DNA from: Candidatus Avelusimicrobium intestinale | GTDB taxonomy: Bacteria; Elusimicrobiota; Elusimicrobia; Elusimicrobiales; Elusimicrobiaceae | Assembly (NCBI GenBank): GCA_902765225.1 | Contig: CACWYV010000004.1 | Coordinates: 1 to 64,000 of the forward strand | Direction of reading: 5' to 3' | DNA length: 64,000 bases | Shown here: one piece after another, positions 1 to 64,000 of the stretch | Position numbering within the stretch: position 1 is the stretch's first letter | How the letters are laid out: each line of letters begins with the position of its first letter | Program-made: the position numbers and the translations under genes | Notes under the pieces: model-generated | Seen by the model: the letters and a program-made list of their open reading frames with translations, nothing else | Told to the model about the DNA's origin: nothing | The model's database searches: none

Positions 1-1
1 G

Positions 2-100
2 AAGCGTGTCGCGCACGGCGTATATTTTGGGTTGGTGGACTTTAAGGCGCAGATGGGGCGAGAACATTGCCAGAAAGTCGTCAAAGTCCTCATCCCGTAA
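2..100 (+). CDS. 3' end of an exported protein with a T9SS/FlgD-Ig-like C-terminus (partial)
   Basis: Only the last 32 codons lie in the window, open from the left edge to a TAA at 98-100. The tail has the pattern HGVYFGLVDF, a polar turn, then QKVVKVLIP. This resembles the final beta-strands of secretion-tail or FlgD-Ig-like domains (typically GvYfyrl...g...kkvvv) seen at the C-terminus of large surface proteins in Bacteroidota and Elusimicrobiota. The next gene, 43 nt downstream, is a PorV/PorQ-family protein, a family that handles such cargo in type IX secretion. The body of the protein is not visible, so the domain call rests on about 30 residues. Confidence 0.45.
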   Translation, partial: KRVAHGVYFGLVDFKAQMGREHCQKVVKVLIP

Positions 101-143
101 AACAGATTTTTCCCTACGGGGATAAAAAGGAAAACCAAAATTT

Positions 144-1127
144 ATGAACATCAAAACGAAAGTTTTAACAGTTTGTTTAGTCGTTGCTTTTTGCGGCGCA
201 CATGCCTGGAGCGGCATTCACGAAAATGCCGGTACCAGCGCGGGTGCGTTCTTGAAGATTGGGGCCGGTTCCCCGGCGGCTACCGCCTTAGGAAATGCGT
301 ACGTTTCCGTGGCGGATGGCCCGCAAGCCTTGTTCTGGAACCCGGCCGGAGCAGCTTCTGCTTCCACGCGCGAAGTCGGCTTAGCGTATTTGGACTATTT
401 GCAGGGCTATAAGGCCCGCACGCTGGCCTATTTGCATCCCATCGGCAAAACGATTATCGGTGTGTCTTTCAATTATATGGACATGGACGACTTTGACTTT
501 CGTGATGAATGGGCCCAGCGGTTGCCGGAGGTCGGTGTGCCGGTACAAAACTTCGTGGGCGGAATTTCTGTCGCACGTGGATTTTTGGACCAGAAACTCC
601 AACTCGGTGCTACCGCTAAATACATTACGGAGCGGTTGTATAACGGTTCGGGAAATAATCACTACGATAACATTGGTTTTGATTTAGGGGCCAAGCTACG
701 CTTAGTCAATTGGTTGGGATTAGGCGGTGCCATTGTGAACATTGGCGACCGTGATGATATGCCCGTCGGTTTGCGGTTAGGGGCCGATTGGGATACGCGT
801 TATTTTACCCTGTCCGGTGAGTTTATGAAATACCGGGACGATAAAGTCCGCTTGGGGTTTGGATTAGCGGTACATATTCCGGAAGATTTGCTCCAGGTGG
901 CCCGGTTTGATTTACGCGTCGGTTACTATACGCGCGAGAACACCGGTATCAATACGGAAGATTCCTGGGTTAAAGATATCGGCTTGCAGGAAACCTCTAA
1001 AGTGTCTTTCGGTTTCGGTATTTACAGTTCGGAACTGTTTGGCTACGGGGCTTCCATTGATTATGCGGTGACGCCGTTTGGAGCGTTAGGTACGGCCCAG
1101 CAGTTATCTGTGTCGGTACAATTTTAA
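144..1127 (+). CDS. PorV/PorQ-family outer-membrane beta-barrel protein
   Basis: This 327-residue protein has a signal peptide (residues 1 to about 22, ending AHAW) followed by the family signature: GTSAGAFLKIGAG near 30, then ALGNAYVSVADGPQALFWNPAGAA near 48-72. The remainder alternates aromatic and polar residues, as in a FadL-like barrel, and ends in a strand with terminal Phe (QLSVSVQF). PorV/PorQ members are outer-membrane proteins; in Bacteroidota they take part in type IX secretion, but many relatives in other phyla have no assigned role. It sits 2 nt upstream of the first pilin gene and may be co-transcribed with the pilus operon. Whether it serves the upstream cargo-like protein or the pilus is unknown. 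The start follows an AGGAAAACC stretch. Confidence 0.8.
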   Translation: MNIKTKVLTVCLVVAFCGAHAWSGIHENAGTSAGAFLKIGAGSPAATALGNAYVSVADGPQALFWNPAGAASASTREVGLAYLDYLQGYKARTLAYLHPIGKTIIGVSFNYMDMDDFDFRDEWAQRLPEVGVPVQNFVGGISVARGFLDQKLQLGATAKYITERLYNGSGNNHYDNIGFDLGAKLRLVNWLGLGGAIVNIGDRDDMPVGLRLGADWDTRYFTLSGEFMKYRDDKVRLGFGLAVHIPEDLLQVARFDLRVGYYTRENTGINTEDSWVKDIGLQETSKVSFGFGIYSSELFGYGASIDYAVTPFGALGTAQQLSVSVQF

Positions 1128-1129
1128 TT

Positions 1130-1312
1130 ATGTGGATACGGGGGAAGAAAAAACTCAATAATAAAGGCCAAACTGCCGTAGAATATATTATCGTGGCGGG
1201 GACGCTTTTTGGGGCTTTGCTTTCCTTTTATGTGTTGTATTCACATTTGGCTCCCAAACAGTTTGAACAAGGGGCGCAAGTCATTTTGACGGAGTATGAA
1301 GCAGGAAATTAG
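1130..1312 (+). CDS. Small Flp-type pilin-like protein
   Basis: This 60-residue protein starts 2 nt after the preceding stop. A short basic N-terminus (MWIRGKKKLNNKG) is followed by QTAVEYIIVAGTLFGALLSF, the Flp/TadE prepilin motif: cleavage after Gly, Glu five residues later, Tyr next, then a hydrophobic alpha-helix. That is the substrate pattern of the TadV prepilin peptidase, which is not in this window. The C-terminal part (about 25 residues) is polar. It is shorter and less regular than the next pilin, so it could be a minor pilin or a pseudopilin primer rather than the main subunit. Confidence 0.8.
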   Translation: MWIRGKKKLNNKGQTAVEYIIVAGTLFGALLSFYVLYSHLAPKQFEQGAQVILTEYEAGN

Positions 1313-1337
1313 TTTTTAAATATCAGGAGGAGATGTT

Positions 1338-1568
1338 ATGAAATTTATCGTAGCGTTGCAAAACAGAATGGACATCCTCAAAGCGCAAGCCTTGGGATGC
1401 TTGAAGAAAAAAGACGGACAAAACACAGTGGAATATGTGTTGATGTTGGTAGTTGTCGTCGGTGTGGCTTTAGTTGCCGGTGCTGCTATTAAAAAGTTTA
1501 TGCCGGATTTGTTTGAGAAAGTCAAAGGTTCTATTTTGGGCGGCGTAGACAAGGCTGGCGAATATTAA
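1338..1568 (+). CDS. flp: Flp-family type IVb pilin, probable major subunit
   Basis: This 76-residue protein is preceded by the strongest ribosome-binding site of the operon (AGGAGGAG, 1325-1332, 5 nt from the ATG), consistent with high expression of a structural subunit. A 27-residue leader ends in KKDG and is followed by QNTVEYVLMLVVVVGVALVA, the Flp signature with Glu at +5 and a single hydrophobic helix. A short amphipathic tail (KKFMPDLFEKVKGSI) follows. Flp pilins are processed at Gly|Gln by TadV and polymerised by TadA/B/C. The major-pilin assignment is inferred from the RBS and canonical form. Confidence 0.88.
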   Translation: MKFIVALQNRMDILKAQALGCLKKKDGQNTVEYVLMLVVVVGVALVAGAAIKKFMPDLFEKVKGSILGGVDKAGEY

Positions 1569-1571
1569 TTT

Positions 1572-2057
1572 ATGAAGTGGTATAAGAGGCGTGGTGGGCA
1601 GGTAACTGCCGAACTAATGTTGATTTTGCCCGTATTCATGTTGTTGATTTTCTTTGTCCTGGAATACGGCAATATCGCTTACCACACGATTATCGCCAAC
1701 CACGCTTCTTATGAGTTCGCCCGTATCGGTTCGTTGGTGGCTGTTAAAAAGCCCAGCGGCCGACCGGACCGAACGGTAATTACACAGAAGATTAACCAGG
1801 CCAAACTAAAGGTGTTTGGTCATAAGGCGGGGGGGATTGACGTAAGCGTAAAAGTGGAGACAACCGGTGTGGACCCCATGTATAAAAAGCACCGCCACGA
1901 AGATTTAGTTGTTACGGTAACGTATCCCGTGCATTTGGCGTTTCCCGGTACCAGCTACGTGCTGGCCAGCCAACCGCGCCGGGAAGGGATCCGGCGGATA
2001 CGGGCCGTTACGCGTATGCCGATTGATAAAGGATACTTAAGTTCGGACGCGAAATAG
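1572..2057 (+). CDS. TadE-like pseudopilin
   Basis: This 161-residue protein begins MKWYKRRGGQVTAELMLILP, a TadE-type prepilin motif (Gly-Gln, Glu at +5), followed by one transmembrane helix to about residue 37 and a periplasmic domain of about 120 residues. TadE-like proteins are prepilin-peptidase substrates thought to form a minor pseudopilus in Tad systems. It starts 3 nt after the Flp stop and is clearly in the same operon. A second TadE-like protein of the same design lies at 17407-17952. Confidence 0.85.
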   Translation: MKWYKRRGGQVTAELMLILPVFMLLIFFVLEYGNIAYHTIIANHASYEFARIGSLVAVKKPSGRPDRTVITQKINQAKLKVFGHKAGGIDVSVKVETTGVDPMYKKHRHEDLVVTVTYPVHLAFPGTSYVLASQPRREGIRRIRAVTRMPIDKGYLSSDAK

Positions 2058-2097
2058 ATTTGAAAGTATTATTTGGAGTTGTTTTTAAGGAGATAAA

Positions 2098-2859
2098 ATG
2101 AAAAGAACAGGAATGTTACTGCCCTTAATAGTTGGTTTGTTAGCAGCATTGGTATATTGGTGGATATTAGGGAATCAACAGAAAAAACTGAATGCGGCCA
2201 AAAATATGAAACAAGTAATTGTGCCCCTGCGCGATATCCGGGAGCGGGAAGTGATTCGCCGGGCTGATATTGGCAAGTTACCTGTTCCGGCTGCGTATGT
2301 GCAAAAAGATGCCTTTACATACATGACGGAGGCTGATTTTAAAGCGATTGAAAATACGGTAGCGCGCGTTCAAATCCCGAAAGGAAACCAAATTTCCAAA
2401 TATGCAGTAACCTCCTTATCACCCGAATCCGGTTTATCCAGTAAAATTCCGGTGGGATTCCGCGGGTATGTAATCAGCGTGCCGCTTGCCACGGCCAGTA
2501 TGATTAAGCCCGACGATAAAGTAGACGTTCTTTTCACCTTTGAGGCAACCATGAAAAACGGTGCACACGATAAAGTCTCTCTGACCTTATTACAGAATGT
2601 AACGGTGTTAGGGGTCGGGTCCGACCTGGGGCAAGGGCTGGACATAAAAGCCGCCGCCGCCATGAAGAACAAAGAAGAAGAAGCGGCCGCTTATTCGGAT
2701 AATTCCACTATTTCGTTGGCGCTTCCGCCGCAAGATGCCCAATATTTGGCATTGGCACAATCGTTAGGGGATGTGTCCGTCATCTTACGTTCGCGCGGTG
2801 ATACGAATAAGTACCGCATGGAAATCTCCAGTTTTGATACGTTATTTAATAAAAATTAG
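2098..2859 (+). CDS. cpaB: CpaB/RcpC-type Flp pilus assembly protein
   Basis: This 253-residue protein has an N-terminal signal anchor (residues 5-24, ending VYWWIL). A SAF-like beta-clip region follows (VIVPLRDIREREVIRRADIG near 40-60, and IPKGNQISKYAVT near 98). The RcpC domain then has GYVISVPLATASMIKPDDKVDVLF near 123-145 and the closing strands VSVILRSRGD. CpaB is a periplasmic component that associates with the secretin of Tad systems. It has an AGGAG site before the ATG (2089-2093) and lies just upstream of the secretin gene, the usual order. Confidence 0.92.
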   Translation: MKRTGMLLPLIVGLLAALVYWWILGNQQKKLNAAKNMKQVIVPLRDIREREVIRRADIGKLPVPAAYVQKDAFTYMTEADFKAIENTVARVQIPKGNQISKYAVTSLSPESGLSSKIPVGFRGYVISVPLATASMIKPDDKVDVLFTFEATMKNGAHDKVSLTLLQNVTVLGVGSDLGQGLDIKAAAAMKNKEEEAAAYSDNSTISLALPPQDAQYLALAQSLGDVSVILRSRGDTNKYRMEISSFDTLFNKN

Positions 2860-2874
2860 TGAATAGGATATTTT

Positions 2875-3618
2875 ATGAATACAAAATTTATTAAAAAACT
2901 TGTTGCAGTAGGTTTGCTCTCCGGTGTATTGATGCCGGCATCGGTTCACGCCGCTAAGACGCGGTTGGTGGCCGTCAGTGCTGATGTGGTGGAAATCGGC
3001 GGGACCATGCAGAGTGTTAAGGGCTTTGCTTGGAACCAGTTGTTTGATTTTGAAGAAGCCACGATTCCGGGCATTTTATCGTTGGGAGAATTTCAACGTA
3101 AAACAGCGGTGGCGACGCGTCTTCGTTTGATGGAGACGGAAGGTCGTGCGCAGGTGCTTTCCAACCCTAAAATTGTAACGGCTTCCGGTAACTCGGCCAA
3201 GATTTCCGTCGGTGGAAAGGTGCCGATACCGATTGTGAACAACCAAGGGGTTGGTTCTCAATTGGAAGATTACGGTATCTTGCTTAACGTATTGCCCACA
3301 ATTGTACCCGAACGCAATAACATCATTGATTTGCAGGTACAGTTAGCCGTTTCTACGGTAGACTATTCCCGTACGGTCGTGATTGGTACGGCGACGGCTC
3401 CTTCGTTTACCAACCGCGATGTGGAGACCCACGTGGAACTCAACAGCGGGGAGACCCTGGTAATCGGTGGGCTCAAGAGTAGCGCACGCAACGTCTCAGA
3501 AGATCGGGTGCCGTTCTTAGGGCGTTTGCCGCTGATCGGATTGTTATTTAAGAGTAAAGACGTTTCCGAGGAACAGCGTTCCCTTTTCTTATTCATTACG
3601 GTTGAAATCGTAGAGTAA
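2875..3618 (+). CDS. cpaC: Short Tad-type secretin (CpaC/RcpA-like)
   Basis: This 247-residue protein has a signal peptide (to about 26, VHAA). A short N-terminal segment is followed almost at once by the secretin C-domain: TEGRAQVLSNPKIVTASGNS near 84-102, YGILLNVLPTIV near 133, NSGETLVIGGLKSS near 190-205, and the C-terminal RVPFLGRLPLIGLLF plus EEQRSLFLFITVEIVE. The secretin pore motifs are complete. The N-terminal BON and N-domains that make typical CpaC proteins 400-600 residues long are absent. No other secretin piece is visible in the window. It probably forms the outer-membrane channel of the pilus; the missing periplasmic part may be supplied by CpaB or another protein. Confidence 0.85.
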   Translation: MNTKFIKKLVAVGLLSGVLMPASVHAAKTRLVAVSADVVEIGGTMQSVKGFAWNQLFDFEEATIPGILSLGEFQRKTAVATRLRLMETEGRAQVLSNPKIVTASGNSAKISVGGKVPIPIVNNQGVGSQLEDYGILLNVLPTIVPERNNIIDLQVQLAVSTVDYSRTVVIGTATAPSFTNRDVETHVELNSGETLVIGGLKSSARNVSEDRVPFLGRLPLIGLLFKSKDVSEEQRSLFLFITVEIVE

Positions 3619-3623
3619 AACTT

Positions 3624-5927
<2,304 letters not shown>

Positions 5928-5943
5928 TTACTTGACAGGAAAT

Positions 5944-7587
5944 ATGAGAAATAAAATGCGTCTGTTTTATATCGTGAGTCTTTCTGTAGCCCTTTGGGGA
6001 ATGGCCCCGTTGTCGGCACAGGGACGTGCGCTGTCCGTGGATGATCGGGTGCGTATTCAGTGCGCCCAGGAACGGATGCGCATGTTGGTGGATTGGTTTG
6101 ATGTCAATAAAACAGATGAACAGAAACGGGAGACCCTTTCGGAGCAGTGCAGCAAGGACGGTAAAGCCCGCGAATTTCAGCCTCCTACTTGGTTTCGCGA
6201 CGAGTTGGAACGGATGGAAGCCAATAAAGTAGTTTCTACTAAGAAAGAAGACGGTTCGTATGTGACCAACAGCGAAGCCGATCTGTGGAAGCAGGCCTTT
6301 GCCAACATAGGGTCCTTTTTATTACGGGCGGATAGTTCGTTGGATCCCAGCCAGCCGGTTGATTTGGAACACCTTTCCTACGGTTTTGTAAATGACCGCA
6401 TTTGGTTGGTTCGTGCATTAGATTTACTCAATAAAGATTTAGTACGTAATGATAAATTGGTCACCATGAAGGACAGCATGGACGGTCGCGGCCGGGCTAT
6501 GCTAGCCACGTTGGAACTCATCAATAGCGAGATTTTCAGCACGATTGAAGCTTTCTCCAATCCGATTTCCAAGCGTGAAGATAAATACCGCCAATCGGTT
6601 ACGGCGGTAGTGGTGTTGTCCAATAATTTGTTTAAGGAATTTAGAAGTGAGCCCATTCAGATGGGGGTACCGAAGGCCGAATTGTACAAGACAACCGCTC
6701 TGGATACGCTAGTCACCAGTATCATGTTGTTGTTTGGAGCGTTTTTAGCCGGGTTAGCGGCATTCTTATTGTTAGAAAGCAGACGGGATACGATTTTGCG
6801 TTTAAGCGGAGAGTACCGGCAAAAAAGTTTAGTTTGGGCCGAAGATTTTAACCGCCAGTTTGTCACGTTAGACATCAAATATATCGTTTTAGGAACAGTC
6901 GGGGTGTTTGGATTGTTCGGCTTGTTGTTGGGATGGACGACCGGCGGTTTCTTTGGGGTGTTCCTGTTCTTGGTGATGTTAGGCGTGGGAGCCGTACTTA
7001 GTGTACGGATGCCTATGGCCGTATTGGATGCACTCAAAAAGAGTCGCGGCCGTAAAATTAATGCCCAGTTGATGGACTCGCTGATTTTGTTATCCAACTC
7101 CTTGCGGGCCGGGATGGACATCGTGCAGGGATTTGAAATGGTGTCTAAAGATATGCTCCCGCCGATTGCCGATGAATTTGGTTTGGTGGTAAAAAACTAT
7201 AAGTTAGGAACGCCGTTTGAAAAGGCCTTGGACGGTTTGACCGACCGGGTGGATAGCCGCTTGCTTTCGTACGTTGTGAAAGCCATTATTATTCAGCGGC
7301 AGGTCGGGGGAAACTTAACCGTTATTTTTGCACGTTTGGTTGAAAACATCCGCGAGGAAAGCAAATTGGAAGATAAACTGCAAGCCATGACGGCCCAACA
7401 GAAATTGCAGGGTATTGTGGTCAGTGTGATGCCGTTTGTGATGATGTTTGTGATGTTTATTTTCAATCCGCAGCAGATGCTTTCGTTCTACACCAGTTCG
7501 TTGGGGCTTGGCGTGTTGTTGTTCTGTATTATCTGGATTGGAATCGGATTGAAAGTCCTCAAAAAAATGGGCGAGGTACGGGTGTAA
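5944..7587 (+). CDS. tadB: TadB-like inner-membrane platform protein with an exported N-terminal domain
   Basis: This 547-residue protein is about twice the usual TadB length. The C-terminal part is a T2SSF/TadB domain (about 375-510: LRAGMDIVQGFEMVSKDM, GTPFEKALDGLTDRV, RQVGGNLTVIFARLVENIRE), followed by two membrane helices. Ahead of it lie a signal peptide (RLFYIVSLSVALWGMAPLSAQG), about 225 mostly polar residues, and a hydrophobic helix near 250-278. The N-terminal block is therefore predicted to be periplasmic, which is not normal for TadB. The start at 5944 was chosen over 5887 because the latter lies inside the preceding gene. ATG 5956, 12 nt on, is an alternative, and the AGGA at 5937-5940 could serve either. 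Confidence 0.82.
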   Translation: MRNKMRLFYIVSLSVALWGMAPLSAQGRALSVDDRVRIQCAQERMRMLVDWFDVNKTDEQKRETLSEQCSKDGKAREFQPPTWFRDELERMEANKVVSTKKEDGSYVTNSEADLWKQAFANIGSFLLRADSSLDPSQPVDLEHLSYGFVNDRIWLVRALDLLNKDLVRNDKLVTMKDSMDGRGRAMLATLELINSEIFSTIEAFSNPISKREDKYRQSVTAVVVLSNNLFKEFRSEPIQMGVPKAELYKTTALDTLVTSIMLLFGAFLAGLAAFLLLESRRDTILRLSGEYRQKSLVWAEDFNRQFVTLDIKYIVLGTVGVFGLFGLLLGWTTGGFFGVFLFLVMLGVGAVLSVRMPMAVLDALKKSRGRKINAQLMDSLILLSNSLRAGMDIVQGFEMVSKDMLPPIADEFGLVVKNYKLGTPFEKALDGLTDRVDSRLLSYVVKAIIIQRQVGGNLTVIFARLVENIREESKLEDKLQAMTAQQKLQGIVVSVMPFVMMFVMFIFNPQQMLSFYTSSLGLGVLLFCIIWIGIGLKVLKKMGEVRV

Positions 7588-7590
7588 TTT

Positions 7591-8475
7591 ATGACTTTAT
7601 TCTCTTTAGTAACGACCTTTTTACTGGTGATAGGAATGTTCGCCATTTTCGTAGGGGTGATGCGGTTGTTTGCGCCCGAAGATAGAAAAGAGGACGTTAC
7701 CGACATTGCCGTTAAAAAGTTCAAGTCGGCTTCTATTTTTGCCAACTTGCAACCGGAAGAAAAACTGATGGACCGGTTGGCCTTGTTTTGTTTGCGTACT
7801 TTCCACGTAGAAGATACGTTGGAGGAGCTCCATTTGTTGTTGGGCAGCCCGGATAATCCGCAACCCATCAGTATTTTGTATAGCAAGATTTTGTACGCTT
7901 TGTTTATTCCGGTAGCTATGATGTTGCTGTTTCAAGCCGTGTGGCCGGTGCTACTTGTGCCTCTTTGTTTTTACGTGCCGGATGTACTTTTGCGCAGCAA
8001 GATCCAAAAAAGGCAAGCGGAAATTTTGGGGAACTTTTCCACTACGGTAGATTTGGCAGCCCTGATCATTGAATCCGGGTTAGACTATCTTACGGCTTTT
8101 GAACGTATTATTAAAATTGCCAAGGAAAAGACGATTTTGGAAGAAGAACTGGAAAAAACGATCAACGAAATCAAACTGGGATATTCCCGCCGGGAAGCAT
8201 TGGAGCGTTTCGCTGCCCGTACCGGTGTGCAGGAAGTGCGTTCGTTAGTGGGGTTGATTATTCAGTCGGACGAATTGGGTACCAGCTTGGTGGACCTGTT
8301 GCGCAATTTCTCTACGGACTTGCGTTCCCGCCGAATGAGTCGGGCCGAAAAACTGGCGGCTCAGGCCTCCACGAAGATGTTATTTCCGTTGTTTGTGTTC
8401 ATCTTCCCGACGATTTTTATTTTAATTCTGGCGCCGATGGTGATGGGTTTAGTCAACGGCGGCATGGGATTTTAG
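7591..8475 (+). CDS. tadC: TadC-like inner-membrane platform protein
   Basis: This 294-residue protein starts 3 nt after TadB. It has an N-terminal membrane helix (residues 4-26), two adjacent helices near 95-130, a cytoplasmic T2SSF domain (about 145-260: LGNFSTTVDLAALIIESGLDYLTAFERI, GYSRREALERFAARTG, VGLIIQSDELGTSLVDLLR) and a final helix pair (LFPLFVFIFPTIFILIL). TadB and TadC form the inner-membrane platform that couples TadA to pilin extraction. Length and layout are normal for TadC, in contrast with the enlarged partner TadB. Confidence 0.9.
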   Translation: MTLFSLVTTFLLVIGMFAIFVGVMRLFAPEDRKEDVTDIAVKKFKSASIFANLQPEEKLMDRLALFCLRTFHVEDTLEELHLLLGSPDNPQPISILYSKILYALFIPVAMMLLFQAVWPVLLVPLCFYVPDVLLRSKIQKRQAEILGNFSTTVDLAALIIESGLDYLTAFERIIKIAKEKTILEEELEKTINEIKLGYSRREALERFAARTGVQEVRSLVGLIIQSDELGTSLVDLLRNFSTDLRSRRMSRAEKLAAQASTKMLFPLFVFIFPTIFILILAPMVMGLVNGGMGF

Positions 8476-8484
8476 AGGATAATT

Positions 8485-9897
8485 ATGAAAAAACACATAT
8501 TCTTTGTATTTGTTCTGATGTACGCGGCCGGTTGGGTCGTTGCGGCTAATACGAATAACACGTTTCGTAAAGAAACGCCGACGCGCCAGTTCGGCAAAGA
8601 GGAAGGGATGCTGTTGGATTTGGGCAAGATTTCCATGGGAACGCTCAACGATGTAGAAGAGAAAAAACAATATCTTTCTACGGTTCAGTTGGAGAAGCAA
8701 CGCATCCAAAACTATATGTTGCGCATGGTATATGAAAATGCCTATACTCTTTACAAACAAGGCGATTACCAGCGTGCCCAAGAAATGGCGCAAACCATTT
8801 TAAGCATTGATCCGGAATTTACCCAGGCCAAGACGCTGGCCCGGCAAGCCCAGGATATGGGGACATACGGTACAACTTCGGAATCCCAAGTGATTGAGGC
8901 AAAATTTCAGGAGGCCTCCAGTCTGTATGCCAGTGGCCGGTTGGTAGAAGCCAATGATAAGGTCAATGAAATTTTAACCATTCAGCCGGGCAATTCCCGC
9001 GCGCAATCCTGGAAGCGTAAAATTGATCAGGAAATCGCCCGGGAGTACACCCGCCGCGGGGACGAAGCCGAACAAAACGGAGATTATCGCCAAGCATTGG
9101 ATGATTGGTATAACGCACTCCTCATGCGGAAAGATGACCCCAAATTGGTGGCCAAGATTGCCGATGCGGAAAATAAATTACGCAAGCAGCAGGTGGAAGA
9201 ATCTATGAAACAAGCCCTTGATTTCTATGCCAACGGCCAGTTTGTGGAGTCTTATGCTGTGTTTGAGCGTATTACGAAAATTCAACCGGGTGATCCGCGT
9301 GTGGAAAAATACATGGCGCAGTTGAAAAACGAAATTGCAGAGGGCTATTACAACGCGGGAACAAAAGCGTACGAAGACAGTCGGTTTGACCAGGCCATTA
9401 CGTATTGGAACAACGCCAAAAAGTGGGGCGCAGACGAAACTTCCATGGACGGACTTATTAAACAAGCACGGGCTGCCAAAGAAGATTACACGCGTACCAA
9501 ACGGCGTATGGAAGCGGTAGCCGTGCAGGAGGCTAAGGCTCAGCTGGCGGCTGCGCAAGAGGCTGCCAAAGCGGAAGAACTGCCGGAACCGATTGAAACA
9601 GTTACCGTGGATGAACCGTCCGCTATTCCGGGTGTAGAACCCTCCGCGGGAACACCGGTTACGGTGATTCCGGGTTCTCGGCCGGAAGTGCCGGTTAGTG
9701 CTCCGGGTGCCGGTACGTCCCGTGTGTCGGCGGAGGCCAGTGCGGCTTCCCGCGCCAAATACCGCGAAGGTTTGGATTATTACAACCAGGATGATTACGA
9801 AAACGCGCGTGCCTCTTGGACGGTGGCCAAACAGTTGGATCCCGGCAATACCGATGCCGAGTTAGGGTTGCGTAAAGTGGAAGAATTGTTGAAATAG
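8485..9897 (+). CDS. Exported TPR protein of the pilus locus (TadD-like)
   Basis: This 470-residue protein has a signal peptide (MKKHIFFVFVLMYAAGWVVA) and at least four TPR-like helix pairs: ENAYTLYKQGDYQRAQEMAQTIL near 88, ASSLYASGRLVEANDKVNEIL near 149, DEAEQNGDYRQALDDWYNAL near 193, and further units at about 240 and 290. A Pro/Glu-rich linker (about 360-415) leads to a last TPR (KYREGLDYYNQDDYENARASW). TadD proteins are TPR lipoproteins that help the secretin assemble. This one lacks an obvious lipobox and is longer than TadD, so orthology is likely by position rather than proven. Confidence 0.75.
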   Translation: MKKHIFFVFVLMYAAGWVVAANTNNTFRKETPTRQFGKEEGMLLDLGKISMGTLNDVEEKKQYLSTVQLEKQRIQNYMLRMVYENAYTLYKQGDYQRAQEMAQTILSIDPEFTQAKTLARQAQDMGTYGTTSESQVIEAKFQEASSLYASGRLVEANDKVNEILTIQPGNSRAQSWKRKIDQEIAREYTRRGDEAEQNGDYRQALDDWYNALLMRKDDPKLVAKIADAENKLRKQQVEESMKQALDFYANGQFVESYAVFERITKIQPGDPRVEKYMAQLKNEIAEGYYNAGTKAYEDSRFDQAITYWNNAKKWGADETSMDGLIKQARAAKEDYTRTKRRMEAVAVQEAKAQLAAAQEAAKAEELPEPIETVTVDEPSAIPGVEPSAGTPVTVIPGSRPEVPVSAPGAGTSRVSAEASAASRAKYREGLDYYNQDDYENARASWTVAKQLDPGNTDAELGLRKVEELLK

Positions 9898-9909
9898 TAG
9901 GGGTATAAG

Positions 9910-11025
9910 ATGAAACTGACTTCAAAGTGGATTTTGTGGTTCGTGTTGGTGGCGCTGTGGACTTCTGTTTTCGGCGGAATTTTGTGCTTCAACTTGTTTC
10001 GGTCCGTGTTTGACAAGAAGTTGCAAAATGAAATGGTAGCCATGATTCGTTTCCGGGCGCCACAGTTAGTGCAGGCTTTGGCCGTTCAACCGAAAGGGGA
10101 AGCCACTTTCAATGAGGCCGATACCATGAAAGGACTGTCCCGCAACGATGAACGTATTAAGAGTTTAATTTACTTGAACTACGACGGTTCCATCCGTTGG
10201 CATGAAAACGGGAAATTTTTGCGGATGTCGTATGAAGAGTATAACAACGAAGTTGGATTTGAAACATCGGTTGTGGTAAAAGCCCAGCGGGAAAAACGGC
10301 CACAGGCCTTCTTGTTTGAAGACAACGACGGCACATATTACGATATGGCCATTCCGTTGATTGCCAAGAATGATGTGGTGGCCGGTATCGTAAAAGTAGT
10401 TGTTTCGCGCCAAGAAGCCGTTCGTTTTATTCATTCTTCCATGGTGCGTTATGCCTGTATTTCTTTGTTGATGATGCTCATTATCGGCGGTGTATTGTTA
10501 TGGTTTTTGCGCCACCGGGTCGTGGGCCCCTTGGTACTGCTTAAGGACAGCGTAGATGCCGTTTCTCTTAATAATCTGGAGCTTTCTTTTCCGCCCCGGC
10601 ATGATGAAGTGGGGGATGTGGGAGTAGCGGTGGAAGGGTTATTGGACCGTATCCGCGAAGATATCAAACGGTTGAATAATGCGGAAATTATGTCCTTGGA
10701 AAAAGAACAGCATTGGTGGAAAACTATTTTGGCCGTTACGGTGCCGAAAGGTTCGCGGGCCATTGTAGTGGATGAAAATAACAACATTCTCTATACGAAT
10801 TTTGAACTTAAAGTGCCGGGCAAACAACAAGTACACTTGTTGGATTTGTTTGACGGAAAACAGCAGGCCATTATCCAGGTTATTGGTGAAGCATTGGAAA
10901 ACCCGGAAAAGGTTTTGCGTAGCACGGTAGCATATAAAGATGTAAAATTTATGGTGAAGGTTGTGCAGTTGCCTGACGACGCCGGTAAGAACCGCATTGT
11001 GCTCGTGTTGGATCCGGAAAAATAA
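9910..11025 (+). CDS. Membrane sensor-like protein with HAMP domain and no output domain
   Basis: In this 371-residue protein the first helix is at 7-30 and a periplasmic region (about 31-175) contains sensor-like segments (RIKSLIYLNYDGSIRWHENG, DGTYYDMAIPLIAKNDVVAGIVKVVVS). The second helix is at about 180-200 (ISLLMMLIIGGVLLWFL), followed by HAMP (HRVVGPLVLLKDSVDAV... HDEVGDVGVAVEGLLDRI). The last 110 residues have a PAS-like beginning (KGSRAIVVDENNNILYTNFEL). No histidine-kinase, GGDEF or methyl-accepting domain follows. The layout is that of a sensor kinase without the kinase. It may pass signals to a partner such as the kinases at 12367-15361. An extended family role in Tad loci is not known to me. 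Confidence 0.72.
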   Translation: MKLTSKWILWFVLVALWTSVFGGILCFNLFRSVFDKKLQNEMVAMIRFRAPQLVQALAVQPKGEATFNEADTMKGLSRNDERIKSLIYLNYDGSIRWHENGKFLRMSYEEYNNEVGFETSVVVKAQREKRPQAFLFEDNDGTYYDMAIPLIAKNDVVAGIVKVVVSRQEAVRFIHSSMVRYACISLLMMLIIGGVLLWFLRHRVVGPLVLLKDSVDAVSLNNLELSFPPRHDEVGDVGVAVEGLLDRIREDIKRLNNAEIMSLEKEQHWWKTILAVTVPKGSRAIVVDENNNILYTNFELKVPGKQQVHLLDLFDGKQQAIIQVIGEALENPEKVLRSTVAYKDVKFMVKVVQLPDDAGKNRIVLVLDPEK

Positions 11026-11040
11026 ATTTAGGAGAGGGTT

Positions 11041-11319
11041 ATGAAAGTAGAAATTAAGAAAATACATCTGATGTCGTTGTTGTTTTCGGTTTTCCCGTTG
11101 GCCGTTTTTGTAGTGATGGTATGTGTGGGAGCCGTCGTAGAGATGTTTGATCCGGAAGTTGCTTCTACGTTTACATTCGGGTATGCGGTCCGCTGTGTGA
11201 TGAACGCTGTGATGGATACGGTGTTGTTTTTAGTATCCACGGTGTTTTTTGTAGGAGCGTACAATTTCCTGAACCGGTTGGGCATTCGGGGTGTGCAAAT
11301 AGATTTAGAGGACAAGTAA
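11041..11319 (+). CDS. Small two-helix membrane protein, DUF3566-like
   Basis: This 92-residue protein is preceded by AGGAGAGGGTT. It has two hydrophobic helices (residues about 11-33 and 55-76) and a C-terminal YNFLNRLGIRGVQIDLED. This arrangement (short basic start KVEIKKIHLMSL, two helices, then a YN...GGi.v.le ending) resembles the DUF3566 transmembrane family, whose function is not established. It lies in the pilus operon between the HAMP protein and the thioredoxin-fold protein. Confidence 0.6.
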   Translation: MKVEIKKIHLMSLLFSVFPLAVFVVMVCVGAVVEMFDPEVASTFTFGYAVRCVMNAVMDTVLFLVSTVFFVGAYNFLNRLGIRGVQIDLEDK

Positions 11320-11331
11320 GGAGATAGATTT

Positions 11332-12279
11332 ATGAAAAAAATGTTGGTTGGGTTGTTTGCTGTTGCATGTATGGGAACGGCGTTTGCTGCGCCTGCCCAG
11401 AAAGCCGTTGCGGCGAAAACCAAGGCTCCCACGGGAAAAGTGGACATTGTGATTGTAGAATCCGAAGAATACGATGCCGGAAAAGAGGATAAGATGCTGA
11501 CGGAGGGGTTGTCGCGCTTTTTAGAAGCAAAACCGGTGGTAACACACGTTGCATTCTCTCAAGTAGGTAAAGATGCTAAGTTGTCCGGTTTAGATTATTC
11601 TTTTTTACCGCTTTATTTAGTTAAAAAGACGCCGGCTATCCGTGCAAAATTTGTTGAGCCGTTGCAGCAGGGCTATGTGCAAGAAACGGACGATTTTGTG
11701 GTTTTGGCACGCCAAACCCGCCAAGGTGTGTATCAAGATAAGGTCTCCCAAAAAGGGGTGATGGAAGTATTTGTGATGTCCCAATGCCCTTATGGGGTTC
11801 GGGCGGAAGATTTAATTATCCAAGCCAAGAAAAACGGCCAATTTCCCAAAGACAAAACGGTTAAAATTCGCTATATCGTCAACTACGATCCGGCCCGCGG
11901 ATTTTCCAGTTTACACGGTTCCGGCGAGTGGGAAGAAAATGTTCGCCAATTGTTAATTGCTAAATATTATCCTAAACAATTTTGGAAATACTTGGAAATC
12001 CGCAACAAAGATTATCGTTCCAGCCGCTGGGATAAAGCGATGGAAGACGCCGGTATCAATGTCAGCAAAATTATGAAAAAATTTGATACGGAAGGATTGG
12101 AACTTTTGAAACAAGAGGCCAATTATGCCAAGGAATACGGCATCAGTGCTTCGCCCTCCTTGTTGTGGGAAGGTAAAGTGAAAATGGGGCTGGACAAAGC
12201 TGCCGAAGTGGAAGGTTTTGGTTTCTTTATCCCCCGTAATCCATCTGGGGCGGCTCCCGCAGTGGCAGGCAGTTGCTAA
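11332..12279 (+). CDS. Periplasmic thioredoxin-fold (DsbA/GILT-like) protein with a single active-site cysteine
   Basis: This 315-residue protein has a signal peptide (MKKMLVGLFAVACMGTAFAA). An N-terminal domain of about 110 residues is followed by a thioredoxin-fold domain that starts MEVFVMSQCPYGVRAEDLI, with the reactive Cys at 152. The rest of the family pattern is present: SLHGSGEWEENVRQLLIAKYYPKQFW, and GISASPSLLWEGKV with the cis-Pro loop. The usual CxxC is CPYG here, so the domain is monothiol. The protein ends in Gly-Ser-Cys, a possible second thiol. It could act on cysteines of pilus parts, but this is inference. It is the last gene before a strong terminator. Confidence 0.75.
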   Translation: MKKMLVGLFAVACMGTAFAAPAQKAVAAKTKAPTGKVDIVIVESEEYDAGKEDKMLTEGLSRFLEAKPVVTHVAFSQVGKDAKLSGLDYSFLPLYLVKKTPAIRAKFVEPLQQGYVQETDDFVVLARQTRQGVYQDKVSQKGVMEVFVMSQCPYGVRAEDLIIQAKKNGQFPKDKTVKIRYIVNYDPARGFSSLHGSGEWEENVRQLLIAKYYPKQFWKYLEIRNKDYRSSRWDKAMEDAGINVSKIMKKFDTEGLELLKQEANYAKEYGISASPSLLWEGKVKMGLDKAAEVEGFGFFIPRNPSGAAPAVAGSC

Positions 12280-12303
12280 TGTCGTTTTAAGTAATACGGA
12301 AGG

Positions 12304-12334
12304 CGGGGGCTAGGAATATCCAAGCCCCCGTTTT
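12304..12334 (+). terminator. Intrinsic terminator ending the first pilus operon
   Basis: An 8-bp stem CGGGGGCT/AGCCCCCG with an 11-nt loop is followed by TTTT. It lies 25 nt after the thioredoxin-fold gene and separates the pilus operon from the signalling genes. Confidence 0.8.
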
Positions 12335-12366
12335 CCCGAAGTAGGTCGGTCGTACGTGATGAAATC

Positions 12367-14274
12367 ATGACAAAGAAAAAGTATCTTCGCGGGTTATTTT
12401 TTAATGCGGTTCTGGCCTTGAGTTTAATTTCGCTAGTATTGTTCTTGGTACTGGGACGGTTCTGGACGCAACAGAATAGCCGCATTTTACAACATGAAAT
12501 TTTACAAAAGCAGCAAATGGTGGCCGCCCGGTTGGCTTCCGTTGTGCAGTTGTACGTCAATCACATTGCCGAACATATCACGGTCTTTACCGATTTACAT
12601 ACCGATTTTGGCGGCCACGCATTTTTAAACCAGCAAGATTTGAATTATTTGCGCCAGAAAAGTCCGGCAATTTCTTACTTGGTATTGCTCAATCCAGCGG
12701 GCCAGACGCTTTTTTCTGTCGGGAAACCGACTGCAACGGGCCGAGTTGAGAAGTTGTTGCCTAACTTAAAAAACAGTTGCTTGGAACACCGGTTGAGCTA
12801 TACCGGGCAGCCGTACGTAGCCGCATCGGGAGACTGGTTTCTCCCCTTGGCCTTTCCCGTGTATCGCTACCAACGGGATACAAAGCCATCGGGGATACTA
12901 TTTGCTGAGGTGGATTTATCGGGGTTAAGGAAAATGTTGGCGCAGACGTATCCGTTGGATATGGAAGCGTTTTTGGTTAATGCCAAGCAGGAAGTTATTT
13001 TTTATAACGGTGCTCCGGAAGGGTTTGTTTCCCCGAAACAAAAAAAACTCTCTGAACAAGTTAAAACCTGGCAGGAACAATTGGCTGGCCGGGCGGCTGC
13101 GGAGGTCGTACTTTCCGACGGAGATAAATGGTTGGTATCCGTAGCCAGTGTGATATTGCCCGGATGGAAGGTGTATGTAGCCCAACCGGTTTCTCCATTT
13201 ATATCGGCTGATATGCGCCGATCGTACGGAGACATCATCAGTATTGTTTTATTGATGTTGCTATTTGTGGTGGGGGTGAGTTACTGGGTCATTGTTCCGA
13301 TTACCCGCCCGCTGGAGCGCTTGCGGACGGTAGCCTTGCGGTTGCGGGAAGGGGATTATATCATCCGGCCGGGGGATGTGGATATTCCTCCCAATGAAAT
13401 AGGTGAATTGGCTGAGGTGCTGATGGAAACTTCTGTCAGTTTACATCAGCGGCAGGAAGATTTGTTATCTGCGCAACATGAATTAGCCAAGGCCAATAAA
13501 ATGTTAGAAAAACGTGTGGAAGAGCGCTCGCGCGAGTTATCGGCCGCTACCAACGAGTTAGTCAAGGCAGAACGTTTGGCGGCCATCGGTCAAATGGCAT
13601 CCATTATCAGTCACGAGATTCGCAATCCGTTAGCGGTTATTAGCAACGCTGCCCGGCTGATTAAACTGCTCATTAAGACTCCGGATTTAAAAATTACCAA
13701 ACAATTGGGAATTATTGAAGCGGAAATCAAACAAGCCAACGGAATTATCAGCGAGGTGCTCGGATATGCCCGTTCGCGGGATTTGATTTTAAATGTGGTA
13801 GAAGTCAGCAGTTACGTGCGGGATATTATTGTATCGTATCCGTTGCCGGCCGGAATTCAACTGAAGGAGCAGTTGAGTACGTTTACGGCACACATTAAAA
13901 TTGATACGGAAGAGATGAAACAGGCCATTCAGAATTTAATTACTAATGCGGTGGAAGCAATGCAGGGGCAAGGCACCTTGACCATAGGCACGCAAGCAGG
14001 CCGTTCGGCTGTGTGTATTTACGTGGCGGATACGGGCCCCGGTATTGAAGAGGAGTTTCGCCGTAAAATTTTCACCCCTTTCTTTACCACCAAGGCCCGT
14101 GGAACCGGATTGGGGCTCGCGGTGGTGGGCAAAGCCGTCAGCCGCCACCAGGGTAAGTTGTTTATTTCCAGCCGGCCGGGGAAAGGAACTTGCTTCCAGA
14201 TTTATCTAAAAATTTACAGAAAACCAGGAGATACCCGTTATGGAACAACCCGTGAAGATTTTGGTCGTGGATGA
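12367..14274 (+). CDS. Membrane sensor histidine kinase (periplasmic sensor-HAMP-HisKA-HATPase)
   Basis: This 635-residue protein has a first helix at about 12-33 and a periplasmic Cache-like sensor at about 40-280 (SPAISYLVLLNPAGQTLFSVG). The second helix (ISIVLLMLLFVVGVSYWVIV) is followed by HAMP (about 310-365) and a coiled coil (AKANKMLEKRVEERSRELSA). HisKA has the phospho-acceptor His416 (IISHEIRNPLAVI); HATPase has N box NLITNAVEAM, DTGPGIEEE, FFTTKARGTGLGLAVV. It probably autophosphorylates and passes phosphate to one or both receivers encoded just downstream. Its 3' end overlaps the next start by 35 nt. A three-codon ORF (ATGAAATCATGA, 12358) overlaps the start. Confidence 0.93.
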   Translation: MTKKKYLRGLFFNAVLALSLISLVLFLVLGRFWTQQNSRILQHEILQKQQMVAARLASVVQLYVNHIAEHITVFTDLHTDFGGHAFLNQQDLNYLRQKSPAISYLVLLNPAGQTLFSVGKPTATGRVEKLLPNLKNSCLEHRLSYTGQPYVAASGDWFLPLAFPVYRYQRDTKPSGILFAEVDLSGLRKMLAQTYPLDMEAFLVNAKQEVIFYNGAPEGFVSPKQKKLSEQVKTWQEQLAGRAAAEVVLSDGDKWLVSVASVILPGWKVYVAQPVSPFISADMRRSYGDIISIVLLMLLFVVGVSYWVIVPITRPLERLRTVALRLREGDYIIRPGDVDIPPNEIGELAEVLMETSVSLHQRQEDLLSAQHELAKANKMLEKRVEERSRELSAATNELVKAERLAAIGQMASIISHEIRNPLAVISNAARLIKLLIKTPDLKITKQLGIIEAEIKQANGIISEVLGYARSRDLILNVVEVSSYVRDIIVSYPLPAGIQLKEQLSTFTAHIKIDTEEMKQAIQNLITNAVEAMQGQGTLTIGTQAGRSAVCIYVADTGPGIEEEFRRKIFTPFFTTKARGTGLGLAVVGKAVSRHQGKLFISSRPGKGTCFQIYLKIYRKPGDTRYGTTREDFGRG

Positions 14275-15361
14275 TGATAATAACCTGCGTGAAACGCTGG
14301 TAGATTTGTTGGAGTTGGAAGGACACAAAGTCTATCAGGCCGGCACGGCTGCAGAATGTTTGGAGATTTGCTCCAGCGAGTTTTTTAACATCATTCTCAT
14401 GGACTATAACTTGCCGGACGAAAACGGTGTGGAGTTAATCCGCAAAATCCGTTCGTTTAACAAGGATTCCCAAATTATCATGATTACTGCCTATGCTTCG
14501 CTTAATGCCATTATGGAAGCCATGCAGGAGTCGGTGTACGATTTTCTCATCAAGCCGGTAGATTTTGACTATTTAAAACGTACCATTAACCGGGCTTTGG
14601 AAAAATATTTCTTGGAAGAGAGTAACCGCAAGTTACTGGCGCAGTTGAAAACCCGCAACGCGGATTTGGACCGGCTTAACAACATGAAATCCAAATTCTT
14701 TTCCATTGTTTCGCACGATTTGTCTAATTCGCTGATGACGTTAAAAATGAGTTTTGATATGCTTCGCAAAAAACTCACCCCGGACGAAGACCAACAGAAA
14801 AAAATGATGTTTATGGATGAGTCTATCAGCCAAATTGAACATTTGATCCGGGATCTGGTGGACTGGGCGGCTATTGAAAAGGGAAAACTGCGCATTGAGA
14901 AAACCCGCTTTGAACTCACGGAAAGTTTAAAGAAAACGGCTGAAATTTTTAAAGCCAAGGCGCTCAAGCGTCAAATTCGGGTTTCGTTTGAAAGTAGCGG
15001 CACAGTGTATGTTTTTGCCGACGAGAAACGTATCCGCCAGGTGATTTCTAACCTGTTGGAAAATGCCGTCCGGCACACGCCGGATGGGGGTACCATTGAA
15101 ATTGTAGTTGGCAAAATAGATGAAAAAAATGCTAAAGTGTCGGTAGCGGACTCTGGGGACGGTATTGATCCGGCCACGGCACCGCATTTGTTTACCAGCT
15201 TTATTCAGGTAGGCGCCAAGGAGCGTGTGGGCCGCTTGGGGCTGGGGTTATCAATTGCCAAAGATATTGTGGTAAATCACGGCGGGCGTATTTGGGCGCA
15301 AAGCGAAGGTCTGGGCAAAGGGGCCACCTTTGAATTTACCTTACCGGTAGCCGGTGCGTAG
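14240..15361 (+). CDS. Receiver-histidine kinase hybrid (REC-HisKA-HATPase), soluble
   Basis: This 373-residue protein has no membrane segment. The N-terminal receiver (1-125) has the acidic pair in VVDDD, phospho-acceptor Asp55 (LMDYNLPDENG), the Thr of MITAYAS and Lys of IKPVDFD. A coiled-coil linker leads to HisKA with His159 (SIVSHDLSNSL) and an HATPase (NLLENAVRHTPDGG, DSGDGIDPATAPHLF, GRLGLGLSIA). A receiver ahead of a kinase suggests a relay step: it could accept phosphate from the upstream membrane kinase and control its own kinase towards the NarL-type regulator downstream. The start has an AGGAGA site (14227-14232) inside the previous gene. Confidence 0.92.
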   Translation: MEQPVKILVVDDDNNLRETLVDLLELEGHKVYQAGTAAECLEICSSEFFNIILMDYNLPDENGVELIRKIRSFNKDSQIIMITAYASLNAIMEAMQESVYDFLIKPVDFDYLKRTINRALEKYFLEESNRKLLAQLKTRNADLDRLNNMKSKFFSIVSHDLSNSLMTLKMSFDMLRKKLTPDEDQQKKMMFMDESISQIEHLIRDLVDWAAIEKGKLRIEKTRFELTESLKKTAEIFKAKALKRQIRVSFESSGTVYVFADEKRIRQVISNLLENAVRHTPDGGTIEIVVGKIDEKNAKVSVADSGDGIDPATAPHLFTSFIQVGAKERVGRLGLGLSIAKDIVVNHGGRIWAQSEGLGKGATFEFTLPVAGA

Positions 15362-15386
15362 GAGAGCCAAACCAAGGGAGATACAC

Positions 15387-16076
15387 ATGACCAAGAAAAA
15401 AATAACAGTACTGATTGCAGACGACCAGACGTTATTTCGCGAAGGGATAAAGGACGTGTTGTCCGGCGAGAAGTGGATGGAAGTAGTGGGAGAGGCGGCG
15501 GATGGGATAGAAGCCGTTGCCAAAGCCAAAAAATTGAAACCTCATGTGGTGCTGATGGACATCCGTCTTCCTAAATTGGACGGGATTAGTGCTACGCGTC
15601 AAATCCGTCAGGCGTGCCCGGATGTAAACGTGCTGATGTTGTCCAGCTTTGAAGATGAAGCTCACGTGTTGGATGCCATTCAGGCCGGGGCAAACGGATA
15701 TCTGTCCAAAATGTTACCGGCGGAAGAATTGGTCAAATCCATCAAAACATTTACCAGCGAAGGACTGATGATTCCCCAACAGCTTATGGGTAAGTTGTTG
15801 CACGGTCTGCGTAAAATGGGGGACGGGGCAGCTCCTTCCCAAACGGTTTTGACGAAAACGGAAATTAAAGTATTGGATTTTTTGGGTAAAGGTTTAAGCA
15901 ACAAAGAATTGGCCAAAGAACTCAATTGCAGTATTAAAACGATTAAAAACCACCTCAACAGTGCGTTTCACAAGTTAGGGGTCAGCAGCCGCACCGAAGC
16001 GGTGGTCAAAGCCATTGAAAAAGGGCTTATTTCGTCCGAAGGAATGATATTGCCGGACGAAGAGGACGGAGAATAA
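15387..16076 (+). CDS. NarL/FixJ-family response regulator
   Basis: This 229-residue protein has a receiver (1-120) with Asp58 (VLMDIRLPKLDG), LSSF and LSKMLP positions as expected, then a LuxR-type helix-turn-helix (about 158-215: LTKTEIKVLDFLGKGLSNKE, CSIKTIKNHLNSAFHKLGV). The start at 15387 is preceded by AAGGGAG and was preferred to the longer frame from 15354, which overlaps the preceding gene. Being immediately upstream of the second pilin set, it is the natural candidate for a transcriptional regulator of pilus genes. No binding site could be identified. Confidence 0.93.
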   Translation: MTKKKITVLIADDQTLFREGIKDVLSGEKWMEVVGEAADGIEAVAKAKKLKPHVVLMDIRLPKLDGISATRQIRQACPDVNVLMLSSFEDEAHVLDAIQAGANGYLSKMLPAEELVKSIKTFTSEGLMIPQQLMGKLLHGLRKMGDGAAPSQTVLTKTEIKVLDFLGKGLSNKELAKELNCSIKTIKNHLNSAFHKLGVSSRTEAVVKAIEKGLISSEGMILPDEEDGE

Positions 16077-16087
16077 ATTTGTTGGGA

Positions 16088-16258
16088 ATGAAACGGTTGT
16101 TTACGCGCATACGCGCCCGCAAGCACGGGCAGGCCACGGTGGAATATATCCTCATGCTATCCACTATCGTGGTAGTGATTTCCGCGTTTATGACGGCGTT
16201 TCACACCCATATTGTACGGTGGTTGTTTATTTTTATCGGGCAGTTGTTAACCAGTTAA
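16088..16258 (+). CDS. Flp-type pilin-like protein, 56 residues
   Basis: This short frame lies between the regulator and the TadG-like gene. It begins MKRLFTRIRARKHG, then QATVEYILMLSTIVVVISAF, the same Gly|Gln ... Glu+5-Tyr+6 motif and hydrophobic helix as the pilins at 1130 and 1338. It ends LFIFIGQLLTS. The stop overlaps the next start (TAATG). An upstream TTG (16079 or 16082) is a possible alternative start, and the ribosome-binding site is weak (TTGGGA). The motif and tight coupling to TadG/TadE-like genes support a real pilin or pseudopilin gene. Confidence 0.8.
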   Translation: MKRLFTRIRARKHGQATVEYILMLSTIVVVISAFMTAFHTHIVRWLFIFIGQLLTS

Positions 16259-17406
16259 TGAAAAAGGGTACAGGTATCTTTTCACTCGTCAATAATTGCC
16301 GGGCGCAAATTTTGCTCCCGGCGGTCTTGTTGGCTCCAATTTTTATTCTGGTAATTTATCTTCTCTTTGAAACGGCCAAAGTGTCTATGACTAAGGTCCG
16401 CCAACAGTTTGCGTTGGACAACGCGGCCTACTCCCAAATATCGGCTGCCAGTACCTATTTAAACGCGCTAGCTATGATTAACGGGCCGCTTCCGTACCGT
16501 GTTTTGCTATCCCAAGGGCAGCAAATGGACCCGTTGCAGGCCAAAGAGGGAAGTAAAGTAGGGACGAAGGCCATTTCTGTGTTTGAATTGTTTTACCAAG
16601 GGGGCGGGGTACCGGCCATCGGGCCGGATCACGAAACGGGCATCAACAATCCTCCGTCTCCGGACGCTACCGATTGGAAAATCCAATATTATGCAGGGGA
16701 TAATTTGGACGAGGAGGCCCGGGTGCGTGCCCAATGGGAAAAAGAAGACCCCGGTTCCCCGCCGGATCCCAACAAGCATTTCCCGATTATGAGCAAGAAA
16801 TTAGTAGAAAATTATTTTTTCTGGGCCAGCGGTGGTGAGGATGCCCCCTTTCTGCCGGCAGTCAAAGATTATTTGGAAACGTATGCCCGATTGGGGTCCA
16901 TTTATAAATCACAAGACTATGCCTATAAAGAAGTAAGTAAAGATGCTATCATGTTCCGCGAAGCGTATTATTTAAACGTAAATGATTGCAAACGTTCCGA
17001 CTGCGCCCGGCAAAGTGCATCCCAAATCCGACAAGTGTTAGACTTGCCGACCAAGCCGTTTGATTTGGCTAAAATCATGCTTTATGTCTCTAACTCCGGT
17101 AAGCCGGGTACCTATCACTCCGGCTCGCGTAACATTCCGTTTGACGTGCAGGATGTATTAAGTGGGGATAGATTGTTTCAGTTTGCGTATTTGACGCAGT
17201 CTGCGCGTGGTAAATTAAAAAGTTTGAGCCATGGGGTATTACTCAAACAACCCTTTAAACTGCCGCTTAACCGGTTTAATATCAATTTGGAGCAGAAGTA
17301 TAAGCCGTACGTACGTAACCGGGTGGTGATGACGTGCCCGCGGGGAGGGAACAATTGCGTGTGGCCCAACCCGCTGCCTAAATATACCATCACGTTGGAG
17401 CCGTAA
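16258..17406 (+). CDS. TadG-like pilus-associated protein
   Basis: This 382-residue protein starts at the TAATG overlap. A short N-terminus with CRAQILLPAVLLAPIFILVI and a hydrophobic helix (about 16-38) is followed by a large exported domain (about 340 residues) with no recognised fold. This layout, and position before a TadE gene, match TadG-type minor components. The prepilin-like motif is degenerate: AQ is present, but Pro replaces the usual Glu at +5, so processing by prepilin peptidase is uncertain. Cys residues at NDCKRSDCARQ and CPRGGNNC suggest disulfides, which may relate to the thioredoxin-fold protein in the first operon. Confidence 0.7.
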   Translation: MKKGTGIFSLVNNCRAQILLPAVLLAPIFILVIYLLFETAKVSMTKVRQQFALDNAAYSQISAASTYLNALAMINGPLPYRVLLSQGQQMDPLQAKEGSKVGTKAISVFELFYQGGGVPAIGPDHETGINNPPSPDATDWKIQYYAGDNLDEEARVRAQWEKEDPGSPPDPNKHFPIMSKKLVENYFFWASGGEDAPFLPAVKDYLETYARLGSIYKSQDYAYKEVSKDAIMFREAYYLNVNDCKRSDCARQSASQIRQVLDLPTKPFDLAKIMLYVSNSGKPGTYHSGSRNIPFDVQDVLSGDRLFQFAYLTQSARGKLKSLSHGVLLKQPFKLPLNRFNINLEQKYKPYVRNRVVMTCPRGGNNCVWPNPLPKYTITLEP

Positions 17407-17952
17407 ATGAACTGGATACAAAAAAATCTTTTTTCCCGCCGCGGACAGGCTACTACCGAAGTAGTACTGCTGTTTCCATTTTTCATTATTTTTATCTTGT
17501 TTGTCGTCAAGATTTTCGGATTGTTGGTGTTGAGCCAGAAGATGGAAGTGGCGGGATTTTATGCGGCGCGGCGTTTTCAGTTGCAATCGCACGAAACGCC
17601 GTATTACCAGCGTACGTGGGACAAACGGTTTTTGGAAAAGGATATTCAAGAAAAGGTGGAAGCCTATTTAGGGTTTAATAATCCGGATATGCGGAAATTT
17701 TTGAGTTTAAATGACTTAAAAATGAATATTGAACGTTCCGGTACGTGGATTCACTTGACGTTGACGGCCCGCACCAACCCGCCGCGTATCCGTTTTTTAT
17801 GCAATTACAATAAAGACCAAATTTGTGAACATGATGCCCTGTGTTTGAAAGGATACGCCTTTTTATGTGATACCGGGGGCGAAATTACCATTAACAAATA
17901 CATCGGCCATAACGAACGTCCGAACCCGTACGCCTTGCCGATGGATAAATAG
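17407..17952 (+). CDS. TadE-like pseudopilin, second copy
   Basis: This 181-residue protein begins MNWIQKNLFSRRGQATTEVV with Gln after Gly and Glu at +5, then one membrane helix (LFPFFIIFILFVVKIFGLLVL) and a periplasmic domain. AGFYAARRFQL after the helix is the typical TadE segment. The C-terminal half has four Cys (FLCNY, ICEHDALC, FLCDT), unlike the TadE at 1572. It starts directly after the preceding stop and ends 18 nt before a terminator, closing the second pilin operon. Confidence 0.82.
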   Translation: MNWIQKNLFSRRGQATTEVVLLFPFFIIFILFVVKIFGLLVLSQKMEVAGFYAARRFQLQSHETPYYQRTWDKRFLEKDIQEKVEAYLGFNNPDMRKFLSLNDLKMNIERSGTWIHLTLTARTNPPRIRFLCNYNKDQICEHDALCLKGYAFLCDTGGEITINKYIGHNERPNPYALPMDK

Positions 17953-17970
17953 AAGCAAGTTTGTTTAGTA

Positions 17971-18004
17971 AAAAATCACTCCCCGGGAACGGGGAGTGAT
18001 TTTT
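17971..18004. terminator. Bidirectional intrinsic terminator between the pilus and pyrG operons
   Basis: A near-perfect stem of about 14 bp (AAAATCACTCCCCG / CGGGGAGTGATTTT) with a short GA-containing loop is flanked by an A-run and a T-run. It can terminate the plus-strand pilin operon and the convergent minus-strand pyrG operon. Confidence 0.9.
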
Positions 18005-18032
18005 ATGGGGAAGGAAGAGTAATCAGTTGGGT

Positions 18033-19625
18033 TTATTTTTTTTCTTCCTTGGCTTTTAAACTGGCTTTAATCAGACCGTCAAAAAGCGGGTGAGGACGCA
18101 TGGGCCGGGAGCCGAATTCCGGATGGAATTGGACAGCAATGAAATACGGGTGATCGGTCCGTTCCACAATTTCAGGCAGTACGCCTTCGTGCCACCCGGA
18201 AACCATAAGCCCCACATCTTGCAATTGCTTTACATAGGCAGGGTTAAACTCGTAGCGGTGGCGGTGGCGTTCCTCAATGCGGTCTTTACCGTATAATCGG
18301 TGGGCCAGCGAACCGGCTTTTAAATCAGCTGAATAGTTACCCAACCGCATCGTGCCTCCCTTGTACACCACGTTTTTCTGTTGGGGGGTTAAATCAACCA
18401 CCGGGTCCTTGGTGGTCGGGTCAAACTCGGTAGAGTTGGCATCATGCAGTCCGCACAAGTTGCGCGCGGCCTCCAACACCGTACATTGCATCCCCAAACA
18501 AATACCCAAAAAAGGAACTTTGTGTTCGCGGGCAAAACGGACCGTTTGAATTTTTCCTTCCACGCCGCGGTTGCCAAAACCGCCGGGAATTAAAATACCG
18601 TCTGCCGTTTTTAGGGCTTTAGAGACGTCGTCTTTTTCCGTATTGATATAGACGACCTCTACCTTGGCATCATTATTCATGCCGGCATGGCGTAAGGCTT
18701 CATGGATGGATTTATAGGCCTCTTGAAACTCGGCGTATTTGCCGGCTACCGCAATTTTGACCGTTTTGGAAGGATTCATGGCACGGTCAAAAAATTCAAA
18801 TTGTTTCGGATCCACTTCTTGGGTGGGTTTGAGGCCCAATAACGCAATAATTTGTTTATCCACTTCCTGCTTATAAAACATTTCCGGCACGTGATAAATG
18901 GATTTCGCATCCATACATTCAATCACCGCTTTGGCCGGCACGCTGCAGAAAAGTGAAATCTTTTCTTTGAGTGCCTGGGTGATTGGCTGTTCCGTGCGGC
19001 AAATGAGCATGCTGGGTTCAATGCCCAACTCGCGCAGTTTGTTGACGGAATGCTGGGTGGGTTTTGTTTTCAATTCTTGGGCTACCGCGATATAGGGGAG
19101 CAACGTTACGTGTACGCAGAGAACGTTTTGCGGGCCTTTTTCCAGGCGTAACTGACGGGCGGCTTCCAAAAACGGCAATGATTCTATATCGCCTACCGTA
19201 CCGCCAATTTCAATGATAGACACATCTGCATCATGTTCCAAGGCCGTAAAACGTTTTTTAATTTCGTTGGTAATGTGCGGAATAACCTGTACGGTTCCTC
19301 CCAAATATTCTCCGCGGCGTTCCTTATCAATGACCGTTTGGTAGATGCTGCCGGCCGTGTTGGTGTTAGCCCGCGTCATATTGACATCCAAGAAACGTTC
19401 GTAATGGCCCAGGTCCAAATCGGCTTCGGCTCCGTCCACGGTTACGAACACTTCCCCATGTTGGTAGGGGGACATGGTACCGGGGTCTACGTTAATATAG
19501 GGGTCACACTTAATCATATTAACTTTCAACCCGTTGAGTTGCAAAAGTTTACCGATGCTCGCGCCGGAAATTCCTTTGCCTAGCGAACTCACCACGCCAC
19601 CGGTAATAAAAATAAATTTAGACAT
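18033..19625 (-). CDS. pyrG: CTP synthase
   Basis: This 530-residue protein makes CTP from UTP, ATP and glutamine. The synthetase domain starts SKFIFITGGVVSSLGKGISG and contains DPYINVDPGTMSPYQHGEVF and IIEIGGTVGDIES. The C-terminal glutaminase domain has Cys376 in FLGICLGMQ and a VQFHPEF motif. The start at 19625 follows AAGGAGTCAATT and matches the family N-terminus; the longer frame is out-of-gene extension. It is the last gene of the minus-strand lpxL-to-pyrG unit and supplies CTP that KdsB, encoded just upstream, uses to activate Kdo. Confidence 0.97.
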   Translation of the reverse strand: MSKFIFITGGVVSSLGKGISGASIGKLLQLNGLKVNMIKCDPYINVDPGTMSPYQHGEVFVTVDGAEADLDLGHYERFLDVNMTRANTNTAGSIYQTVIDKERRGEYLGGTVQVIPHITNEIKKRFTALEHDADVSIIEIGGTVGDIESLPFLEAARQLRLEKGPQNVLCVHVTLLPYIAVAQELKTKPTQHSVNKLRELGIEPSMLICRTEQPITQALKEKISLFCSVPAKAVIECMDAKSIYHVPEMFYKQEVDKQIIALLGLKPTQEVDPKQFEFFDRAMNPSKTVKIAVAGKYAEFQEAYKSIHEALRHAGMNNDAKVEVVYINTEKDDVSKALKTADGILIPGGFGNRGVEGKIQTVRFAREHKVPFLGICLGMQCTVLEAARNLCGLHDANSTEFDPTTKDPVVDLTPQQKNVVYKGGTMRLGNYSADLKAGSLAHRLYGKDRIEERHRHRYEFNPAYVKQLQDVGLMVSGWHEGVLPEIVERTDHPYFIAVQFHPEFGSRPMRPHPLFDGLIKASLKAKEEKK

Positions 19626-19663
19626 AATTGACTCCTTTGTATAATAAAAAAAACACCCGGTTT

Positions 19664-20413
19664 TTAACGCGGGGCACAATGTTTAAGATAGTACGCTTCA
19701 GCTGCGGCCAAATCGGCTGCCGTATCAATAGCCGGGCCGGAGGGGGAAATTTCGGCGCATTTGATGACCATGCCGTCCTCTAGCGCGCGCAATTGCTCCA
19801 AGCGTTCCAACTTCTCCAGCGGACTTTCCGGCAGATGCACAAACCGCTCTAACGCGGCGCGGCGGTAGCCGTAGATCCCGCAATGGTGCCAGTACGGCAC
19901 ACGTAAGTTTTCTTCTGTTTTTTCCCGTTTATAGGGAACGCGCGACCGTGAAAAATAAAGTGCGCGACCGTTCTTGGCTAAGACCGCTTTGACGATATTC
20001 GGGTCGTCTACCTGTTCATCGTCCGGTCGGGCAAACGCTGCCGTGGCAATATCGCATGTGGGGTCTTGTTGTAATAACTGGGCGACGGCCAGGACGGTTT
20101 CGGTTTTGATAAAGGGTTCATCTCCTTGCACGTTGATAATCAGTTGTTCCGGGCGGTTTTGGGCGGCCTCAAACACGCGGTCTGTACCGCTTTTGCACGC
20201 GTCACTGGTTAGGATGGCCGTAGCCCCGAATTTCGCGGCAGCCTCCACTACCAGGGGGGCTTCGGTAGCAATCAACACGTCACCCAGGCCTGTGTTTTTG
20301 CAAGCTTCATAGACGTGTTGAATAACGGGTTTACCGCATAGCGGTTTTAAAATTTTTCCGGGTAAACGCGAGGACCCATACCGGGCCGGAATGACAATCA
20401 GTAAATTACTCAT
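19664..20413 (-). CDS. kdsB: 3-deoxy-manno-octulosonate cytidylyltransferase (CMP-Kdo synthetase)
   Basis: This 249-residue protein starts MSNLLIVIPARYGSSRLPGK, the nucleotide-binding start of KdsB, and has SGTDRVFEA, INVQGDEPFI, YFSRSRVPYKR and WHHCGIYGYR. It activates Kdo with CTP for lipid A-core assembly. The start at 20413 overlaps the rfaE1 end by 8 nt, indicating translational coupling. pyrG follows 38 nt downstream. Confidence 0.96.
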   Translation of the reverse strand: MSNLLIVIPARYGSSRLPGKILKPLCGKPVIQHVYEACKNTGLGDVLIATEAPLVVEAAAKFGATAILTSDACKSGTDRVFEAAQNRPEQLIINVQGDEPFIKTETVLAVAQLLQQDPTCDIATAAFARPDDEQVDDPNIVKAVLAKNGRALYFSRSRVPYKREKTEENLRVPYWHHCGIYGYRRAALERFVHLPESPLEKLERLEQLRALEDGMVIKCAEISPSGPAIDTAADLAAAEAYYLKHCAPR

Positions 20414-21398
20414 GTAACAGTACTCCTTCAATTTCAGCGCGGGTGGCTGTAGCCGTGCCCGATTTGCCCACCACAATCCCGGCGGCATAATTGGCCAAGG
20501 TAGCTGCCTCTTTGAGGTTGGCTCCGGAAGCCAAGGCCAAGGTTAAGACAGAAATAACCGTATCGCCCGCTCCGGTTACATCGTATACTTCGCGTGCCGT
20601 AGCCCGAACCGTGTAGGGGGCTTTGGTCCCTTTTTCAAATAAACTCATTCCTTCGGCACTACGGGTAATTAAAATAGAATCCGCGTTGAGCATCTTTAGA
20701 ATTTTGTTGCCCAACCGTTCTATGGCTTCCTCGCCGGGTTTTGGAGTTTCGCCCGCACCTTCCCAGGCTTCTTTGGTGTTGGGCGTCATGCAGGTAATGT
20801 TTTTATATTTTTTGAAATTATCAATCTTGGGATCCACGCAGACCGGAATATTTTTTTTACGGCACAAACTGATGATTTGTTCAATGTTTTGGTCGCTGAG
20901 CATCCCTTTTCCGTAGTCGGAAAGGATGACGCCGTCTGCCGAGTCAACGGCTTCCGTAAAACTTTTCATACAAGCGGCAGAAACAGAGGACGAAATAATT
21001 TGTTTGCTTTCGCGGTCAAAGCGGACGATTTGCTGTTGCTCTGCCATGACGCGGATTTTTTGCGTAGTCGGACGGTCCAAATCTTCGGTGATGCCGTTGA
21101 TATTCACGTGCCGTTCGCGCAGGAATTTTTTGAGCAGTTCTCCACCCAGGTCTGCTCCTGCTACGGAAATCATAACCGGTTTAGCATCTAATGCCGCCAG
21201 GTTGACGGCCACGTTCCCGGCACCCCCGGCCACAAAAAACTCGTTCTTTACGTCTACTACCGGAACGGGGGCTTCCGGTGAGATACGGCTGACGGAACCT
21301 TTGATAAAATGGTCCAACATAATATCGCCCACTACGACGATATTTTTCCCTTCAAACGATTGTAACAGATTTTGTAAACGGTTTGTTTTAATTGGCAT
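20406..21398 (-). CDS. rfaE1: D-glycero-beta-D-manno-heptose-7-phosphate kinase (HldE N-terminal domain type)
   Basis: This 330-residue PfkB/ribokinase-family protein has IVVVGDIMLDHFIKGSVSRI, SPEAPVPVV, the substrate loop GGAGNVAVNLAAL and the C-terminal anion hole DVTGAGDTVISVL. It corresponds to the kinase half of HldE; the nucleotidyltransferase half that makes ADP-heptose is absent and must be encoded elsewhere if the pathway is complete. It has an excellent RBS (GGAGGAATT before ATG 21398). The neighbour gmhB encodes the next enzyme of the same pathway. Confidence 0.93.
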   Translation of the reverse strand: MPIKTNRLQNLLQSFEGKNIVVVGDIMLDHFIKGSVSRISPEAPVPVVDVKNEFFVAGGAGNVAVNLAALDAKPVMISVAGADLGGELLKKFLRERHVNINGITEDLDRPTTQKIRVMAEQQQIVRFDRESKQIISSSVSAACMKSFTEAVDSADGVILSDYGKGMLSDQNIEQIISLCRKKNIPVCVDPKIDNFKKYKNITCMTPNTKEAWEGAGETPKPGEEAIERLGNKILKMLNADSILITRSAEGMSLFEKGTKAPYTVRATAREVYDVTGAGDTVISVLTLALASGANLKEAATLANYAAGIVVGKSGTATATRAEIEGVLLHE

Positions 21399-21432
21399 AA
21401 TTCCTCCGGCAAACCAACACCTTATTATATCT

Positions 21433-22530
21433 TTAATTGGGGCGATATTCCAGTAATTCCGCAGATACACTGCCGATAAATACTTCTGTCTTCATTTTTA
21501 CAGGAAGTTTGCGTTCATCATCCGTCAACCAAACTTGCAAACTTTTCCCTTTGCTGACAAAAATTCCTTCTCCGCGAAATTGCGGTTCTACAACTATACA
21601 TTTAAATTTTCCGGCCGGTGTTTTAACCGTTTCGCGCTTAATTACTTTGACAACTAACGGATATTGTTCTTCGCGGTTAAGGATATCAAAAATAATATCT
21701 TTTCCTTTTGCTAATTCTTGTCCCCGCACGAAATACAGCGAGGTCAGCATATCCAATACCGGTTGCGTGACGGTTCCGGTAAGAGCACGCAGACCGGATT
21801 TTTTGTCCACTTCGCCTTGGTAAGTATTGTGGGTGTAATCAAACATTACCCATTCATCGCGGCGGTAGTGTCCTTCCCGCAGGCTTTGGCTGTATCCCAG
21901 AGAATGAAAGTGCTGCGCGTCCAACCACGACAAGTTAATATCGCGTACCCGGAAGACGGTATCAATGATAGAGGCCGAGAAAGCCGTTGTTTGTATTAAA
22001 TAAGCATCGCGGCCGTTGATATTTACCAGCCCCCGGTTTTTGATATACGCCGTACCTACTTTAGCAAAAGAATAATACAACCCGTATTTGAGTTGTTCGC
22101 CTTGCCACGGGGAAGAAACTTCCTGATCCGGTCGGGGCGTAAGAGCCGCCAACGGGCCCAATCTCCGGCCTTCTAAAGGGAAAGCGGGTTCATCTGGAAA
22201 AACGGGTACATCCGGAACAGGGGGTACGTTGTTTTTTTCAGTTGTGCGGGGAGCCGTTTGCGGTAACGAGGCCACAGGGATAGATTGTTCAGACTGAGTC
22301 GGTTTGGAGACGGATTTAGTGAGCGGCGCAATAGACGGTTGGGCCGAAATCTGCGAGGTGGGGGCCGTCGGTACGGGGACAGTTTCCGAGGTTACGGCCG
22401 GGGTCGCAACTGCCGCGGCCGGGGCAGCGGTTTCGCTTGCGAGGGGAGAACCTGCCGGGGGGGCGGATTTATGCCAAAAACAACCACCCAGGATGCTTAA
22501 AGTCACCAAAAGAAGGGGGAACCGTCGCAT
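21433..22530 (-). CDS. DUF3108 lipoprotein of the envelope operon
   Basis: This 365-residue protein has a lipoprotein signal (MRRFPLLLVTLSILGGCFWH, lipid Cys at 17). A Pro/Ala/Thr-rich linker (about 25-115) leads to a DUF3108 domain (about 140-362) with GEQLKYGLYYSFAKVGTAYI, DRNRDINLSWL-like strands, LTSLYFVRG, and the end KGKSLQVWLTDDERKLPVKM followed by ELLEY. DUF3108 proteins are predicted envelope beta-proteins without a settled role. It lies between heptose genes and its start overlaps the gmhB stop by 1 nt, so a role in outer-membrane assembly is plausible but unproven. Confidence 0.85.
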   Translation of the reverse strand: MRRFPLLLVTLSILGGCFWHKSAPPAGSPLASETAAPAAAVATPAVTSETVPVPTAPTSQISAQPSIAPLTKSVSKPTQSEQSIPVASLPQTAPRTTEKNNVPPVPDVPVFPDEPAFPLEGRRLGPLAALTPRPDQEVSSPWQGEQLKYGLYYSFAKVGTAYIKNRGLVNINGRDAYLIQTTAFSASIIDTVFRVRDINLSWLDAQHFHSLGYSQSLREGHYRRDEWVMFDYTHNTYQGEVDKKSGLRALTGTVTQPVLDMLTSLYFVRGQELAKGKDIIFDILNREEQYPLVVKVIKRETVKTPAGKFKCIVVEPQFRGEGIFVSKGKSLQVWLTDDERKLPVKMKTEVFIGSVSAELLEYRPN

Positions 22531-23072
22531 TATTTTCCCTCCCGCAAAATAAATTTTGCTGCCCGTAGTAAATCCCGGGCTATGTATACGGGGTGCATAT
22601 CACGGTATTTTTGCTGATGTTTTTTGCCGTTAGCCGTTTGTACCAAAATGGATGGACACCCTATGTTGTGGCCAAAATCTATATCACTTTTTTTATCACC
22701 TATCATAAAGGAGTGAGCAACATCAATGTGGTATTTTTTAATCAGTTCCAACCCCAGTTTGGGAAGAGGTTTGCGGCAAGTACAATTTTCTTCGGGAGCG
22801 TGCGGACAAAATGCGATGGCTTCAAAATGGGCCGGGCGCAATAATTCACACACGCGGCGATTAACGGCGTGAGCCGCTGTCGGCGGGAAATAGCCGCGGC
22901 CGATGCCCGATTGGTTAGATACCATAAAAAAATGATACCCGGCTTTTTGTAAAAGCAACAACGCCTCGCGTGCACATTTATAAGGCCGCACGCGGGCCGG
23001 ATCGGACAAATAGCCATAATCGTAAATCAAAGTGCCGTCTCGGTCAAAAAAAACTGCCCTTATCGGAGTCAT
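22530..23072 (-). CDS. gmhB: D-glycero-beta-D-manno-heptose-1,7-bisphosphate 7-phosphatase
   Basis: This 180-residue HAD phosphatase has the nucleophile motif FFDRDGTLIYDYGYL, SNQSGIGRGYF, the GmhB zinc-loop cysteines in CPHAPEENCTCRKP, and the acidic motif IGDKKSDIDFG. It removes the 7-phosphate of heptose bisphosphate made by the RfaE1 kinase. The start at 23072 (MTPIRAVFFDRDGT) overlaps the lpxL stop as ATGA; the longer upstream frame runs through lpxL and is rejected. Confidence 0.93.
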   Translation of the reverse strand: MTPIRAVFFDRDGTLIYDYGYLSDPARVRPYKCAREALLLLQKAGYHFFMVSNQSGIGRGYFPPTAAHAVNRRVCELLRPAHFEAIAFCPHAPEENCTCRKPLPKLGLELIKKYHIDVAHSFMIGDKKSDIDFGHNIGCPSILVQTANGKKHQQKYRDMHPVYIARDLLRAAKFILREGK

Positions 23073-24013
23073 GCGCGCTCCTGCGGATGTTGTTGCAGAT
23101 AAGCCAATCCTTCGGCCTCGCGTTTCCAGCGGTTGTGTGCCCACAACCAAGAGGCGGGGTCTTGCCGTACCCATTGTTCGTAGTAACGTACCAAGAGCTG
23201 CGTAAACTCACGCACATGTTTTAGACTGTATTCCAAAGGGGGAAGAATCGGATCATAGACGGTACAAACGAGCTGACCGTTTTTTTCCCGTGATACATTG
23301 ACGGGGAATACGGGTACTTGCATTTTGATAGCCAACAGGGCCGTAATCGGGGCGAACGCCGCCATGCGGCCTAAAAACGGAATCCACATTTCTCCGGCGG
23401 TTGTGTTTTGGTCAAACAAGATACCAAGCATTTGTTTCTTCTTTAACCAACGCATACACGTGAAAAACGGTTTGTCCTGGTGATTGCTGTAAAGGGTGCA
23501 ACCGGAAAATACATGACGCAAGCGGTTAATTTCTTTATCCACGTACGGATTATCTATACGTTGGGCTAGAACGGCTTTTTCAAATCCGTAAACCGAGGCC
23601 GCCAAACCAAACGCTTCCCAGTTGGTAAAATGTCCGATATGAATAATTCCTCCGTTTTTTGCCACAGGCGAAGTTAATTTTTCCACGCCGTCTATACGGC
23701 AGTGTTTTCTAAATTGTGCTTTGCTCATGGAGGAGAGTTTCAAGAACTCGGCAAAAATAGCACCCATATTACACCAGGAATCCAGGGCAATTTGGTGAAC
23801 TTCCTGCGGGGACTTATCGGGGAACGCGCGGGCAATGTCGTGTTGCATGCGGGCAAAACGTTTGTGCATGGGCCAGCGGACGGGGGCGATGATCGTCCGG
23901 CCCATCCAAACCGCTAGCCGATACGGAAGCGCGCGCACAAACAGACACACGGCTTTTAAGGCTATGTACTGGAGAAAATGTAGCGGTGTTTTTTGGAAAG
24001 CATCCCGGGCCAT
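23069..24013 (-). CDS. lpxL: Lipid A late acyltransferase (LpxL/LpxM-like)
   Basis: This 314-residue protein of the lysophospholipid acyltransferase superfamily has a membrane-associated N-terminus (FLQYIALKAVCLFVRALPYRLA), the catalytic H(x4)E motif HFTNWE with His128 and Glu133, LAQRIDNPYVD, and ILFDQNTTAGEMWIPFLGR. It adds a secondary acyl chain to a lipid A precursor. It is the first gene of the minus-strand envelope operon. It has no Shine-Dalgarno sequence: a TATAAT hexamer lies 6 nt before the ATG, so the mRNA is probably leaderless. LpxL and LpxM cannot be told apart from sequence reading alone. Confidence 0.9.
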   Translation of the reverse strand: MARDAFQKTPLHFLQYIALKAVCLFVRALPYRLAVWMGRTIIAPVRWPMHKRFARMQHDIARAFPDKSPQEVHQIALDSWCNMGAIFAEFLKLSSMSKAQFRKHCRIDGVEKLTSPVAKNGGIIHIGHFTNWEAFGLAASVYGFEKAVLAQRIDNPYVDKEINRLRHVFSGCTLYSNHQDKPFFTCMRWLKKKQMLGILFDQNTTAGEMWIPFLGRMAAFAPITALLAIKMQVPVFPVNVSREKNGQLVCTVYDPILPPLEYSLKHVREFTQLLVRYYEQWVRQDPASWLWAHNRWKREAEGLAYLQQHPQERA

Positions 24014-24019
24014 ATTTTT

Positions 24020-24025
24020 ATTATA
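24020..24025 (-). promoter_or_regulatory. -10 element of lpxL, leaderless arrangement
   Basis: A perfect TATAAT (minus strand) lies 6 nt before the lpxL ATG, so transcription should start at or within 1-2 nt of the start codon. Confidence 0.65.
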
Positions 24026-24069
24026 CTATTTTACGCCGGACAGAAAATTGGTTTTAAACGGCTGTGAAA

Positions 24070-24078
24070 TGCTAAAAT
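24070..24078 (+). promoter_or_regulatory. Extended -10 promoter of lpxK
   Basis: TGCTAAAAT lies 35 nt before the lpxK ATG, leaving a leader of about 29 nt with a GAGAGGT ribosome-binding site. It is divergent from the lpxL promoter. Confidence 0.6.
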
Positions 24079-24113
24079 ATAACAAAGTAATTTTTTAGTG
24101 TGAGAGGTCACCG

Positions 24114-25301
24114 ATGGATTGGGAACGTTTGAAAGAGAGATTTGAAAACAGCGCGTCCGGGCGGAAGTTCCTGGCTTTTGCATCCAAACTATATGGTTGG
24201 GGTGTAAAATTAGACCAGGGGGCCTATTTGCACGGATTTAAATGGACCAAAAAAGTACGGGCGCGGGTAGTGTGCATTGGCAATTTGACGGCAGGCGGAA
24301 CGGGCAAAACAACGGCTGTCATGTTAGCCGCTATGGCGATGGCCGGGTCCGGGATCCGGGTGGCTATTGTTTCCCGCGGGTACAAACGGCAGAAAAAGAC
24401 AACCCGTCCGGTTATCCTGTTTGAAAATTTCAAAGGGGATTGGCGCAGTACGGGGGATGAACCGTTTATGATGAGCCGGGTCTTGGCGCCGTACAAAATA
24501 CCGATAGTTGTGTCTCCGGACCGGGTATGGGCGGCTAAGACAGCTATCCGCAAATTTAAAAGCCAATTGATTTTATTAGATGACGGATTGCAACATTACC
24601 GGCTGAAACGAAATGCTAATATCGTTTTGGTAGATGCCGAAAATCCCTTCGGCAACGGGCAGTTGCTTCCCTATGGTATCTTGCGCGAGCCGTTGACGGC
24701 ATTTAAACGTGCGGCGCTCGTTATTTTGACACATTGTGACCAAGTGGATGAAGAAGATTTAGAGGATATGAAAGCTGTTATTCACCAGTACAATCCGCGT
24801 GTGCCGGTGTTAGAGAGTGTACATCATCCCCAGTGTTATGTGGACATGTGTTCTTCCCGTCGCATCCCGCTGAAAGAAATTCACGGGCCGGCGGCCTGTT
24901 TCTGTGCGTTGGGCAATCCCGATTCGTTTGAAAACACATTAGAGTCGCTTGGGTTGGAACTCAAACAAAGGTGGCGGTTCCCCGACCATCAGCACTACAC
25001 GGAAGAGATGCTGCACACATTCCAAGCTACGCGCGAAGATTTACCGTTGATTACCACGTTTAAGGACTTTGTAAAACTGCCGAAAAACTGGCGCAGTATT
25101 TTGGAAAGGGACGTATATGTATTGTCCGTTAATCTGAAAATCCGCGGGGGCGAACACGAGAAAAAACTTTTCTTAAGTACCCTCTACCCGGATTTGTTTA
25201 AGAAAACCGCCCAGGCAGGGCAAACATCTGCGGTGCAGAATGCAACGCCGGTTGAATCGGTCGTTGCGCCGCAACCGCAAAAGGGAGCTTCCGCCAAGTA
25301 A
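24114..25301 (+). CDS. lpxK: Tetraacyldisaccharide 4'-kinase
   Basis: This 395-residue protein phosphorylates the 4' position of the lipid A disaccharide. It has an N-terminal membrane-associated region (FLAFASKLYGWGVKL), the Walker A CIGNLTAGGTGKTT near 54-67, VSRGYKR, DDGLQHYRLKRNANIVLVDA, and FGNGQLLPYGILREPL. The C-terminal 30 residues (AQAGQTSAVQNATPVESVVA) look unstructured and exceed the usual length. It is divergent from the lpxL operon, so both sides of lipid A assembly are controlled from one 100-nt intergenic region. Confidence 0.95.
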   Translation: MDWERLKERFENSASGRKFLAFASKLYGWGVKLDQGAYLHGFKWTKKVRARVVCIGNLTAGGTGKTTAVMLAAMAMAGSGIRVAIVSRGYKRQKKTTRPVILFENFKGDWRSTGDEPFMMSRVLAPYKIPIVVSPDRVWAAKTAIRKFKSQLILLDDGLQHYRLKRNANIVLVDAENPFGNGQLLPYGILREPLTAFKRAALVILTHCDQVDEEDLEDMKAVIHQYNPRVPVLESVHHPQCYVDMCSSRRIPLKEIHGPAACFCALGNPDSFENTLESLGLELKQRWRFPDHQHYTEEMLHTFQATREDLPLITTFKDFVKLPKNWRSILERDVYVLSVNLKIRGGEHEKKLFLSTLYPDLFKKTAQAGQTSAVQNATPVESVVAPQPQKGASAK

Positions 25302-25346
25302 TGGGGAAGTGACGAGGGTGGTGTGAGGTATTAGATTGAGGAAAAA

Positions 25347-25880
25347 ATGAATATGCAAATGAAAAACAAATTTGGTAGCAGAATGGGTTTCACACTTATA
25401 GAATTACTGGTGGTTGTGCTAATTATCGGTATATTAACGGCGGTTGCCGTGCCGCAGTATCAAAAGGCCATTGCCAAGGCCCGCTTTACACAAATGGTTA
25501 CGGCATCTAATGCTATTCGGGAAGCGGAAATGGCCTACTACCTAAACAATGGGGTATTTACCCGGGAAAGATCCAAACTGTTAATTTCGTTGCCTATAAA
25601 GTCGGCAGGTGCATTTGGTAAAGAAGGATGGCAATGTCACTTGGCTTATACTTATGATGGTGTTGCTAATGAAAATATAACCACTTTGTCCGCTAGCCGG
25701 ATTTCTTGTGTTTTGGATAAACCCAATATCGCCTATCAACAGTATTATTTGTCCAAACGGATTAACTGCTGTTCCTATGCCAGTGATGGATATAAAGGAG
25801 ATTATTTTTGTAAGCAGTTGACCAAAAAGCAAAATCCCTACAGCAATAGTAGCAGCATGCATTGTTATCAACGTTCCTAA
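25347..25880 (+). CDS. Type IV pilin-like protein (PulG/PilE family)
   Basis: This 177-residue protein has a 13-residue leader (MNMQMKNKFGSRMG) followed by FTLIELLVVVLIIGILTAVA, a canonical type IV prepilin motif with Glu at +5. The helix is followed by PQYQKAIAKARFTQMVTASNAIREAEMAYYL, typical of major or minor pilins. The C-terminal part is rich in Cys (WQCH, ISCV, INCCS, YFCK, MHCY), suggesting disulfide-stapled loops. It belongs to a different class from the Flp pilins above. No other type IV pilus gene is in the window, so it is an isolated pilin gene; this class is known to be numerous in Elusimicrobiota. GAGGAAAAA precedes the first ATG. Confidence 0.88.
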   Translation: MNMQMKNKFGSRMGFTLIELLVVVLIIGILTAVAVPQYQKAIAKARFTQMVTASNAIREAEMAYYLNNGVFTRERSKLLISLPIKSAGAFGKEGWQCHLAYTYDGVANENITTLSASRISCVLDKPNIAYQQYYLSKRINCCSYASDGYKGDYFCKQLTKKQNPYSNSSSMHCYQRS

Positions 25881-25979
25881 CCGCAACGAAAATTGGATTG
25901 CCTAATTAAATTAAGAAGGGTGTTATCCCGTGCTTGATACGGAGTCTCTTACTGGATAAAAACAGCCGGCAAGACAAGA

Positions 25980-26522
25980 TCACTTTTTATAAAAAACGCT
26001 CTTTTTAACCTGGTCGGCTTTTTCCGGCCCGAGCAATTTTTCAATAATGGCAAGTCCAAAGTCCACCGTGGCGGCGGCACTCTGCCCGGTAATGAGGTTA
26101 TCGTCTACCGCTACGTACTCCCCGGTAAATGTACCGCCAAAATCTTCGTTCATGGGGGTAAAACACGTGTAGGTTTTTCCTTTTAAATAACCGGCCCGGC
26201 CCAAAATGGTGGGGGAAGCACAGATGGCGGCTACTACTTTCCCTTTCGTTATAAAATGAGTAATAAGTTGTTGCACGCGCTCGTTTTTTTCCAGCAATTC
26301 GTATCCGGGTCCGCCGGGCAGTACAAGCGCATCATACTGCGAAGCATTCAAGTTGGCAAAAGAATGTAACGGCCCACACGTCAAGCCGAAACGGCCGGTG
26401 CTGTTTTGCCCGTCCAACGCATAGACGTCTGTATCTAATCCTCCTCGCCGGAGTATGGCATAGGTGCCGACTGCTTCCAACTCTTCAAATCCGTTTGCAA
26501 ATAATACAGCCACTTTTTTCAT
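25980..26522 (-). CDS. DJ-1/PfpI (ThiJ)-family protein
   Basis: This 180-residue protein starts MKKVAVLFANGFEELEAVGT and has the DJ-1 Glu near 16. The nucleophile elbow is AAICASPTILGRAG with Cys near 106, and VLPGGPGYELL precedes it. DJ-1-family proteins act in stress protection, deglycation or other hydrolase-like roles; the exact activity is not predictable. The start at 26522 follows GGGAGAAAAT. A terminator hairpin lies in its leader, downstream of metK. Confidence 0.9.
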   Translation of the reverse strand: MKKVAVLFANGFEELEAVGTYAILRRGGLDTDVYALDGQNSTGRFGLTCGPLHSFANLNASQYDALVLPGGPGYELLEKNERVQQLITHFITKGKVVAAICASPTILGRAGYLKGKTYTCFTPMNEDFGGTFTGEYVAVDDNLITGQSAAATVDFGLAIIEKLLGPEKADQVKKSVFYKK

Positions 26523-26534
26523 ATTTTCTCCCAT

Positions 26535-26557
26535 AAAAAATCCCCGCCGTAGCGGGG
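26535..26557 (-). terminator. Intrinsic terminator between metK and the DJ-1 gene
   Basis: On the minus strand the stem CCCCGC/GCGGGG with a 4-nt TACG loop is followed by ATTTTTT. It lies 7 nt after the metK stop and directly before the DJ-1 ribosome-binding site, so downstream expression would rely on readthrough. Confidence 0.8.
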
Positions 26558-26563
26558 AACAGA

Positions 26564-27724
26564 TTATTTAACGGCTTTTTGTAAGGCAGAAACTTTGTCC
26601 GTTTTTTCCCAAGGGAATTCTTCGCGGCCGAAGTGTCCAAACGCAGCCGTTTGCAAATAAATGGGGCGGCGCAATTTGAAATGTTCAATAATACCGCGCG
26701 GCGTAAGCGGGAAAATCCGGCGGGCAATTTGGGCCAACTTTTCGTCGGGTAGTACACCGCTCCCGTCCGTATCTACATAAAAACCGACGGGTTCTTCGCG
26801 CCCGATGGCATACGCAATTTGGACGGTGCACTCGTGAGCCAGTTTCGCGGCAACGATGTTTTTGGCAATGTAGCGCGCCATATACGCGGCTGAACGGTCC
26901 ACCTTGGTTGGGTCCTTGCCCGAAAATGCGCCACCGCCATGCGGACAACGTCCGCCGTATGTATCTACAATAATTTTCCGCCCGGTCAGGCCGGTGTCGG
27001 ACTGCGGACCGCCGATGACGAATTTTCCTGTCGGGTTGATATAGATTTTCGTATTTTTATCGGCCCACTTTTTAACGACAGGCCAAATAGCGGCGTCGGC
27101 AATTTCTTTTTTAGATTTTTCCGTAATTTGGCGGCCGGATTTGTCCAAAATCTTTTCGGTATGTTGGGTAGAGACGACTACCGTATCAATGCGCACGGGT
27201 TTGCCGTCTTTGTATTCCACCGTTACTTGGCTTTTGGCGTCCGGGCCCAGGTAATCCAATTTTTTGCTTTTACGTACGGCTTCCAATTTTTTCAAAATCT
27301 CGTGCGATAACACGAGCGAAAGCGGCATATACTGCGGGGTTTCGTCCACCGCGTAACCTACCATGAGCCCTTGGTCGCCGGCTCCGCCCACGTCCACCCC
27401 TTGGCTGATATCCGGGGATTGTTTGCCAATTACATTGACAACCGCGCAAGTATGATAGTTAAAACCGTATTTGGCGTCGTCATACCCGATGTCTTTAATT
27501 ACGTTACGCGCAATTTGTTCCACATCTACCCAGGTATGGGTGGTGATTTCGCCGCCTACCATTACCAACCCGCGCGTGATATACGTTTCACACGCCACGC
27601 GAGCCGTTTTATCTTTACGCAAAATCTCATCCAAAATAGCGTCCGAGATTTGATCGCAAACTTTGTCCGGGTGTCCTTTGGAAACCGATTCGGACGTAAA
27701 ATAGCAAGTACCTTGTTTAATCAT
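26564..27724 (-). CDS. metK: S-adenosylmethionine synthetase
   Basis: This 386-residue protein makes SAM from methionine and ATP. It has [20 protein letters not shown], the [12 protein letters not shown] flexible region, [12 protein letters not shown], and [20 protein letters not shown]. Length is normal. The ATG follows CCAGGAGCTCTT. The leader (about 38 nt from the TGATATAAT element) is too short for a SAM riboswitch, so control by that route is unlikely. Confidence 0.97.
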
Positions 27725-27768
27725 AAGAGCTCCTGGTTTTAAATTTGAGGGGAAATCTTCTTTTTTAA

Positions 27769-27777
27769 ATTATATCA
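27769..27777 (-). promoter_or_regulatory. Extended -10 promoter of metK
   Basis: TGATATAAT on the minus strand lies about 45 nt before the metK ATG; its TGA is also the stop codon of the DUF192 gene. Confidence 0.6.
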
Positions 27778-28269
27778 TTTTCCGGTAGCGGGAATGGGAG
27801 CGTCAAGTGCCGGTTGCGCGTTTTCTGCCGGAAAGAAATCGCGGGAGAAACGCAGGGATGTTCCCGGTGTAACGCCGTGCCGCGCAGCTGTTTTGGCGGA
27901 CAACTCCAGCACGTATTGCCCGTACCCATAAGCCACGGCGACTTCGTTTTCCGGAGTGTAGGTATAGGAATGGGGAACTTGCGCCTCTACGGAAGTTACT
28001 TGTTTGTCGGCTCCGATAAATACCATATCCAAATCAATCAGGGTATTTTTCATCCAAAATAGTTGGGGCTGTTCCTGTTCAAAAACAAATAACATCCCTT
28101 CGTTTTCCGGCAAGTGTTTCACGAACATAAGGCCCTGTTCGTGTTCTTGCGGGGTAAGAGCCAACCGGGCAGTTACTTCAAACCCGTCCGGTAGTGTAAC
28201 GGTCACCGTACGGGGCGCGGCACACGCCCAACATAGAGCGGCTAGTCCAGCCAGAATCATTTGTTTCAT
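27775..28269 (-). CDS. DUF192 exported protein
   Basis: This 164-residue protein has a signal sequence (MKQMILAGLAALCWACAAP; Cys in LCWACA could be a lipobox). The DUF192 core follows: ARLALTPQEHEQGLMFVKHL, GMLFVFEQEQPQLFWMKNTL, IDLDMVFIGADKQV, and YGQYVLELSAKTAARHGVTPG. DUF192 is a widespread small envelope or cytoplasmic domain of unknown function. ATG 28269 is preferred over the 6-codon longer frame because a TGCTACACT element lies just upstream. There is no Shine-Dalgarno sequence. Confidence 0.85.
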   Translation of the reverse strand: MKQMILAGLAALCWACAAPRTVTVTLPDGFEVTARLALTPQEHEQGLMFVKHLPENEGMLFVFEQEQPQLFWMKNTLIDLDMVFIGADKQVTSVEAQVPHSYTYTPENEVAVAYGYGQYVLELSAKTAARHGVTPGTSLRFSRDFFPAENAQPALDAPIPATGK

Positions 28270-28277
28270 ATATAGGT

Positions 28278-28286
28278 AGTGTAGCA
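28278..28286 (-). promoter_or_regulatory. Extended -10 element of the DUF192 gene
   Basis: TGCTACACT (minus strand) is 8 nt from ATG 28269, again suggesting a nearly leaderless transcript. Confidence 0.5.
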
Positions 28287-28335
28287 AATTCTGGCGGAAT
28301 GCGGGGGAACGTCGTTTTCTGGGGGAAGAAATTAG

Positions 28336-28341
28336 TATAAT
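28336..28341 (+). promoter_or_regulatory. -10 element of the opp operon, leaderless arrangement
   Basis: TATAAT lies 6 nt before ATG 28348 of oppD, with no purine-rich ribosome-binding site between them. No clear -35 was found. Confidence 0.6.
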
Positions 28342-28347
28342 GATAGT

Positions 28348-29322
28348 ATGAAGGATCCGTTCGTGTTACAAGTGAACGATTTACATATACATTTTACCGC
28401 TGATGGCCACAGCGTGCCGGTGGTACGGGGTTTGTCGTACACGTTGGCAACAGGCCGGGTATTGGCCGTGGTGGGAGAATCCGGCAGCGGCAAGACAGTG
28501 CATGCGCTCTCGCTGTTGGGGTTGTTGCCGCCCGCCGCCCACGTAGAGAAAGGAGAAATCCTATACAAAGGGAAAAATTTGCTGACGATGCCCGAAAACC
28601 AGTTGCGTACCATTCGCGGCCGTAAGATTTCCATGATTTTTCAAGATCCTTCCGCCAGTTTAAATCCCGTTTTGACCATTGGCGAACAATTAATTGAGAC
28701 CCTGCGTGCTCACCGTCCTCTGCCCCCCAAAGAAGCCCGCAAGGAAGCCGTGCAACTGCTTGAACAGGTTGGGATTACCCAAGCCGATAAACGCTTGGAC
28801 GAGTATCCGTTCCAATTTTCCGGTGGTATGTGCCAGCGGGTCATGATTGCCATGGCGTTGGCGCTGTCGCCCGATATTTTAATTGCGGATGAACCGACGA
28901 CGGCTCTGGATGTGACTATTCAAGCACAGATTATCCAGTTAATTAAGCAATTACAAGGTAAAAACGGAATGGCGGTTATTTTTATTACGCATAATTTGGC
29001 CCTGGCCAGCCAAGTAGCCGACGAGGTACTGGTGATGTACGGCGGGCTATGTATGGAGCAAGCGCCTGTAGACGAATTATTTAACCACCCGAAACATCCT
29101 TATACGCGGGGGTTGCTGGCATCGCTGGTGTCGGTGGACGCAGAACGACCGGACCGGTTGCCGGCTATCGGCGGAACGCCGCCCGTAGCGGGAGAATGTG
29201 GATGCGGCTGTCCGTTTGCACCGCGTTGTTCGTACGCGGAAGCGAAGTGCAGCCACCAGTTGCCGCCCTTGTTAGCGCAGGTGAATCACCGGGTACGGTG
29301 TTGGCCGGAGGAACTGCCATGA
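28348..29322 (+). CDS. oppD: Oligopeptide/dipeptide ABC transporter ATP-binding protein OppD/DppD
   Basis: This 324-residue ABC ATPase has Walker A VGESGSGKT near 46, Q-loop IFQDPSASLNPVLTIGEQL, signature FSGGMCQRV, Walker B ILIADEPTTALD, and switch His in VIFITHNLA. The C-terminal oligopeptide-transporter extension has the Fe-S-type cysteines CGCGCPFAPRCSYAEAKC. It powers import by the OppBC permease encoded in the same operon. Its stop overlaps oppF (ATGA). Confidence 0.95.
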   Translation: MKDPFVLQVNDLHIHFTADGHSVPVVRGLSYTLATGRVLAVVGESGSGKTVHALSLLGLLPPAAHVEKGEILYKGKNLLTMPENQLRTIRGRKISMIFQDPSASLNPVLTIGEQLIETLRAHRPLPPKEARKEAVQLLEQVGITQADKRLDEYPFQFSGGMCQRVMIAMALALSPDILIADEPTTALDVTIQAQIIQLIKQLQGKNGMAVIFITHNLALASQVADEVLVMYGGLCMEQAPVDELFNHPKHPYTRGLLASLVSVDAERPDRLPAIGGTPPVAGECGCGCPFAPRCSYAEAKCSHQLPPLLAQVNHRVRCWPEELP

Positions 29323-30287
29323 GTGTATGTGTGGAAATAAGGCAATTATATAAAACGTACACCCGCCGCAAATGGTTATTGGGAGCAACGGAAAAAGTGC
29401 CTGTTCTGCAGGATGTATCGCTTTCGTTGTGGCAAAACCGGGTGTTGGGATTGGTGGGAGAATCGGGCTGTGGTAAAAGTACACTTTGTAAAGTGTTGTT
29501 GGGAATAGAAGAACCTACTTCCGGTACGGTCGTTGTCAACGGAAAAAATGCTGTGCGGGTATCCCGCGAGCAGCGCAAGGGGCTCTGCCGAGATATGCAA
29601 GCCGTGTTTCAGGATCCGTACGCCAGTTTAGATCCGCGCATGACGGTGCGGCAACTGCTCAGTGAACCGTTGGATATTCACGGGTTGTATAAGAACAAAG
29701 CCGAGCGGAAAAAATTTTTGTCGGAGTTGTTATCTTCGGTGGGATTACTGGAAGCATATTTAGACCGCTATCCGCATGAGTTTTCCGGCGGTCAGCGGCA
29801 ACGGATTTGCATTGCCCGGGCGCTGGCTTTGGACCCCAAAATTTTGGTAGCGGATGAGCCCGTATCGGCGTTGGATGTATCAGTGCAGGCGCAGATTTTG
29901 AATTTGTTTCAAGATATTAAACGGGAACGCGATTTGACCATGTTGTTTGTAACGCATGATTTTGCCGTAGCGCGGTTTTTATGCGATGATATTGCCGTAA
30001 TGTATAGGGGAAGAATTGTAGAGTCGGCTCCGTCCGAACAATTGTTTGCGCGTCCCCTGCACCCTTACACAAAGTCCCTGTTGGCGGCGGTGCCACAGGT
30101 GGGGAAACCCTTGAGTAAGTCGGTCTCGGCGGATCCGGGAGTTCATACGGGGTCGGTAACCGGGTGTGCGTTTGCCCCGCGATGCCCGTATGCAACGGCG
30201 GCCTGCCGTCAAGTGATACCTATATTGGAGCAAGCCGCGCCGGAACATGCGTGCGCGTGCATACACGTAACAAAGGAGAATGTATAA
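29319..30287 (+). CDS. oppF: Oligopeptide/dipeptide ABC transporter ATP-binding protein OppF/DppF
   Basis: This 322-residue partner of OppD has LVGESGCGKST, VFQDPYASLDPRMTVRQLLS, FSGGQRQRICIARALA, ILVADEPVSALDVSVQAQIL, and the C-terminal motif GCAFAPRCPYATAACRQ. The start at 29319 (MSVCVEIRQLYKTY) overlaps oppD; the longer frame lies inside oppD and is rejected. Its stop overlaps the peptidase start (TAATG). Confidence 0.95.
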   Translation: MSVCVEIRQLYKTYTRRKWLLGATEKVPVLQDVSLSLWQNRVLGLVGESGCGKSTLCKVLLGIEEPTSGTVVVNGKNAVRVSREQRKGLCRDMQAVFQDPYASLDPRMTVRQLLSEPLDIHGLYKNKAERKKFLSELLSSVGLLEAYLDRYPHEFSGGQRQRICIARALALDPKILVADEPVSALDVSVQAQILNLFQDIKRERDLTMLFVTHDFAVARFLCDDIAVMYRGRIVESAPSEQLFARPLHPYTKSLLAAVPQVGKPLSKSVSADPGVHTGSVTGCAFAPRCPYATAACRQVIPILEQAAPEHACACIHVTKENV

Positions 30288-31432
30288 TGAACATAAACGA
30301 AAAACGATTGGTGGACACATTTTTACAACTCGTGCAGATTGACAGTGAATCCGGTACCGAGAAAAAGATGCAGGAACGCGTGGCGGGAGAACTAAAAAAA
30401 CTCGGCTGCCGGGTGGTTATAGATAATGCCGGGAAAAAATTTAATACAAATGCCCGTGGCAACGTGATGGGCTTTTTGCCCGGAACGGTCAAGAGTAAAC
30501 CTTTTGTATTGGTAGCGCACTTGGATACGGTTAAACCGGGCCAGCATATCCGGCCCATTGTCAAGAAAGATTCTATCGTCACGGACGGTTCCACTATTTT
30601 AGGGGCGGACGATAAAGCCGGCGTCGCTATCATTTTAGAGGTATTGAAAAGTTTAAAAGAATCGGGAGTTCCTCATCCGCCGGTGGAGGTGTTGTTTACG
30701 TTATGTGAGGAACGGGGAATGCACGGTTCTAAAAATTTGGATTATAAACAACTCAAAGGCCGCGAAGGCATGATTTTGGATAACGAAGGCGGGGATGAAC
30801 TACTGATTCAAGGCCCGGCGGTAAACGATATTGTGGTAGAGGTACACGGTATTGCGGCGCATGCCGGGGCTTGCCCGGAAAAAGGAATTTCCGCTTTGGA
30901 AGTAGCGGCATATGCTATTTCGCACATGAAATTAGGTCGTATTGACAAGGAAACGGTGGCCAATTTTGGTGCGGTGAGTGGCGGAGAAGTGCCTAATGTT
31001 GTGATGGAGAAACTATCGCTCATCGGGGAAGCGCGCAGCCTAAAGATGGATAAATTGGCCAAACAAACGGCTCATATGAAACGGGCCTTTGACCAAGCCG
31101 TCAAACATTACACCAAAAAGATTGACGGTCGTATCTGTAAGCCGGTCATTGATTTTAAAGCCGCGCTGCGTTATCCTTCCGTGCAGATTTCCAAATCGCA
31201 TCCGGTGGTAAAGGCGTTATTGGCGGCGGCTAAAAAATTACATTTGCCGCTTTATGCCCGTTCTTCCGGTGGGGGATGTGATGCCAACGTGTTGAGCGGA
31301 AAAGGGTTTACCGTACCGAATTTAAGCGTGGGTGTGTATAACTGCCATACCGTGCGTGAAAAATTGGTGTTAAAAGAATTTTACGCGGCCTATGCTTTAA
31401 CTTGGGCCGCCGTAACATCTTACAGAAAGTAG
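30287..31432 (+). CDS. M20-family peptidase (PepT-like aminotripeptidase)
   Basis: This 381-residue metallopeptidase has the zinc motif LVAHLDTVKPG, the second ligand site GADDKAGVA, catalytic Glu pair FTLCEERGMHG, LDNEGG, and the C-terminal His region NLSVGVYNCHTVREKLVLKE. A dimerisation insert lies at about 175-285 (EVHGIAAHAGACPEKG). It is related to PepT, which removes N-terminal residues from tripeptides. Lying inside the opp operon, it probably degrades imported peptides. The RBS AAAGGAGAATG is strong. Confidence 0.88.
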   Translation: MNINEKRLVDTFLQLVQIDSESGTEKKMQERVAGELKKLGCRVVIDNAGKKFNTNARGNVMGFLPGTVKSKPFVLVAHLDTVKPGQHIRPIVKKDSIVTDGSTILGADDKAGVAIILEVLKSLKESGVPHPPVEVLFTLCEERGMHGSKNLDYKQLKGREGMILDNEGGDELLIQGPAVNDIVVEVHGIAAHAGACPEKGISALEVAAYAISHMKLGRIDKETVANFGAVSGGEVPNVVMEKLSLIGEARSLKMDKLAKQTAHMKRAFDQAVKHYTKKIDGRICKPVIDFKAALRYPSVQISKSHPVVKALLAAAKKLHLPLYARSSGGGCDANVLSGKGFTVPNLSVGVYNCHTVREKLVLKEFYAAYALTWAAVTSYRK

Positions 31433-31439
31433 AGAGTAT

Positions 31440-32465
31440 ATGTTTCGTTACATTGTCCGCAGACTGTTATTGCTTCCGGTGGTGGTGTTAGGGGTTACTT
31501 TTTTGTTATTCTTTTTAACCCAACGCCTCAGTCCGGAGATGCGTGCCTCTTTGTACGTCAAAGATCCGCGCCAAATGGGAGCGTTGGAAGAAGTCATCCG
31601 GCAGTATGGTCTGCGGGACAATGTGTTTAAACAATACGGCCGTTGGTTGGGGCAAGTAGCGAAGGGGGATTTGGGGTATAGCCCCAGTGCCAATATGCCG
31701 GTGTCACAAGCCCTCAAAGAATATCTGCCCGCTACCGTTCAATTAGCGTTGGTTACCATGATACTGGTGGTGTTTTTCGGTGTGTGGTTTGGGGTGTTTT
31801 CTGCGGTGCATAAAGACAAGTGGCAGGATAGTTTAGCGCGGGTAGTCAGTGTAGGTGGTTTTTCATTACCGATTTTTGTGTTGGGGCTATTGCTCTTAAT
31901 GTTGTTTTACGGGAAACTGGGGTGGTTTGCTCCGGGCGGTTATTCTTTCCAAACCGATTTAATTATCCACGGCCCTTCCTTTAAGACCTACACAGGGTTT
32001 TTGTTAGTGGACGCCTTGTTAAACGGCAATATGCGTGTATTTGGGGACGTTCTTTCCCACTTGGTATTGCCGGCCGTAACGTTGTGTATCGGCTCGTTTG
32101 CCCTGATGGTGCGGGTGATGCGCTCCAGTATGTTAGAAGAATTGAATAAAGAATACGTTCGTACGGCGCGTGCCAAGGGGCTTTCCCCGCGGCAGGTTGT
32201 TTATAAACATGCCGGCAAAAACGCCATCATACCGGTTATTACGTTGGCCAGTATTCAGTTTATCCGCTTGTTGGGGGGGACGGTCATTGTGGAAACCATT
32301 TTTGATTATCCCGGCATAGGCCGTTTTGGCGTTATGGCTGCCCAACAATTGGACATTGCGGGTATTTTGGGTTTTTCTTTGATGGTGGCGGTACTGTTTG
32401 TGCTGGGAAATTTACTTTCGGATATCTTATATACCGCGGTGGATCCGCGGATCCGGTTGGAGTAA
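31440..32465 (+). CDS. oppB: Oligopeptide ABC transporter permease OppB
   Basis: This 341-residue inner-membrane protein has the N-terminal FRYIVRRLLLLPVVVLGVTF, about six helices, and the ABC-permease EAA loop EYVRTARAKGLSPRQVVYKH near 235-255, followed by GGTVIVETIFDYPGIG. It pairs with OppC and the OppDF ATPases. It starts 7 nt after the peptidase. Confidence 0.94.
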   Translation: MFRYIVRRLLLLPVVVLGVTFLLFFLTQRLSPEMRASLYVKDPRQMGALEEVIRQYGLRDNVFKQYGRWLGQVAKGDLGYSPSANMPVSQALKEYLPATVQLALVTMILVVFFGVWFGVFSAVHKDKWQDSLARVVSVGGFSLPIFVLGLLLLMLFYGKLGWFAPGGYSFQTDLIIHGPSFKTYTGFLLVDALLNGNMRVFGDVLSHLVLPAVTLCIGSFALMVRVMRSSMLEELNKEYVRTARAKGLSPRQVVYKHAGKNAIIPVITLASIQFIRLLGGTVIVETIFDYPGIGRFGVMAAQQLDIAGILGFSLMVAVLFVLGNLLSDILYTAVDPRIRLE

Positions 32466-32468
32466 ACG

Positions 32469-33344
32469 ATGTTCAAAAACCGTTTTATCAAACGCCTTCG
32501 TACCAATAAGACCTCATTAGTGGGGTTGGCGTTGGTGGTGTTTTTCCTGTTTGTGGCGTTGGGGGCGCCGTGGTTGGCTCCCGTACATAATAAAAACAAT
32601 CCGTATCAAATGCCGCAAAAAAGTTATGCCATCACGCCGCAGCCGCCCTCTGCGCAAAATTGGTTCGGCACTACCGAACAACAGTATGATTTGTATTATG
32701 GCGTGGTATGGGGAGCGCGGCTTGCGTTTCAAGTAGGCGTAACGGTTACCTTTTTCGCTTTTTTAATTGGCCTTTTGGTGGGGGCTGTAGCGGCTTATTT
32801 CGGTGGGAAAGTGGATGAACTGCTCATGCGCTTGACGGATATCGTATTTGCGGTGCCTTCTTTGGTGTTGGCGATGGTGATTGCGGCCATGTTGGGGCCG
32901 GACTTAAAGAATATGATGATTGCCTTAACAGCCGTAGCCTGGCCGTCATACGCGCGGCTGATACGCGGGGATATTTTATCGGTTAAGCGGCGTGATTATG
33001 TAACGGCTGCCCGTACGCTGGGGGCCGGTGGGACGCGGATTTTGCTGCGTCATATTTTACCTAATTCTATTTACCCGGCGGTGGTGGTAGCCAGCTTGGA
33101 TATTGGCTACATTGTGTTAACGGCGGCTTCGCTTTCCTTTTTAGGGCTAGGTGCGCAACCGGGCACGGCCGATTGGGGACAGTTAATTGCCATGTCGCGC
33201 AACTGGGTCCTGGGGACGGCGCAACACCCGTTGGCATATTGGTATACAGTCGTTGTTCCGGGGGCGGCTATTTTCCTTTTTGTACTGGGTTGGAATTTGC
33301 TGGGGGATGCTTTCCGGGATATTTTAGACCCCAGACAGGTTTGA
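32469..33344 (+). CDS. oppC: Oligopeptide ABC transporter permease OppC
   Basis: This 291-residue inner-membrane protein has the OppC-type N-terminus (KRLRTNKTSLVGLALVVFF), a periplasmic loop, five further helices, the EAA loop RDYVTAARTLGAGGTRILLRH near 176-196, and C-terminal FVLGWNLLGDAFRDILDP. No substrate-binding protein (OppA) is encoded in this operon or window. Confidence 0.94.
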   Translation: MFKNRFIKRLRTNKTSLVGLALVVFFLFVALGAPWLAPVHNKNNPYQMPQKSYAITPQPPSAQNWFGTTEQQYDLYYGVVWGARLAFQVGVTVTFFAFLIGLLVGAVAAYFGGKVDELLMRLTDIVFAVPSLVLAMVIAAMLGPDLKNMMIALTAVAWPSYARLIRGDILSVKRRDYVTAARTLGAGGTRILLRHILPNSIYPAVVVASLDIGYIVLTAASLSFLGLGAQPGTADWGQLIAMSRNWVLGTAQHPLAYWYTVVVPGAAIFLFVLGWNLLGDAFRDILDPRQV

Positions 33345-33387
33345 TTTTTATACAATATACATATAGTCCTATGAAACGAGGTGTTTT

Positions 33388-35013
33388 ATGATTCGTCGCA
33401 AAGATTTATATACTTCTCTGGCAGACAGTGCGTTCCGCTTTCCGGACCGTACGGCCTTGGTAGAAGCCGGTACTGGCAAAAAAGTATCTTATCATGAACT
33501 CTTAATGCAAGTGGACCGCGCCGCGGATATGTTTTTTGAGCACGGTATCCGCAAAGGCGACCGGGTGGGTATCGTCCACCGCAATGCTATTGATACAGTA
33601 GTGGCCAATTACGGATTGTATAAACTGGGTGCGGTGAGTATTCCCATCAACTTCATGGTGACTAAGCAGGAAGAAATTCAATTTATTTTAAATAATGCCG
33701 GAGCCAAAGCCGTTGTTACGCAGGCCGAGTTTTTGCGTCATTATGTCAAAGCCGTTCCCGAAACGCCTACAGTCAATTATATTTTTACGACGGATGAAAT
33801 CCCCACTTCGGTGGCGGATTGCCCCAAAGTGCAGCTGTTTTGGAAAGAGTTAGAAAAATCTACTGTTCACGATGAAACGGCTTCTCCGCAAGCGGGACTG
33901 GATGATTTGGCGTTCATCCTTTACACGTCCGGAACGACGGGACTACCCAAAGGGGCAATGATTTCGCACGGGAACTTGGCTTCCAACGTGATTTCCTGCG
34001 CACAAATTTTCAGAATTGATGACGAAGATGTATTTTTGTGCCTGCTACCGATGTTCCATTCTTTTGCGTGGACCACTTGTGTCGTCATTCCGCTCTATTT
34101 GGGACTCAAGGTGGTGATTGTAGCCAACGTGATGCCGGCCAGCAAATGGTTGGGAGCTATGGGTTCGGAAAATGTTACCTTGATGTTGGCGGTGCCGCAA
34201 ATTTATGCCGTACTTTCCAAGGAAGCCAAGGGACTCAAACAACTTTACCTGCGTTTCTGGCCGTTTAAGAATGTGCGGTTTTGTGTATCCGGGGCTGCTC
34301 CCCTTACGCAAGAGATTAAGGATCGGTTTGAACAAAAATTTTCCGTACCGATACTGGAAGGATACGGGCTTACGGAAACAAGCCCGGTGGTGAGTGTCAA
34401 CACGGAGGAATTGCAGAAGATTAAGTCAGTTGGTCCGGCAATTCCCGGCGTTAGTACGCTTGTTCTGGATGATAATGGCCAGGAGGTTCCACGTAACCAC
34501 GAAGGAGAACTGTGTGTCAAAGGGCCCAACGTGTTCCGCGGCTATTGGGGAAACGAACAAGCATCCAAAGATGCGTTTACGCCGGACGGTTGGTTTAAAA
34601 CCGGTGATATCGTGGAAGTGGATGATGACGGTTTTATCTTTATCAAAGACCGCAAAAAGGATATGATTATCATTAAAGGGCTCAAAGTGTTTTCGGCCCA
34701 AGTAGAAGCGGTGATATGCGAGTACCCGGCCGTAGCGGAGTGTGCCATTATCGGCGTTCCGGACGGACGGGGAGGCGAGTTTATCAAACTGTATGCCGTT
34801 AAAAAAGAAGGGGTGGAATTGAACGAAAAACAATTCCGTTTGTTCTTAAAAACGCACTTGGATAATTATAAACGGCCGCGTGATTTTGAATTTGTAGAAA
34901 AACTACCTAAAAATGCACTGCAAAAAGTGCTCAAACGCGAACTGCGCAAAGACGCTGTAGCCAAATTAGCCGCCCGGACGGCTGTTCCCGCGGCGGAGGA
35001 AGCCGTTGACTGA
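33388..35013 (+). CDS. AMP-dependent acyl-CoA synthetase (long-chain fatty-acid-CoA ligase type)
   Basis: This 541-residue ANL-superfamily enzyme has the P-loop FILYTSGTTGLPKGAMISHG near 171-190, the A5 motif LEGYGLTETSPVVSVN near 327, the A7 region WFKTGDIVEVDDDGF and A8 KDRKKDMIIIKG, and the C-terminal catalytic Lys region KLPKNALQKVLKRELR. It activates a carboxylic acid as acyl-AMP and transfers it to CoA; substrate length is not predictable. It follows oppC by 43 nt, with a possible own promoter (TACAAT near 33352) and AACGAGGTG as RBS. Confidence 0.9.
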   Translation: MIRRKDLYTSLADSAFRFPDRTALVEAGTGKKVSYHELLMQVDRAADMFFEHGIRKGDRVGIVHRNAIDTVVANYGLYKLGAVSIPINFMVTKQEEIQFILNNAGAKAVVTQAEFLRHYVKAVPETPTVNYIFTTDEIPTSVADCPKVQLFWKELEKSTVHDETASPQAGLDDLAFILYTSGTTGLPKGAMISHGNLASNVISCAQIFRIDDEDVFLCLLPMFHSFAWTTCVVIPLYLGLKVVIVANVMPASKWLGAMGSENVTLMLAVPQIYAVLSKEAKGLKQLYLRFWPFKNVRFCVSGAAPLTQEIKDRFEQKFSVPILEGYGLTETSPVVSVNTEELQKIKSVGPAIPGVSTLVLDDNGQEVPRNHEGELCVKGPNVFRGYWGNEQASKDAFTPDGWFKTGDIVEVDDDGFIFIKDRKKDMIIIKGLKVFSAQVEAVICEYPAVAECAIIGVPDGRGGEFIKLYAVKKEGVELNEKQFRLFLKTHLDNYKRPRDFEFVEKLPKNALQKVLKRELRKDAVAKLAARTAVPAAEEAVD

Positions 35014-36541
35014 TACTGTGCATATTGATTTGGCGCACCTACTGGCAGAAACAGTGCCGCAGGCCTATTATGTGGGCGGCATTGTGCGTAGCAGTCTTCT
35101 TAAGCGCGAATCTACCGATATTGATCTTACCTTGCCGCCGGCCGATGTAAAACCGGCCGCGTTGGCTTTGGCAAAAAAACTCAACGCCGCTGTATTTGAG
35201 ATGGATGCCGAATTTGGGGTATGGCGGTTGGTTACCCGTCGTCATAATATCCAAATTGATTTAACTGCTTATCAGGGCCGGGATTTAAAGGCGGATTTGT
35301 TACGCCGGGATTTTGCGTTTAATGCGCTGGCCTATCCGGTAACTGCTTGCCCGCATATACAAATTCGTCCGCAAAAAAATGGGAATGCTTGCGTGTTGTT
35401 GCAACGGTTACAAATAGATAAAATTATGGATGTTACGGGGGGGTTGGCCGACGTAAAAAATAAAATTATCCGTCCCACCCATTTAACGGTGTTTGAAGAG
35501 GACCCTCTGCGTATGTTGCGGGCGTTCCGTTCGGCGGCGGAATTAAATTTTGCCATTGCTCCGGCCACGCTTTCCTTAATCCAAAAAAATGCTGCGTTGA
35601 TTTCTCAACCTGCGGGGGAGCGTATCCGCGAGGAATTGGTTCGTTTGTTTACTACTTCCCGCGCTTATGAAAATTTGCTTTTGATGGATGCGTGTGGATT
35701 GCTGACGGCTTTGTTCCCGGAGTTAGAGCCGCAGCGTTCTTGTGCCGAGGTGTATTACGGAAAAGGGGGGGTGCTGAAACATACGTTACTCGTATTTAAG
35801 CGGATGGAGTATTTGTTAGAGCACGTGGACAAAGCTTTCCCTAAATATGCCCGTAAATTGGCCGATATGTGTGCACAAAAACCGCTACTTAAAATGGCGG
35901 CCTTACTACATGATGTGGCTAAACCGTCCACGGCAAAGATGAAGGACGGACGGTTACGGTTTTTCTATCACGAACAGCGAGGGGCTTCTATGGCCCGCCA
36001 AATATTATACCGGCTGCATTACAGCCGCAGCGAAATTCGGTTGATTTGTGCCATGATTGGGGAACATTTGCGCCCCAGTAACTTAGCCAGCAATGATTTT
36101 TTAACCGATAAAGGAGCCTATCATTTTTTCCGCGATTTGGGGGATGCTGCCGTCGCATTGTTATTGTTATGCTGGGCCGATTATACCAGTTATGTAACGG
36201 ATGCCCAGCTGCGGCGCATTTTGCCCCACAGTGCCGACCCTATGATGAGTTTGGCTCAGGCACAACGTAAACCTTGTACGGGGAAAACGTTACGTCATTT
36301 ACAGGTGCTGACGCAATTGTTCCGTAAATTTTTTGAACACCCACGGGTCGTGCGGCCTTCCCGAGTGATTACGGGGCGGGATATTATGGAAACGTTCCGG
36401 TTACCTTCTTCCCCGTTGATTGGGGAACTTTTAGAAGCTGTTTCGGTCGCCCAAGTGGAAGGGAAAGTGCAGGACAAGCGCGAGGCATTGGCGTTGGTGC
36501 GCTCTTTGGTTGCCCACCGGGAAACCCCGTGTAAAAAATAG
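35006..36541 (+). CDS. cca: CCA-adding tRNA nucleotidyltransferase with HD domain
   Basis: This 511-residue protein starts at TTG (35006), chosen because GGAGGA lies 7 nt upstream and the protein then begins just ahead of the family core. The nucleotidyltransferase head has YYVGGIVRSSLLKRESTDID and LRRDFAFNALAY; the neck has DPLRMLRAFRSAAEL and PAGERIREEL; the C-terminal HD domain has AALLHDVAKPSTAKM and RRLR-like helices. It adds or repairs the 3' CCA of tRNAs. The next gene is a tRNA lacking encoded CCA. The start overlaps the ligase stop by 8 nt. Confidence 0.92.
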   Translation: MTDTVHIDLAHLLAETVPQAYYVGGIVRSSLLKRESTDIDLTLPPADVKPAALALAKKLNAAVFEMDAEFGVWRLVTRRHNIQIDLTAYQGRDLKADLLRRDFAFNALAYPVTACPHIQIRPQKNGNACVLLQRLQIDKIMDVTGGLADVKNKIIRPTHLTVFEEDPLRMLRAFRSAAELNFAIAPATLSLIQKNAALISQPAGERIREELVRLFTTSRAYENLLLMDACGLLTALFPELEPQRSCAEVYYGKGGVLKHTLLVFKRMEYLLEHVDKAFPKYARKLADMCAQKPLLKMAALLHDVAKPSTAKMKDGRLRFFYHEQRGASMARQILYRLHYSRSEIRLICAMIGEHLRPSNLASNDFLTDKGAYHFFRDLGDAAVALLLLCWADYTSYVTDAQLRRILPHSADPMMSLAQAQRKPCTGKTLRHLQVLTQLFRKFFEHPRVVRPSRVITGRDIMETFRLPSSPLIGELLEAVSVAQVEGKVQDKREALALVRSLVAHRETPCKK

Positions 36542-36570
36542 TTGTGTACGGACGTAAACTTTGCTAAAAT
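36542..36570 (+). promoter_or_regulatory. Promoter of tRNA-Gly
   Basis: TTGTGT (36542-36547), a 17-nt spacer and TAAAAT (36565-36570) preceded by TGC. The -35 begins immediately after the cca stop codon, and transcription would start about 23 nt before the tRNA. Confidence 0.75.
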
Positions 36571-36599
36571 AAATAATAAGATTTGTACGCAGACGTAAT

Positions 36600-36670
36600 G
36601 CGGGCGTGGTTCAATGGTAGAATGGAAGCTTCCCAAGCTTTAGACGAGGGTTCGATTCCCTTCGCCCGCT
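36600..36670 (+). tRNA. tRNA-Gly (anticodon CCC)
   Basis: All four arms fold: acceptor GCGGGCG/CGCCCGC, D stem GTTC/GAAT, anticodon stem GAAGC/GCTTT with loop TTCCCAA (anticodon CCC at 36632-36634), variable loop AGAC, T stem GAGGG/CCCTT with TTCGATT, and discriminator T. The length is 71 nt. The 3' CCA is not encoded (TTT follows), matching the adjacent cca gene. It reads GGG codons. Confidence 0.95.
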
Positions 36671-36687
36671 TTTTCATCAGGATAATT

Positions 36688-37284
36688 ATGGAAAACGAAA
36701 ACCTGGATTTAGATGTAAAGCCCGTCGGTAATAAAGATTTGTGGCTTTTCTTGATTTTAGTGGACGTACTGCTTATGTGCGTGCTTGGTTTTTTTATTTA
36801 CCGGCAAGTAGGGGATAGTTTGTTCCGTCCGGCGGTGGAATTGGCCCAAACGACGGCCGAGCAACAACCGCAACCGACCGAATTACCGGCCGTGGAAAAG
36901 GAAGAAACTGTGGCCGCACCGGAAGTGCTTCCGGCGAAGGAAGAAACTCCTGCAGCGGCACCCGTTGAGGAAAAAGCGGCTGAGCCGGAAAAATCTGCCA
37001 AACAGGATAAACCCGCCAAACAAAGCGTATTTGTAGGTGTAAACCCCAAGAGTCAGTACCGCCGGGTCAAATTCCGTTGGTACGGTGAAGGGAAAAAAGT
37101 GGAGATTGTGAGCGGGTTTACCATGTCTAAACCCCAACCGCTTAAAAAGAAAGACGGATATTGGGAAACCACACTTTCCATTCTGCCCGGTACATATAAG
37201 TTTCTGTACGTCATAGATGGTGTCAAAGTGACTGATCCGTACAGCCCGCAGCAAGGTGGCCGTTCTGTATTGGAAATTAAATAG
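36688..37284 (+). CDS. Membrane-anchored protein with CBM48/AMPK glycogen-binding-like domain
   Basis: This 198-residue protein has an N-terminal cytoplasmic stretch, one transmembrane helix (LWLFLILVDVLLMCVLGFFI), an acidic Pro/Glu/Ala-rich linker (about 55-110) and a C-terminal immunoglobulin-like domain (about 112-198). The last domain has YRRVKFRWYGEGKKVEIVSG and the ending YWETTLSILPGTYKFLYVIDG plus VTDPYSP, the typical early-set/CBM48 pattern of AMPK-beta and isoamylases. The function is unknown. It begins 17 nt after the tRNA and has no visible promoter of its own, so it is probably co-transcribed with tRNA-Gly. RBS is AGGATAATT. Confidence 0.8.
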   Translation: MENENLDLDVKPVGNKDLWLFLILVDVLLMCVLGFFIYRQVGDSLFRPAVELAQTTAEQQPQPTELPAVEKEETVAAPEVLPAKEETPAAAPVEEKAAEPEKSAKQDKPAKQSVFVGVNPKSQYRRVKFRWYGEGKKVEIVSGFTMSKPQPLKKKDGYWETTLSILPGTYKFLYVIDGVKVTDPYSPQQGGRSVLEIK

Positions 37285-37303
37285 ATATTAATGATTGGCA
37301 AGT

Positions 37304-37340
37304 AAAAAGTCCGGACCGCTTACTGCGGTCCGGACTTTTT
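37304..37340. terminator. Bidirectional terminator between the CBM48 gene and proS
   Basis: A 16-bp perfect inverted repeat AAAAAGTCCGGACCGC / GCGGTCCGGACTTTTT with a 5-nt loop serves both converging transcripts. Confidence 0.92.
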
Positions 37341-37354
37341 GTGCGTTCATAATT

Positions 37355-39079
37355 TTAGGAACGGATCTGTGTTAGCAATTGTTCTACGGCTGTGTCCAAC
37401 TGCCAGCGGGAAGCATCTTTTTCCCGTCGGTTTTTATATTCACATTGGCCGTCTTTAACCGTCCGGCTGCTAACAACCAACCGGTGCGGTAAACCGATAA
37501 GGTCCATGTCTTTGAATTTTACTCCGGGGCGTTCATCCCGGTCATCCAGTAGGACAGAAACTCCGGCCTGTTCCAGTTGGGTGCAAATTTCGTCCGTGTG
37601 TTTCTTTACTTCCGGGTTGGAATCGTAGTCAATAGCCACCAGGGCCACATCAAAAGGCGCCAACGGAGCGGGCCAAATGATGCCGTTTTCGTCGTGCGAT
37701 TGCTCTATGGCGGCTGCCACCACGCGGCTGATTCCAATGCCGTAACATCCCATAATCATGGGTTGGGATTTTTGATTTTCGTCCAAGAACGTGGCGTTCA
37801 TGGCGGCAGAATATTTAGTACCCAGTTTGAAAACGTGTCCCGTTTCAATGCCACGTTTAAACGTGAACGGGGCTGCGCATTTGGCGCATTTGTCGGCAGC
37901 GGAGGCCATTTTTAAATCGGCGTATACATCTACCTGAATATCACGCCGGGGCGTAATATTCATCATGTGTACGTCTTTTTCGTTTCCGCCGGCAACCCCG
38001 TTGATAATATTCTTGACGTAATTATCGGCGTAGATTTTTACACCGGGGTTTTTTTCTTTGAGCCCTTGGGCGCCGGCAAAACCTACGGGGGAGCCGGTGA
38101 CTTGCGTATAAACTTCCTCGCTGGCTTTGGTCAGTTCGTTGCACTTCAAAAGGGCTTTTAACTTAAATTCATTGAGTTCGTGATCCCCGCGAACAAGGGC
38201 TATCACGGGGGTACCATCGGCCGTAAATACCAATAATTTGATTAGTTTTTCTGTCGGAACGCCTAAGAGTTGCGCCACGTCTTCCACGCTATGAGCGTTG
38301 GGGGTGGCGCGTTTTTCGGGCGCTTTCAAATCGGCCGGATTGATTTTTGCCTCGGCGGGGGGTTGTATTTCGGCTTTTTCGGTATTGGCCGCATAGCCGC
38401 AGGCGGGGCAAATCGCGATGGTATCTTCCCCGGTGTCAGCCAGAACCATAAACTCGTGGGAGAAATTTCCGCCGATAGACCCGGTATCGGCTTCCACGGC
38501 GGCAAACGCAAAACCGCAACGGGTAAAAATCCGTTGGTAGGCGTCATACATTTTTTGATACCAGGCAGAGGCATCTTGGTCGGTAGCGGAAAAGGAATAG
38601 GCATCTTTCATGTAAAATTCTCGTGCGCGCATCACGCCAAAGCGGGGGCGAATTTCGTCGCGGAATTTGGTGCCGAATTGATACAAACAAACCGGTAGTT
38701 GTTTGTAAGAAGATATATCTTTGCGCACAAGGTCCGTGATGACTTCCTCGGCGGTGGGAGCAATGCAAAATTCGGCTTCTTTACGGTCGGCAAAGCGTAA
38801 CAGTTCCTTGCCGTAGAAGGTCCAGCGTCCGCTTTCTTGCCACAATTCTTTGGGTTGGACGACGGGTAGCCATACTTCGCACGCACCGGCTTTATTCATT
38901 TCCTCGCGTACGATATTTTCTACTTTTTTAAGTACACGCAACCCTAAAGGTAGCCATTCGTATAGGCCGCTGGCGAGTTTGCGAATAAGCCCTGCGCGTA
39001 TCATGAGTTTAGCCGACAGGGTATCGGCGTCTTTTGGTGCTTCTTTAAGTGTAGGGATATAGTATTGTGATAATTTCAT
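37355..39079 (-). CDS. proS: Prolyl-tRNA synthetase (bacterial type with editing insert)
   Basis: This 574-residue class II synthetase has IRAGLIRKLASGLYEWLPLG, motif 2 FGTKFRDEIRPRFGVMRARE, and a YbaK-like editing insert (about 240-390: LLGVPTEKLIKLLVF, LVRGDHELNEFKLKAL). Motif 3 is CYGIGISRVVAA, and the anticodon-binding domain ends the protein. The insert removes Ala mischarged onto tRNA-Pro. It is the last gene of the cdsA-dxr-rseP-ispG-proS unit, 9 nt after ispG. Confidence 0.97.
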   Translation of the reverse strand: MKLSQYYIPTLKEAPKDADTLSAKLMIRAGLIRKLASGLYEWLPLGLRVLKKVENIVREEMNKAGACEVWLPVVQPKELWQESGRWTFYGKELLRFADRKEAEFCIAPTAEEVITDLVRKDISSYKQLPVCLYQFGTKFRDEIRPRFGVMRAREFYMKDAYSFSATDQDASAWYQKMYDAYQRIFTRCGFAFAAVEADTGSIGGNFSHEFMVLADTGEDTIAICPACGYAANTEKAEIQPPAEAKINPADLKAPEKRATPNAHSVEDVAQLLGVPTEKLIKLLVFTADGTPVIALVRGDHELNEFKLKALLKCNELTKASEEVYTQVTGSPVGFAGAQGLKEKNPGVKIYADNYVKNIINGVAGGNEKDVHMMNITPRRDIQVDVYADLKMASAADKCAKCAAPFTFKRGIETGHVFKLGTKYSAAMNATFLDENQKSQPMIMGCYGIGISRVVAAAIEQSHDENGIIWPAPLAPFDVALVAIDYDSNPEVKKHTDEICTQLEQAGVSVLLDDRDERPGVKFKDMDLIGLPHRLVVSSRTVKDGQCEYKNRREKDASRWQLDTAVEQLLTQIRS

Positions 39080-39088
39080 AATTCGTCC

Positions 39089-40171
39089 TTATTTCTTCCA
39101 GGTGTTAATTTTATCAATCAAAAAATCTAACCATTTTTCTTGCGGGAGTTTGAACATGGTTTGTCCGTGTTCAAAATACAATCCCTCGCCTTTGCCGCCG
39201 GCAATGCCAAAATCCGCATCGCGTGCCTCGCCAGGGCCATTTACCACGCACCCCATGACGGCAATTTTTAGTCCGGTAGCTTTTTCGCGTAAGGCGCGGT
39301 CGGCATATATCTTTTCTTCCAGGGCGTGTACGGTACCCGTCACATCCACTTGCGTGCGGCCGCATGTGGGGCAAGAAATTAAGTTGGGGCCGTATTCGCG
39401 TAACCCCAGAGCTTTTAAAATTTCGTAAGCGGTGCGTACTTGGACCCGCGGGTCTTCTGTCAGCGATACGCGAATCGTGGCTCCGATTCCTTTTTGAAGT
39501 AACGTACCCAACGCTACCGCGCTTTTGACGGTTCCGCTTAAAAAACTGCCGGCTTCGGTTAGCCCAAGGTGTAGCGGGATATCACTTTGCCGGGCGAATA
39601 ATTCGTTAGCAAGCACGGTGCGTTTGAAATGGTCAGACTTTAACGAAACAACTACCTGTTTAAAGTTTAATTGTTCTAAAATATTGGCTTGTTCCAGAGC
39701 CTCGTTGACCATAATCTCGGCCCATTTTTCGTCGGTCAGTTCCATGCGGCCCTGTACTTGCTTTAAATATTTCACGCTACCGGCATTAACGCCGATACGC
39801 AAAGCAACGCCGTGATCGGCCGCGGCACGGACGACCTCTTTGGTGTTTTCCACCGCACCGATATTGCCGGGATTGATGCGTACTTTGTCCACGCCTTGTT
39901 TGATAGCTTCCAAGGCCAATTTGTAGTCAAAATGAATATCCGCTACCAGGGGGGAATGAATACGCTTTTTTATCTCGCCAATCGCTTGGGCGGCTTGCAT
40001 ATCGGGTACGGCCACGCGGTTGATTTCACAACCGGCTTCTTCCAGTGCACAAATTTGGGCGGCTGTTTTTATAGCGTCGCGGGTATCGGTGTTACACATG
40101 CTCTGCACGCGTACCGGATGACCGGTACCTAAGGTGTAAGGTCCTACTTGAACAGTTCTAGTCTTGTACAT
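39089..40171 (-). CDS. ispG: 4-hydroxy-3-methylbut-2-enyl diphosphate synthase
   Basis: This 360-residue protein catalyses the reductive step from MEcPP to HMBPP in the MEP isoprenoid pathway. A TIM-barrel half (VQSMCNTDTRDAIKTAAQI, LVADIHFDYKLALEAIKQG, RINPGNIG) is followed by the Fe-S domain with Cys in ISCPTCGRT and MGCVVNGPGEARDADFGIAG. The RBS GCGAGGTGAACC precedes ATG 40171, which overlaps the rseP end by 14 nt. Confidence 0.97.
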   Translation of the reverse strand: MYKTRTVQVGPYTLGTGHPVRVQSMCNTDTRDAIKTAAQICALEEAGCEINRVAVPDMQAAQAIGEIKKRIHSPLVADIHFDYKLALEAIKQGVDKVRINPGNIGAVENTKEVVRAAADHGVALRIGVNAGSVKYLKQVQGRMELTDEKWAEIMVNEALEQANILEQLNFKQVVVSLKSDHFKRTVLANELFARQSDIPLHLGLTEAGSFLSGTVKSAVALGTLLQKGIGATIRVSLTEDPRVQVRTAYEILKALGLREYGPNLISCPTCGRTQVDVTGTVHALEEKIYADRALREKATGLKIAVMGCVVNGPGEARDADFGIAGGKGEGLYFEHGQTMFKLPQEKWLDFLIDKINTWKK

Positions 40172-41276
40172 GGTTCACCTCGCCAGAATCGGTTTTTGGG
40201 GCGGCCGGGGACGACGCGGCGGGCCGAGCAAAGAAAATACGTTTGACATCCGAATAAGAGGCATACAGCACTAGCGCAATGAGTAGGTATAATCCTATAT
40301 TCACCGCCACGTTGAGCGTCTTTTCCGTCGGTAATTTGCGGGTAATTCCTTCTCCTAAAAACACAAGGGCGTAACCGCCGTCTAACACGGGAATAGGGAA
40401 CAGATTGAACATTCCTACCGCTACCGATAGTAACCCAATAAGAAAAATGAAATCCAGTAGGCCGCGGTGTGCCGCCTGATGAATAATATTGACAATCCCA
40501 ATAGGGCCTGCCAAATCGGGGGCTTTCTTTTGGCGGAAACTTTGCCCGATAGATTTGAAAGAAAGGGCCGTCCAATAATAGCATTGTTGCAATCCATAAC
40601 CGGCGGCTTGTAATAGGGATACGGAACGGAAAACCGGTTGGACGGTAATACCTAAAATAGTGGGATGTTGGGGATTAAAATCTTTATCCCGGACCACGAC
40701 ATTTTCTTCTTCATCACCGTGCAGATAGGTGAGGGCTATATCGCCTTTGCGCTGGGACAACGCCTCGGACAGTTCCTTCCAATTGGAGATAGAGGTACCG
40801 TTGACACGGATAATGCGGTCCCCTTCTTGCAAGCCGATTTTTTGCGCAGGATAATTTTCGGCCACGGTTCCCACGACGGGCGGTAAGCGTACGGGATTGG
40901 TTTCCGCTACCCCGCTGATGTAAGCAATAATACTGAAAATTACTGCGGCCAACAGGTAGTTAAACACCGCTCCGTTTACCACCATAAAGAATTTGGCATA
41001 CCACTTTTTGGCGGCAAATTCGTAGGGTTTGGGCGGTTCTTGCGCATTTTGTGGGTGGAACATGGGGCCGGCCGGCTCTACAAATCCGCCAAACGGAATG
41101 GCACGGAGTTGGTAGTCCGTATCACCCATTTTTTTGTGCCACAAAATTTTGCCAAATCCAAACGAAAATTCGTTAACCCGGATCCCGGTCAGCCGGCAAG
41201 CCAGGTAGTGGCCGAACTCGTGCACAATAATGATTGGACTGAGAACAACTAAAACAGCAAAAATAGAAAGCAACAT
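40158..41276 (-). CDS. rseP: RseP-type site-2 intramembrane zinc metalloprotease
   Basis: This 372-residue protein has the zinc motif HEFGH at 19-23 in the first helix and FSFGFGKILWHKK. A single PDZ domain (about 130-200: VAENYPAQKIGLQEGDRIIRVNG) is followed by the C-terminal membrane motif NLFPIPVLDGGYALVF with the third zinc ligand. It cuts membrane-anchored regulators such as anti-sigma factors. The start at 41276 (after TTTAGGAGAAACT) gives the normal N-terminus. It lies next to dxr and cdsA, a common order. Confidence 0.95.
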   Translation of the reverse strand: MLLSIFAVLVVLSPIIIVHEFGHYLACRLTGIRVNEFSFGFGKILWHKKMGDTDYQLRAIPFGGFVEPAGPMFHPQNAQEPPKPYEFAAKKWYAKFFMVVNGAVFNYLLAAVIFSIIAYISGVAETNPVRLPPVVGTVAENYPAQKIGLQEGDRIIRVNGTSISNWKELSEALSQRKGDIALTYLHGDEEENVVVRDKDFNPQHPTILGITVQPVFRSVSLLQAAGYGLQQCYYWTALSFKSIGQSFRQKKAPDLAGPIGIVNIIHQAAHRGLLDFIFLIGLLSVAVGMFNLFPIPVLDGGYALVFLGEGITRKLPTEKTLNVAVNIGLYLLIALVLYASYSDVKRIFFARPAASSPAAPKTDSGEVNHVQD

Positions 41277-41284
41277 AGTTTCTC

Positions 41285-42484
41285 CTAAATCACGGCGGTA
41301 CGGTATGATTTTTCCTGCAGGCAGGCTTCGGCCGTTTCCCGGGCCCAACGGTCGGCTTCCAACGCTTGGTTGAGTGTCGCATTACCGGGCGTTTGCGGGG
41401 CGGCCTTTAACACCGTATACACCAATTTGGCGATATCGGTAAATTTAATTTTTCCATCCAAAAAAGCAGATACAGCTACTTCGTCGGCGGCACTGAGTAC
41501 CGCCGGAAAAATGCCTCCCTGCCGGGCGGCGGCCAGCGCAAGCTCCAAACACGGGAAACGGTCCAAATCCGGGGCAGAAAAATCCAGTTTGGCGGTTTCA
41601 AATAAATTTAATTTTTTGACGGGGCTGGGCATTCGCTTGGGATATGTAATGGCATACTGGATCGGCACGCGCATATCCGGTTCGCCCAGTTGTGCCAGAA
41701 TGGCTCCGTCGTAAAACTCAACGGCCGAATGCACAATGGATTGCGGGTGAATAACAATTTGCACTTTATCTTCGGGCAAATTGAATAAGTTCATAATCTC
41801 AATGGATTCAAAACCTTTATTCATCAGGGTAGCGGAGTCCACGGTGATCTTTTTGCCCATTTTCCAACGCGGGTGGTGCAGGGCTTCCTCCGCAGTGACG
41901 GAAGATAAAGAGCCCTTCCGTTTAGCAAAAGGTCCGCCGGATGCTGTTAAAAACACTTTAGAAATGGTGTCCGAGCGTTGGGAATAACTGTGGGTATCCG
42001 CCACGCCGGCCAGACATTGGAAAATGGCAGACGGTTCGCTATCTACGGGAATAATGGCGGCTTTCCAGCGTTCGCATTCCTGCATCAACGTTTTACCGGC
42101 CATGACCATGGGTTCTTTGTTGGCCAGGGCGATTGTTTTGCCTACTTTAATGGCGGCCACCAGGGGTTGAAACCCAACGGCTCCTACCACACCGTTTATT
42201 ACTAAGTCGGCAGTTGGCAACGAAGCCATGAAACATAAACTGTCTATTTCCGGAGGTAAAAGCCGGGTGGAAGCAGGGATTTGGTCTTTGATTTTTTGGT
42301 AGCTCTCCGGGTCTAACACCGCCGCAAAACGCGGTTGAAAAGTGTGAATTTGTTGCAGAAAAAGGTCGGTGTTGCGGTTTGCTGACAAACCTAACACTTT
42401 GTAATCCGGGCCCAACCGGGCGATTACGTCTAACGAAGAGGTACCGATAGAGCCGGTGGAACCTAATATAACAATATTCTTCAT
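41285..42484 (-). CDS. dxr: 1-deoxy-D-xylulose 5-phosphate reductoisomerase
   Basis: This 399-residue protein carries out the first committed MEP pathway step. It has the NADPH-binding start IVILGSTGSIGTSSLDVI, LANKEPMVMAGK, the metal/substrate motif VDSEPSAIFQCL, LTASGGPF, and MNKGFESIEIMNLF. Its start overlaps the cdsA stop (ATGA type). Together with ispG in the same unit it indicates the MEP route of isoprenoid synthesis. Confidence 0.97.
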   Translation of the reverse strand: MKNIVILGSTGSIGTSSLDVIARLGPDYKVLGLSANRNTDLFLQQIHTFQPRFAAVLDPESYQKIKDQIPASTRLLPPEIDSLCFMASLPTADLVINGVVGAVGFQPLVAAIKVGKTIALANKEPMVMAGKTLMQECERWKAAIIPVDSEPSAIFQCLAGVADTHSYSQRSDTISKVFLTASGGPFAKRKGSLSSVTAEEALHHPRWKMGKKITVDSATLMNKGFESIEIMNLFNLPEDKVQIVIHPQSIVHSAVEFYDGAILAQLGEPDMRVPIQYAITYPKRMPSPVKKLNLFETAKLDFSAPDLDRFPCLELALAAARQGGIFPAVLSAADEVAVSAFLDGKIKFTDIAKLVYTVLKAAPQTPGNATLNQALEADRWARETAEACLQEKSYRTAVI

Positions 42485-43296
42485 AGTGTATATAAAACCA
42501 CGTAGTAAAATAACGGAGCTAACAGTAAATAAGAATCAAAGCGGTCCAAAAATCCGCCGTGACCGGGTAGCAAATGGGAGGAATCTTTAACGCCTGCCGA
42601 TCGTTTGAGGACCGATTCCGCTAAATCGGATACCTGTCCGACGACCGCTACTAATAATCCAAGCCACAAGGCTTTTTGTACCGTAAAGCACTCGGACAGA
42701 AACAAGTGTTGCATAAGGGCTGCTGTCGCAACAGCCAATAAAGTTCCGCCGACGGCTCCTTCCCACGTTTTTTTAGGACTGACTTCGGGGTTTAATTTGT
42801 GCCGGCCGAAAAAACGGCCCGAAAAATAGGCCCCCGTGTCAGATACCCAAACGGTTACGATCATAAATAAAGTCAGGTATTCACCGTAGGTTGGGATATC
42901 ACGCAGATTAATGAGGTGTGCCAACGCCCACGGAATCATAAAAATACCCGTAAATGTATGACAGACGCGTTCCCACGATCGGCGTGGGGTAAGTACTTCT
43001 AACAGCAGTACGCCGCAGATGACGGTACTAATGGCAAAGGGATAAAGGTTATCGGGTAATTCGCTTTGCAGCGAGGTGCGCCCTAAAATTGCCACCGCCG
43101 CCATCAGTAATCCAAAAAGGAGTAGACTAACGGTGTGAATGGGTTTTTTACCGAGCGTCAATACCAAACTGTACTCATACAAGCACAGCAAAATTACACC
43201 GCCCACAAAGGCCATGTAAAAAATACCGCCGAAGTGGATAGCGGCTAAAATAAGGGGAATACCAATAACGGCTGTTAAAATACGAGATAGTAGCAT
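42481..43296 (-). CDS. cdsA: Phosphatidate cytidylyltransferase
   Basis: This 271-residue membrane protein has about seven helices and the CdsA signature VSDTGAYFSGRFFGRHKLNP followed by EVSPKKTWEGAVGG, and near the C-terminus SAGVKDSSHLLPGHGGFLDRFDS. It makes CDP-diacylglycerol for phospholipid synthesis. It is the first gene of the five-gene unit. A TAAAAT element lies 6 nt before its ATG and no Shine-Dalgarno sequence is present, so the operon mRNA is probably leaderless. Confidence 0.95.
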   Translation of the reverse strand: MLLSRILTAVIGIPLILAAIHFGGIFYMAFVGGVILLCLYEYSLVLTLGKKPIHTVSLLLFGLLMAAVAILGRTSLQSELPDNLYPFAISTVICGVLLLEVLTPRRSWERVCHTFTGIFMIPWALAHLINLRDIPTYGEYLTLFMIVTVWVSDTGAYFSGRFFGRHKLNPEVSPKKTWEGAVGGTLLAVATAALMQHLFLSECFTVQKALWLGLLVAVVGQVSDLAESVLKRSAGVKDSSHLLPGHGGFLDRFDSYLLLAPLFYYVVLYTL

Positions 43297-43302
43297 ACAG
43301 TT

Positions 43303-43308
43303 ATTTTA
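43303..43308 (-). promoter_or_regulatory. -10 element of cdsA, leaderless arrangement
   Basis: TAAAAT (minus strand) is 6 nt from the cdsA ATG. Confidence 0.55.
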
Positions 43309-43342
43309 CTAAATTTCCGTACGCGCGTGCAGGGGGAAAGAA

Positions 43343-44053
43343 TTAATTGCGGGTAGCTAATAAGCGTTGGATTTTAGGCGATCGTAATTCCCACAATGCA
43401 TTACGAGCGACCCAGCGGGCGGTTTTGTTTTCTTCGTAGAGGTCTAAAATATCGTTGGCACAGTTAATGGCATGGGGGGTTAAACGCGGATTTTTTTTGC
43501 CGATATTGCGTAGAGCCCAATTAACGGCTTTGTGTACCATGGGTCGCGGATCGGAAGCGTGAATTTTAATGAGCGGTAAAAAATGACAAAGGGCTTCATC
43601 TGACGTTTTAGCGCGCGGTACGGACAAGGCACAAAGAGTGGCAAAGCCGGCTCGGCGGGTAAATTCATCTTCGTTTTTAATCCATCGTTCGGCCAGTTGC
43701 AACGGATTTTTTACTTTGGAAAACAAATGTGTACAGCAAGCATCGCAAATGTCCCAAGAATTTAGGTCTTTTACCCAAGTGTTTAATTGGGTGCGTGTCA
43801 TGCGGGCCGGATCTGCCACCATGGCTGCTAAAATCCGCGCTTCATGAACACCCGTCTGCCATAGCGCATCCGCGAGGGGTTGATCGGGGCGGGATAAATG
43901 TTTGGCCAAAAGCCGTAATTGCGTAACCGGTGTCCCGACGGCAAACACGGTATTGATACCAAAACGCGTGGCCATTTGGGTTTTAAAACGGGGAGATGAC
44001 AATTTTTTGATTTGCGCCAAGATATCGTCGGCGTGTTGTTGGATATTATGCAT
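43343..44053 (-). CDS. DNA alkylation repair (AlkD-like HEAT-repeat) protein
   Basis: This 236-residue all-helical protein of the AlkD/AlkC glycosylase family has VGTPVTQLRLLAKHL, VHEARILAAMVAD, WDICDACCTHLF (cf. WD..D in the family), and the repeat MVHKAVNWALRNIGKKNP. AlkD excises alkylated bases without base flipping; activity here is inferred. ATG 44053 shares TGATG with the uppS stop and has GGAGG 7 nt upstream; a TTG one codon earlier is the alternative. Confidence 0.88.
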   Translation of the reverse strand: MHNIQQHADDILAQIKKLSSPRFKTQMATRFGINTVFAVGTPVTQLRLLAKHLSRPDQPLADALWQTGVHEARILAAMVADPARMTRTQLNTWVKDLNSWDICDACCTHLFSKVKNPLQLAERWIKNEDEFTRRAGFATLCALSVPRAKTSDEALCHFLPLIKIHASDPRPMVHKAVNWALRNIGKKNPRLTPHAINCANDILDLYEENKTARWVARNALWELRSPKIQRLLATRN

Positions 44054-44742
44054 CAAATGCCTCCAAACCGACGGGTGCGGGTGGCGTAGGCGGCCAAAGC
44101 CTTGTCCAATTCGGTTTCATTAAAATCGGGCCACAAAACGGAAGTAAAATAAAACTCACTATACGCCGCCTGCCACAACAAAAAATTAGATAAACGTTCT
44201 TCGCCCGAGGTGCGGATAATGAGTTCCGGATCCGGCAAATCGGGATGGTAGAAATAGTTGCGCAACGTTTCCGGCGTAAGTTTTTTTTCTCCGGCAGCAT
44301 AAGCAGCGTTAGCGGCGTGGACAATTTCTTGCTGCGCTCCGTAATTCAAAGCCAGGTTGACGGTGAGCCCGGTGTGGGTGGCGGTTTGCGCGACGGCCTC
44401 ATCCACCTGGGTTAAAATCGCGGGGGGAAGCGGTTCGCGTTCGCCACTTACCCACAACCGGAGATTTTCCTTAGCGGCCTGTCGGGTATATTTCGTTAAT
44501 GTTTGGGATAATAAATTCATAAGTCCGTCTATTTCTTCTTTCGGGCGGGACCAGTTTTCCGTGGAAAAAGCGTACAGCGTTAAAAAAGCGATTCCCTTTT
44601 TTTGGGCAGCCTGAATCGTGCGTTCCACGGCTTTTGCTCCGGCCTGATGTCCGGCCAGACGCGGCAAGTGGCGGGCCCTGGCCCAGCGGCCGTTGCCATC
44701 CATGATAATAGCGATATGTCGGGGAAGGGAATCAGTCGTCAT
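44053..44742 (-). CDS. uppS: Undecaprenyl diphosphate synthase
   Basis: This 229-residue cis-prenyltransferase has IIMDGNGRWARARHLPRLAG with the catalytic Asp, HQAGAKAVERTI, LTLYAFSTENWSRPKEE, and C-terminal LIIRTSGEERLSNFLLWQAA followed by SEFYFT. It makes the C55 lipid carrier for cell-wall and LPS assembly. It is the first gene of a pair with alkD. TGCTAGAAT lies 7 nt upstream of the ATG and no Shine-Dalgarno sequence is present. Confidence 0.96.
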   Translation of the reverse strand: MTTDSLPRHIAIIMDGNGRWARARHLPRLAGHQAGAKAVERTIQAAQKKGIAFLTLYAFSTENWSRPKEEIDGLMNLLSQTLTKYTRQAAKENLRLWVSGEREPLPPAILTQVDEAVAQTATHTGLTVNLALNYGAQQEIVHAANAAYAAGEKKLTPETLRNYFYHPDLPDPELIIRTSGEERLSNFLLWQAAYSEFYFTSVLWPDFNETELDKALAAYATRTRRFGGI

Positions 44743-44749
44743 ATTTATT

Positions 44750-44758
44750 ATTCTAGCA
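44750..44758 (-). promoter_or_regulatory. Extended -10 element of uppS, leaderless arrangement
   Basis: TGCTAGAAT on the minus strand is 7 nt from the uppS ATG. Confidence 0.6.
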
Positions 44759-44794
44759 AATTCTAAAGGGCTACTCTAGCGAAGGAAAATCGTT

Positions 44795-46288
44795 TTATAC
44801 GGCAGAAGACGTGTGGCGGCATCCGCAAACTTTTTCCGATTCGTGGACAGGGACTTGCCGCGCCCGGCGTACAAACGCTTGCCAAGCCGCGTATAATTCC
44901 CGGGCCCGAATAGCGGAGAAAGTCGGCTCTACCGTTTTTTTGTCTGGCGTAAATTGCAGATTTTTGTCAATTTGTTTAAAAGCAAGTAGTGCGGCGCCCA
45001 ATACAGTGGCATCTTCACAGGAAGAAACTTCCAATGGAATTTGTAACAACCCGGCTTGAAAAGAAATTAAATACTCCACCCGGGATAGACCGCCCGATAT
45101 TTGCACCGGGCCGGTAACAGGTAATCCGTTTTCTTGCAAATAAGACCCAATATCGGCTAATAAAAACGCGATGCCGCGCACGGCACCGGCAACCCAATCG
45201 GGTTTCCGTGTACGGGAGGAAAGACCTTCCACGGCCGGGGAGACGGTAAAATCCCAATACGGGGCTCCTAAACCACCCAAAGCTGGTAGCAGCCAAAGCG
45301 GATTTTCCGCCGCCCGGCACAAATCGTCTGTTTCCACCTCATCAAAAGCAATTCCCTGGGCTTTAAGCCATAAGAGTGTACTGGCTGCCGCATTAACGGG
45401 GCCTTCCAGCAAATAGTTGCTTTTTCCGGCGTTGTCAGATGCGCCGAGCGAGGTCAACAATCCCGGTAAGAAAATGGGTTTTTCGCCGGTGTGGTATAAC
45501 CAAAAAGCACCTGTACCGTAGTTGATTAAACTTTTTTGCGGTTGCAAGCCGAAGTAAACCGCTGCGGCTTGTTGGTCCGCCCCGCAAACGGTAATGGGGA
45601 TGGGAATCCCTTGATACACGTAAGTTCCATAGTCTGCCGCGGTGGGTTGCAGCGTTGGCAGTATGTTAGGGTCTATTTCAAAAGCCCGGCACAAGGATTC
45701 GTCCCATCCCAACGTTTGGATATTCAAAAGCAAGGTCCGTTGGGCCAGGGCATAATCGGTAGCAAAGACATGGCCGCCGGTTAATTTCCATACTACATAG
45801 GATGCAACCGGTGCCGCGCAGAGTTGTCCGCGACGTAAGGCCTGATGCGCTTGCGGAGCGTGTTGCAACATCCACGCTATTTTAGGAGCTGAAAAGAAAG
45901 GTGTTTTGTATAGCCCGGTGCGGAGGTGAACTTCCTCTTGGGAAAGGGGTGCTTGTTGGGCCTGTTCTTGTGCGCGTCCGTCTTCCCAGGTTAATACCGG
46001 GCCGACAGGCTCTCCGGTGGATTTATCCCACAACACCACGGTAGAACGTTGGGAAACAATCGCCAGCGAAGCCACCCGTTGGGGGCCGACCTTATCCAGT
46101 ACGGCGTGAAGGGCCAACCGGGCGGTTTGGTCCAACTGGGCGGCGTGATATTGCGAGATTCCCGCTTCAGTGCGTTGGGGGGTCAAAGGCAAGTAACACT
46201 GGGCTGCGGCGGAACCGTCTGCCCGTACGGCGACCGCGTGACAGCCCGAAGTTCCCATATCCAGTGCAATTACAAATTCTTTTCTCAT
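44795..46288 (-). CDS. FGGY-family carbohydrate kinase, glycerol-kinase-like
   Basis: This 497-residue protein has phosphate-1 motif FVIALDMGTSGCHAVAV, SQRSTVVLWDKSTGEPVGPV followed by LTWEDGRA (close to the GlpK NQRETT...W.D.R block), CGADQQAAAVYFG, NYGTGAFWLYHTGEKP, and the FGGY-type C-terminal QISGGLSRVEYLISFQAGLL. These blocks look most like glycerol kinase, but key GlpK positions differ, so xylulokinase or another polyol kinase is possible. No glycerol transporter or dehydrogenase is nearby. It lies 19 nt downstream of the nuclease gene and is probably co-transcribed. Confidence 0.82.
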   Translation of the reverse strand: MRKEFVIALDMGTSGCHAVAVRADGSAAAQCYLPLTPQRTEAGISQYHAAQLDQTARLALHAVLDKVGPQRVASLAIVSQRSTVVLWDKSTGEPVGPVLTWEDGRAQEQAQQAPLSQEEVHLRTGLYKTPFFSAPKIAWMLQHAPQAHQALRRGQLCAAPVASYVVWKLTGGHVFATDYALAQRTLLLNIQTLGWDESLCRAFEIDPNILPTLQPTAADYGTYVYQGIPIPITVCGADQQAAAVYFGLQPQKSLINYGTGAFWLYHTGEKPIFLPGLLTSLGASDNAGKSNYLLEGPVNAAASTLLWLKAQGIAFDEVETDDLCRAAENPLWLLPALGGLGAPYWDFTVSPAVEGLSSRTRKPDWVAGAVRGIAFLLADIGSYLQENGLPVTGPVQISGGLSRVEYLISFQAGLLQIPLEVSSCEDATVLGAALLAFKQIDKNLQFTPDKKTVEPTFSAIRARELYAAWQAFVRRARQVPVHESEKVCGCRHTSSAV

Positions 46289-46307
46289 ATACGTTTCCCG
46301 GTTCTGC

Positions 46308-47507
46308 TTACGGCAATTTCTCCACGTCCAACCGGACGGTTTTAGTCCGTTGGATAAATGATTGCAATTGCGTTTTTATTTGTGGCGAAACCGTTTCATC
46401 TTGCAGCAATTGCAAAACCGTACTTTTAGTGGGCGCGAGCACTTTGGACAACAAATGTTTCTCCCGCAAAAAATTCACCACGCGTTGTTTGTCGGTAAAA
46501 TCTGTTTGTTCCAGGTTCGTCAATTCCGCCTTGAAATGTTTCCCAAAGTGCCGCTCAAAATGGTTTTTTTCTAAGAGGGTTTGGATGTCTTGTTGTAGAC
46601 GGGCAACTTCTTCTTGCAACTGGCCTAAGCGGTCAATTTTCTCACTCAGAAGGTCTTGTTCGTTTGTAAGCGGATTTTCAGCCGGAGGCAATGTTTGGGG
46701 GCGCGTGCGCCTCTCCGTCCCGGTGTATTCCTTTCCCGTAAACACAGGGCAAAGATTGCGGTAATCACACCAGCGGCATTGGTTTTCTCCGGGGGTGGGA
46801 TCAAATTTCCCCGCCCGGATTTTATCGGCCACTTGCAGTACGTGTTGCCAAAATTCAAAAATTTCTTTATCCGGTGCGCGGTCAAACTTCATTTCTGTTA
46901 ACGTAGGTAAGTGGTAAAAACTCAGTTCCGCTACACGTACTTCTTTGATGGACGGATCTTTGGCTTGTACGAGGGCTTTAATGGTCGGGGAATTTTCTGC
47001 TACTTTCTGGTACATATATAACTGGTCCGGTTCCCGTTGGACGGTTTTGCCCGTTTTGTAGTCTAAAATTTTAATCCGTCCGTTCCCCAAATAATCAATC
47101 CGGTCCACAATGCTAATTAAACTCAGCCCGTCTATATCCAGCGTGCTCTTCATTTCTACAGACACCGGGGGCGGAATTAACGCCGGGTTTTGGGCATAAT
47201 AACTTTCCACAATACGCCGGCCTTCGGCATATCCTTCCAGTTCCTTAGCGGCCGAGGCATATCCTTTTTGCTCAAAAGTTGTCTTGTTCCATTCTTTATC
47301 TAAAAAATTCAGCGCTTCCGGCAAGGTGGGAATGGCCGTGTGCGCGGGATTGTGAATAAACTCCATGACGGCATGCAACGCCGAACCAAAAGCAAAATAG
47401 TATTTCGGTTTTTCCGGTAATAAGTGAACGTAACGGAATTTGTACTTCTGCGGGCATTCCTTATACATTCCCATTTTAGAATATGAAAACGATAAATTCT
47501 TGGTCAT
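46308..47507 (-). CDS. PD-(D/E)XK nuclease with Fe-S cysteines (AddB/Cas4/RecB-like)
   Basis: This 399-residue protein begins LSFSYSKMGMYKECPQKYKF, the first Cys of an AddB-type 4Fe-4S cluster, and has the remaining three Cys in QCRWCDYRNLCPVF near 243-256. The nuclease core is SIVDRIDYLGNGRIKILDYKTGKT near 136-158, with Asp and DYK as catalytic residues. The C-terminal 130 residues form a coiled coil (DLLSEKIDRLGQLQEEVARL) and a helical end. There is no helicase domain and no CRISPR array nearby, so it is a stand-alone RecB-family nuclease. Confidence 0.88.
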   Translation of the reverse strand: MTKNLSFSYSKMGMYKECPQKYKFRYVHLLPEKPKYYFAFGSALHAVMEFIHNPAHTAIPTLPEALNFLDKEWNKTTFEQKGYASAAKELEGYAEGRRIVESYYAQNPALIPPPVSVEMKSTLDIDGLSLISIVDRIDYLGNGRIKILDYKTGKTVQREPDQLYMYQKVAENSPTIKALVQAKDPSIKEVRVAELSFYHLPTLTEMKFDRAPDKEIFEFWQHVLQVADKIRAGKFDPTPGENQCRWCDYRNLCPVFTGKEYTGTERRTRPQTLPPAENPLTNEQDLLSEKIDRLGQLQEEVARLQQDIQTLLEKNHFERHFGKHFKAELTNLEQTDFTDKQRVVNFLREKHLLSKVLAPTKSTVLQLLQDETVSPQIKTQLQSFIQRTKTVRLDVEKLP

Positions 47508-47530
47508 AAATTTCCCCGGCGTGTGTATTT

Positions 47531-47539
47531 ATTGTAGCA
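47531..47539 (-). promoter_or_regulatory. Extended -10 promoter of the nuclease-kinase unit
   Basis: TGCTACAAT (minus strand) leaves a leader of about 16 nt with GGGGAAA before ATG 47507. Confidence 0.6.
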
Positions 47540-47625
47540 TTTTACCGCATTAAAAGGTAGGAACGTTGGCGGGTTAGGCGCGTTCTAATTATTTTTTGAA
47601 CTTGCCCGTTGGTAAAGAGCTTGGT

Positions 47626-47631
47626 TACAAT
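47626..47631 (+). promoter_or_regulatory. -10 element of the first outer-membrane barrel gene
   Basis: TACAAT with TTGCCC 18 nt upstream (47602-47607); the leader is about 27 nt and carries AGGGGGAA. Confidence 0.5.
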
Positions 47632-47664
47632 AAAAATGTTGTATATCTTACTAGGGGGAATTCT

Positions 47665-48672
47665 ATGAACAAAACACACACTGTTATACTGGCCCTTGTA
47701 TTTTTGTTAGCGGTCAGTTTGGCCTTTGCCCAACAAGGGCAAACGACGTATGTATCGGGGGATGTGGCCGCCGTCAATACGCCCGCAGGCGTGGTGATAG
47801 AGGGCGATCAGGTTTCCTACACCGTGCCGATGGAAGGGCACGCAGCGGGTACACACGCCAAAGCGTCTCAACACCGGGCGGCTGTCAATCAACAAGCGGC
47901 GGGAGCCAAAGCCACGCATGCAGCCAATGCGGCTTCGCTTAAAAAAGGGGAGCCGACCTTGAAAAAAACAAAAACTACGACTTCAACCGAAGTGTATGAT
48001 GTAAGCGTAAAGAATAAAAAAGGTACTACCGATTATGGGGTTATGGAACAAACGGTCACGAACGCACGCGGGCAACGCACGACGGATGGCGTCATTTACA
48101 GTACGTATCAACCGAGCAAAGCTGCGCTTGTTAACGAAAGAAAAATGGAAATTTCGGTAGCGGGCGGAACGACGGTGTCTTACAACAAGGATGACCGTTC
48201 CGACCGGTATTCCACGAACGGATTTGCCGCCGGAATGAGTGCCTTGCACTATATGAGCGACCATTTGGCTGTAGGGGTAGATTACATGATGTTACACCCG
48301 GGCAAAAAAACACACGGTAGCGGTGCAGAAGAACGTCACTACCACGGTATGTACGCACACAACATCGCTTTGGCGGGGGAATTGACACTCAATCCGTGGG
48401 ACAATTGGCAAGTGTATATGCCGATGGGGGCCGGTATGATGAATGCCCGTTTAAAAACGGATACTCCGGCAGCCAACACCAACGAAAACCACTGGGGGGC
48501 TTCGCTCTATGCCGGACTGGGAGTACAGTACAACGTAACCGATTGGATGTTTGCCGGATTGGAGTACCGTTATACCTTTGGTTTTATCAAGGATAAACAC
48601 TTAACGGACTTTGCCAAAGACCGCAATTTGCAGTTCCACGTAGCGATGATGCGGGTGGGGGTGCGTTTTTAA
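47665..48672 (+). CDS. Exported protein with OmpA-like eight-strand beta-barrel
   Basis: This 335-residue protein has a signal peptide (NKTHTVILALVFLLAVSLAFA). An Ala/Lys/Thr-rich N-terminal region (about 24-165) carries no recognised domain. The C-terminal beta-barrel (about 168-335) has KMEISVAGGTTVSYN, HLAVGVDYMML, QVYMPMGAGMMNAR, WGASLYAGLGVQYNVTDWMF, AGLEYRYTFGF and final strand AMMRVGVRF with terminal Phe. It is probably a small outer-membrane protein; no ligand can be inferred. The start was chosen at the ATG after AGGGGGAATTCT. Confidence 0.85.
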   Translation: MNKTHTVILALVFLLAVSLAFAQQGQTTYVSGDVAAVNTPAGVVIEGDQVSYTVPMEGHAAGTHAKASQHRAAVNQQAAGAKATHAANAASLKKGEPTLKKTKTTTSTEVYDVSVKNKKGTTDYGVMEQTVTNARGQRTTDGVIYSTYQPSKAALVNERKMEISVAGGTTVSYNKDDRSDRYSTNGFAAGMSALHYMSDHLAVGVDYMMLHPGKKTHGSGAEERHYHGMYAHNIALAGELTLNPWDNWQVYMPMGAGMMNARLKTDTPAANTNENHWGASLYAGLGVQYNVTDWMFAGLEYRYTFGFIKDKHLTDFAKDRNLQFHVAMMRVGVRF

Positions 48673-48693
48673 CTCCGTATTTTACCGACGGAA

Positions 48694-48725
48694 ACGGACC
48701 GTAAAAAAACGGTCCGTATTTTTTT
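48694..48725 (+). terminator. Intrinsic terminator after the first barrel gene
   Basis: A 9-bp perfect stem ACGGACCGT/ACGGTCCGT with an A6 loop is followed by ATT and a T-run. Confidence 0.9.
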
Positions 48726-48734
48726 GCTATTTTT

Positions 48735-48743
48735 TGGTATAAT
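48735..48743 (+). promoter_or_regulatory. Extended -10 promoter of the second barrel gene
   Basis: TGGTATAAT, about 34 nt before the ATG, with a leader carrying AGGAGGG (48767-48773). Confidence 0.65.
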
Positions 48744-48776
48744 GAATTATACGTTTTACAATACACAGGAGGGTGT

Positions 48777-49640
48777 ATGAAGAAAATAGTAGCGTCGTTG
48801 GTCGCACTGTTAGTTTGTCTTCCGGTCTTTGCAGAACTTAAACAACATAATTTAGAAATCGCTTACGAACATTCCGATTACGGATACCGCGAGCCACATA
48901 TGGAGCATCCTATCCGGGATCATGGGAGAAAACAAGGGGCCAGTTTGGTGTATACGCGCAACAGCGTGGTGTCGCAGGACGTCACGGATGACGACCCGTC
49001 TTTTGCTTCGTTGGAACTCAGATATATGGATGGCAAAGTGGATTATGACGGATATTTGTGGAGTGGAGCCCCCTTCAAGAGTTACGACGAAAGAGATTAT
49101 TACTGGGAATTTGCTCTCAAAGTGGGGCGCTACTACAAGTGGGGAGAACCTGTTTCTATTTGGCCGTATTTAGGAATTGCGTACCGTTCATTGCGTAACG
49201 GAGAAGACGGAGAAATGGATTACGGGGGAGTCACGGGAACTACCTATCAACGTACCTCTAATTATTTGTTTATGCCGATAGGTTCTACGCTTGTGTTTGA
49301 AGCGGGGGATGTGTTTAAACTTTCGCTCAATACGGAATTTGACTGGCTCTTGCGGGGTACGCAAAGTAGTCACATGAGAGGGATGTTTACAAACACAAAT
49401 GTTGCTACCAATCATCAGAATAAAGGATTTGGTTTGCGTGCCAGTGTGAAAGCGGAATTTGATATAAATGGCGTTGGAGTATTTGTAGAACCGTTCTGGC
49501 GTTATTGGAAAATCCAAAATTCTGATCCGTTTTATTATGGACATGACACAGAAGGTGGTGGATTTATAGTGACAGGATACCTGTTGGAGCCTTTCAACAT
49601 TACGCGCGAATATGGTATTCGTGCCGGTGTTAAGTTTTAA
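48777..49640 (+). CDS. Outer-membrane beta-barrel protein
   Basis: This 287-residue protein has a signal peptide (KKIVASLVALLVCLPVFA). The rest is barrel-like throughout, with aromatic-rich alternating strands (HNLEIAYEHSDYGY, ASLVYTRNSVV, YYWEFALKVGRYYKWG, LSLNTEFDWLLRG, GVGVFVEPFWRYWKIQ) and the terminal strand YGIRAGVKF with Phe at the end for BAM recognition. It is not related in detail to the preceding barrel. The family is not recognised; porin- or sensor-like roles are possible. RBS is AGGAGGG. Confidence 0.8.
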   Translation: MKKIVASLVALLVCLPVFAELKQHNLEIAYEHSDYGYREPHMEHPIRDHGRKQGASLVYTRNSVVSQDVTDDDPSFASLELRYMDGKVDYDGYLWSGAPFKSYDERDYYWEFALKVGRYYKWGEPVSIWPYLGIAYRSLRNGEDGEMDYGGVTGTTYQRTSNYLFMPIGSTLVFEAGDVFKLSLNTEFDWLLRGTQSSHMRGMFTNTNVATNHQNKGFGLRASVKAEFDINGVGVFVEPFWRYWKIQNSDPFYYGHDTEGGGFIVTGYLLEPFNITREYGIRAGVKF

Positions 49641-49664
49641 TTGGAATAATTGATTGTACAGATT

Positions 49665-49696
49665 CCCCGGGAGCATTCGCTTCCCGGGGTTTTTTA
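49665..49696 (+). terminator. Intrinsic terminator after the second barrel gene
   Basis: The stem CCCCGGGA/TCCCGGGG with a 9-nt loop is followed by TTTTTT. It faces the minus-strand terminator at 49701. Confidence 0.9.
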
Positions 49697-49700
49697 TGCG

Positions 49701-49732
49701 AAAAAAAGCCCCTCGGTCACCAAACCGAGGGG
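49701..49732 (-). terminator. Intrinsic terminator of the minus-strand structured RNA
   Basis: On the minus strand the stem CCCCTCGGT/ACCGAGGGG (9 bp, 6-nt loop TTGGTG) is followed by CTTTTTTT. Confidence 0.92.
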
Positions 49733-49735
49733 TTT

Positions 49736-50130
49736 ACGGTCGTCCCTTCATGGGATACTCTCCTTCTTAGTTCTACTGCAGTAATGGCAGACTAGCAGGA
49801 ATTACGTTGCCTTCTCGGGAAAACCCGGCCGAAACAAATACATCAACCCGGTTCATCTCCGCCCGAAACACGGCAGGACACTGCCGCTAACCGCCCAACG
49901 TTTCACCAATATGCCCTTCACACAACTCGGGTGCTTGCACCCTCCCAGTCGCGCCGCCACCGAAGACCCGCCTACGTTCCGTCCGCCTCCATCCCGGCAC
50001 CGCCGAAACACAGCCCCGGACGAACCCGCACACACGCTCCGTCAGCCAGGCACTTGGCCACAAGAGAGCCCCAACCTACAAGCCGCCTCTTGTGCGGCAA
50101 CACCTACTGCCTGCGGATGATACAACCCGT
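49736..50130 (-). ncRNA. Unidentified large structured RNA (about 395 nt, plus terminator)
   Basis: A stretch without a credible protein gene has a consensus promoter upstream (TTGACA-16-TATACT) and a strong terminator downstream, both on the minus strand. The predicted first nucleotides (ACGGGTTGTATC, 50130-50119) can pair with the last ones before the terminator (GGGACGACCGT, 49746-49736), with one bulged G and one mismatch, closing the RNA at its ends. Inside are clear hairpins: GC(A)GGCA/TGCCGC (50114-50094), ACAAG/CTTGT (50093-50078), GGGTG-CAAG-CACCC, CGGCAG-TGTC-CTGCCG inside GAAAC/GTTTC, and CGGG-TTTT-CCCG. It is more GC-rich than its surroundings. RNase P, tmRNA, SRP and 6S core motifs were looked for and not found. 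Confidence 0.75.
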
Positions 50131-50136
50131 ATGAAT

Positions 50137-50164
50137 AGTATAAGGGAAAAGTTAAAATTGTCAA
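50137..50164 (-). promoter_or_regulatory. Strong sigma-70-type promoter of the structured RNA
   Basis: Perfect TTGACA (50164-50159), a 16-nt spacer and TATACT (50142-50137) on the minus strand place transcription start at about 50130. It has the only perfect TTGACA -35 among the promoters I marked in the window. Confidence 0.85.
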
Positions 50165-50226
50165 GGGGGGGATTTGAAAAGTTGTTTTCAGATAACTTTT
50201 CCGTTGGAAAAATAAGTATTCACATG

Positions 50227-50235
50227 TGCTAGAAT
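50227..50235 (+). promoter_or_regulatory. Extended -10 element before the Sel1 remnant
   Basis: TGCTAGAAT is 6 nt from ATG 50242, the same leaderless layout as intact genes elsewhere in the window. Confidence 0.55.
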
Positions 50236-50241
50236 AAACCC

Positions 50242-50550
50242 ATGATTAAAACAACATGTTGAAGAGGGGGCGCTGGTATTACATGCCTGACACATTATGT
50301 TACGTGGGTGGAACGGTCCGGATGGAATTTCTTAGATCTTTTGTATTGGTTGGGCCGTATGTATGAAGAAGGAGTGGACAGGATCCCCAATCCGCAGCAA
50401 GCGTGTAATTGCTATCAAAAAGCTCTGGCTATTTTTGAGAAGGAGTACGAATCCGGTGCCATTTATCACCGGAAGCCCGATAGAGAAAAATTCCGATATC
50501 ACCAACAAATAAAAAATGATATTCAGCGTCGTTTAGCACCCTTTTTATAG
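50242..50550 (+). pseudogene. Sel1/TPR-like repeat protein remnant with early in-frame TGA
   Basis: A promoter-proximal ATG (50242) opens MIKTTC and meets TGA at 50260. The same frame then stays open for 96 codons to TAG at 50548-50550, including LLYWLGRMYEEGVDRIPNPQQ and ACNCYQKALAIFEKEY, which resemble one Sel1 repeat. Only one repeat remains and the N-terminus lacks the signal peptide such proteins usually have, so a decayed or internally deleted gene is likely. A GTG at 50308 could start an 80-residue protein, but no ribosome-binding site precedes it. Confidence 0.55.
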
Positions 50551-50582
50551 TTTTGCATCATAAAAAATCTTCGGCGAAGACG

Positions 50583-50633
50583 AACTAAACCCCAAAAATC
50601 GGATAGAAAGAGTCTGACAATTGGGGTTCAGTT
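50583..50633. repeat. Imperfect inverted repeat in a gene-poor gap
   Basis: AACTAAACCCCAA (50583-50595) and TTGGGGTTCAGTT (50621-50633) pair over 12 of 13 positions across a 25-nt loop. It has no T-run, so it is not a classical terminator. It could be a weak terminator for the facing genes or a remnant of a small mobile element. Confidence 0.45.
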
Positions 50634-50697
50634 TATTATACCGGGGGTTATACACCCTATCCGGATATTCTATTAGAAACAGGTCTTAGAGGTATAA

Positions 50698-51501
50698 CTA
50701 GTACCACTGAAAGGGCGGAGCCTTTACAAGTTTGGGAGCAAAAGTTAAACCTTTACTACGCAAAATTCCGGCAATACCCGAATTTTCGGCAAAATCATTT
50801 ATATCCCGTATGGCACTGTTTCCTCCATCAAATTCTTCGTACACATTTAATACAACGGGGTTGTTGACCGGACGTCCTGCAGCAGCCAATTCCTCTAGTA
50901 ATATATCCAAAAACAGCGAATTATTTATTATTGAGCCATTTTTGATTTTCGCTGCTTCTACAAAGGCATTATAGGCATAGTAATCATCTATATCTGCCCG
51001 CTGATTAACGTACGGATCAGCTCCCTTCCTTACCAATGTCTGAACCAGTTTGCGTAAGGACGGTTCATCCTTAATATACCGGGCTGTTAAAAACAAGGCA
51101 GACAGCCCGGCATGAGGATTTATCCAATCGGCAAGATATACAGCGGTGTCAATTTGGTGAGCTCGAATGGCCACCCCAAGCAGCGTAAGGTGATGAGGAC
51201 CTTCAGACATTTCTGAAGAGCAAAACATATTTCTATCTATTCCGGGTGTCAACAAGTATTTTTTCATCGTTTCCGTATCACCATTTTTAGCTGCATTGCA
51301 AAAAAACATTACAATTGCATTGCCTTCAAGAGAGGGCAAGTTGTCTTTTTCGGAATAAAAAAAACGTACGAATTCATTGTGTCGTATGTTTTGTCGTAAT
51401 AATTCTCTTTCTATGTTTTCTAGCTGGGCACATTGGGCAAGCGGAGCGAAACATATTAGCATGCCTAGCACGTTCAAGACCGTACGTAATTTCTTGATCA
51501 T
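50698..51501 (-). CDS. Exported ankyrin-repeat-like protein
   Basis: This 267-residue protein has a signal peptide (LRTVLNVLGMLICFAPLAQCA). The body has helix pairs of the ankyrin type: AIVMFFCNAAKNGDTETMKKYLLTPGID, LTLLGVAIRAHQIDTAVYLADW, GLSALFLTARYIKDEPSLRKLVQTLVRKGAD, and NAFVEAAKIKNGS. The repeats are degenerate, so the ankyrin call is by pattern only. It has a good RBS (TTAGGAGAATGT). It is AT-richer than neighbouring housekeeping genes. It stands alone, next to a gene remnant and the structured RNA, in what looks like a variable spot. Confidence 0.72.
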   Translation of the reverse strand: MIKKLRTVLNVLGMLICFAPLAQCAQLENIERELLRQNIRHNEFVRFFYSEKDNLPSLEGNAIVMFFCNAAKNGDTETMKKYLLTPGIDRNMFCSSEMSEGPHHLTLLGVAIRAHQIDTAVYLADWINPHAGLSALFLTARYIKDEPSLRKLVQTLVRKGADPYVNQRADIDDYYAYNAFVEAAKIKNGSIINNSLFLDILLEELAAAGRPVNNPVVLNVYEEFDGGNSAIRDINDFAENSGIAGILRSKGLTFAPKLVKAPPFQWY

Positions 51502-51640
51502 ACATTCTCCTAATGTTAATTTTTACTATAAAAATGTATAGTTTTTTTATGCTACTATATATTATATTTTTTTGTCAATAGGGTACTTGCAGCATCAAAC
51601 AGTTGTTAAAACGCAGATAACCTGTACGGTTCGTATTTAT

Positions 51641-51673
51641 AAACCCGCTTCCGGTTTTACCGAGAGCGGGTTT
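51641..51673. terminator. Hairpin downstream of glyS, probable terminator
   Basis: AAACCCGCT/AGCGGGTTT (9 bp) encloses an inner CGGT/ACCG stem, 21 nt beyond the glyS stop. Neither side has a long T-run, so termination strength is uncertain. Confidence 0.5.
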
Positions 51674-51693
51674 GTTAGTGTATGATTTTATCT

Positions 51694-53769
51694 TTACAAC
51701 CGCGTGATATCTGCGCCGGTTTGGGATAAACAACTTCGTACACGCGCAAGCAAGGCCAAGCGGTTTTGGCGTGTGGCGGTGTCCGGGTCGTTGACCATTA
51801 CTTCTTTAAAGAAGGTTTCCAACGGCGCTTGAAAGGCGGTGCAGGCTTTGAGTCGGGCCAAATAGCCGTCTTTGTCCGCTCCGGACGGCAGTGTGTTCAA
51901 AGTACTTTCTACCGTTTGCAAGGTAGCAAAAAGAGCTTGTTCCGCCGGAAGCGTAAGGCGTTTTTCGTCTACGTTTTCCGTAGATACATCTGCCTTTTTC
52001 AAGATATTGTTCACACGTTTGGCGGCTTCCAAGACGGCCGCAAAAGCCGTATCGGTTTTCACCGTTTCCAACGCGCTGACCAATGCTTCCGCTTGCGTGA
52101 GCGGCAGTTCGTACCAGTTAGGCGCAGCCTCTAACAAAGCAGCAGGCCGGCCGCGTTGTTCTAGTACCAACGCTACGCGCGCTTTGAGGAAGGCGGGCAG
52201 TTCGTTAAGTCCTTTATTTGTTGTCCCCGCCGGATACAACGCAGCGGCTTTTTCCACCAGTTCCTTAAGCGAAACGGGCAATGCACTTTCCAGCAAAATC
52301 CGTACCGCGCCGAATGCTTGGCGGCGCAAGGCGAAGGGATCTTCGCTCCCGGTAGGAATTTGCCCGATTAAAAAGTTGCCCACCAACGTATCTATTTTTC
52401 CGGCCAACGATACCACTTGTCCCGCCGTGGTAGACGGCAAGGCAGACGTGCTCGTCAGCGGATAATAGAACTCTTCCAGGGCCTTAGCGGCATCTTTGCG
52501 CCCTTCCAAAGCGGCGTATTGGGCGCCCATATATCCCTGTAATTCCGGGAATTCATATACGACGTGGCTAGCCAAATCGGCATAGGCATGGGCGGCGGCA
52601 TAATCCACCGTTTCTTTCAGAGCCGTTTGACCTGTCTTTTCACACAGCCACAAGGCCAGTTGTTGGGTGCGGGCAGATTTGTCATACATGGAACCGAGCC
52701 CTTCCAAAAACGAGATGTTTTTGAGTTTGTTTTTAAAAGAAGAAATCCCTTCTTTTTTGTCGTTTTCAAAGAAAAAAACAGCGTCGGACAAACGGGCCGA
52801 CATCACTTTTTTAAAACCGTCGCGTACTTCGTTTTGGTTGACGGAAATTCCGTCCCGCACCGCAATAAAATACGGCTGTAATTCCCCGGCTTTGTTTAAC
52901 ACCGGGAACATTTTAATTTGCTTTTTTAACACGGTTGTAATCAGTTCGCGCGGAAGCGTTAAAAACTTGATTTCAAAATCTCCGCTGACAGCTACCGGAT
53001 GTTCGGTAAACCAGACGGTTTCTTCTACTAAATTTTCATCTAAATCAGCCCGGTATCCGTGGGCGGCCGCTTCCTGGGAGACGGTTTTAATCAGGGCTTC
53101 TTTCCGCTCCTGCGGACGCACCAAAATAGGTTGCGGCTGATTGCGCAAAAGTTCTGCATAGGCCGCGCCGTCGGCTTGTGCTACTTTAATTGGTTTGCGC
53201 CCAAAGGACGAAAGCGGGTAGGTGTTGCGGTTGGACGTAACACCCGCAACGGTAAATTTGATAACCTTATTACCATACAAACCGATGAGGGAGCGGATCG
53301 GCCGTCCGTAACGAAGGCCCGATTCTTCCCACACCATATTTTTGGCAAATTCCAGCCCCGTTACCAACCGGGTAAAAATTTCCGACAACAATTTGGCTGT
53401 TTTTTCGCCTTTGATTTTTACGTTGGCGTAAATAAACGGGCCTTTGTCGGTTTCCACCACAGTTAATTTTTCCGGTGCAAGACCGTTTTTCTGCGCGAAT
53501 CCGGCACTTTGCGGAGTGAAATTCCCGTTAGCATCTTTTAATAATTTCGCCGGCGGTCCTTTGACTTCTTTTTGTACGTCGGCCGATTTATCTGCAATGC
53601 CTTCAATCTCTACTACCAGGCGGCGATAAGTACCAAATGCGTGCACGTTTTGATACGCAATTCTTTTTTCGGCCAGTAAGTCCGCAGCCAATTTTTCCAA
53701 TTGCGCCAGTGCGGGCTTCATAAACCGGGCGGGTAAATGTTCTACACCAATTTCCAACAGAGCGTTCAT
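51694..53769 (-). CDS. glyS: Glycyl-tRNA synthetase beta subunit
   Basis: This 691-residue protein starts [20 protein letters not shown] and has [41 protein letters not shown], and the C-terminal anticodon-type helical region ([12 protein letters not shown]). It forms the alpha2-beta2 GlyRS with the product of the preceding gene. The ATG overlaps the glyQ stop by 4 nt. The tRNA-Gly(CCC) of this window is one of its substrates. Confidence 0.97.
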
Positions 53770-54641
53770 TGGGCAGCCTCCTTTTTCTTCTCCACACTTT
53801 CCACATACGCTTTGGCACAGGCCTTGGCTAAATTGCGGATTTTGGTAATATTATTTGTGCGGTCGGATACGCTGATAGCCCCGCGGGCTTCCAACATATT
53901 GAAGTAGTGAGAAAGTTTCATCGTGTTGTCGTATGCCGGCAAATACAATCCCTTTTTGCACAAGGCCAAACATTCCTCTTCACACTCTTGGATATAGCGG
54001 CGTAAGTGCTCCACGTTAGATTCTTCAAAATAATAGTGCGAAAATTGACGTTCTCCCTCGTGGTGTACATCCCGGTAAGTGACGTCATCATTCCAACGTA
54101 CGTCAAAAACGTTGTCCACTTTTTGGCAGTACATGGCAATGCGTTCCAGCCCGTATGTGATTTCCACCGTAATCGGGTTTAAAGCGTAGCCGGCCATGTT
54201 TTGGAAATAGGTAAATTGCGTAATTTCCATCCCGTCCAGCCAAATTTCCCAGCCGACACCCGAAGCTCCCAACGTGGGGGACTGCCAATCGTCTTCAATC
54301 CAACGTACGTCGTGTTGTTTGGGGTCCAATCCGATGGTTTTTAAAGAATTTAAGTACAGTTCCTGAATGTTGGCCGGGGCCGGTTTCATAATGACTTGAT
54401 ATTGGTAATATTTACCCAGGCGGTTCGGGTTTTCGCCGTATCGGCCGTCGGCGGGACGGCGGCAGGGTTCTATATAGGCCCTGTTGACGGGTTTAGCCGT
54501 CAGCGAGCCGAAAAAAGTTTCCGGGTTGTACGTTCCGGCACCTTTTTCTACGTCGTAAGGTTGGACGAGAATACACCCTTGTTTCGTCCAATACGTGTTC
54601 AAAGCGGAAATAATATCCTGAAAATTCATACCGTATTTCAT
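53766..54641 (-). CDS. glyQ: Glycyl-tRNA synthetase alpha subunit
   Basis: This 291-residue catalytic subunit has [68 protein letters not shown] and [12 protein letters not shown]. The first ATG (54641) gives MKYGMNFQD; the fifth residue is a second possible start (54629) closer to the usual family start. A TATAAT lies 10 nt upstream of 54641 with no Shine-Dalgarno sequence, so the leader is very short. Confidence 0.96.
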
Positions 54642-54651
54642 AGGTAACTAT

Positions 54652-54657
54652 ATTATA
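54652..54657 (-). promoter_or_regulatory. -10 element of glyQS
   Basis: TATAAT (minus strand), 10 nt before the first glyQ ATG. Confidence 0.5.
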
Positions 54658-54696
54658 TAAAATAACACAGAGGCCCGTGGCGGTGCCGAAAAATTA

Positions 54697-54702
54697 TACA
54701 AT
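54697..54702 (+). promoter_or_regulatory. -10 element of the HAD gene, leaderless arrangement
   Basis: TACAAT is 6 nt from ATG 54709; no Shine-Dalgarno sequence is present. Confidence 0.5.
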
Positions 54703-54708
54703 AAAGAT

Positions 54709-55368
54709 ATGATTACTCGCGTAATTTTTGATATGGATGGTCTGTTACTGGATACTGAGATGATTTATTTCATCTGTTACCAACGCGCAGCCAAAAAATT
54801 CGGGAAAGAGTTTACGTTTGAGTTGTTTGAATCGTGCGTCGGGATGAGCCCGGCCGATTCCAAACGGATTATTGAGCATTATTTCCAAGGACAAGTTCCT
54901 ATTCAGGAATTATACCAACACACTTACAACGAATTTGAAAGATATCTCCAAGGCGGGGGAGAGATTAATTTTCGGCCCGGCGCAGCGGAAGCGGTAGAAT
55001 ATTTTGTGCGCCGCGGTATGCTTGTGGCGTTGGCATCCTCCAACATCCGGCGGTGGGTAGATTATATGTTGGAGAAGAAAGACGTAAAAAAACAATTTTC
55101 CGTGATAACTACTGCCGACGATGTTTCCAAGACAAAACCGGACCCCGAAGTTTATTTAACAACTGCCGCCCGGCTGCAAGTGCAGCCCGGTGCGTGTTTG
55201 GTTTTTGAGGATTCTATTGCCGGGGCAACTGCCGCTATTACGGCCGGTATGCGCACGTGTATGGTGCCGCAAATCAAACAGCCCGATACGTTTGTGCGGG
55301 AACATGCTTTTAAAATCTATTCTTCCTTGCAAGATATTTATCCCGATATGGATGAACTATTGGGGTAA
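54709..55368 (+). CDS. HAD-family hydrolase (beta-phosphoglucomutase/phosphatase-like)
   Basis: This 219-residue protein has motif I VIFDMDGLLLDTE, a helical cap (about 15-85), motif II ALASSN, motif III Lys in TKPDPEVYL, and motif IV VFEDSIAGATAAITAGM. This set fits the subfamily that includes phosphoglycolate phosphatase, beta-phosphoglucomutase and sugar phosphatases. Substrate is not predictable. It is divergent from glyQS. Confidence 0.9.
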   Translation: MITRVIFDMDGLLLDTEMIYFICYQRAAKKFGKEFTFELFESCVGMSPADSKRIIEHYFQGQVPIQELYQHTYNEFERYLQGGGEINFRPGAAEAVEYFVRRGMLVALASSNIRRWVDYMLEKKDVKKQFSVITTADDVSKTKPDPEVYLTTAARLQVQPGACLVFEDSIAGATAAITAGMRTCMVPQIKQPDTFVREHAFKIYSSLQDIYPDMDELLG

Positions 55369-55415
55369 AACTGTACGGATATTGCTTCCCCGGTAAGTTG
55401 GTTAAAAAATGGTTT

Positions 55416-56099
55416 TTAGGCGACGATTTTAGTCTCTTGTAACGACGGATTTATATATAACTCATCTTTCAGTCCCATCGGCTGGGTGGTACGCAGGGGG
55501 TACGTTAAATATTGGTTTAAAAAACGGCGGCAGACGCTATTGCACTTGCCCAAAGCCAGTAAATCTTCCGGCTCGGTAAAAACCAGGTTGGAGAATTTAT
55601 CTTCGTGCATTTTTTGCCAAAACTCCGGAGCAATTTGCAATACCGGCCGGTCTAACCCTACCCCGGCCAACGTCATCAGCCGCAGCGTGAATGCCGCTTG
55701 AAAAGCGGGGTTGGCTCCCGCATATTCCAATTCCGTTAATGCTTGGAGCAATAAATCAAATTTGTTAGCACTGGGTTGGTGTAAAGGTGTCAGGCGCAAT
55801 ACCAATTCACAGAAATGCAGCGCCAACGTCAGACGTTTTAAATCGGTGCGGATGGTGGGGAACACGTGGTGTATTTTTCCGCCTGTAACCGTTCCCATGA
55901 CCCCACCCCGGCGGATATAAATGCGGTAATCGGCACAAACAAACGGTTCGCTGAAGGCTTTTAGTTTTCCGGCGTGGCGCAAAACACCCGGCACACGGGC
56001 ATTGACGCGCCCGTGCTCGCGCGTGTAAATAGAAACCACCCGGTCCGTTTCCCGGAATTCCTGCCGTTGCAAAAGGATACCTTCGTCCGTAAATATCAT
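55416..56099 (-). CDS. recO: DNA repair protein RecO
   Basis: This 227-residue protein has an N-terminal OB fold (IFTDEGILLQRQEFRETDRVVSIYTREHGR, ARVPGVLRHAGKL), the connecting LKRLTLALHFCELVLRLTP and the C-terminal helical domain (AFTLRLMTLAGVGLD). The Cys4 zinc site of many RecO proteins is missing. It helps RecF/RecR load RecA. The start at 56099 gives the canonical start; TGCTATCCT lies 7 nt upstream, so the mRNA may be leaderless. Confidence 0.9.
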   Translation of the reverse strand: MIFTDEGILLQRQEFRETDRVVSIYTREHGRVNARVPGVLRHAGKLKAFSEPFVCADYRIYIRRGGVMGTVTGGKIHHVFPTIRTDLKRLTLALHFCELVLRLTPLHQPSANKFDLLLQALTELEYAGANPAFQAAFTLRLMTLAGVGLDRPVLQIAPEFWQKMHEDKFSNLVFTEPEDLLALGKCNSVCRRFLNQYLTYPLRTTQPMGLKDELYINPSLQETKIVA

Positions 56100-56106
56100 C
56101 TTAATA

Positions 56107-56115
56107 AGGATAGCA
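56107..56115 (-). promoter_or_regulatory. Extended -10 element of recO, leaderless arrangement
   Basis: TGCTATCCT (minus strand), 7 nt from the recO ATG. Confidence 0.45.
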
Positions 56116-56227
56116 CATTTTACAGGGACTGTTCCAGTAGGATGCACCCATATCAGGTGGTTGCTTTTTAATTCTTCTTTATATTAAAATGGAAAAGAGG
56201 GGATCTTAAAATTACTTGGAGTAAATT

Positions 56228-56965
56228 ATGATGAAAAACGTATTTTTAGTACTTGCATTAGTCATGTTTCTTCCGGCAATTAGTTTCGCACAAAAAGTGA
56301 AATATGTAGAGCCGGTAGTACGCGTGTTCACGGGGAAACAGATTCCTTCTCATGTTTTTCGTTCCTTGGAGCCCGCATTGCAACGAGCCATTGCCACCCA
56401 AAGGGCGATCCCGTCTGTTCCCGCAGCAGCCCCTTCCACATATGCGGGCGTTCCGGAGTTCCCTGAATTCAAAAAGACAGAGGTCCCCACTCTGGGAACG
56501 GTTCGCAAAATTGACCTCGGCGGACCGAACGGTCCGCACATAAGTTATGGGTTAAACGTGCCTACGCGGCGCGGTCATACGGATACTTGGGTGTCCATGG
56601 ACTTATTAGGAGTGGTACGTCGCGTGATTAATTCGCACAGCTACTTGGATTTTGGGATACGTTGGCTACAGGAAAAAAAACCGTTGTACTACGCCGATTT
56701 ACAGGATTTTGCTAGAGATTTGCACGCATTTTACGAGGGAAAAGGAGTGCGTGTGAAAAATTTGGCTACCGATCTGGATGCAATCATGTACATCATCCCC
56801 TCGGACCATATTACATACGCGTTGCCGGAAGAAACGGCTCGTATTTTGGACGGAAAAAAATATGTAATGATGTTCTACCCGAGTATCCAAGCGGGGGAGT
56901 TAGTCCCTGTGGATGAAGAACATTTGCTGATACCCTTCACGTTGCTCACAGAGGAATCCTTGTAA
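56228..56965 (+). CDS. Exported protein of unknown function
   Basis: This 245-residue protein has a signal peptide (KNVFLVLALVMFLPAISFAQ). I do not recognise the rest. A basic, proline-rich segment follows (about 22-95), then a more globular half: VSMDLLGVVRRVINSHSYLD, YYADLQDFARDLHAFYEGKG, LDAIMYIIPSDHITYALPEE and YVMMFYPSIQAGELVPVDEE. There are no Cys residues. It begins with TTGGAGTAAATT as RBS and ends 28 nt before a terminator, so it is a single-gene unit. Confidence 0.75.
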   Translation: MMKNVFLVLALVMFLPAISFAQKVKYVEPVVRVFTGKQIPSHVFRSLEPALQRAIATQRAIPSVPAAAPSTYAGVPEFPEFKKTEVPTLGTVRKIDLGGPNGPHISYGLNVPTRRGHTDTWVSMDLLGVVRRVINSHSYLDFGIRWLQEKKPLYYADLQDFARDLHAFYEGKGVRVKNLATDLDAIMYIIPSDHITYALPEETARILDGKKYVMMFYPSIQAGELVPVDEEHLLIPFTLLTEESL

Positions 56966-56993
56966 TAAAAGGGACATCCATTTAAGGTGTAAG

Positions 56994-57019
56994 AATCCGG
57001 GCATACGGCCCGGATTTTT
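56994..57019 (+). terminator. Intrinsic terminator after the unknown exported gene
   Basis: The stem AATCCGGGC/GCCCGGATT with a 5-nt loop is followed by TTT. Confidence 0.85.
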
Positions 57020-57061
57020 ATTGTGAAAAGTATACTGTATACAAAATTTGGGTAAAAAGAG

Positions 57062-57067
57062 TATAAT
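57062..57067 (+). promoter_or_regulatory. -10 element of the DUF2207 gene, leaderless arrangement
   Basis: TATAAT is 7 nt from ATG 57075; no Shine-Dalgarno sequence is present. Confidence 0.6.
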
Positions 57068-57074
57068 TTTAACT

Positions 57075-58862
57075 ATGAAAAAATTAGGAATCCTGTTGCT
57101 GGCTTGTGGCTTGTTCTTTACGCTGGTGGCAGAGGGGCTTGCCCAACGTAACCCGGAAACCGACCCCGAAAAAATTTATTTGTTTGATTCTGTGGTGACC
57201 GTTCATCAAAACGGTTCCATTACCGTTACGGAAAATATCACACTTAATGCCAAACACCAAAAAATTAATCGCGGCATTTATCGTGATATTCCGGTTTCCT
57301 GGAAGGAGAGTGTTCATCCGGTTTCTTTAGAATTGGACGGACAAACGCACCCGTTTTTTACCCGGAAAAACGGCCAAACCTTGCGGATAAACTTTGGGAA
57401 TGACGACTACATTCCGGTGGGTGAGCATACCTATACGTTTGTCTATACGTTTGTGGGGGCAATTGATTTTTATAAAAATTACGACGAGTTGTACTGGAAT
57501 GTAACCGGCAATGATTGGTATTTTGGGATAGATAAAGCCCGGGTGCGTGTGCAGTTTGAGCCGGATGTAGTCGTGCAACAAGACGGCATTTCTGTGTACA
57601 CCGGGCCGAAGGGGAGGAACGCTACCTGGGCCGAGAAAACGGCTCCGCTTACGTACGAAACGACCCGCCCGTTACACCCCTCTGAAGGGATGACGATTGC
57701 CGTTCCTTTTGATAAAGGTGCGATAGAAAAGCCGTCGGTTTTTCAATCGTTTGGGTTATTCTTTCAATCTTTGAGGCCTGTTCCTGCGGTTTCTTTTATC
57801 CTGCTGGCGATACTTTTTATTTACTTTGTAATCACCTGGATTTTCGTGGGCATAGACCCATTCTACATGGCGGTACCACAATACGAACCACCGGAGGGCA
57901 TTTCTCCCGCGTTTATGCGTTACCTATGTGAACACGGGGTGGACACGTCGGCCATCGCCTGTGTGTTGGTACACTTGTCTATGGAGGGATATATAGAAAT
58001 TAATGAAAAAAAAGATTCTTCTTCTCAAAGTAAAGTCACGCTTACGTTAAAAAACGGGGATACACAGAATTTGCCGCTAGAAGAAGTCGAGCTTATAAAT
58101 CTTTTATTTCCAAACGGAATTGATACGTTGGTAATGGGGCCATCTACCGCGAGGAGTTGGCAACAGATTGTGGTAGGGATGAAAAAATTGTTTGCCCAAA
58201 ACGCGAAAGCATATGTTATTAGCAACGCCACTTACATCACTACGACAGCCCTGTTGTTAGCTGTTTTGGGGATTATACCGGCTTTGTGTGTGGGAAAAAA
58301 GGTATTCCCCTTATTGTTTGTCAATTTTTATTTTGCGATATTTTTCTATCTGGCAGTGATTTGGCATTTCCACTTTCGGTTTAAATTTTGGGCCGGCCTT
58401 TTCCTAACGTCCTTTTATATCCCGTTCTGGTTGGCCATATGTGCGGGAAAACCGGATGCATTGATTTGTTGTGTAGCTTACTTGGCGGGGATGTGGGGAA
58501 TGGCGTTTTATGTGCCTTTGATTCGCAACGTTACACCCGCCGGGAAAGAACTGTTTGCGCATATTTACGGGTTTAAGAAATATATGAAAACGGCTGAAAT
58601 TTACCGGGTAGCGGCTTCTTCCCCAGTAGAGGCGGAAAAAATATTTTGTAATTTCCTGCCGTACGCTTTTGCGTTTGGATTGGGCAATGAGTGGATGAAA
58701 AAATTTGGAAAAATCCTTTCCCAAGCGACCTTGGAAAGATGTACGGCCTGTGTGGGAGGAACGAAATTCCTTTCAAGTGGGTTAATCCATTGCGTAAATA
58801 GCAGTGTGGGTGGGAGAAAATCCGGCGGCGGTCATGGCGGAGGGGGCGGCGGCGGACGGTAG
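57075..58862 (+). CDS. DUF2207 membrane protein with glycine-rich tail
   Basis: This 595-residue protein has a signal peptide (KKLGILLLACGLFFTLVAEG). The DUF2207 extracytoplasmic domain (about 30-225) has YLFDSVVTVHQNGSITVTEN, GIYRDIPVSW, YDELYWNVTGNDWYFGID and AVPFDKG-like strands. It is followed by a membrane helix (VSFILLAILFIYFVITWIFV), a cytoplasmic domain (HGVDTSAIACVLVHLSMEGYIEI), a cluster of helices (about 385-480), and a C-terminal SGGGHGGGGGGGR. This is the standard plan of DUF2207 (YciQ-like) proteins, which often end in a Gly-rich tail. The role is unknown. ATG 57075 was chosen over the TTG at 57048 because of the -10 position and the signal peptide. Confidence 0.88.
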   Translation: MKKLGILLLACGLFFTLVAEGLAQRNPETDPEKIYLFDSVVTVHQNGSITVTENITLNAKHQKINRGIYRDIPVSWKESVHPVSLELDGQTHPFFTRKNGQTLRINFGNDDYIPVGEHTYTFVYTFVGAIDFYKNYDELYWNVTGNDWYFGIDKARVRVQFEPDVVVQQDGISVYTGPKGRNATWAEKTAPLTYETTRPLHPSEGMTIAVPFDKGAIEKPSVFQSFGLFFQSLRPVPAVSFILLAILFIYFVITWIFVGIDPFYMAVPQYEPPEGISPAFMRYLCEHGVDTSAIACVLVHLSMEGYIEINEKKDSSSQSKVTLTLKNGDTQNLPLEEVELINLLFPNGIDTLVMGPSTARSWQQIVVGMKKLFAQNAKAYVISNATYITTTALLLAVLGIIPALCVGKKVFPLLFVNFYFAIFFYLAVIWHFHFRFKFWAGLFLTSFYIPFWLAICAGKPDALICCVAYLAGMWGMAFYVPLIRNVTPAGKELFAHIYGFKKYMKTAEIYRVAASSPVEAEKIFCNFLPYAFAFGLGNEWMKKFGKILSQATLERCTACVGGTKFLSSGLIHCVNSSVGGRKSGGGHGGGGGGGR

Positions 58863-58896
58863 AACGCCGTTCAACGGGCGATTTGTGGAATGTTGG

Positions 58897-58923
58897 GGGC
58901 ACCGGTTAATTCGGTGCCCTTTT
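58897..58923 (+). terminator. Intrinsic terminator after the DUF2207 gene
   Basis: The stem GGGCACCG/CGGTGCCC with a 7-nt loop is followed by TTTT; the T-run overlaps the -35 of the next promoter. Confidence 0.88.
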
Positions 58924-58950
58924 GCAAATGCGCCCCAGAAAAGATATAAT
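58922..58950 (+). promoter_or_regulatory. Promoter of the rpmH-rnpA-yidD-yidC cluster
   Basis: TTGCAA, exactly 17 nt, then TATAAT. Transcription would start near 58957, giving an rpmH leader of about 90 nt. A weaker TATAAG lies 6 nt before the rpmH ATG. Confidence 0.8.
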
Positions 58951-59049
58951 AATGATGAGGTTTTTTTCAAAACCCTTTTAAATTAATTACAGGAGATACG
59001 TTTTTTCCAGTTCGGGTTCCCCGGGCCAGAGTTAACGTATAAGAATAAC

Positions 59050-59187
59050 ATGTTACCGACATACAGACCTAATAAAAGAAGACGTGCCAAACACATTGGA
59101 TTCCGGGCCCGCATGGCCACCGCCGGTGGACGCCGGGTGCTCAGTGCCCGCCGCGCCAAAGGCCGCCACGAACTCATCCGGGCGTAA
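59050..59187 (+). CDS. rpmH: 50S ribosomal protein L34
   Basis: This 45-residue, very basic protein reads [20 protein letters not shown] and then [21 protein letters not shown], a complete L34. The N-terminus MLPTYRPNK differs from the common MKRTFQPS. There is no Shine-Dalgarno sequence next to the ATG; the nearest AGGAGA is about 55 nt upstream. It stands first in the rpmH-rnpA-yidD-yidC-jag order; dnaA, often upstream, is not there. Confidence 0.95.
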
Positions 59188-59190
59188 GGT

Positions 59191-59577
59191 ATGCCACTTT
59201 TGGGCCTGCCGTACCGGTGCCGCCTACATCTTAAGCGGGATTTTGAACGCGTTATCTTAGGCGGTATTAAATTAAAGCATAACGGTGTTGTATTTTGGTA
59301 CGGGGCAAACCATACGCGGCAACCGGCGCGTTTTGCGGTGGTTGTTTCTAAAAAATTAGGCCCGGCGGTTGTCCGCAACCGTGTTAAAAGATTATTGCGG
59401 GAAGCGTTTAGACAGAACAGAAAGAACTTGGTATCCGGAGTGGATATTGTTGTAAGTCCGCGCGAAAGCGCACGGCTGGGTACGGTGCACGCAGCGCATG
59501 AGACGCTCAAGACACTTTGCGGCAGGGCCGCATTACTCAGGCCGGATAACGCCCCTTCCAAGGGGAGTGAAAATTGA
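59191..59577 (+). CDS. rnpA: Ribonuclease P protein component
   Basis: This 128-residue basic protein has LHLKRDFERVILGG near the N-terminus, ARFAVVVSKKLGPAVVRNRV and the RNA-binding RNR motif continuing KRLLREAFRQNRKNL, then VDIVVSPRESA. It assists RNase P RNA in tRNA 5' maturation; that RNA gene was not found in the window. It starts 3 nt after rpmH. Confidence 0.95.
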   Translation: MPLLGLPYRCRLHLKRDFERVILGGIKLKHNGVVFWYGANHTRQPARFAVVVSKKLGPAVVRNRVKRLLREAFRQNRKNLVSGVDIVVSPRESARLGTVHAAHETLKTLCGRAALLRPDNAPSKGSEN

Positions 59578-59814
59578 ATGCAACGAATTTCGCTTTGCTG
59601 TAAACAAATTACGCTTTGGTTATTAGAGGTAGGATTGCTGTTGGTGCGCCCACTACTGGGGCCGCGCGGAGTGTGTCGTTTTACGCCCACTTGCAGTCAG
59701 TATGCCAAGCAAGCAATTTCTAAACATGGCGTGTTTAAGGGCCTGCTGTTGGCCGTTAAACGGTTGCTTAGGTGTCACCCGTTCCACGCGGGTGGCTATG
59801 ACCCTGTGCCTTAG
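59578..59814 (+). CDS. yidD: Membrane protein insertion efficiency factor YidD
   Basis: This 78-residue protein has the membrane-associated start [20 protein letters not shown] and the YidD motif [19 protein letters not shown] with its two conserved Cys, then [18 protein letters not shown]. It starts directly after the rnpA stop, preceded by AAGGGGAG. Confidence 0.95.
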
Positions 59815-59879
59815 TCTTTCTTTCTGCCCAATTCTTCCCGCTTTTCTAGCCAATCGGTTAGAAGAAGTGAGGAATCATT

Positions 59880-61526
59880 ATGAATAAACAGTTTTTGTTG
59901 ACCCTGTTGATTTGTTTACTGTTTATAACAGGATACAATCAATTTGTGGTCATCCCGCGCGAGCGCGCTGCCAAAGCTGCCGCCGAAGAACAACTCAGGC
60001 AACAGAGCCGGGCGTTGGCACAAGAAAAGTCCGCAGCGCTGGCCGCTTTGGCCGCAGACCGTGCGACCGTTTCTAATTTGCCCGAAAAACTGATTACGCT
60101 TAATTTACCCCAGGCAGAAGTAACTTTTTCTTCCAAAGGGGCCGGTATTAAGACGTATTTGTTTAAGGACGATTTGGGGGATGTTAATTTAACTCCCTAC
60201 GAAGGAGAGGGATATTTCGCCACGTGGCCGCAAGCGGATTTTGAGGAATCGGCCCGTACCGATTCTTCCATTACGTTTACCGGCACGGTAGTTCCCGGTT
60301 TGACCGTTCAAAAAACATATACGTTTGCCAAGAACGGCATGAACCGGCTGACCCTGCGTTTCCATAACGCTACCGGGAAGTCTCTTTCCCTGACGGATTG
60401 GAATTGGAATTTCGGCCCCGGGTTATCTACGGTAAAAAGTGAAATCAAAGATAACGAGCGTGAATCAAAAGCCGTTTATTTGGTGCAAGAACCCGGTAAA
60501 CGGTTGCCTACGTTGGAAACCGTGCAGTTAGTCAAAAAATCTTTCACGCAGCGGCTCTCGGGCCAAACGGATAATTCCGCTACGCCGCCCACCGTGCAGC
60601 CGACGTTGCCGTGGCAATGGGCCGGAATTGAAAACCGGTATTTCTTGGCAGTACTCATCCCGCAAGGGTGGAAACCGGGCCGGCTGACGTTGTCTAACCC
60701 GGTTATCGGCAAACAAAAACAATGGTTTGGTCTGAGCGAACGCGATTTACGCGGGCCGCATTTCCAAATTGAAGTGCCGGGTGCGGAACTGACCCCGGGC
60801 AGTACGTTAGAATATACGTCCGATTTTTACTTCGGTCCGAAAGATTACAAACAATTTTTGCAGCTTCCGTATCATTTGGAGCGCAGTATTGCGTTTGGAT
60901 TTTTTGGGTCCCTGGGTAAATTGGCCCGTAACATCTTGGAATGGATTTACGGTTGGACGGGAAACTACGGAGTAGCTATTATTTTACTGACGGTGATGAT
61001 TCAATTGCTTTTATTGCGTTTTACCATCATGTCCGTTAAATCGGCTGCTCAAATGAAAAAAATCCAACCGATGATGAAACGTATCCAAGAAGAATACAAA
61101 GGCAATCCCGAAGCCATGAACCGCGAGACCTTGAATTTATACAGACGGTACAAGGTTAATCCGCTTTCCGGGTGTTTGCCGTTGTTTATTCAGTTGCCTG
61201 TTTTTCTGGCGTTGTTTAATGCCTTGCGTACTTCGTGGGCATTACACGGGGCCAAGTTTGTGGGGTGGATTACGGATTTATCCTCCAAAGATCCCTACTA
61301 CATATTGCCCATTTTGATGGGAGCGGTGATGTTTTTTCAACAGCGCAGCAGTATGCCGGCCGGTACCGATCCGGCCCAGGCGGCTATGTTTAAGTACTTG
61401 CCGCTTATCTTTACATTGATGTTCATGAATTTCCCGTCGGGGCTGGTGTTGTATTGGTTGACCAACAGTTTGCTGACCTTCGGGGTTCAATTAGTTTTAA
61501 ACCGTCGTCTTGCCCAAGCAAAATAA
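59880..61526 (+). CDS. yidC: Membrane protein insertase YidC/Oxa1
   Basis: This 548-residue protein has the N-terminal helix (FLLTLLICLLFITGYNQFVV), a large periplasmic domain (about 60-340) typical of Gram-negative YidC, and the conserved C-terminal five-helix core. The core includes WIYGWTGNYGVAIILLTVMI, KMKKIQP-type loop QMKKIQPMMKRIQEEYKGNP, GCLPLFIQLPVFLALFNAL, and FPSGLVLYWLTNSLL. It inserts and folds inner-membrane proteins. The 65-nt gap after yidD has a GAAGAAGTGAGG site near the start. Confidence 0.97.
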   Translation: MNKQFLLTLLICLLFITGYNQFVVIPRERAAKAAAEEQLRQQSRALAQEKSAALAALAADRATVSNLPEKLITLNLPQAEVTFSSKGAGIKTYLFKDDLGDVNLTPYEGEGYFATWPQADFEESARTDSSITFTGTVVPGLTVQKTYTFAKNGMNRLTLRFHNATGKSLSLTDWNWNFGPGLSTVKSEIKDNERESKAVYLVQEPGKRLPTLETVQLVKKSFTQRLSGQTDNSATPPTVQPTLPWQWAGIENRYFLAVLIPQGWKPGRLTLSNPVIGKQKQWFGLSERDLRGPHFQIEVPGAELTPGSTLEYTSDFYFGPKDYKQFLQLPYHLERSIAFGFFGSLGKLARNILEWIYGWTGNYGVAIILLTVMIQLLLLRFTIMSVKSAAQMKKIQPMMKRIQEEYKGNPEAMNRETLNLYRRYKVNPLSGCLPLFIQLPVFLALFNALRTSWALHGAKFVGWITDLSSKDPYYILPILMGAVMFFQQRSSMPAGTDPAQAAMFKYLPLIFTLMFMNFPSGLVLYWLTNSLLTFGVQLVLNRRLAQAK

Positions 61527-61540
61527 AGGAGAATTTAACC

Positions 61541-62719
61541 ATGCAAAAGAAAATTAAAATTGAAGCCAAAGAAGTTTCCGAGGCCATTAACAAGGGCCTA
61601 CGGCAGTTAAAATTGCGTCGGGACCAAGTAGATATTTCTATCTTGCAACATCCCAAAAAAGGGTTTTTGGGCATCGGAGCCCGGGCAGCCGTTGTAGAAT
61701 TGCGGCCCAAACGTTGGAGCACGGCCGACCTGGACGCACAAATTTACATGGATGTTCCCAAGCGTAAATCCGGCTCTAGGGGCGATAAAAACCGTTCGGG
61801 CCGCTCTGCCAAAAATACACGCGGAAACCGGCGCAGAAACACGGCCGCTGCAGAGGCCCGTACCCACCGGACCGAGAGAACTCCCAAGGCTAACGAACCG
61901 CAACGTTTACCGTGTGAGGCTATTCAAAACGCGGTGATCCCGGACTACTTGAAAGGCCCCATGCAAGAAGCCAAAGATTACTTGGGACAAGTCTTAACCC
62001 ACATGGGGATAAAAGTAGAAAATTTGAATGTGTGGTGGGATGAAAAACAACAACGCATTTTGCTCACGTTTGATTGCGACCAACCCGCCATTGTGATTGG
62101 TAAAGAGGGTAAAACGTTGGAAGCCATTCAATACTTGTGCACCTTGTCGTTAAGCCGTCATTTTGATAAACCGATATCGGTCATCACGGATACGCAGAAC
62201 TACTGGCGCAAAGCGGAAGACAAGTTGAACGAAGAAATTGAACACGGCATTTCGCTCATTAAAAGCGGCCACAGCGTGTTCCGTTTCCGCCCGATGCCGG
62301 CGCAATTACGACGCTATATCCACCGTGCGTTGGAAGGAAATGAATATGCGGTAACGGCTTCGGAGGGGGAAGGAAAGTGGCGAAAAGTAACGCTTCGCCC
62401 GACGGAAAAAGCAACTGAGTGCTTACAGGCCAATAAAGCCCCGGCCGATTTTGTTCCGGGTGTTATCGGGGAAGATAAGCCCGAAGAGCAACCGGCCGAG
62501 TCAGCCGTTTCCGATGTGACAGTTACCGTAGATGCCGTAACCGCACAGGAAACTGTAAAAAACGGAGTAACGGTTGAAGAAACTTCCGTCGTAGAAACGG
62601 TAACGCTACCTCAATCCTGTGCCGAAAAATGTACGGATAACGCTACCGACAAACCGCAAGAGAACGCGGCCGATTGCGGTCCTCTATTTGCGCAAACCCC
62701 GAATACAGAAAGTAAATAA
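61541..62719 (+). CDS. jag: Jag/KhpB RNA-binding protein (Jag-N, KH, R3H)
   Basis: This 392-residue protein starts at ATG 61541 after AAAGGAGAATTT. It has the Jag-N domain (1-52: IKIEAKEVSEAINKGLRQLK, HPKKGFLGIGARAA), a basic linker, KH domain (about 150-225: AIVIGKEGKTLEAIQYLCTL), R3H (about 230-300: MPAQLRRYIHRALEGNEYA and VTASEGEGKWRKV), and an acidic, repetitive C-terminal tail (about 305-392). The tail is extra compared with most KhpB proteins. KhpB proteins bind RNA and are linked to cell-envelope control. Confidence 0.95.
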   Translation: MQKKIKIEAKEVSEAINKGLRQLKLRRDQVDISILQHPKKGFLGIGARAAVVELRPKRWSTADLDAQIYMDVPKRKSGSRGDKNRSGRSAKNTRGNRRRNTAAAEARTHRTERTPKANEPQRLPCEAIQNAVIPDYLKGPMQEAKDYLGQVLTHMGIKVENLNVWWDEKQQRILLTFDCDQPAIVIGKEGKTLEAIQYLCTLSLSRHFDKPISVITDTQNYWRKAEDKLNEEIEHGISLIKSGHSVFRFRPMPAQLRRYIHRALEGNEYAVTASEGEGKWRKVTLRPTEKATECLQANKAPADFVPGVIGEDKPEEQPAESAVSDVTVTVDAVTAQETVKNGVTVEETSVVETVTLPQSCAEKCTDNATDKPQENAADCGPLFAQTPNTESK

Positions 62720-62740
62720 CGTGTATTATTTGTTTGCTGG

Positions 62741-62780
62741 AACCGAGGATGCCCTCAATAATGGCATCCTCGGTTTTTTT
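62741..62780 (+). terminator. Intrinsic terminator after jag
   Basis: A 13-bp perfect stem AACCGAGGATGCC/GGCATCCTCGGTT is followed by TTTTT. Confidence 0.93.
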
Positions 62781-62865
62781 AGGGGGGATGAGCTTTGCGC
62801 CGGTTCGGGGTATACGGCGTCAAAAAAGTATCCAAAAAACAGGTGCGTTCCCGCCCTAAAATTGA

Positions 62866-62871
62866 TAAAAT
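62866..62871 (+). promoter_or_regulatory. -10 element of mnmE, leaderless arrangement
   Basis: TAAAAT is 6 nt from ATG 62878; another TAAAAT lies at 62857. No Shine-Dalgarno sequence is present. Confidence 0.5.
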
Positions 62872-62877
62872 ATTCGT

Positions 62878-64000
62878 ATGCAATCTACCATCTGTGCAAA
62901 AGCCAGCGGACAGGGGGGAGCGGTGGCGCTTGTGCGTTTGTCCGGGCCTGATGCGCTCGTATTGACGCATACCCTTACTGCTAAAACGTTGATTTTGGAG
63001 CCCCGACGCCAAACTTTTTGTTCCTTATACGACGGTAAATCCGTGTTGGATAAGGCATTGGTCACGTATTTTAGGGCCCCTCATTCTTTTACGGGGGAAG
63101 ACGTGGTAGAATTTGCCCTGCATGCCTCGCCTTACATCGTAGGGAGATTATTGGAGCTTCTGTGCCGGGCCGGAGCTGTTCCCGCCAAACGGGGGGAATT
63201 TTCGCAACGGGCGTTTTTGAATGGGAAAATGGACTTGGTAGAAGCCCAGGGACTGTGTGATTTAATTGCGTCCGGCAACAAAGCCGCCCACCGGGTAGCG
63301 ATGGCTTCTTTGGACGGGAAATTGAGTGAAAAACTGGGTGAAGTTAAAACGAAATTAACGGACCTGCTCGCGCAAATTGAAGTGCGACTGGATGACGCAG
63401 ATGAAGAAATGCCGCCGCTTTGTTCCGATTCCATCCGTCAAACAATTGAGGATGTTCTCACCTCAATCAAAACTTTAACGGACACTTTTTCCGTCGGTCG
63501 TTTGATGAAAGATGGACTAAAAGTGGCGTTGGTCGGGGCCCCGAACAGTGGCAAATCCAGTTTGCTTAATGCGCTTGTCGGTTTTGACCGGGCAATCGTG
63601 ACCGATCAAAGCGGTACCACCCGTGATACGGTGGAAGAAGCCATAGAGATAAACGGTCATAAAATTGTGCTAACGGACACGGCCGGTATCCGTTCCCATG
63701 CGTTGGATTTGGCCGAACAGGAAGGTATTCGCCGCAGTCGGCGTGCCATGGAAAAAGCAGATGTGATTTTGTTTGTATTGGATGCTTCCCGGGAAATTAT
63801 AACGGAAGAACAAGCGTTGTGGACGGACATTCAAAAACAACAGAAACGTACAATCCTTGTTTTGAATAAATGCGATAAAGCCCCCGCTCCTGTTCCGGCG
63901 TTGGAAAATACGGCCACCTATACCCGGGTGGTTGTTTCTTGTAAAAAGGGTGAAGGGATGGACGAGCTAAAAAAGGTTCTTACTGCACCGTTGCAGGCGG
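62878..64000 (+). CDS. mnmE: tRNA modification GTPase MnmE (3' end beyond window)
   Basis: 374 codons are visible and the frame runs off the right edge, so the C-terminal Cys motif is not seen. The N-terminal tetrahydrofolate-binding domain has STICAKASGQGGAVALVRLS and HSFTGEDVVEFALHASPYIV, then AKRGEFSQRAFLNGKMDLVE. The G domain has G1 GAPNSGKSS near 220, G2 TTRDTVEE, G3 DTAG and G4 NKCD. MnmE with MnmG modifies the wobble uridine of several tRNAs. It follows jag, as in many genomes, but is separated by a terminator and has its own -10. Confidence 0.95.
   Translation, partial: MQSTICAKASGQGGAVALVRLSGPDALVLTHTLTAKTLILEPRRQTFCSLYDGKSVLDKALVTYFRAPHSFTGEDVVEFALHASPYIVGRLLELLCRAGAVPAKRGEFSQRAFLNGKMDLVEAQGLCDLIASGNKAAHRVAMASLDGKLSEKLGEVKTKLTDLLAQIEVRLDDADEEMPPLCSDSIRQTIEDVLTSIKTLTDTFSVGRLMKDGLKVALVGAPNSGKSSLLNALVGFDRAIVTDQSGTTRDTVEEAIEINGHKIVLTDTAGIRSHALDLAEQEGIRRSRRAMEKADVILFVLDASREIITEEQALWTDIQKQQKRTILVLNKCDKAPAPVPALENTATYTRVVVSCKKGEGMDELKKVLTAPLQA

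Follow-up and report, generated by a model that had tools for sequence, protein, structure and literature searches.

A structured RNA family of one gut-associated Elusimicrobiota genus, ending in a five-codon minigene that may dock it to the ribosome

A candidate RNA gene was located on the minus strand of the window (the whole stretch of DNA analyzed, 64,000 nt of a contig of Candidatus Avelusimicrobium intestinale). In the window, glyQ-glyS lie upstream with an ankyrin-like gene between, and the convergent gene encodes an unassigned protein. In most genomes, the RNA is placed between glyS (often with pseudopilin-like genes next to it) and a convergent small lipoprotein gene, which is followed by lipA; the names of these genes were assigned partly by reading the sequences. 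The features of the RNA gene are as follows, in order of transcription.

50137 to 50164, minus strand: promoter TTGACA-16-TATACT, with 11 of 12 positions of the -35 and -10 boxes matched, and CCCC ahead, as in most copies
49701 to 50130, minus strand: predicted transcript of ~430 nt including the terminator, from promoter and terminator positions, with full-length copies in 57 genomes
50103 to 50111, minus strand: 5' arm of the closing helix P1, GGCAGTAGG (arm-swap test, 15 groups, 0/300)
49825 to 49851, minus strand: signature hairpin with a near-invariant GGUUGAU..UUCGGCC tip and a covarying stem (alignment and arm-swap test)
49798 to 49805, minus strand: conserved element of the UAA(G/A)UCC type, here GTAATTCC (alignment A2), sharing two bases with the 3' arm of P1
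49786 to 49799, minus strand: 3' arm of P1, CCTGCTAGTCTGCC (arm-swap test, 15 groups, 0/300)
49760 to 49765, minus strand: Shine-Dalgarno (SD) site AAGGAG, here 8 nt upstream of the ORF, with an SD in 57/57 copies
49734 to 49751, minus strand: five-codon mini-ORF ATG AAG GGA CGA CCG TAA (MKGRP, stop), adjoining the terminator
49701 to 49732, minus strand: terminator hairpin (10-bp stem) and T run, the stem beginning 1 nt past the stop codon

The promoter and strong terminator named in the original prediction were both present (50164-50137 and 49732-49701), and a transcription start at ~50130 is predicted from the promoter position. TTGACA with a -10 box of at least 5/6 matches occurred 13 times in the window genome (1,408,682 bases), and two of these were upstream of a 16S rRNA gene; from a promoter of this strength, high expression would be expected. 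Elsewhere in the genome, CCTTGACA-N16-19-TATACT was matched exactly only once (G000 C4 224683-224713, minus strand), and an apparent protein gene begins ~100 nt downstream of that site. CCCC or GGCC was kept immediately ahead of the -35 box in nearly all copies (50165-50168 in the window), and is possibly a regulator site. The terminator sequence was much better conserved than the remainder of the RNA, and in many genomes (L029, L031, L034 and others) it could also end transcription of the convergent lipoprotein gene. The stretch was GC-rich as claimed, reaching 0.65 in 200-base windows vs. 0.452 genome-wide, and was also G-skewed. Its fold was better than that of 100/100 dinucleotide shuffles (z = -2.6).

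The original prediction had proposed a homologue search in related genomes, a covariation check and an Rfam scan. For the homologue search, relatives were searched at the DNA level, and two copies were obtained with promoter, 5' start, 3' part and terminator in common. One of these was used as a query and returned more copies within the genus, and a covariance model (R1, with rough E-values) built from the 3' part (alignment A2) gave the full set. One copy per genome, 339-538 nt in length, was found in 57 of the 66 genomes of a single gut-associated Elusimicrobiota genus. Nearly all of these genomes are from uncultured organisms and vary in completeness, so the 9 copy-less genomes may be gaps; when those 9 were searched for copies by pattern, the counts stayed at background level. 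No convincing copy was found outside the genus among 248 sampled genomes of the phylum, and the better R1 matches read in other genera (G223, G116, G121) looked like plain terminators, with nothing else of the RNA around them. When the signature-hairpin pattern was run against 84,980 species genomes, 35 contigs were matched, by our own count 29 from Elusimicrobiota or uncultured genomes and 6 scattered others. Searches of viral contigs, phages and plasmids returned no match to the RNA, and a phage or plasmid origin was rejected on this result.

The RNA was inverted in place relative to its glyS/lipA neighbors in five genomes (G003, G027, G017, G066 and G070; loci L088, L085, L107, L103 and L089). 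Three sister-genus genomes (G096, G127, G121) carry glyS next to a pilin-like gene and lipA, and no such RNA separates these genes. Because of the in-place inversions and the empty sister-genus locus, the RNA is taken to be its own transcription unit, and we propose that the gene is vertically inherited and independent. It would have been gained by the genus or else lost outside it, and a sister genus that has the locus without the RNA makes its origin open to study.

Scanned with Rfam 15 at gathering and at relaxed thresholds, the RNA's strand in the window gave one terminator hit at chance level and no other match. A relaxed scan of 15 loci with divergent copies likewise identified no family, and its chance-level matches were mostly bare terminators or flanks. 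Covariance models of OLE, ROOL, GOLLD, raiA and the other Rfam large RNAs matched neither the window nor these 15 loci. The claim that the RNA is not RNase P RNA, tmRNA or SRP RNA was upheld, with no Rfam match to any of them and the first two encoded elsewhere in the genome. RNase P RNA was rejected (no RF00010 match in the RNA; the genome's own copy is at G000 C6 67405-67742), as was tmRNA (no RF00023 match, none found at the RNA by ARAGORN; the genome's tmRNA is at G000 C2 190637-190980). For SRP RNA there was no RF00169 or RF01854 match, and an SRP-type loop was not constant among copies. A genome-wide SRP motif scan gave one possible site (G000 C1 185359, minus strand), which cmscan did not confirm. 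6S RNA was rejected, with no RF00013 match and a predicted multi-branched fold, vs. the single long hairpin with central bubble of 6S RNA. SRP RNA (RF00169, RF01854) and 6S RNA (RF00013) were undetected in the window genome and in 7-11 other Elusimicrobiota genomes, sister genera included; since B. subtilis is missed by the RF01854 control too, low sensitivity may be the cause. A CsrA-sponge idea, raised by GGA motifs in some copies, was dropped as the motifs were not constant by eye. No description of such an Elusimicrobiota RNA was found in the open-licence literature. The RNA appears to constitute an undescribed family, nearly universal in one Elusimicrobiota genus and not found elsewhere.

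As the copies were too diverged for a single global alignment, the fold was tested in subgroups. Changes on both sides of a pair were seen in 28/136 pairs of alignment A4 (13 sequences) vs. 10.5 ± 2.2 in shuffles (0/500), and in 18/82 pairs of alignment A3 (10 sequences) vs. 6.7 ± 1.7 (0/500), so the covariation check found compensatory changes far above shuffled expectation. Shifting the 3' partners by 1-3 columns reduced pairing from 96-98% to 35-49%. The subgroup structures were predicted with RNAalifold on the same alignments and are hence self-favoring; the arm-swap test is free of any predicted structure. In that test, own arms paired better than group-swapped arms, both for P1 (0/300) and for the signature hairpin's outer stem (0/300), and shifted controls gave no signal; the groups, treated as independent of one another, were delimited by eye on sequence similarity. 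These comparisons indicate that the conserved RNA fold is real, and we consider it nearly certain that this is a structured RNA gene. The inference of a new, lineage-specific structured RNA of ~400 nt was therefore borne out by the lack of an Rfam match, the homologues within the genus and the compensatory changes.

The original prediction had also drawn the RNA as folded back on itself, its first 12 nt pairing with the 11 nt ahead of the terminator. That the ends are closed was supported by the arm-swap result for P1, with a different helix from the one drawn: the supported closing helix pairs 50111-50103 with 49799-49786, ~20 nt inward. The window RNA (-8.5 kcal/mol) and two close relatives are able to form the earlier-drawn pairing, which would cover the mini-ORF, but it was not kept family-wide, swapped arms being as good in 108/300 trials.

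The statement that the stretch holds no credible ORF did not hold, as a five-codon ORF with an SD is present at 49751-49734 and such an ORF was kept in 57/57 copies. The same order of SD, AUG, ORF, stop and terminator closed every one of the 57 copies. With tandem AUGs, the second was taken as the start, its distance to the SD being the usual one; the length was exactly five codons in 54 copies and 4, 8 and 8 codons in the other three. The start was AUG in all copies, and the stops were UGA (43), UAA (8) and UAG (6). SD-to-AUG spacing was 5-7 nt in 53 copies, and the distance from AUG to the terminator stem was 18-20 nt in 54. By group, the mini-ORF was present in 18/18 and had five codons in 16/18. 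Dinucleotide shuffles gave a 3-8-codon ORF of this layout in 0.6% and a five-codon ORF in 0.1%, and the RNA's terminator was the only one among the 318 of the window genome (own scan) to have an SD-mini-ORF layout. The comparisons establish the family, its locus, its fold and the conserved geometry of its ORF.

The encoded peptides comprised 36 distinct sequences and were nearly all hydrophilic (L/I/V/F/W/M at 9 of 149 residues). Codon differences were nonsynonymous in 31 cases and synonymous in 7, and changes were even over the codon positions (18/15/20). Because of the 36 peptides and the excess of nonsynonymous differences, the mini-ORF and its length appear to be kept and its sequence to be free. 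Predicted unpairedness was 0.66 for the SD and 0.59 for the ORF vs. 0.35 for the rest of the RNA; for the window's own ORF it was only 0.38. Judged from these patterns, the mini-ORF is very probably translated. In subgroup B (helix 17; alignment A4 columns 416-446), a conserved UCCU just past P1 was the predicted pairing partner of the SD; this pairing may act as a switch on mini-ORF translation, and docking may be regulated there.

We infer transcription and translation of the RNA, its docking on the ribosome and an effect of that docking, and propose the following model. An independent gene with a strong sigma-70-type promoter and an intrinsic terminator would give rise to a large structured RNA, most of it a folded domain closed by P1. 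Past P1 would follow a short, mostly unpaired stretch carrying the SD and the five-codon ORF, with the terminator hairpin immediately behind it. A ribosome would be recruited to the minigene and would sit or cycle between P1 and the terminator hairpin, thereby placing the folded domain at the ribosome, in a position to influence translation. The act of translation would matter and the peptide would not. As translation is apparently selected and the peptide is not, occupation by a ribosome would most simply be read as part of what the RNA does. Counted from the A of the AUG, an initiating ribosome extends to roughly +15 to +17. With the terminator stem beginning at +19 and P1, in several groups, ending a short way upstream of the SD, the gap between P1 and the terminator would be about the size of a ribosome. 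A structured RNA gene that acts on the ribosome through its minigene is our best explanation as a whole, held tentatively and at somewhat under an even chance. Three copies with 4 or 8 codons, the predicted SD pairing in subgroup B and the low unpairedness of the window's own ORF count against it. We give slightly less weight to docking being the main function, and a shade less again to the possibility that this is a new kind of ribosome-docked RNA, anchored by its own five-codon minigene in a ribosome-sized gap and acting on translation.

Another possibility is that the ORF length is conserved because it protects the RNA or governs how fast it decays. In this closest rival, the structured RNA binds protein or base-pairs and the minigene is a stability device: a cycling ribosome shields the 3' end from nucleases, and the RNA level tracks ribosome availability. 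An SD and ORF conserved in every copy, fixed in length and free in sequence, would fit such a device, and a two-codon minigene of axe-txe was reported as a cis stabilizer of mRNA (PMC8708949). However, most bacterial RNA 3' ends are already protected by a terminator hairpin, and shielding alone leaves the fixed five-codon length unexplained; the explanation is rather unlikely. Peptide, attenuator and diverged housekeeping RNA fit worse. A pentapeptide product, acting as a signal or as a small effector, with the structured RNA as its leader, agrees with the ORF being intact in all copies and with nearly all peptides being hydrophilic. It is improbable given 36 different peptides, with mostly nonsynonymous changes spread evenly over codon positions, and five residues are too short for a secretion signal.

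For a leader-peptide attenuator, in which a ribosome on the mini-ORF blocks folding of the terminator and allows read-through into a downstream gene, the contact of the stop codon with the terminator stem would be expected. In the window and most genomes, however, the gene downstream runs convergently; five genomes have the RNA turned around in place, and attenuation does not need a fold of 350-450 nt. This reading is highly improbable. A strongly diverged housekeeping RNA (SRP RNA, 6S RNA) or another known family would match the size, strong promoter and single copy per genome, and Rfam models detected neither SRP nor 6S RNA in these genomes. Both were equally undetected in sister genera that lack the RNA, however, and the large-SRP control misses B. 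subtilis; RNase P RNA and tmRNA are elsewhere, the copies have no Rfam match and the SRP-type loop is not constant, so that we rate this more improbable still. A chance structure or decayed remnant without function is scarcely conceivable with copies in 57/66 genomes, compensatory changes, and an intact SD, ORF and terminator in each.

Several known systems invite comparison. OLE, ROOL, GOLLD and the raiA-motif are large structured bacterial RNAs (PMC12286853). The Elusimicrobiota RNA is similarly large, highly structured and lineage-restricted; unlike them, it has no Rfam match and no phage or plasmid link. To our knowledge, a five-codon ORF at the 3' end does not occur in these four families. 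Dual-function sRNAs (RNAIII/delta-hemolysin, SgrS/SgrT) are also stand-alone structured RNAs with an SD-led small ORF, and we argue from its own promoter, its terminator and the in-place inversions that the Elusimicrobiota RNA is transcribed as a stand-alone RNA. The ORFs of dual-function sRNAs encode longer products of conserved sequence, whereas here there are five codons of free sequence, with 36 products and mostly nonsynonymous differences among them. From tmRNA, which is likewise structured, of similar size and has a short ORF, the RNA differs in having no tRNA-like end and no Rfam match, and the genome has a separate tmRNA. Attenuator leader peptides share the short SD-led ORF directly ahead of a terminator, but the Elusimicrobiota RNA controls no co-directional gene, the downstream gene being convergent in the window and most genomes with five in-place inversions, and a large conserved fold lies upstream of its ORF. 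The minigenes of phage lambda bar and axe-txe (PMC8708949) are likewise very short SD-led ORFs in which translation, and not the peptide, appears to count. An SD and a very short ORF, the sequence features of a regulatory minigene, were present in 57/57 copies; the known minigenes sit in mRNA leaders or phage regions, whereas this one ends a stand-alone structured RNA. We know of no RNA class that combines a large closed domain, an SD, a five-codon ORF fixed in length and free in sequence, and a terminator. The architecture is thus rated as new in kind, though the broad class of large structured RNAs of unknown function exists, and it raises the testable question of whether a structured RNA can work in part by having a minigene translated.
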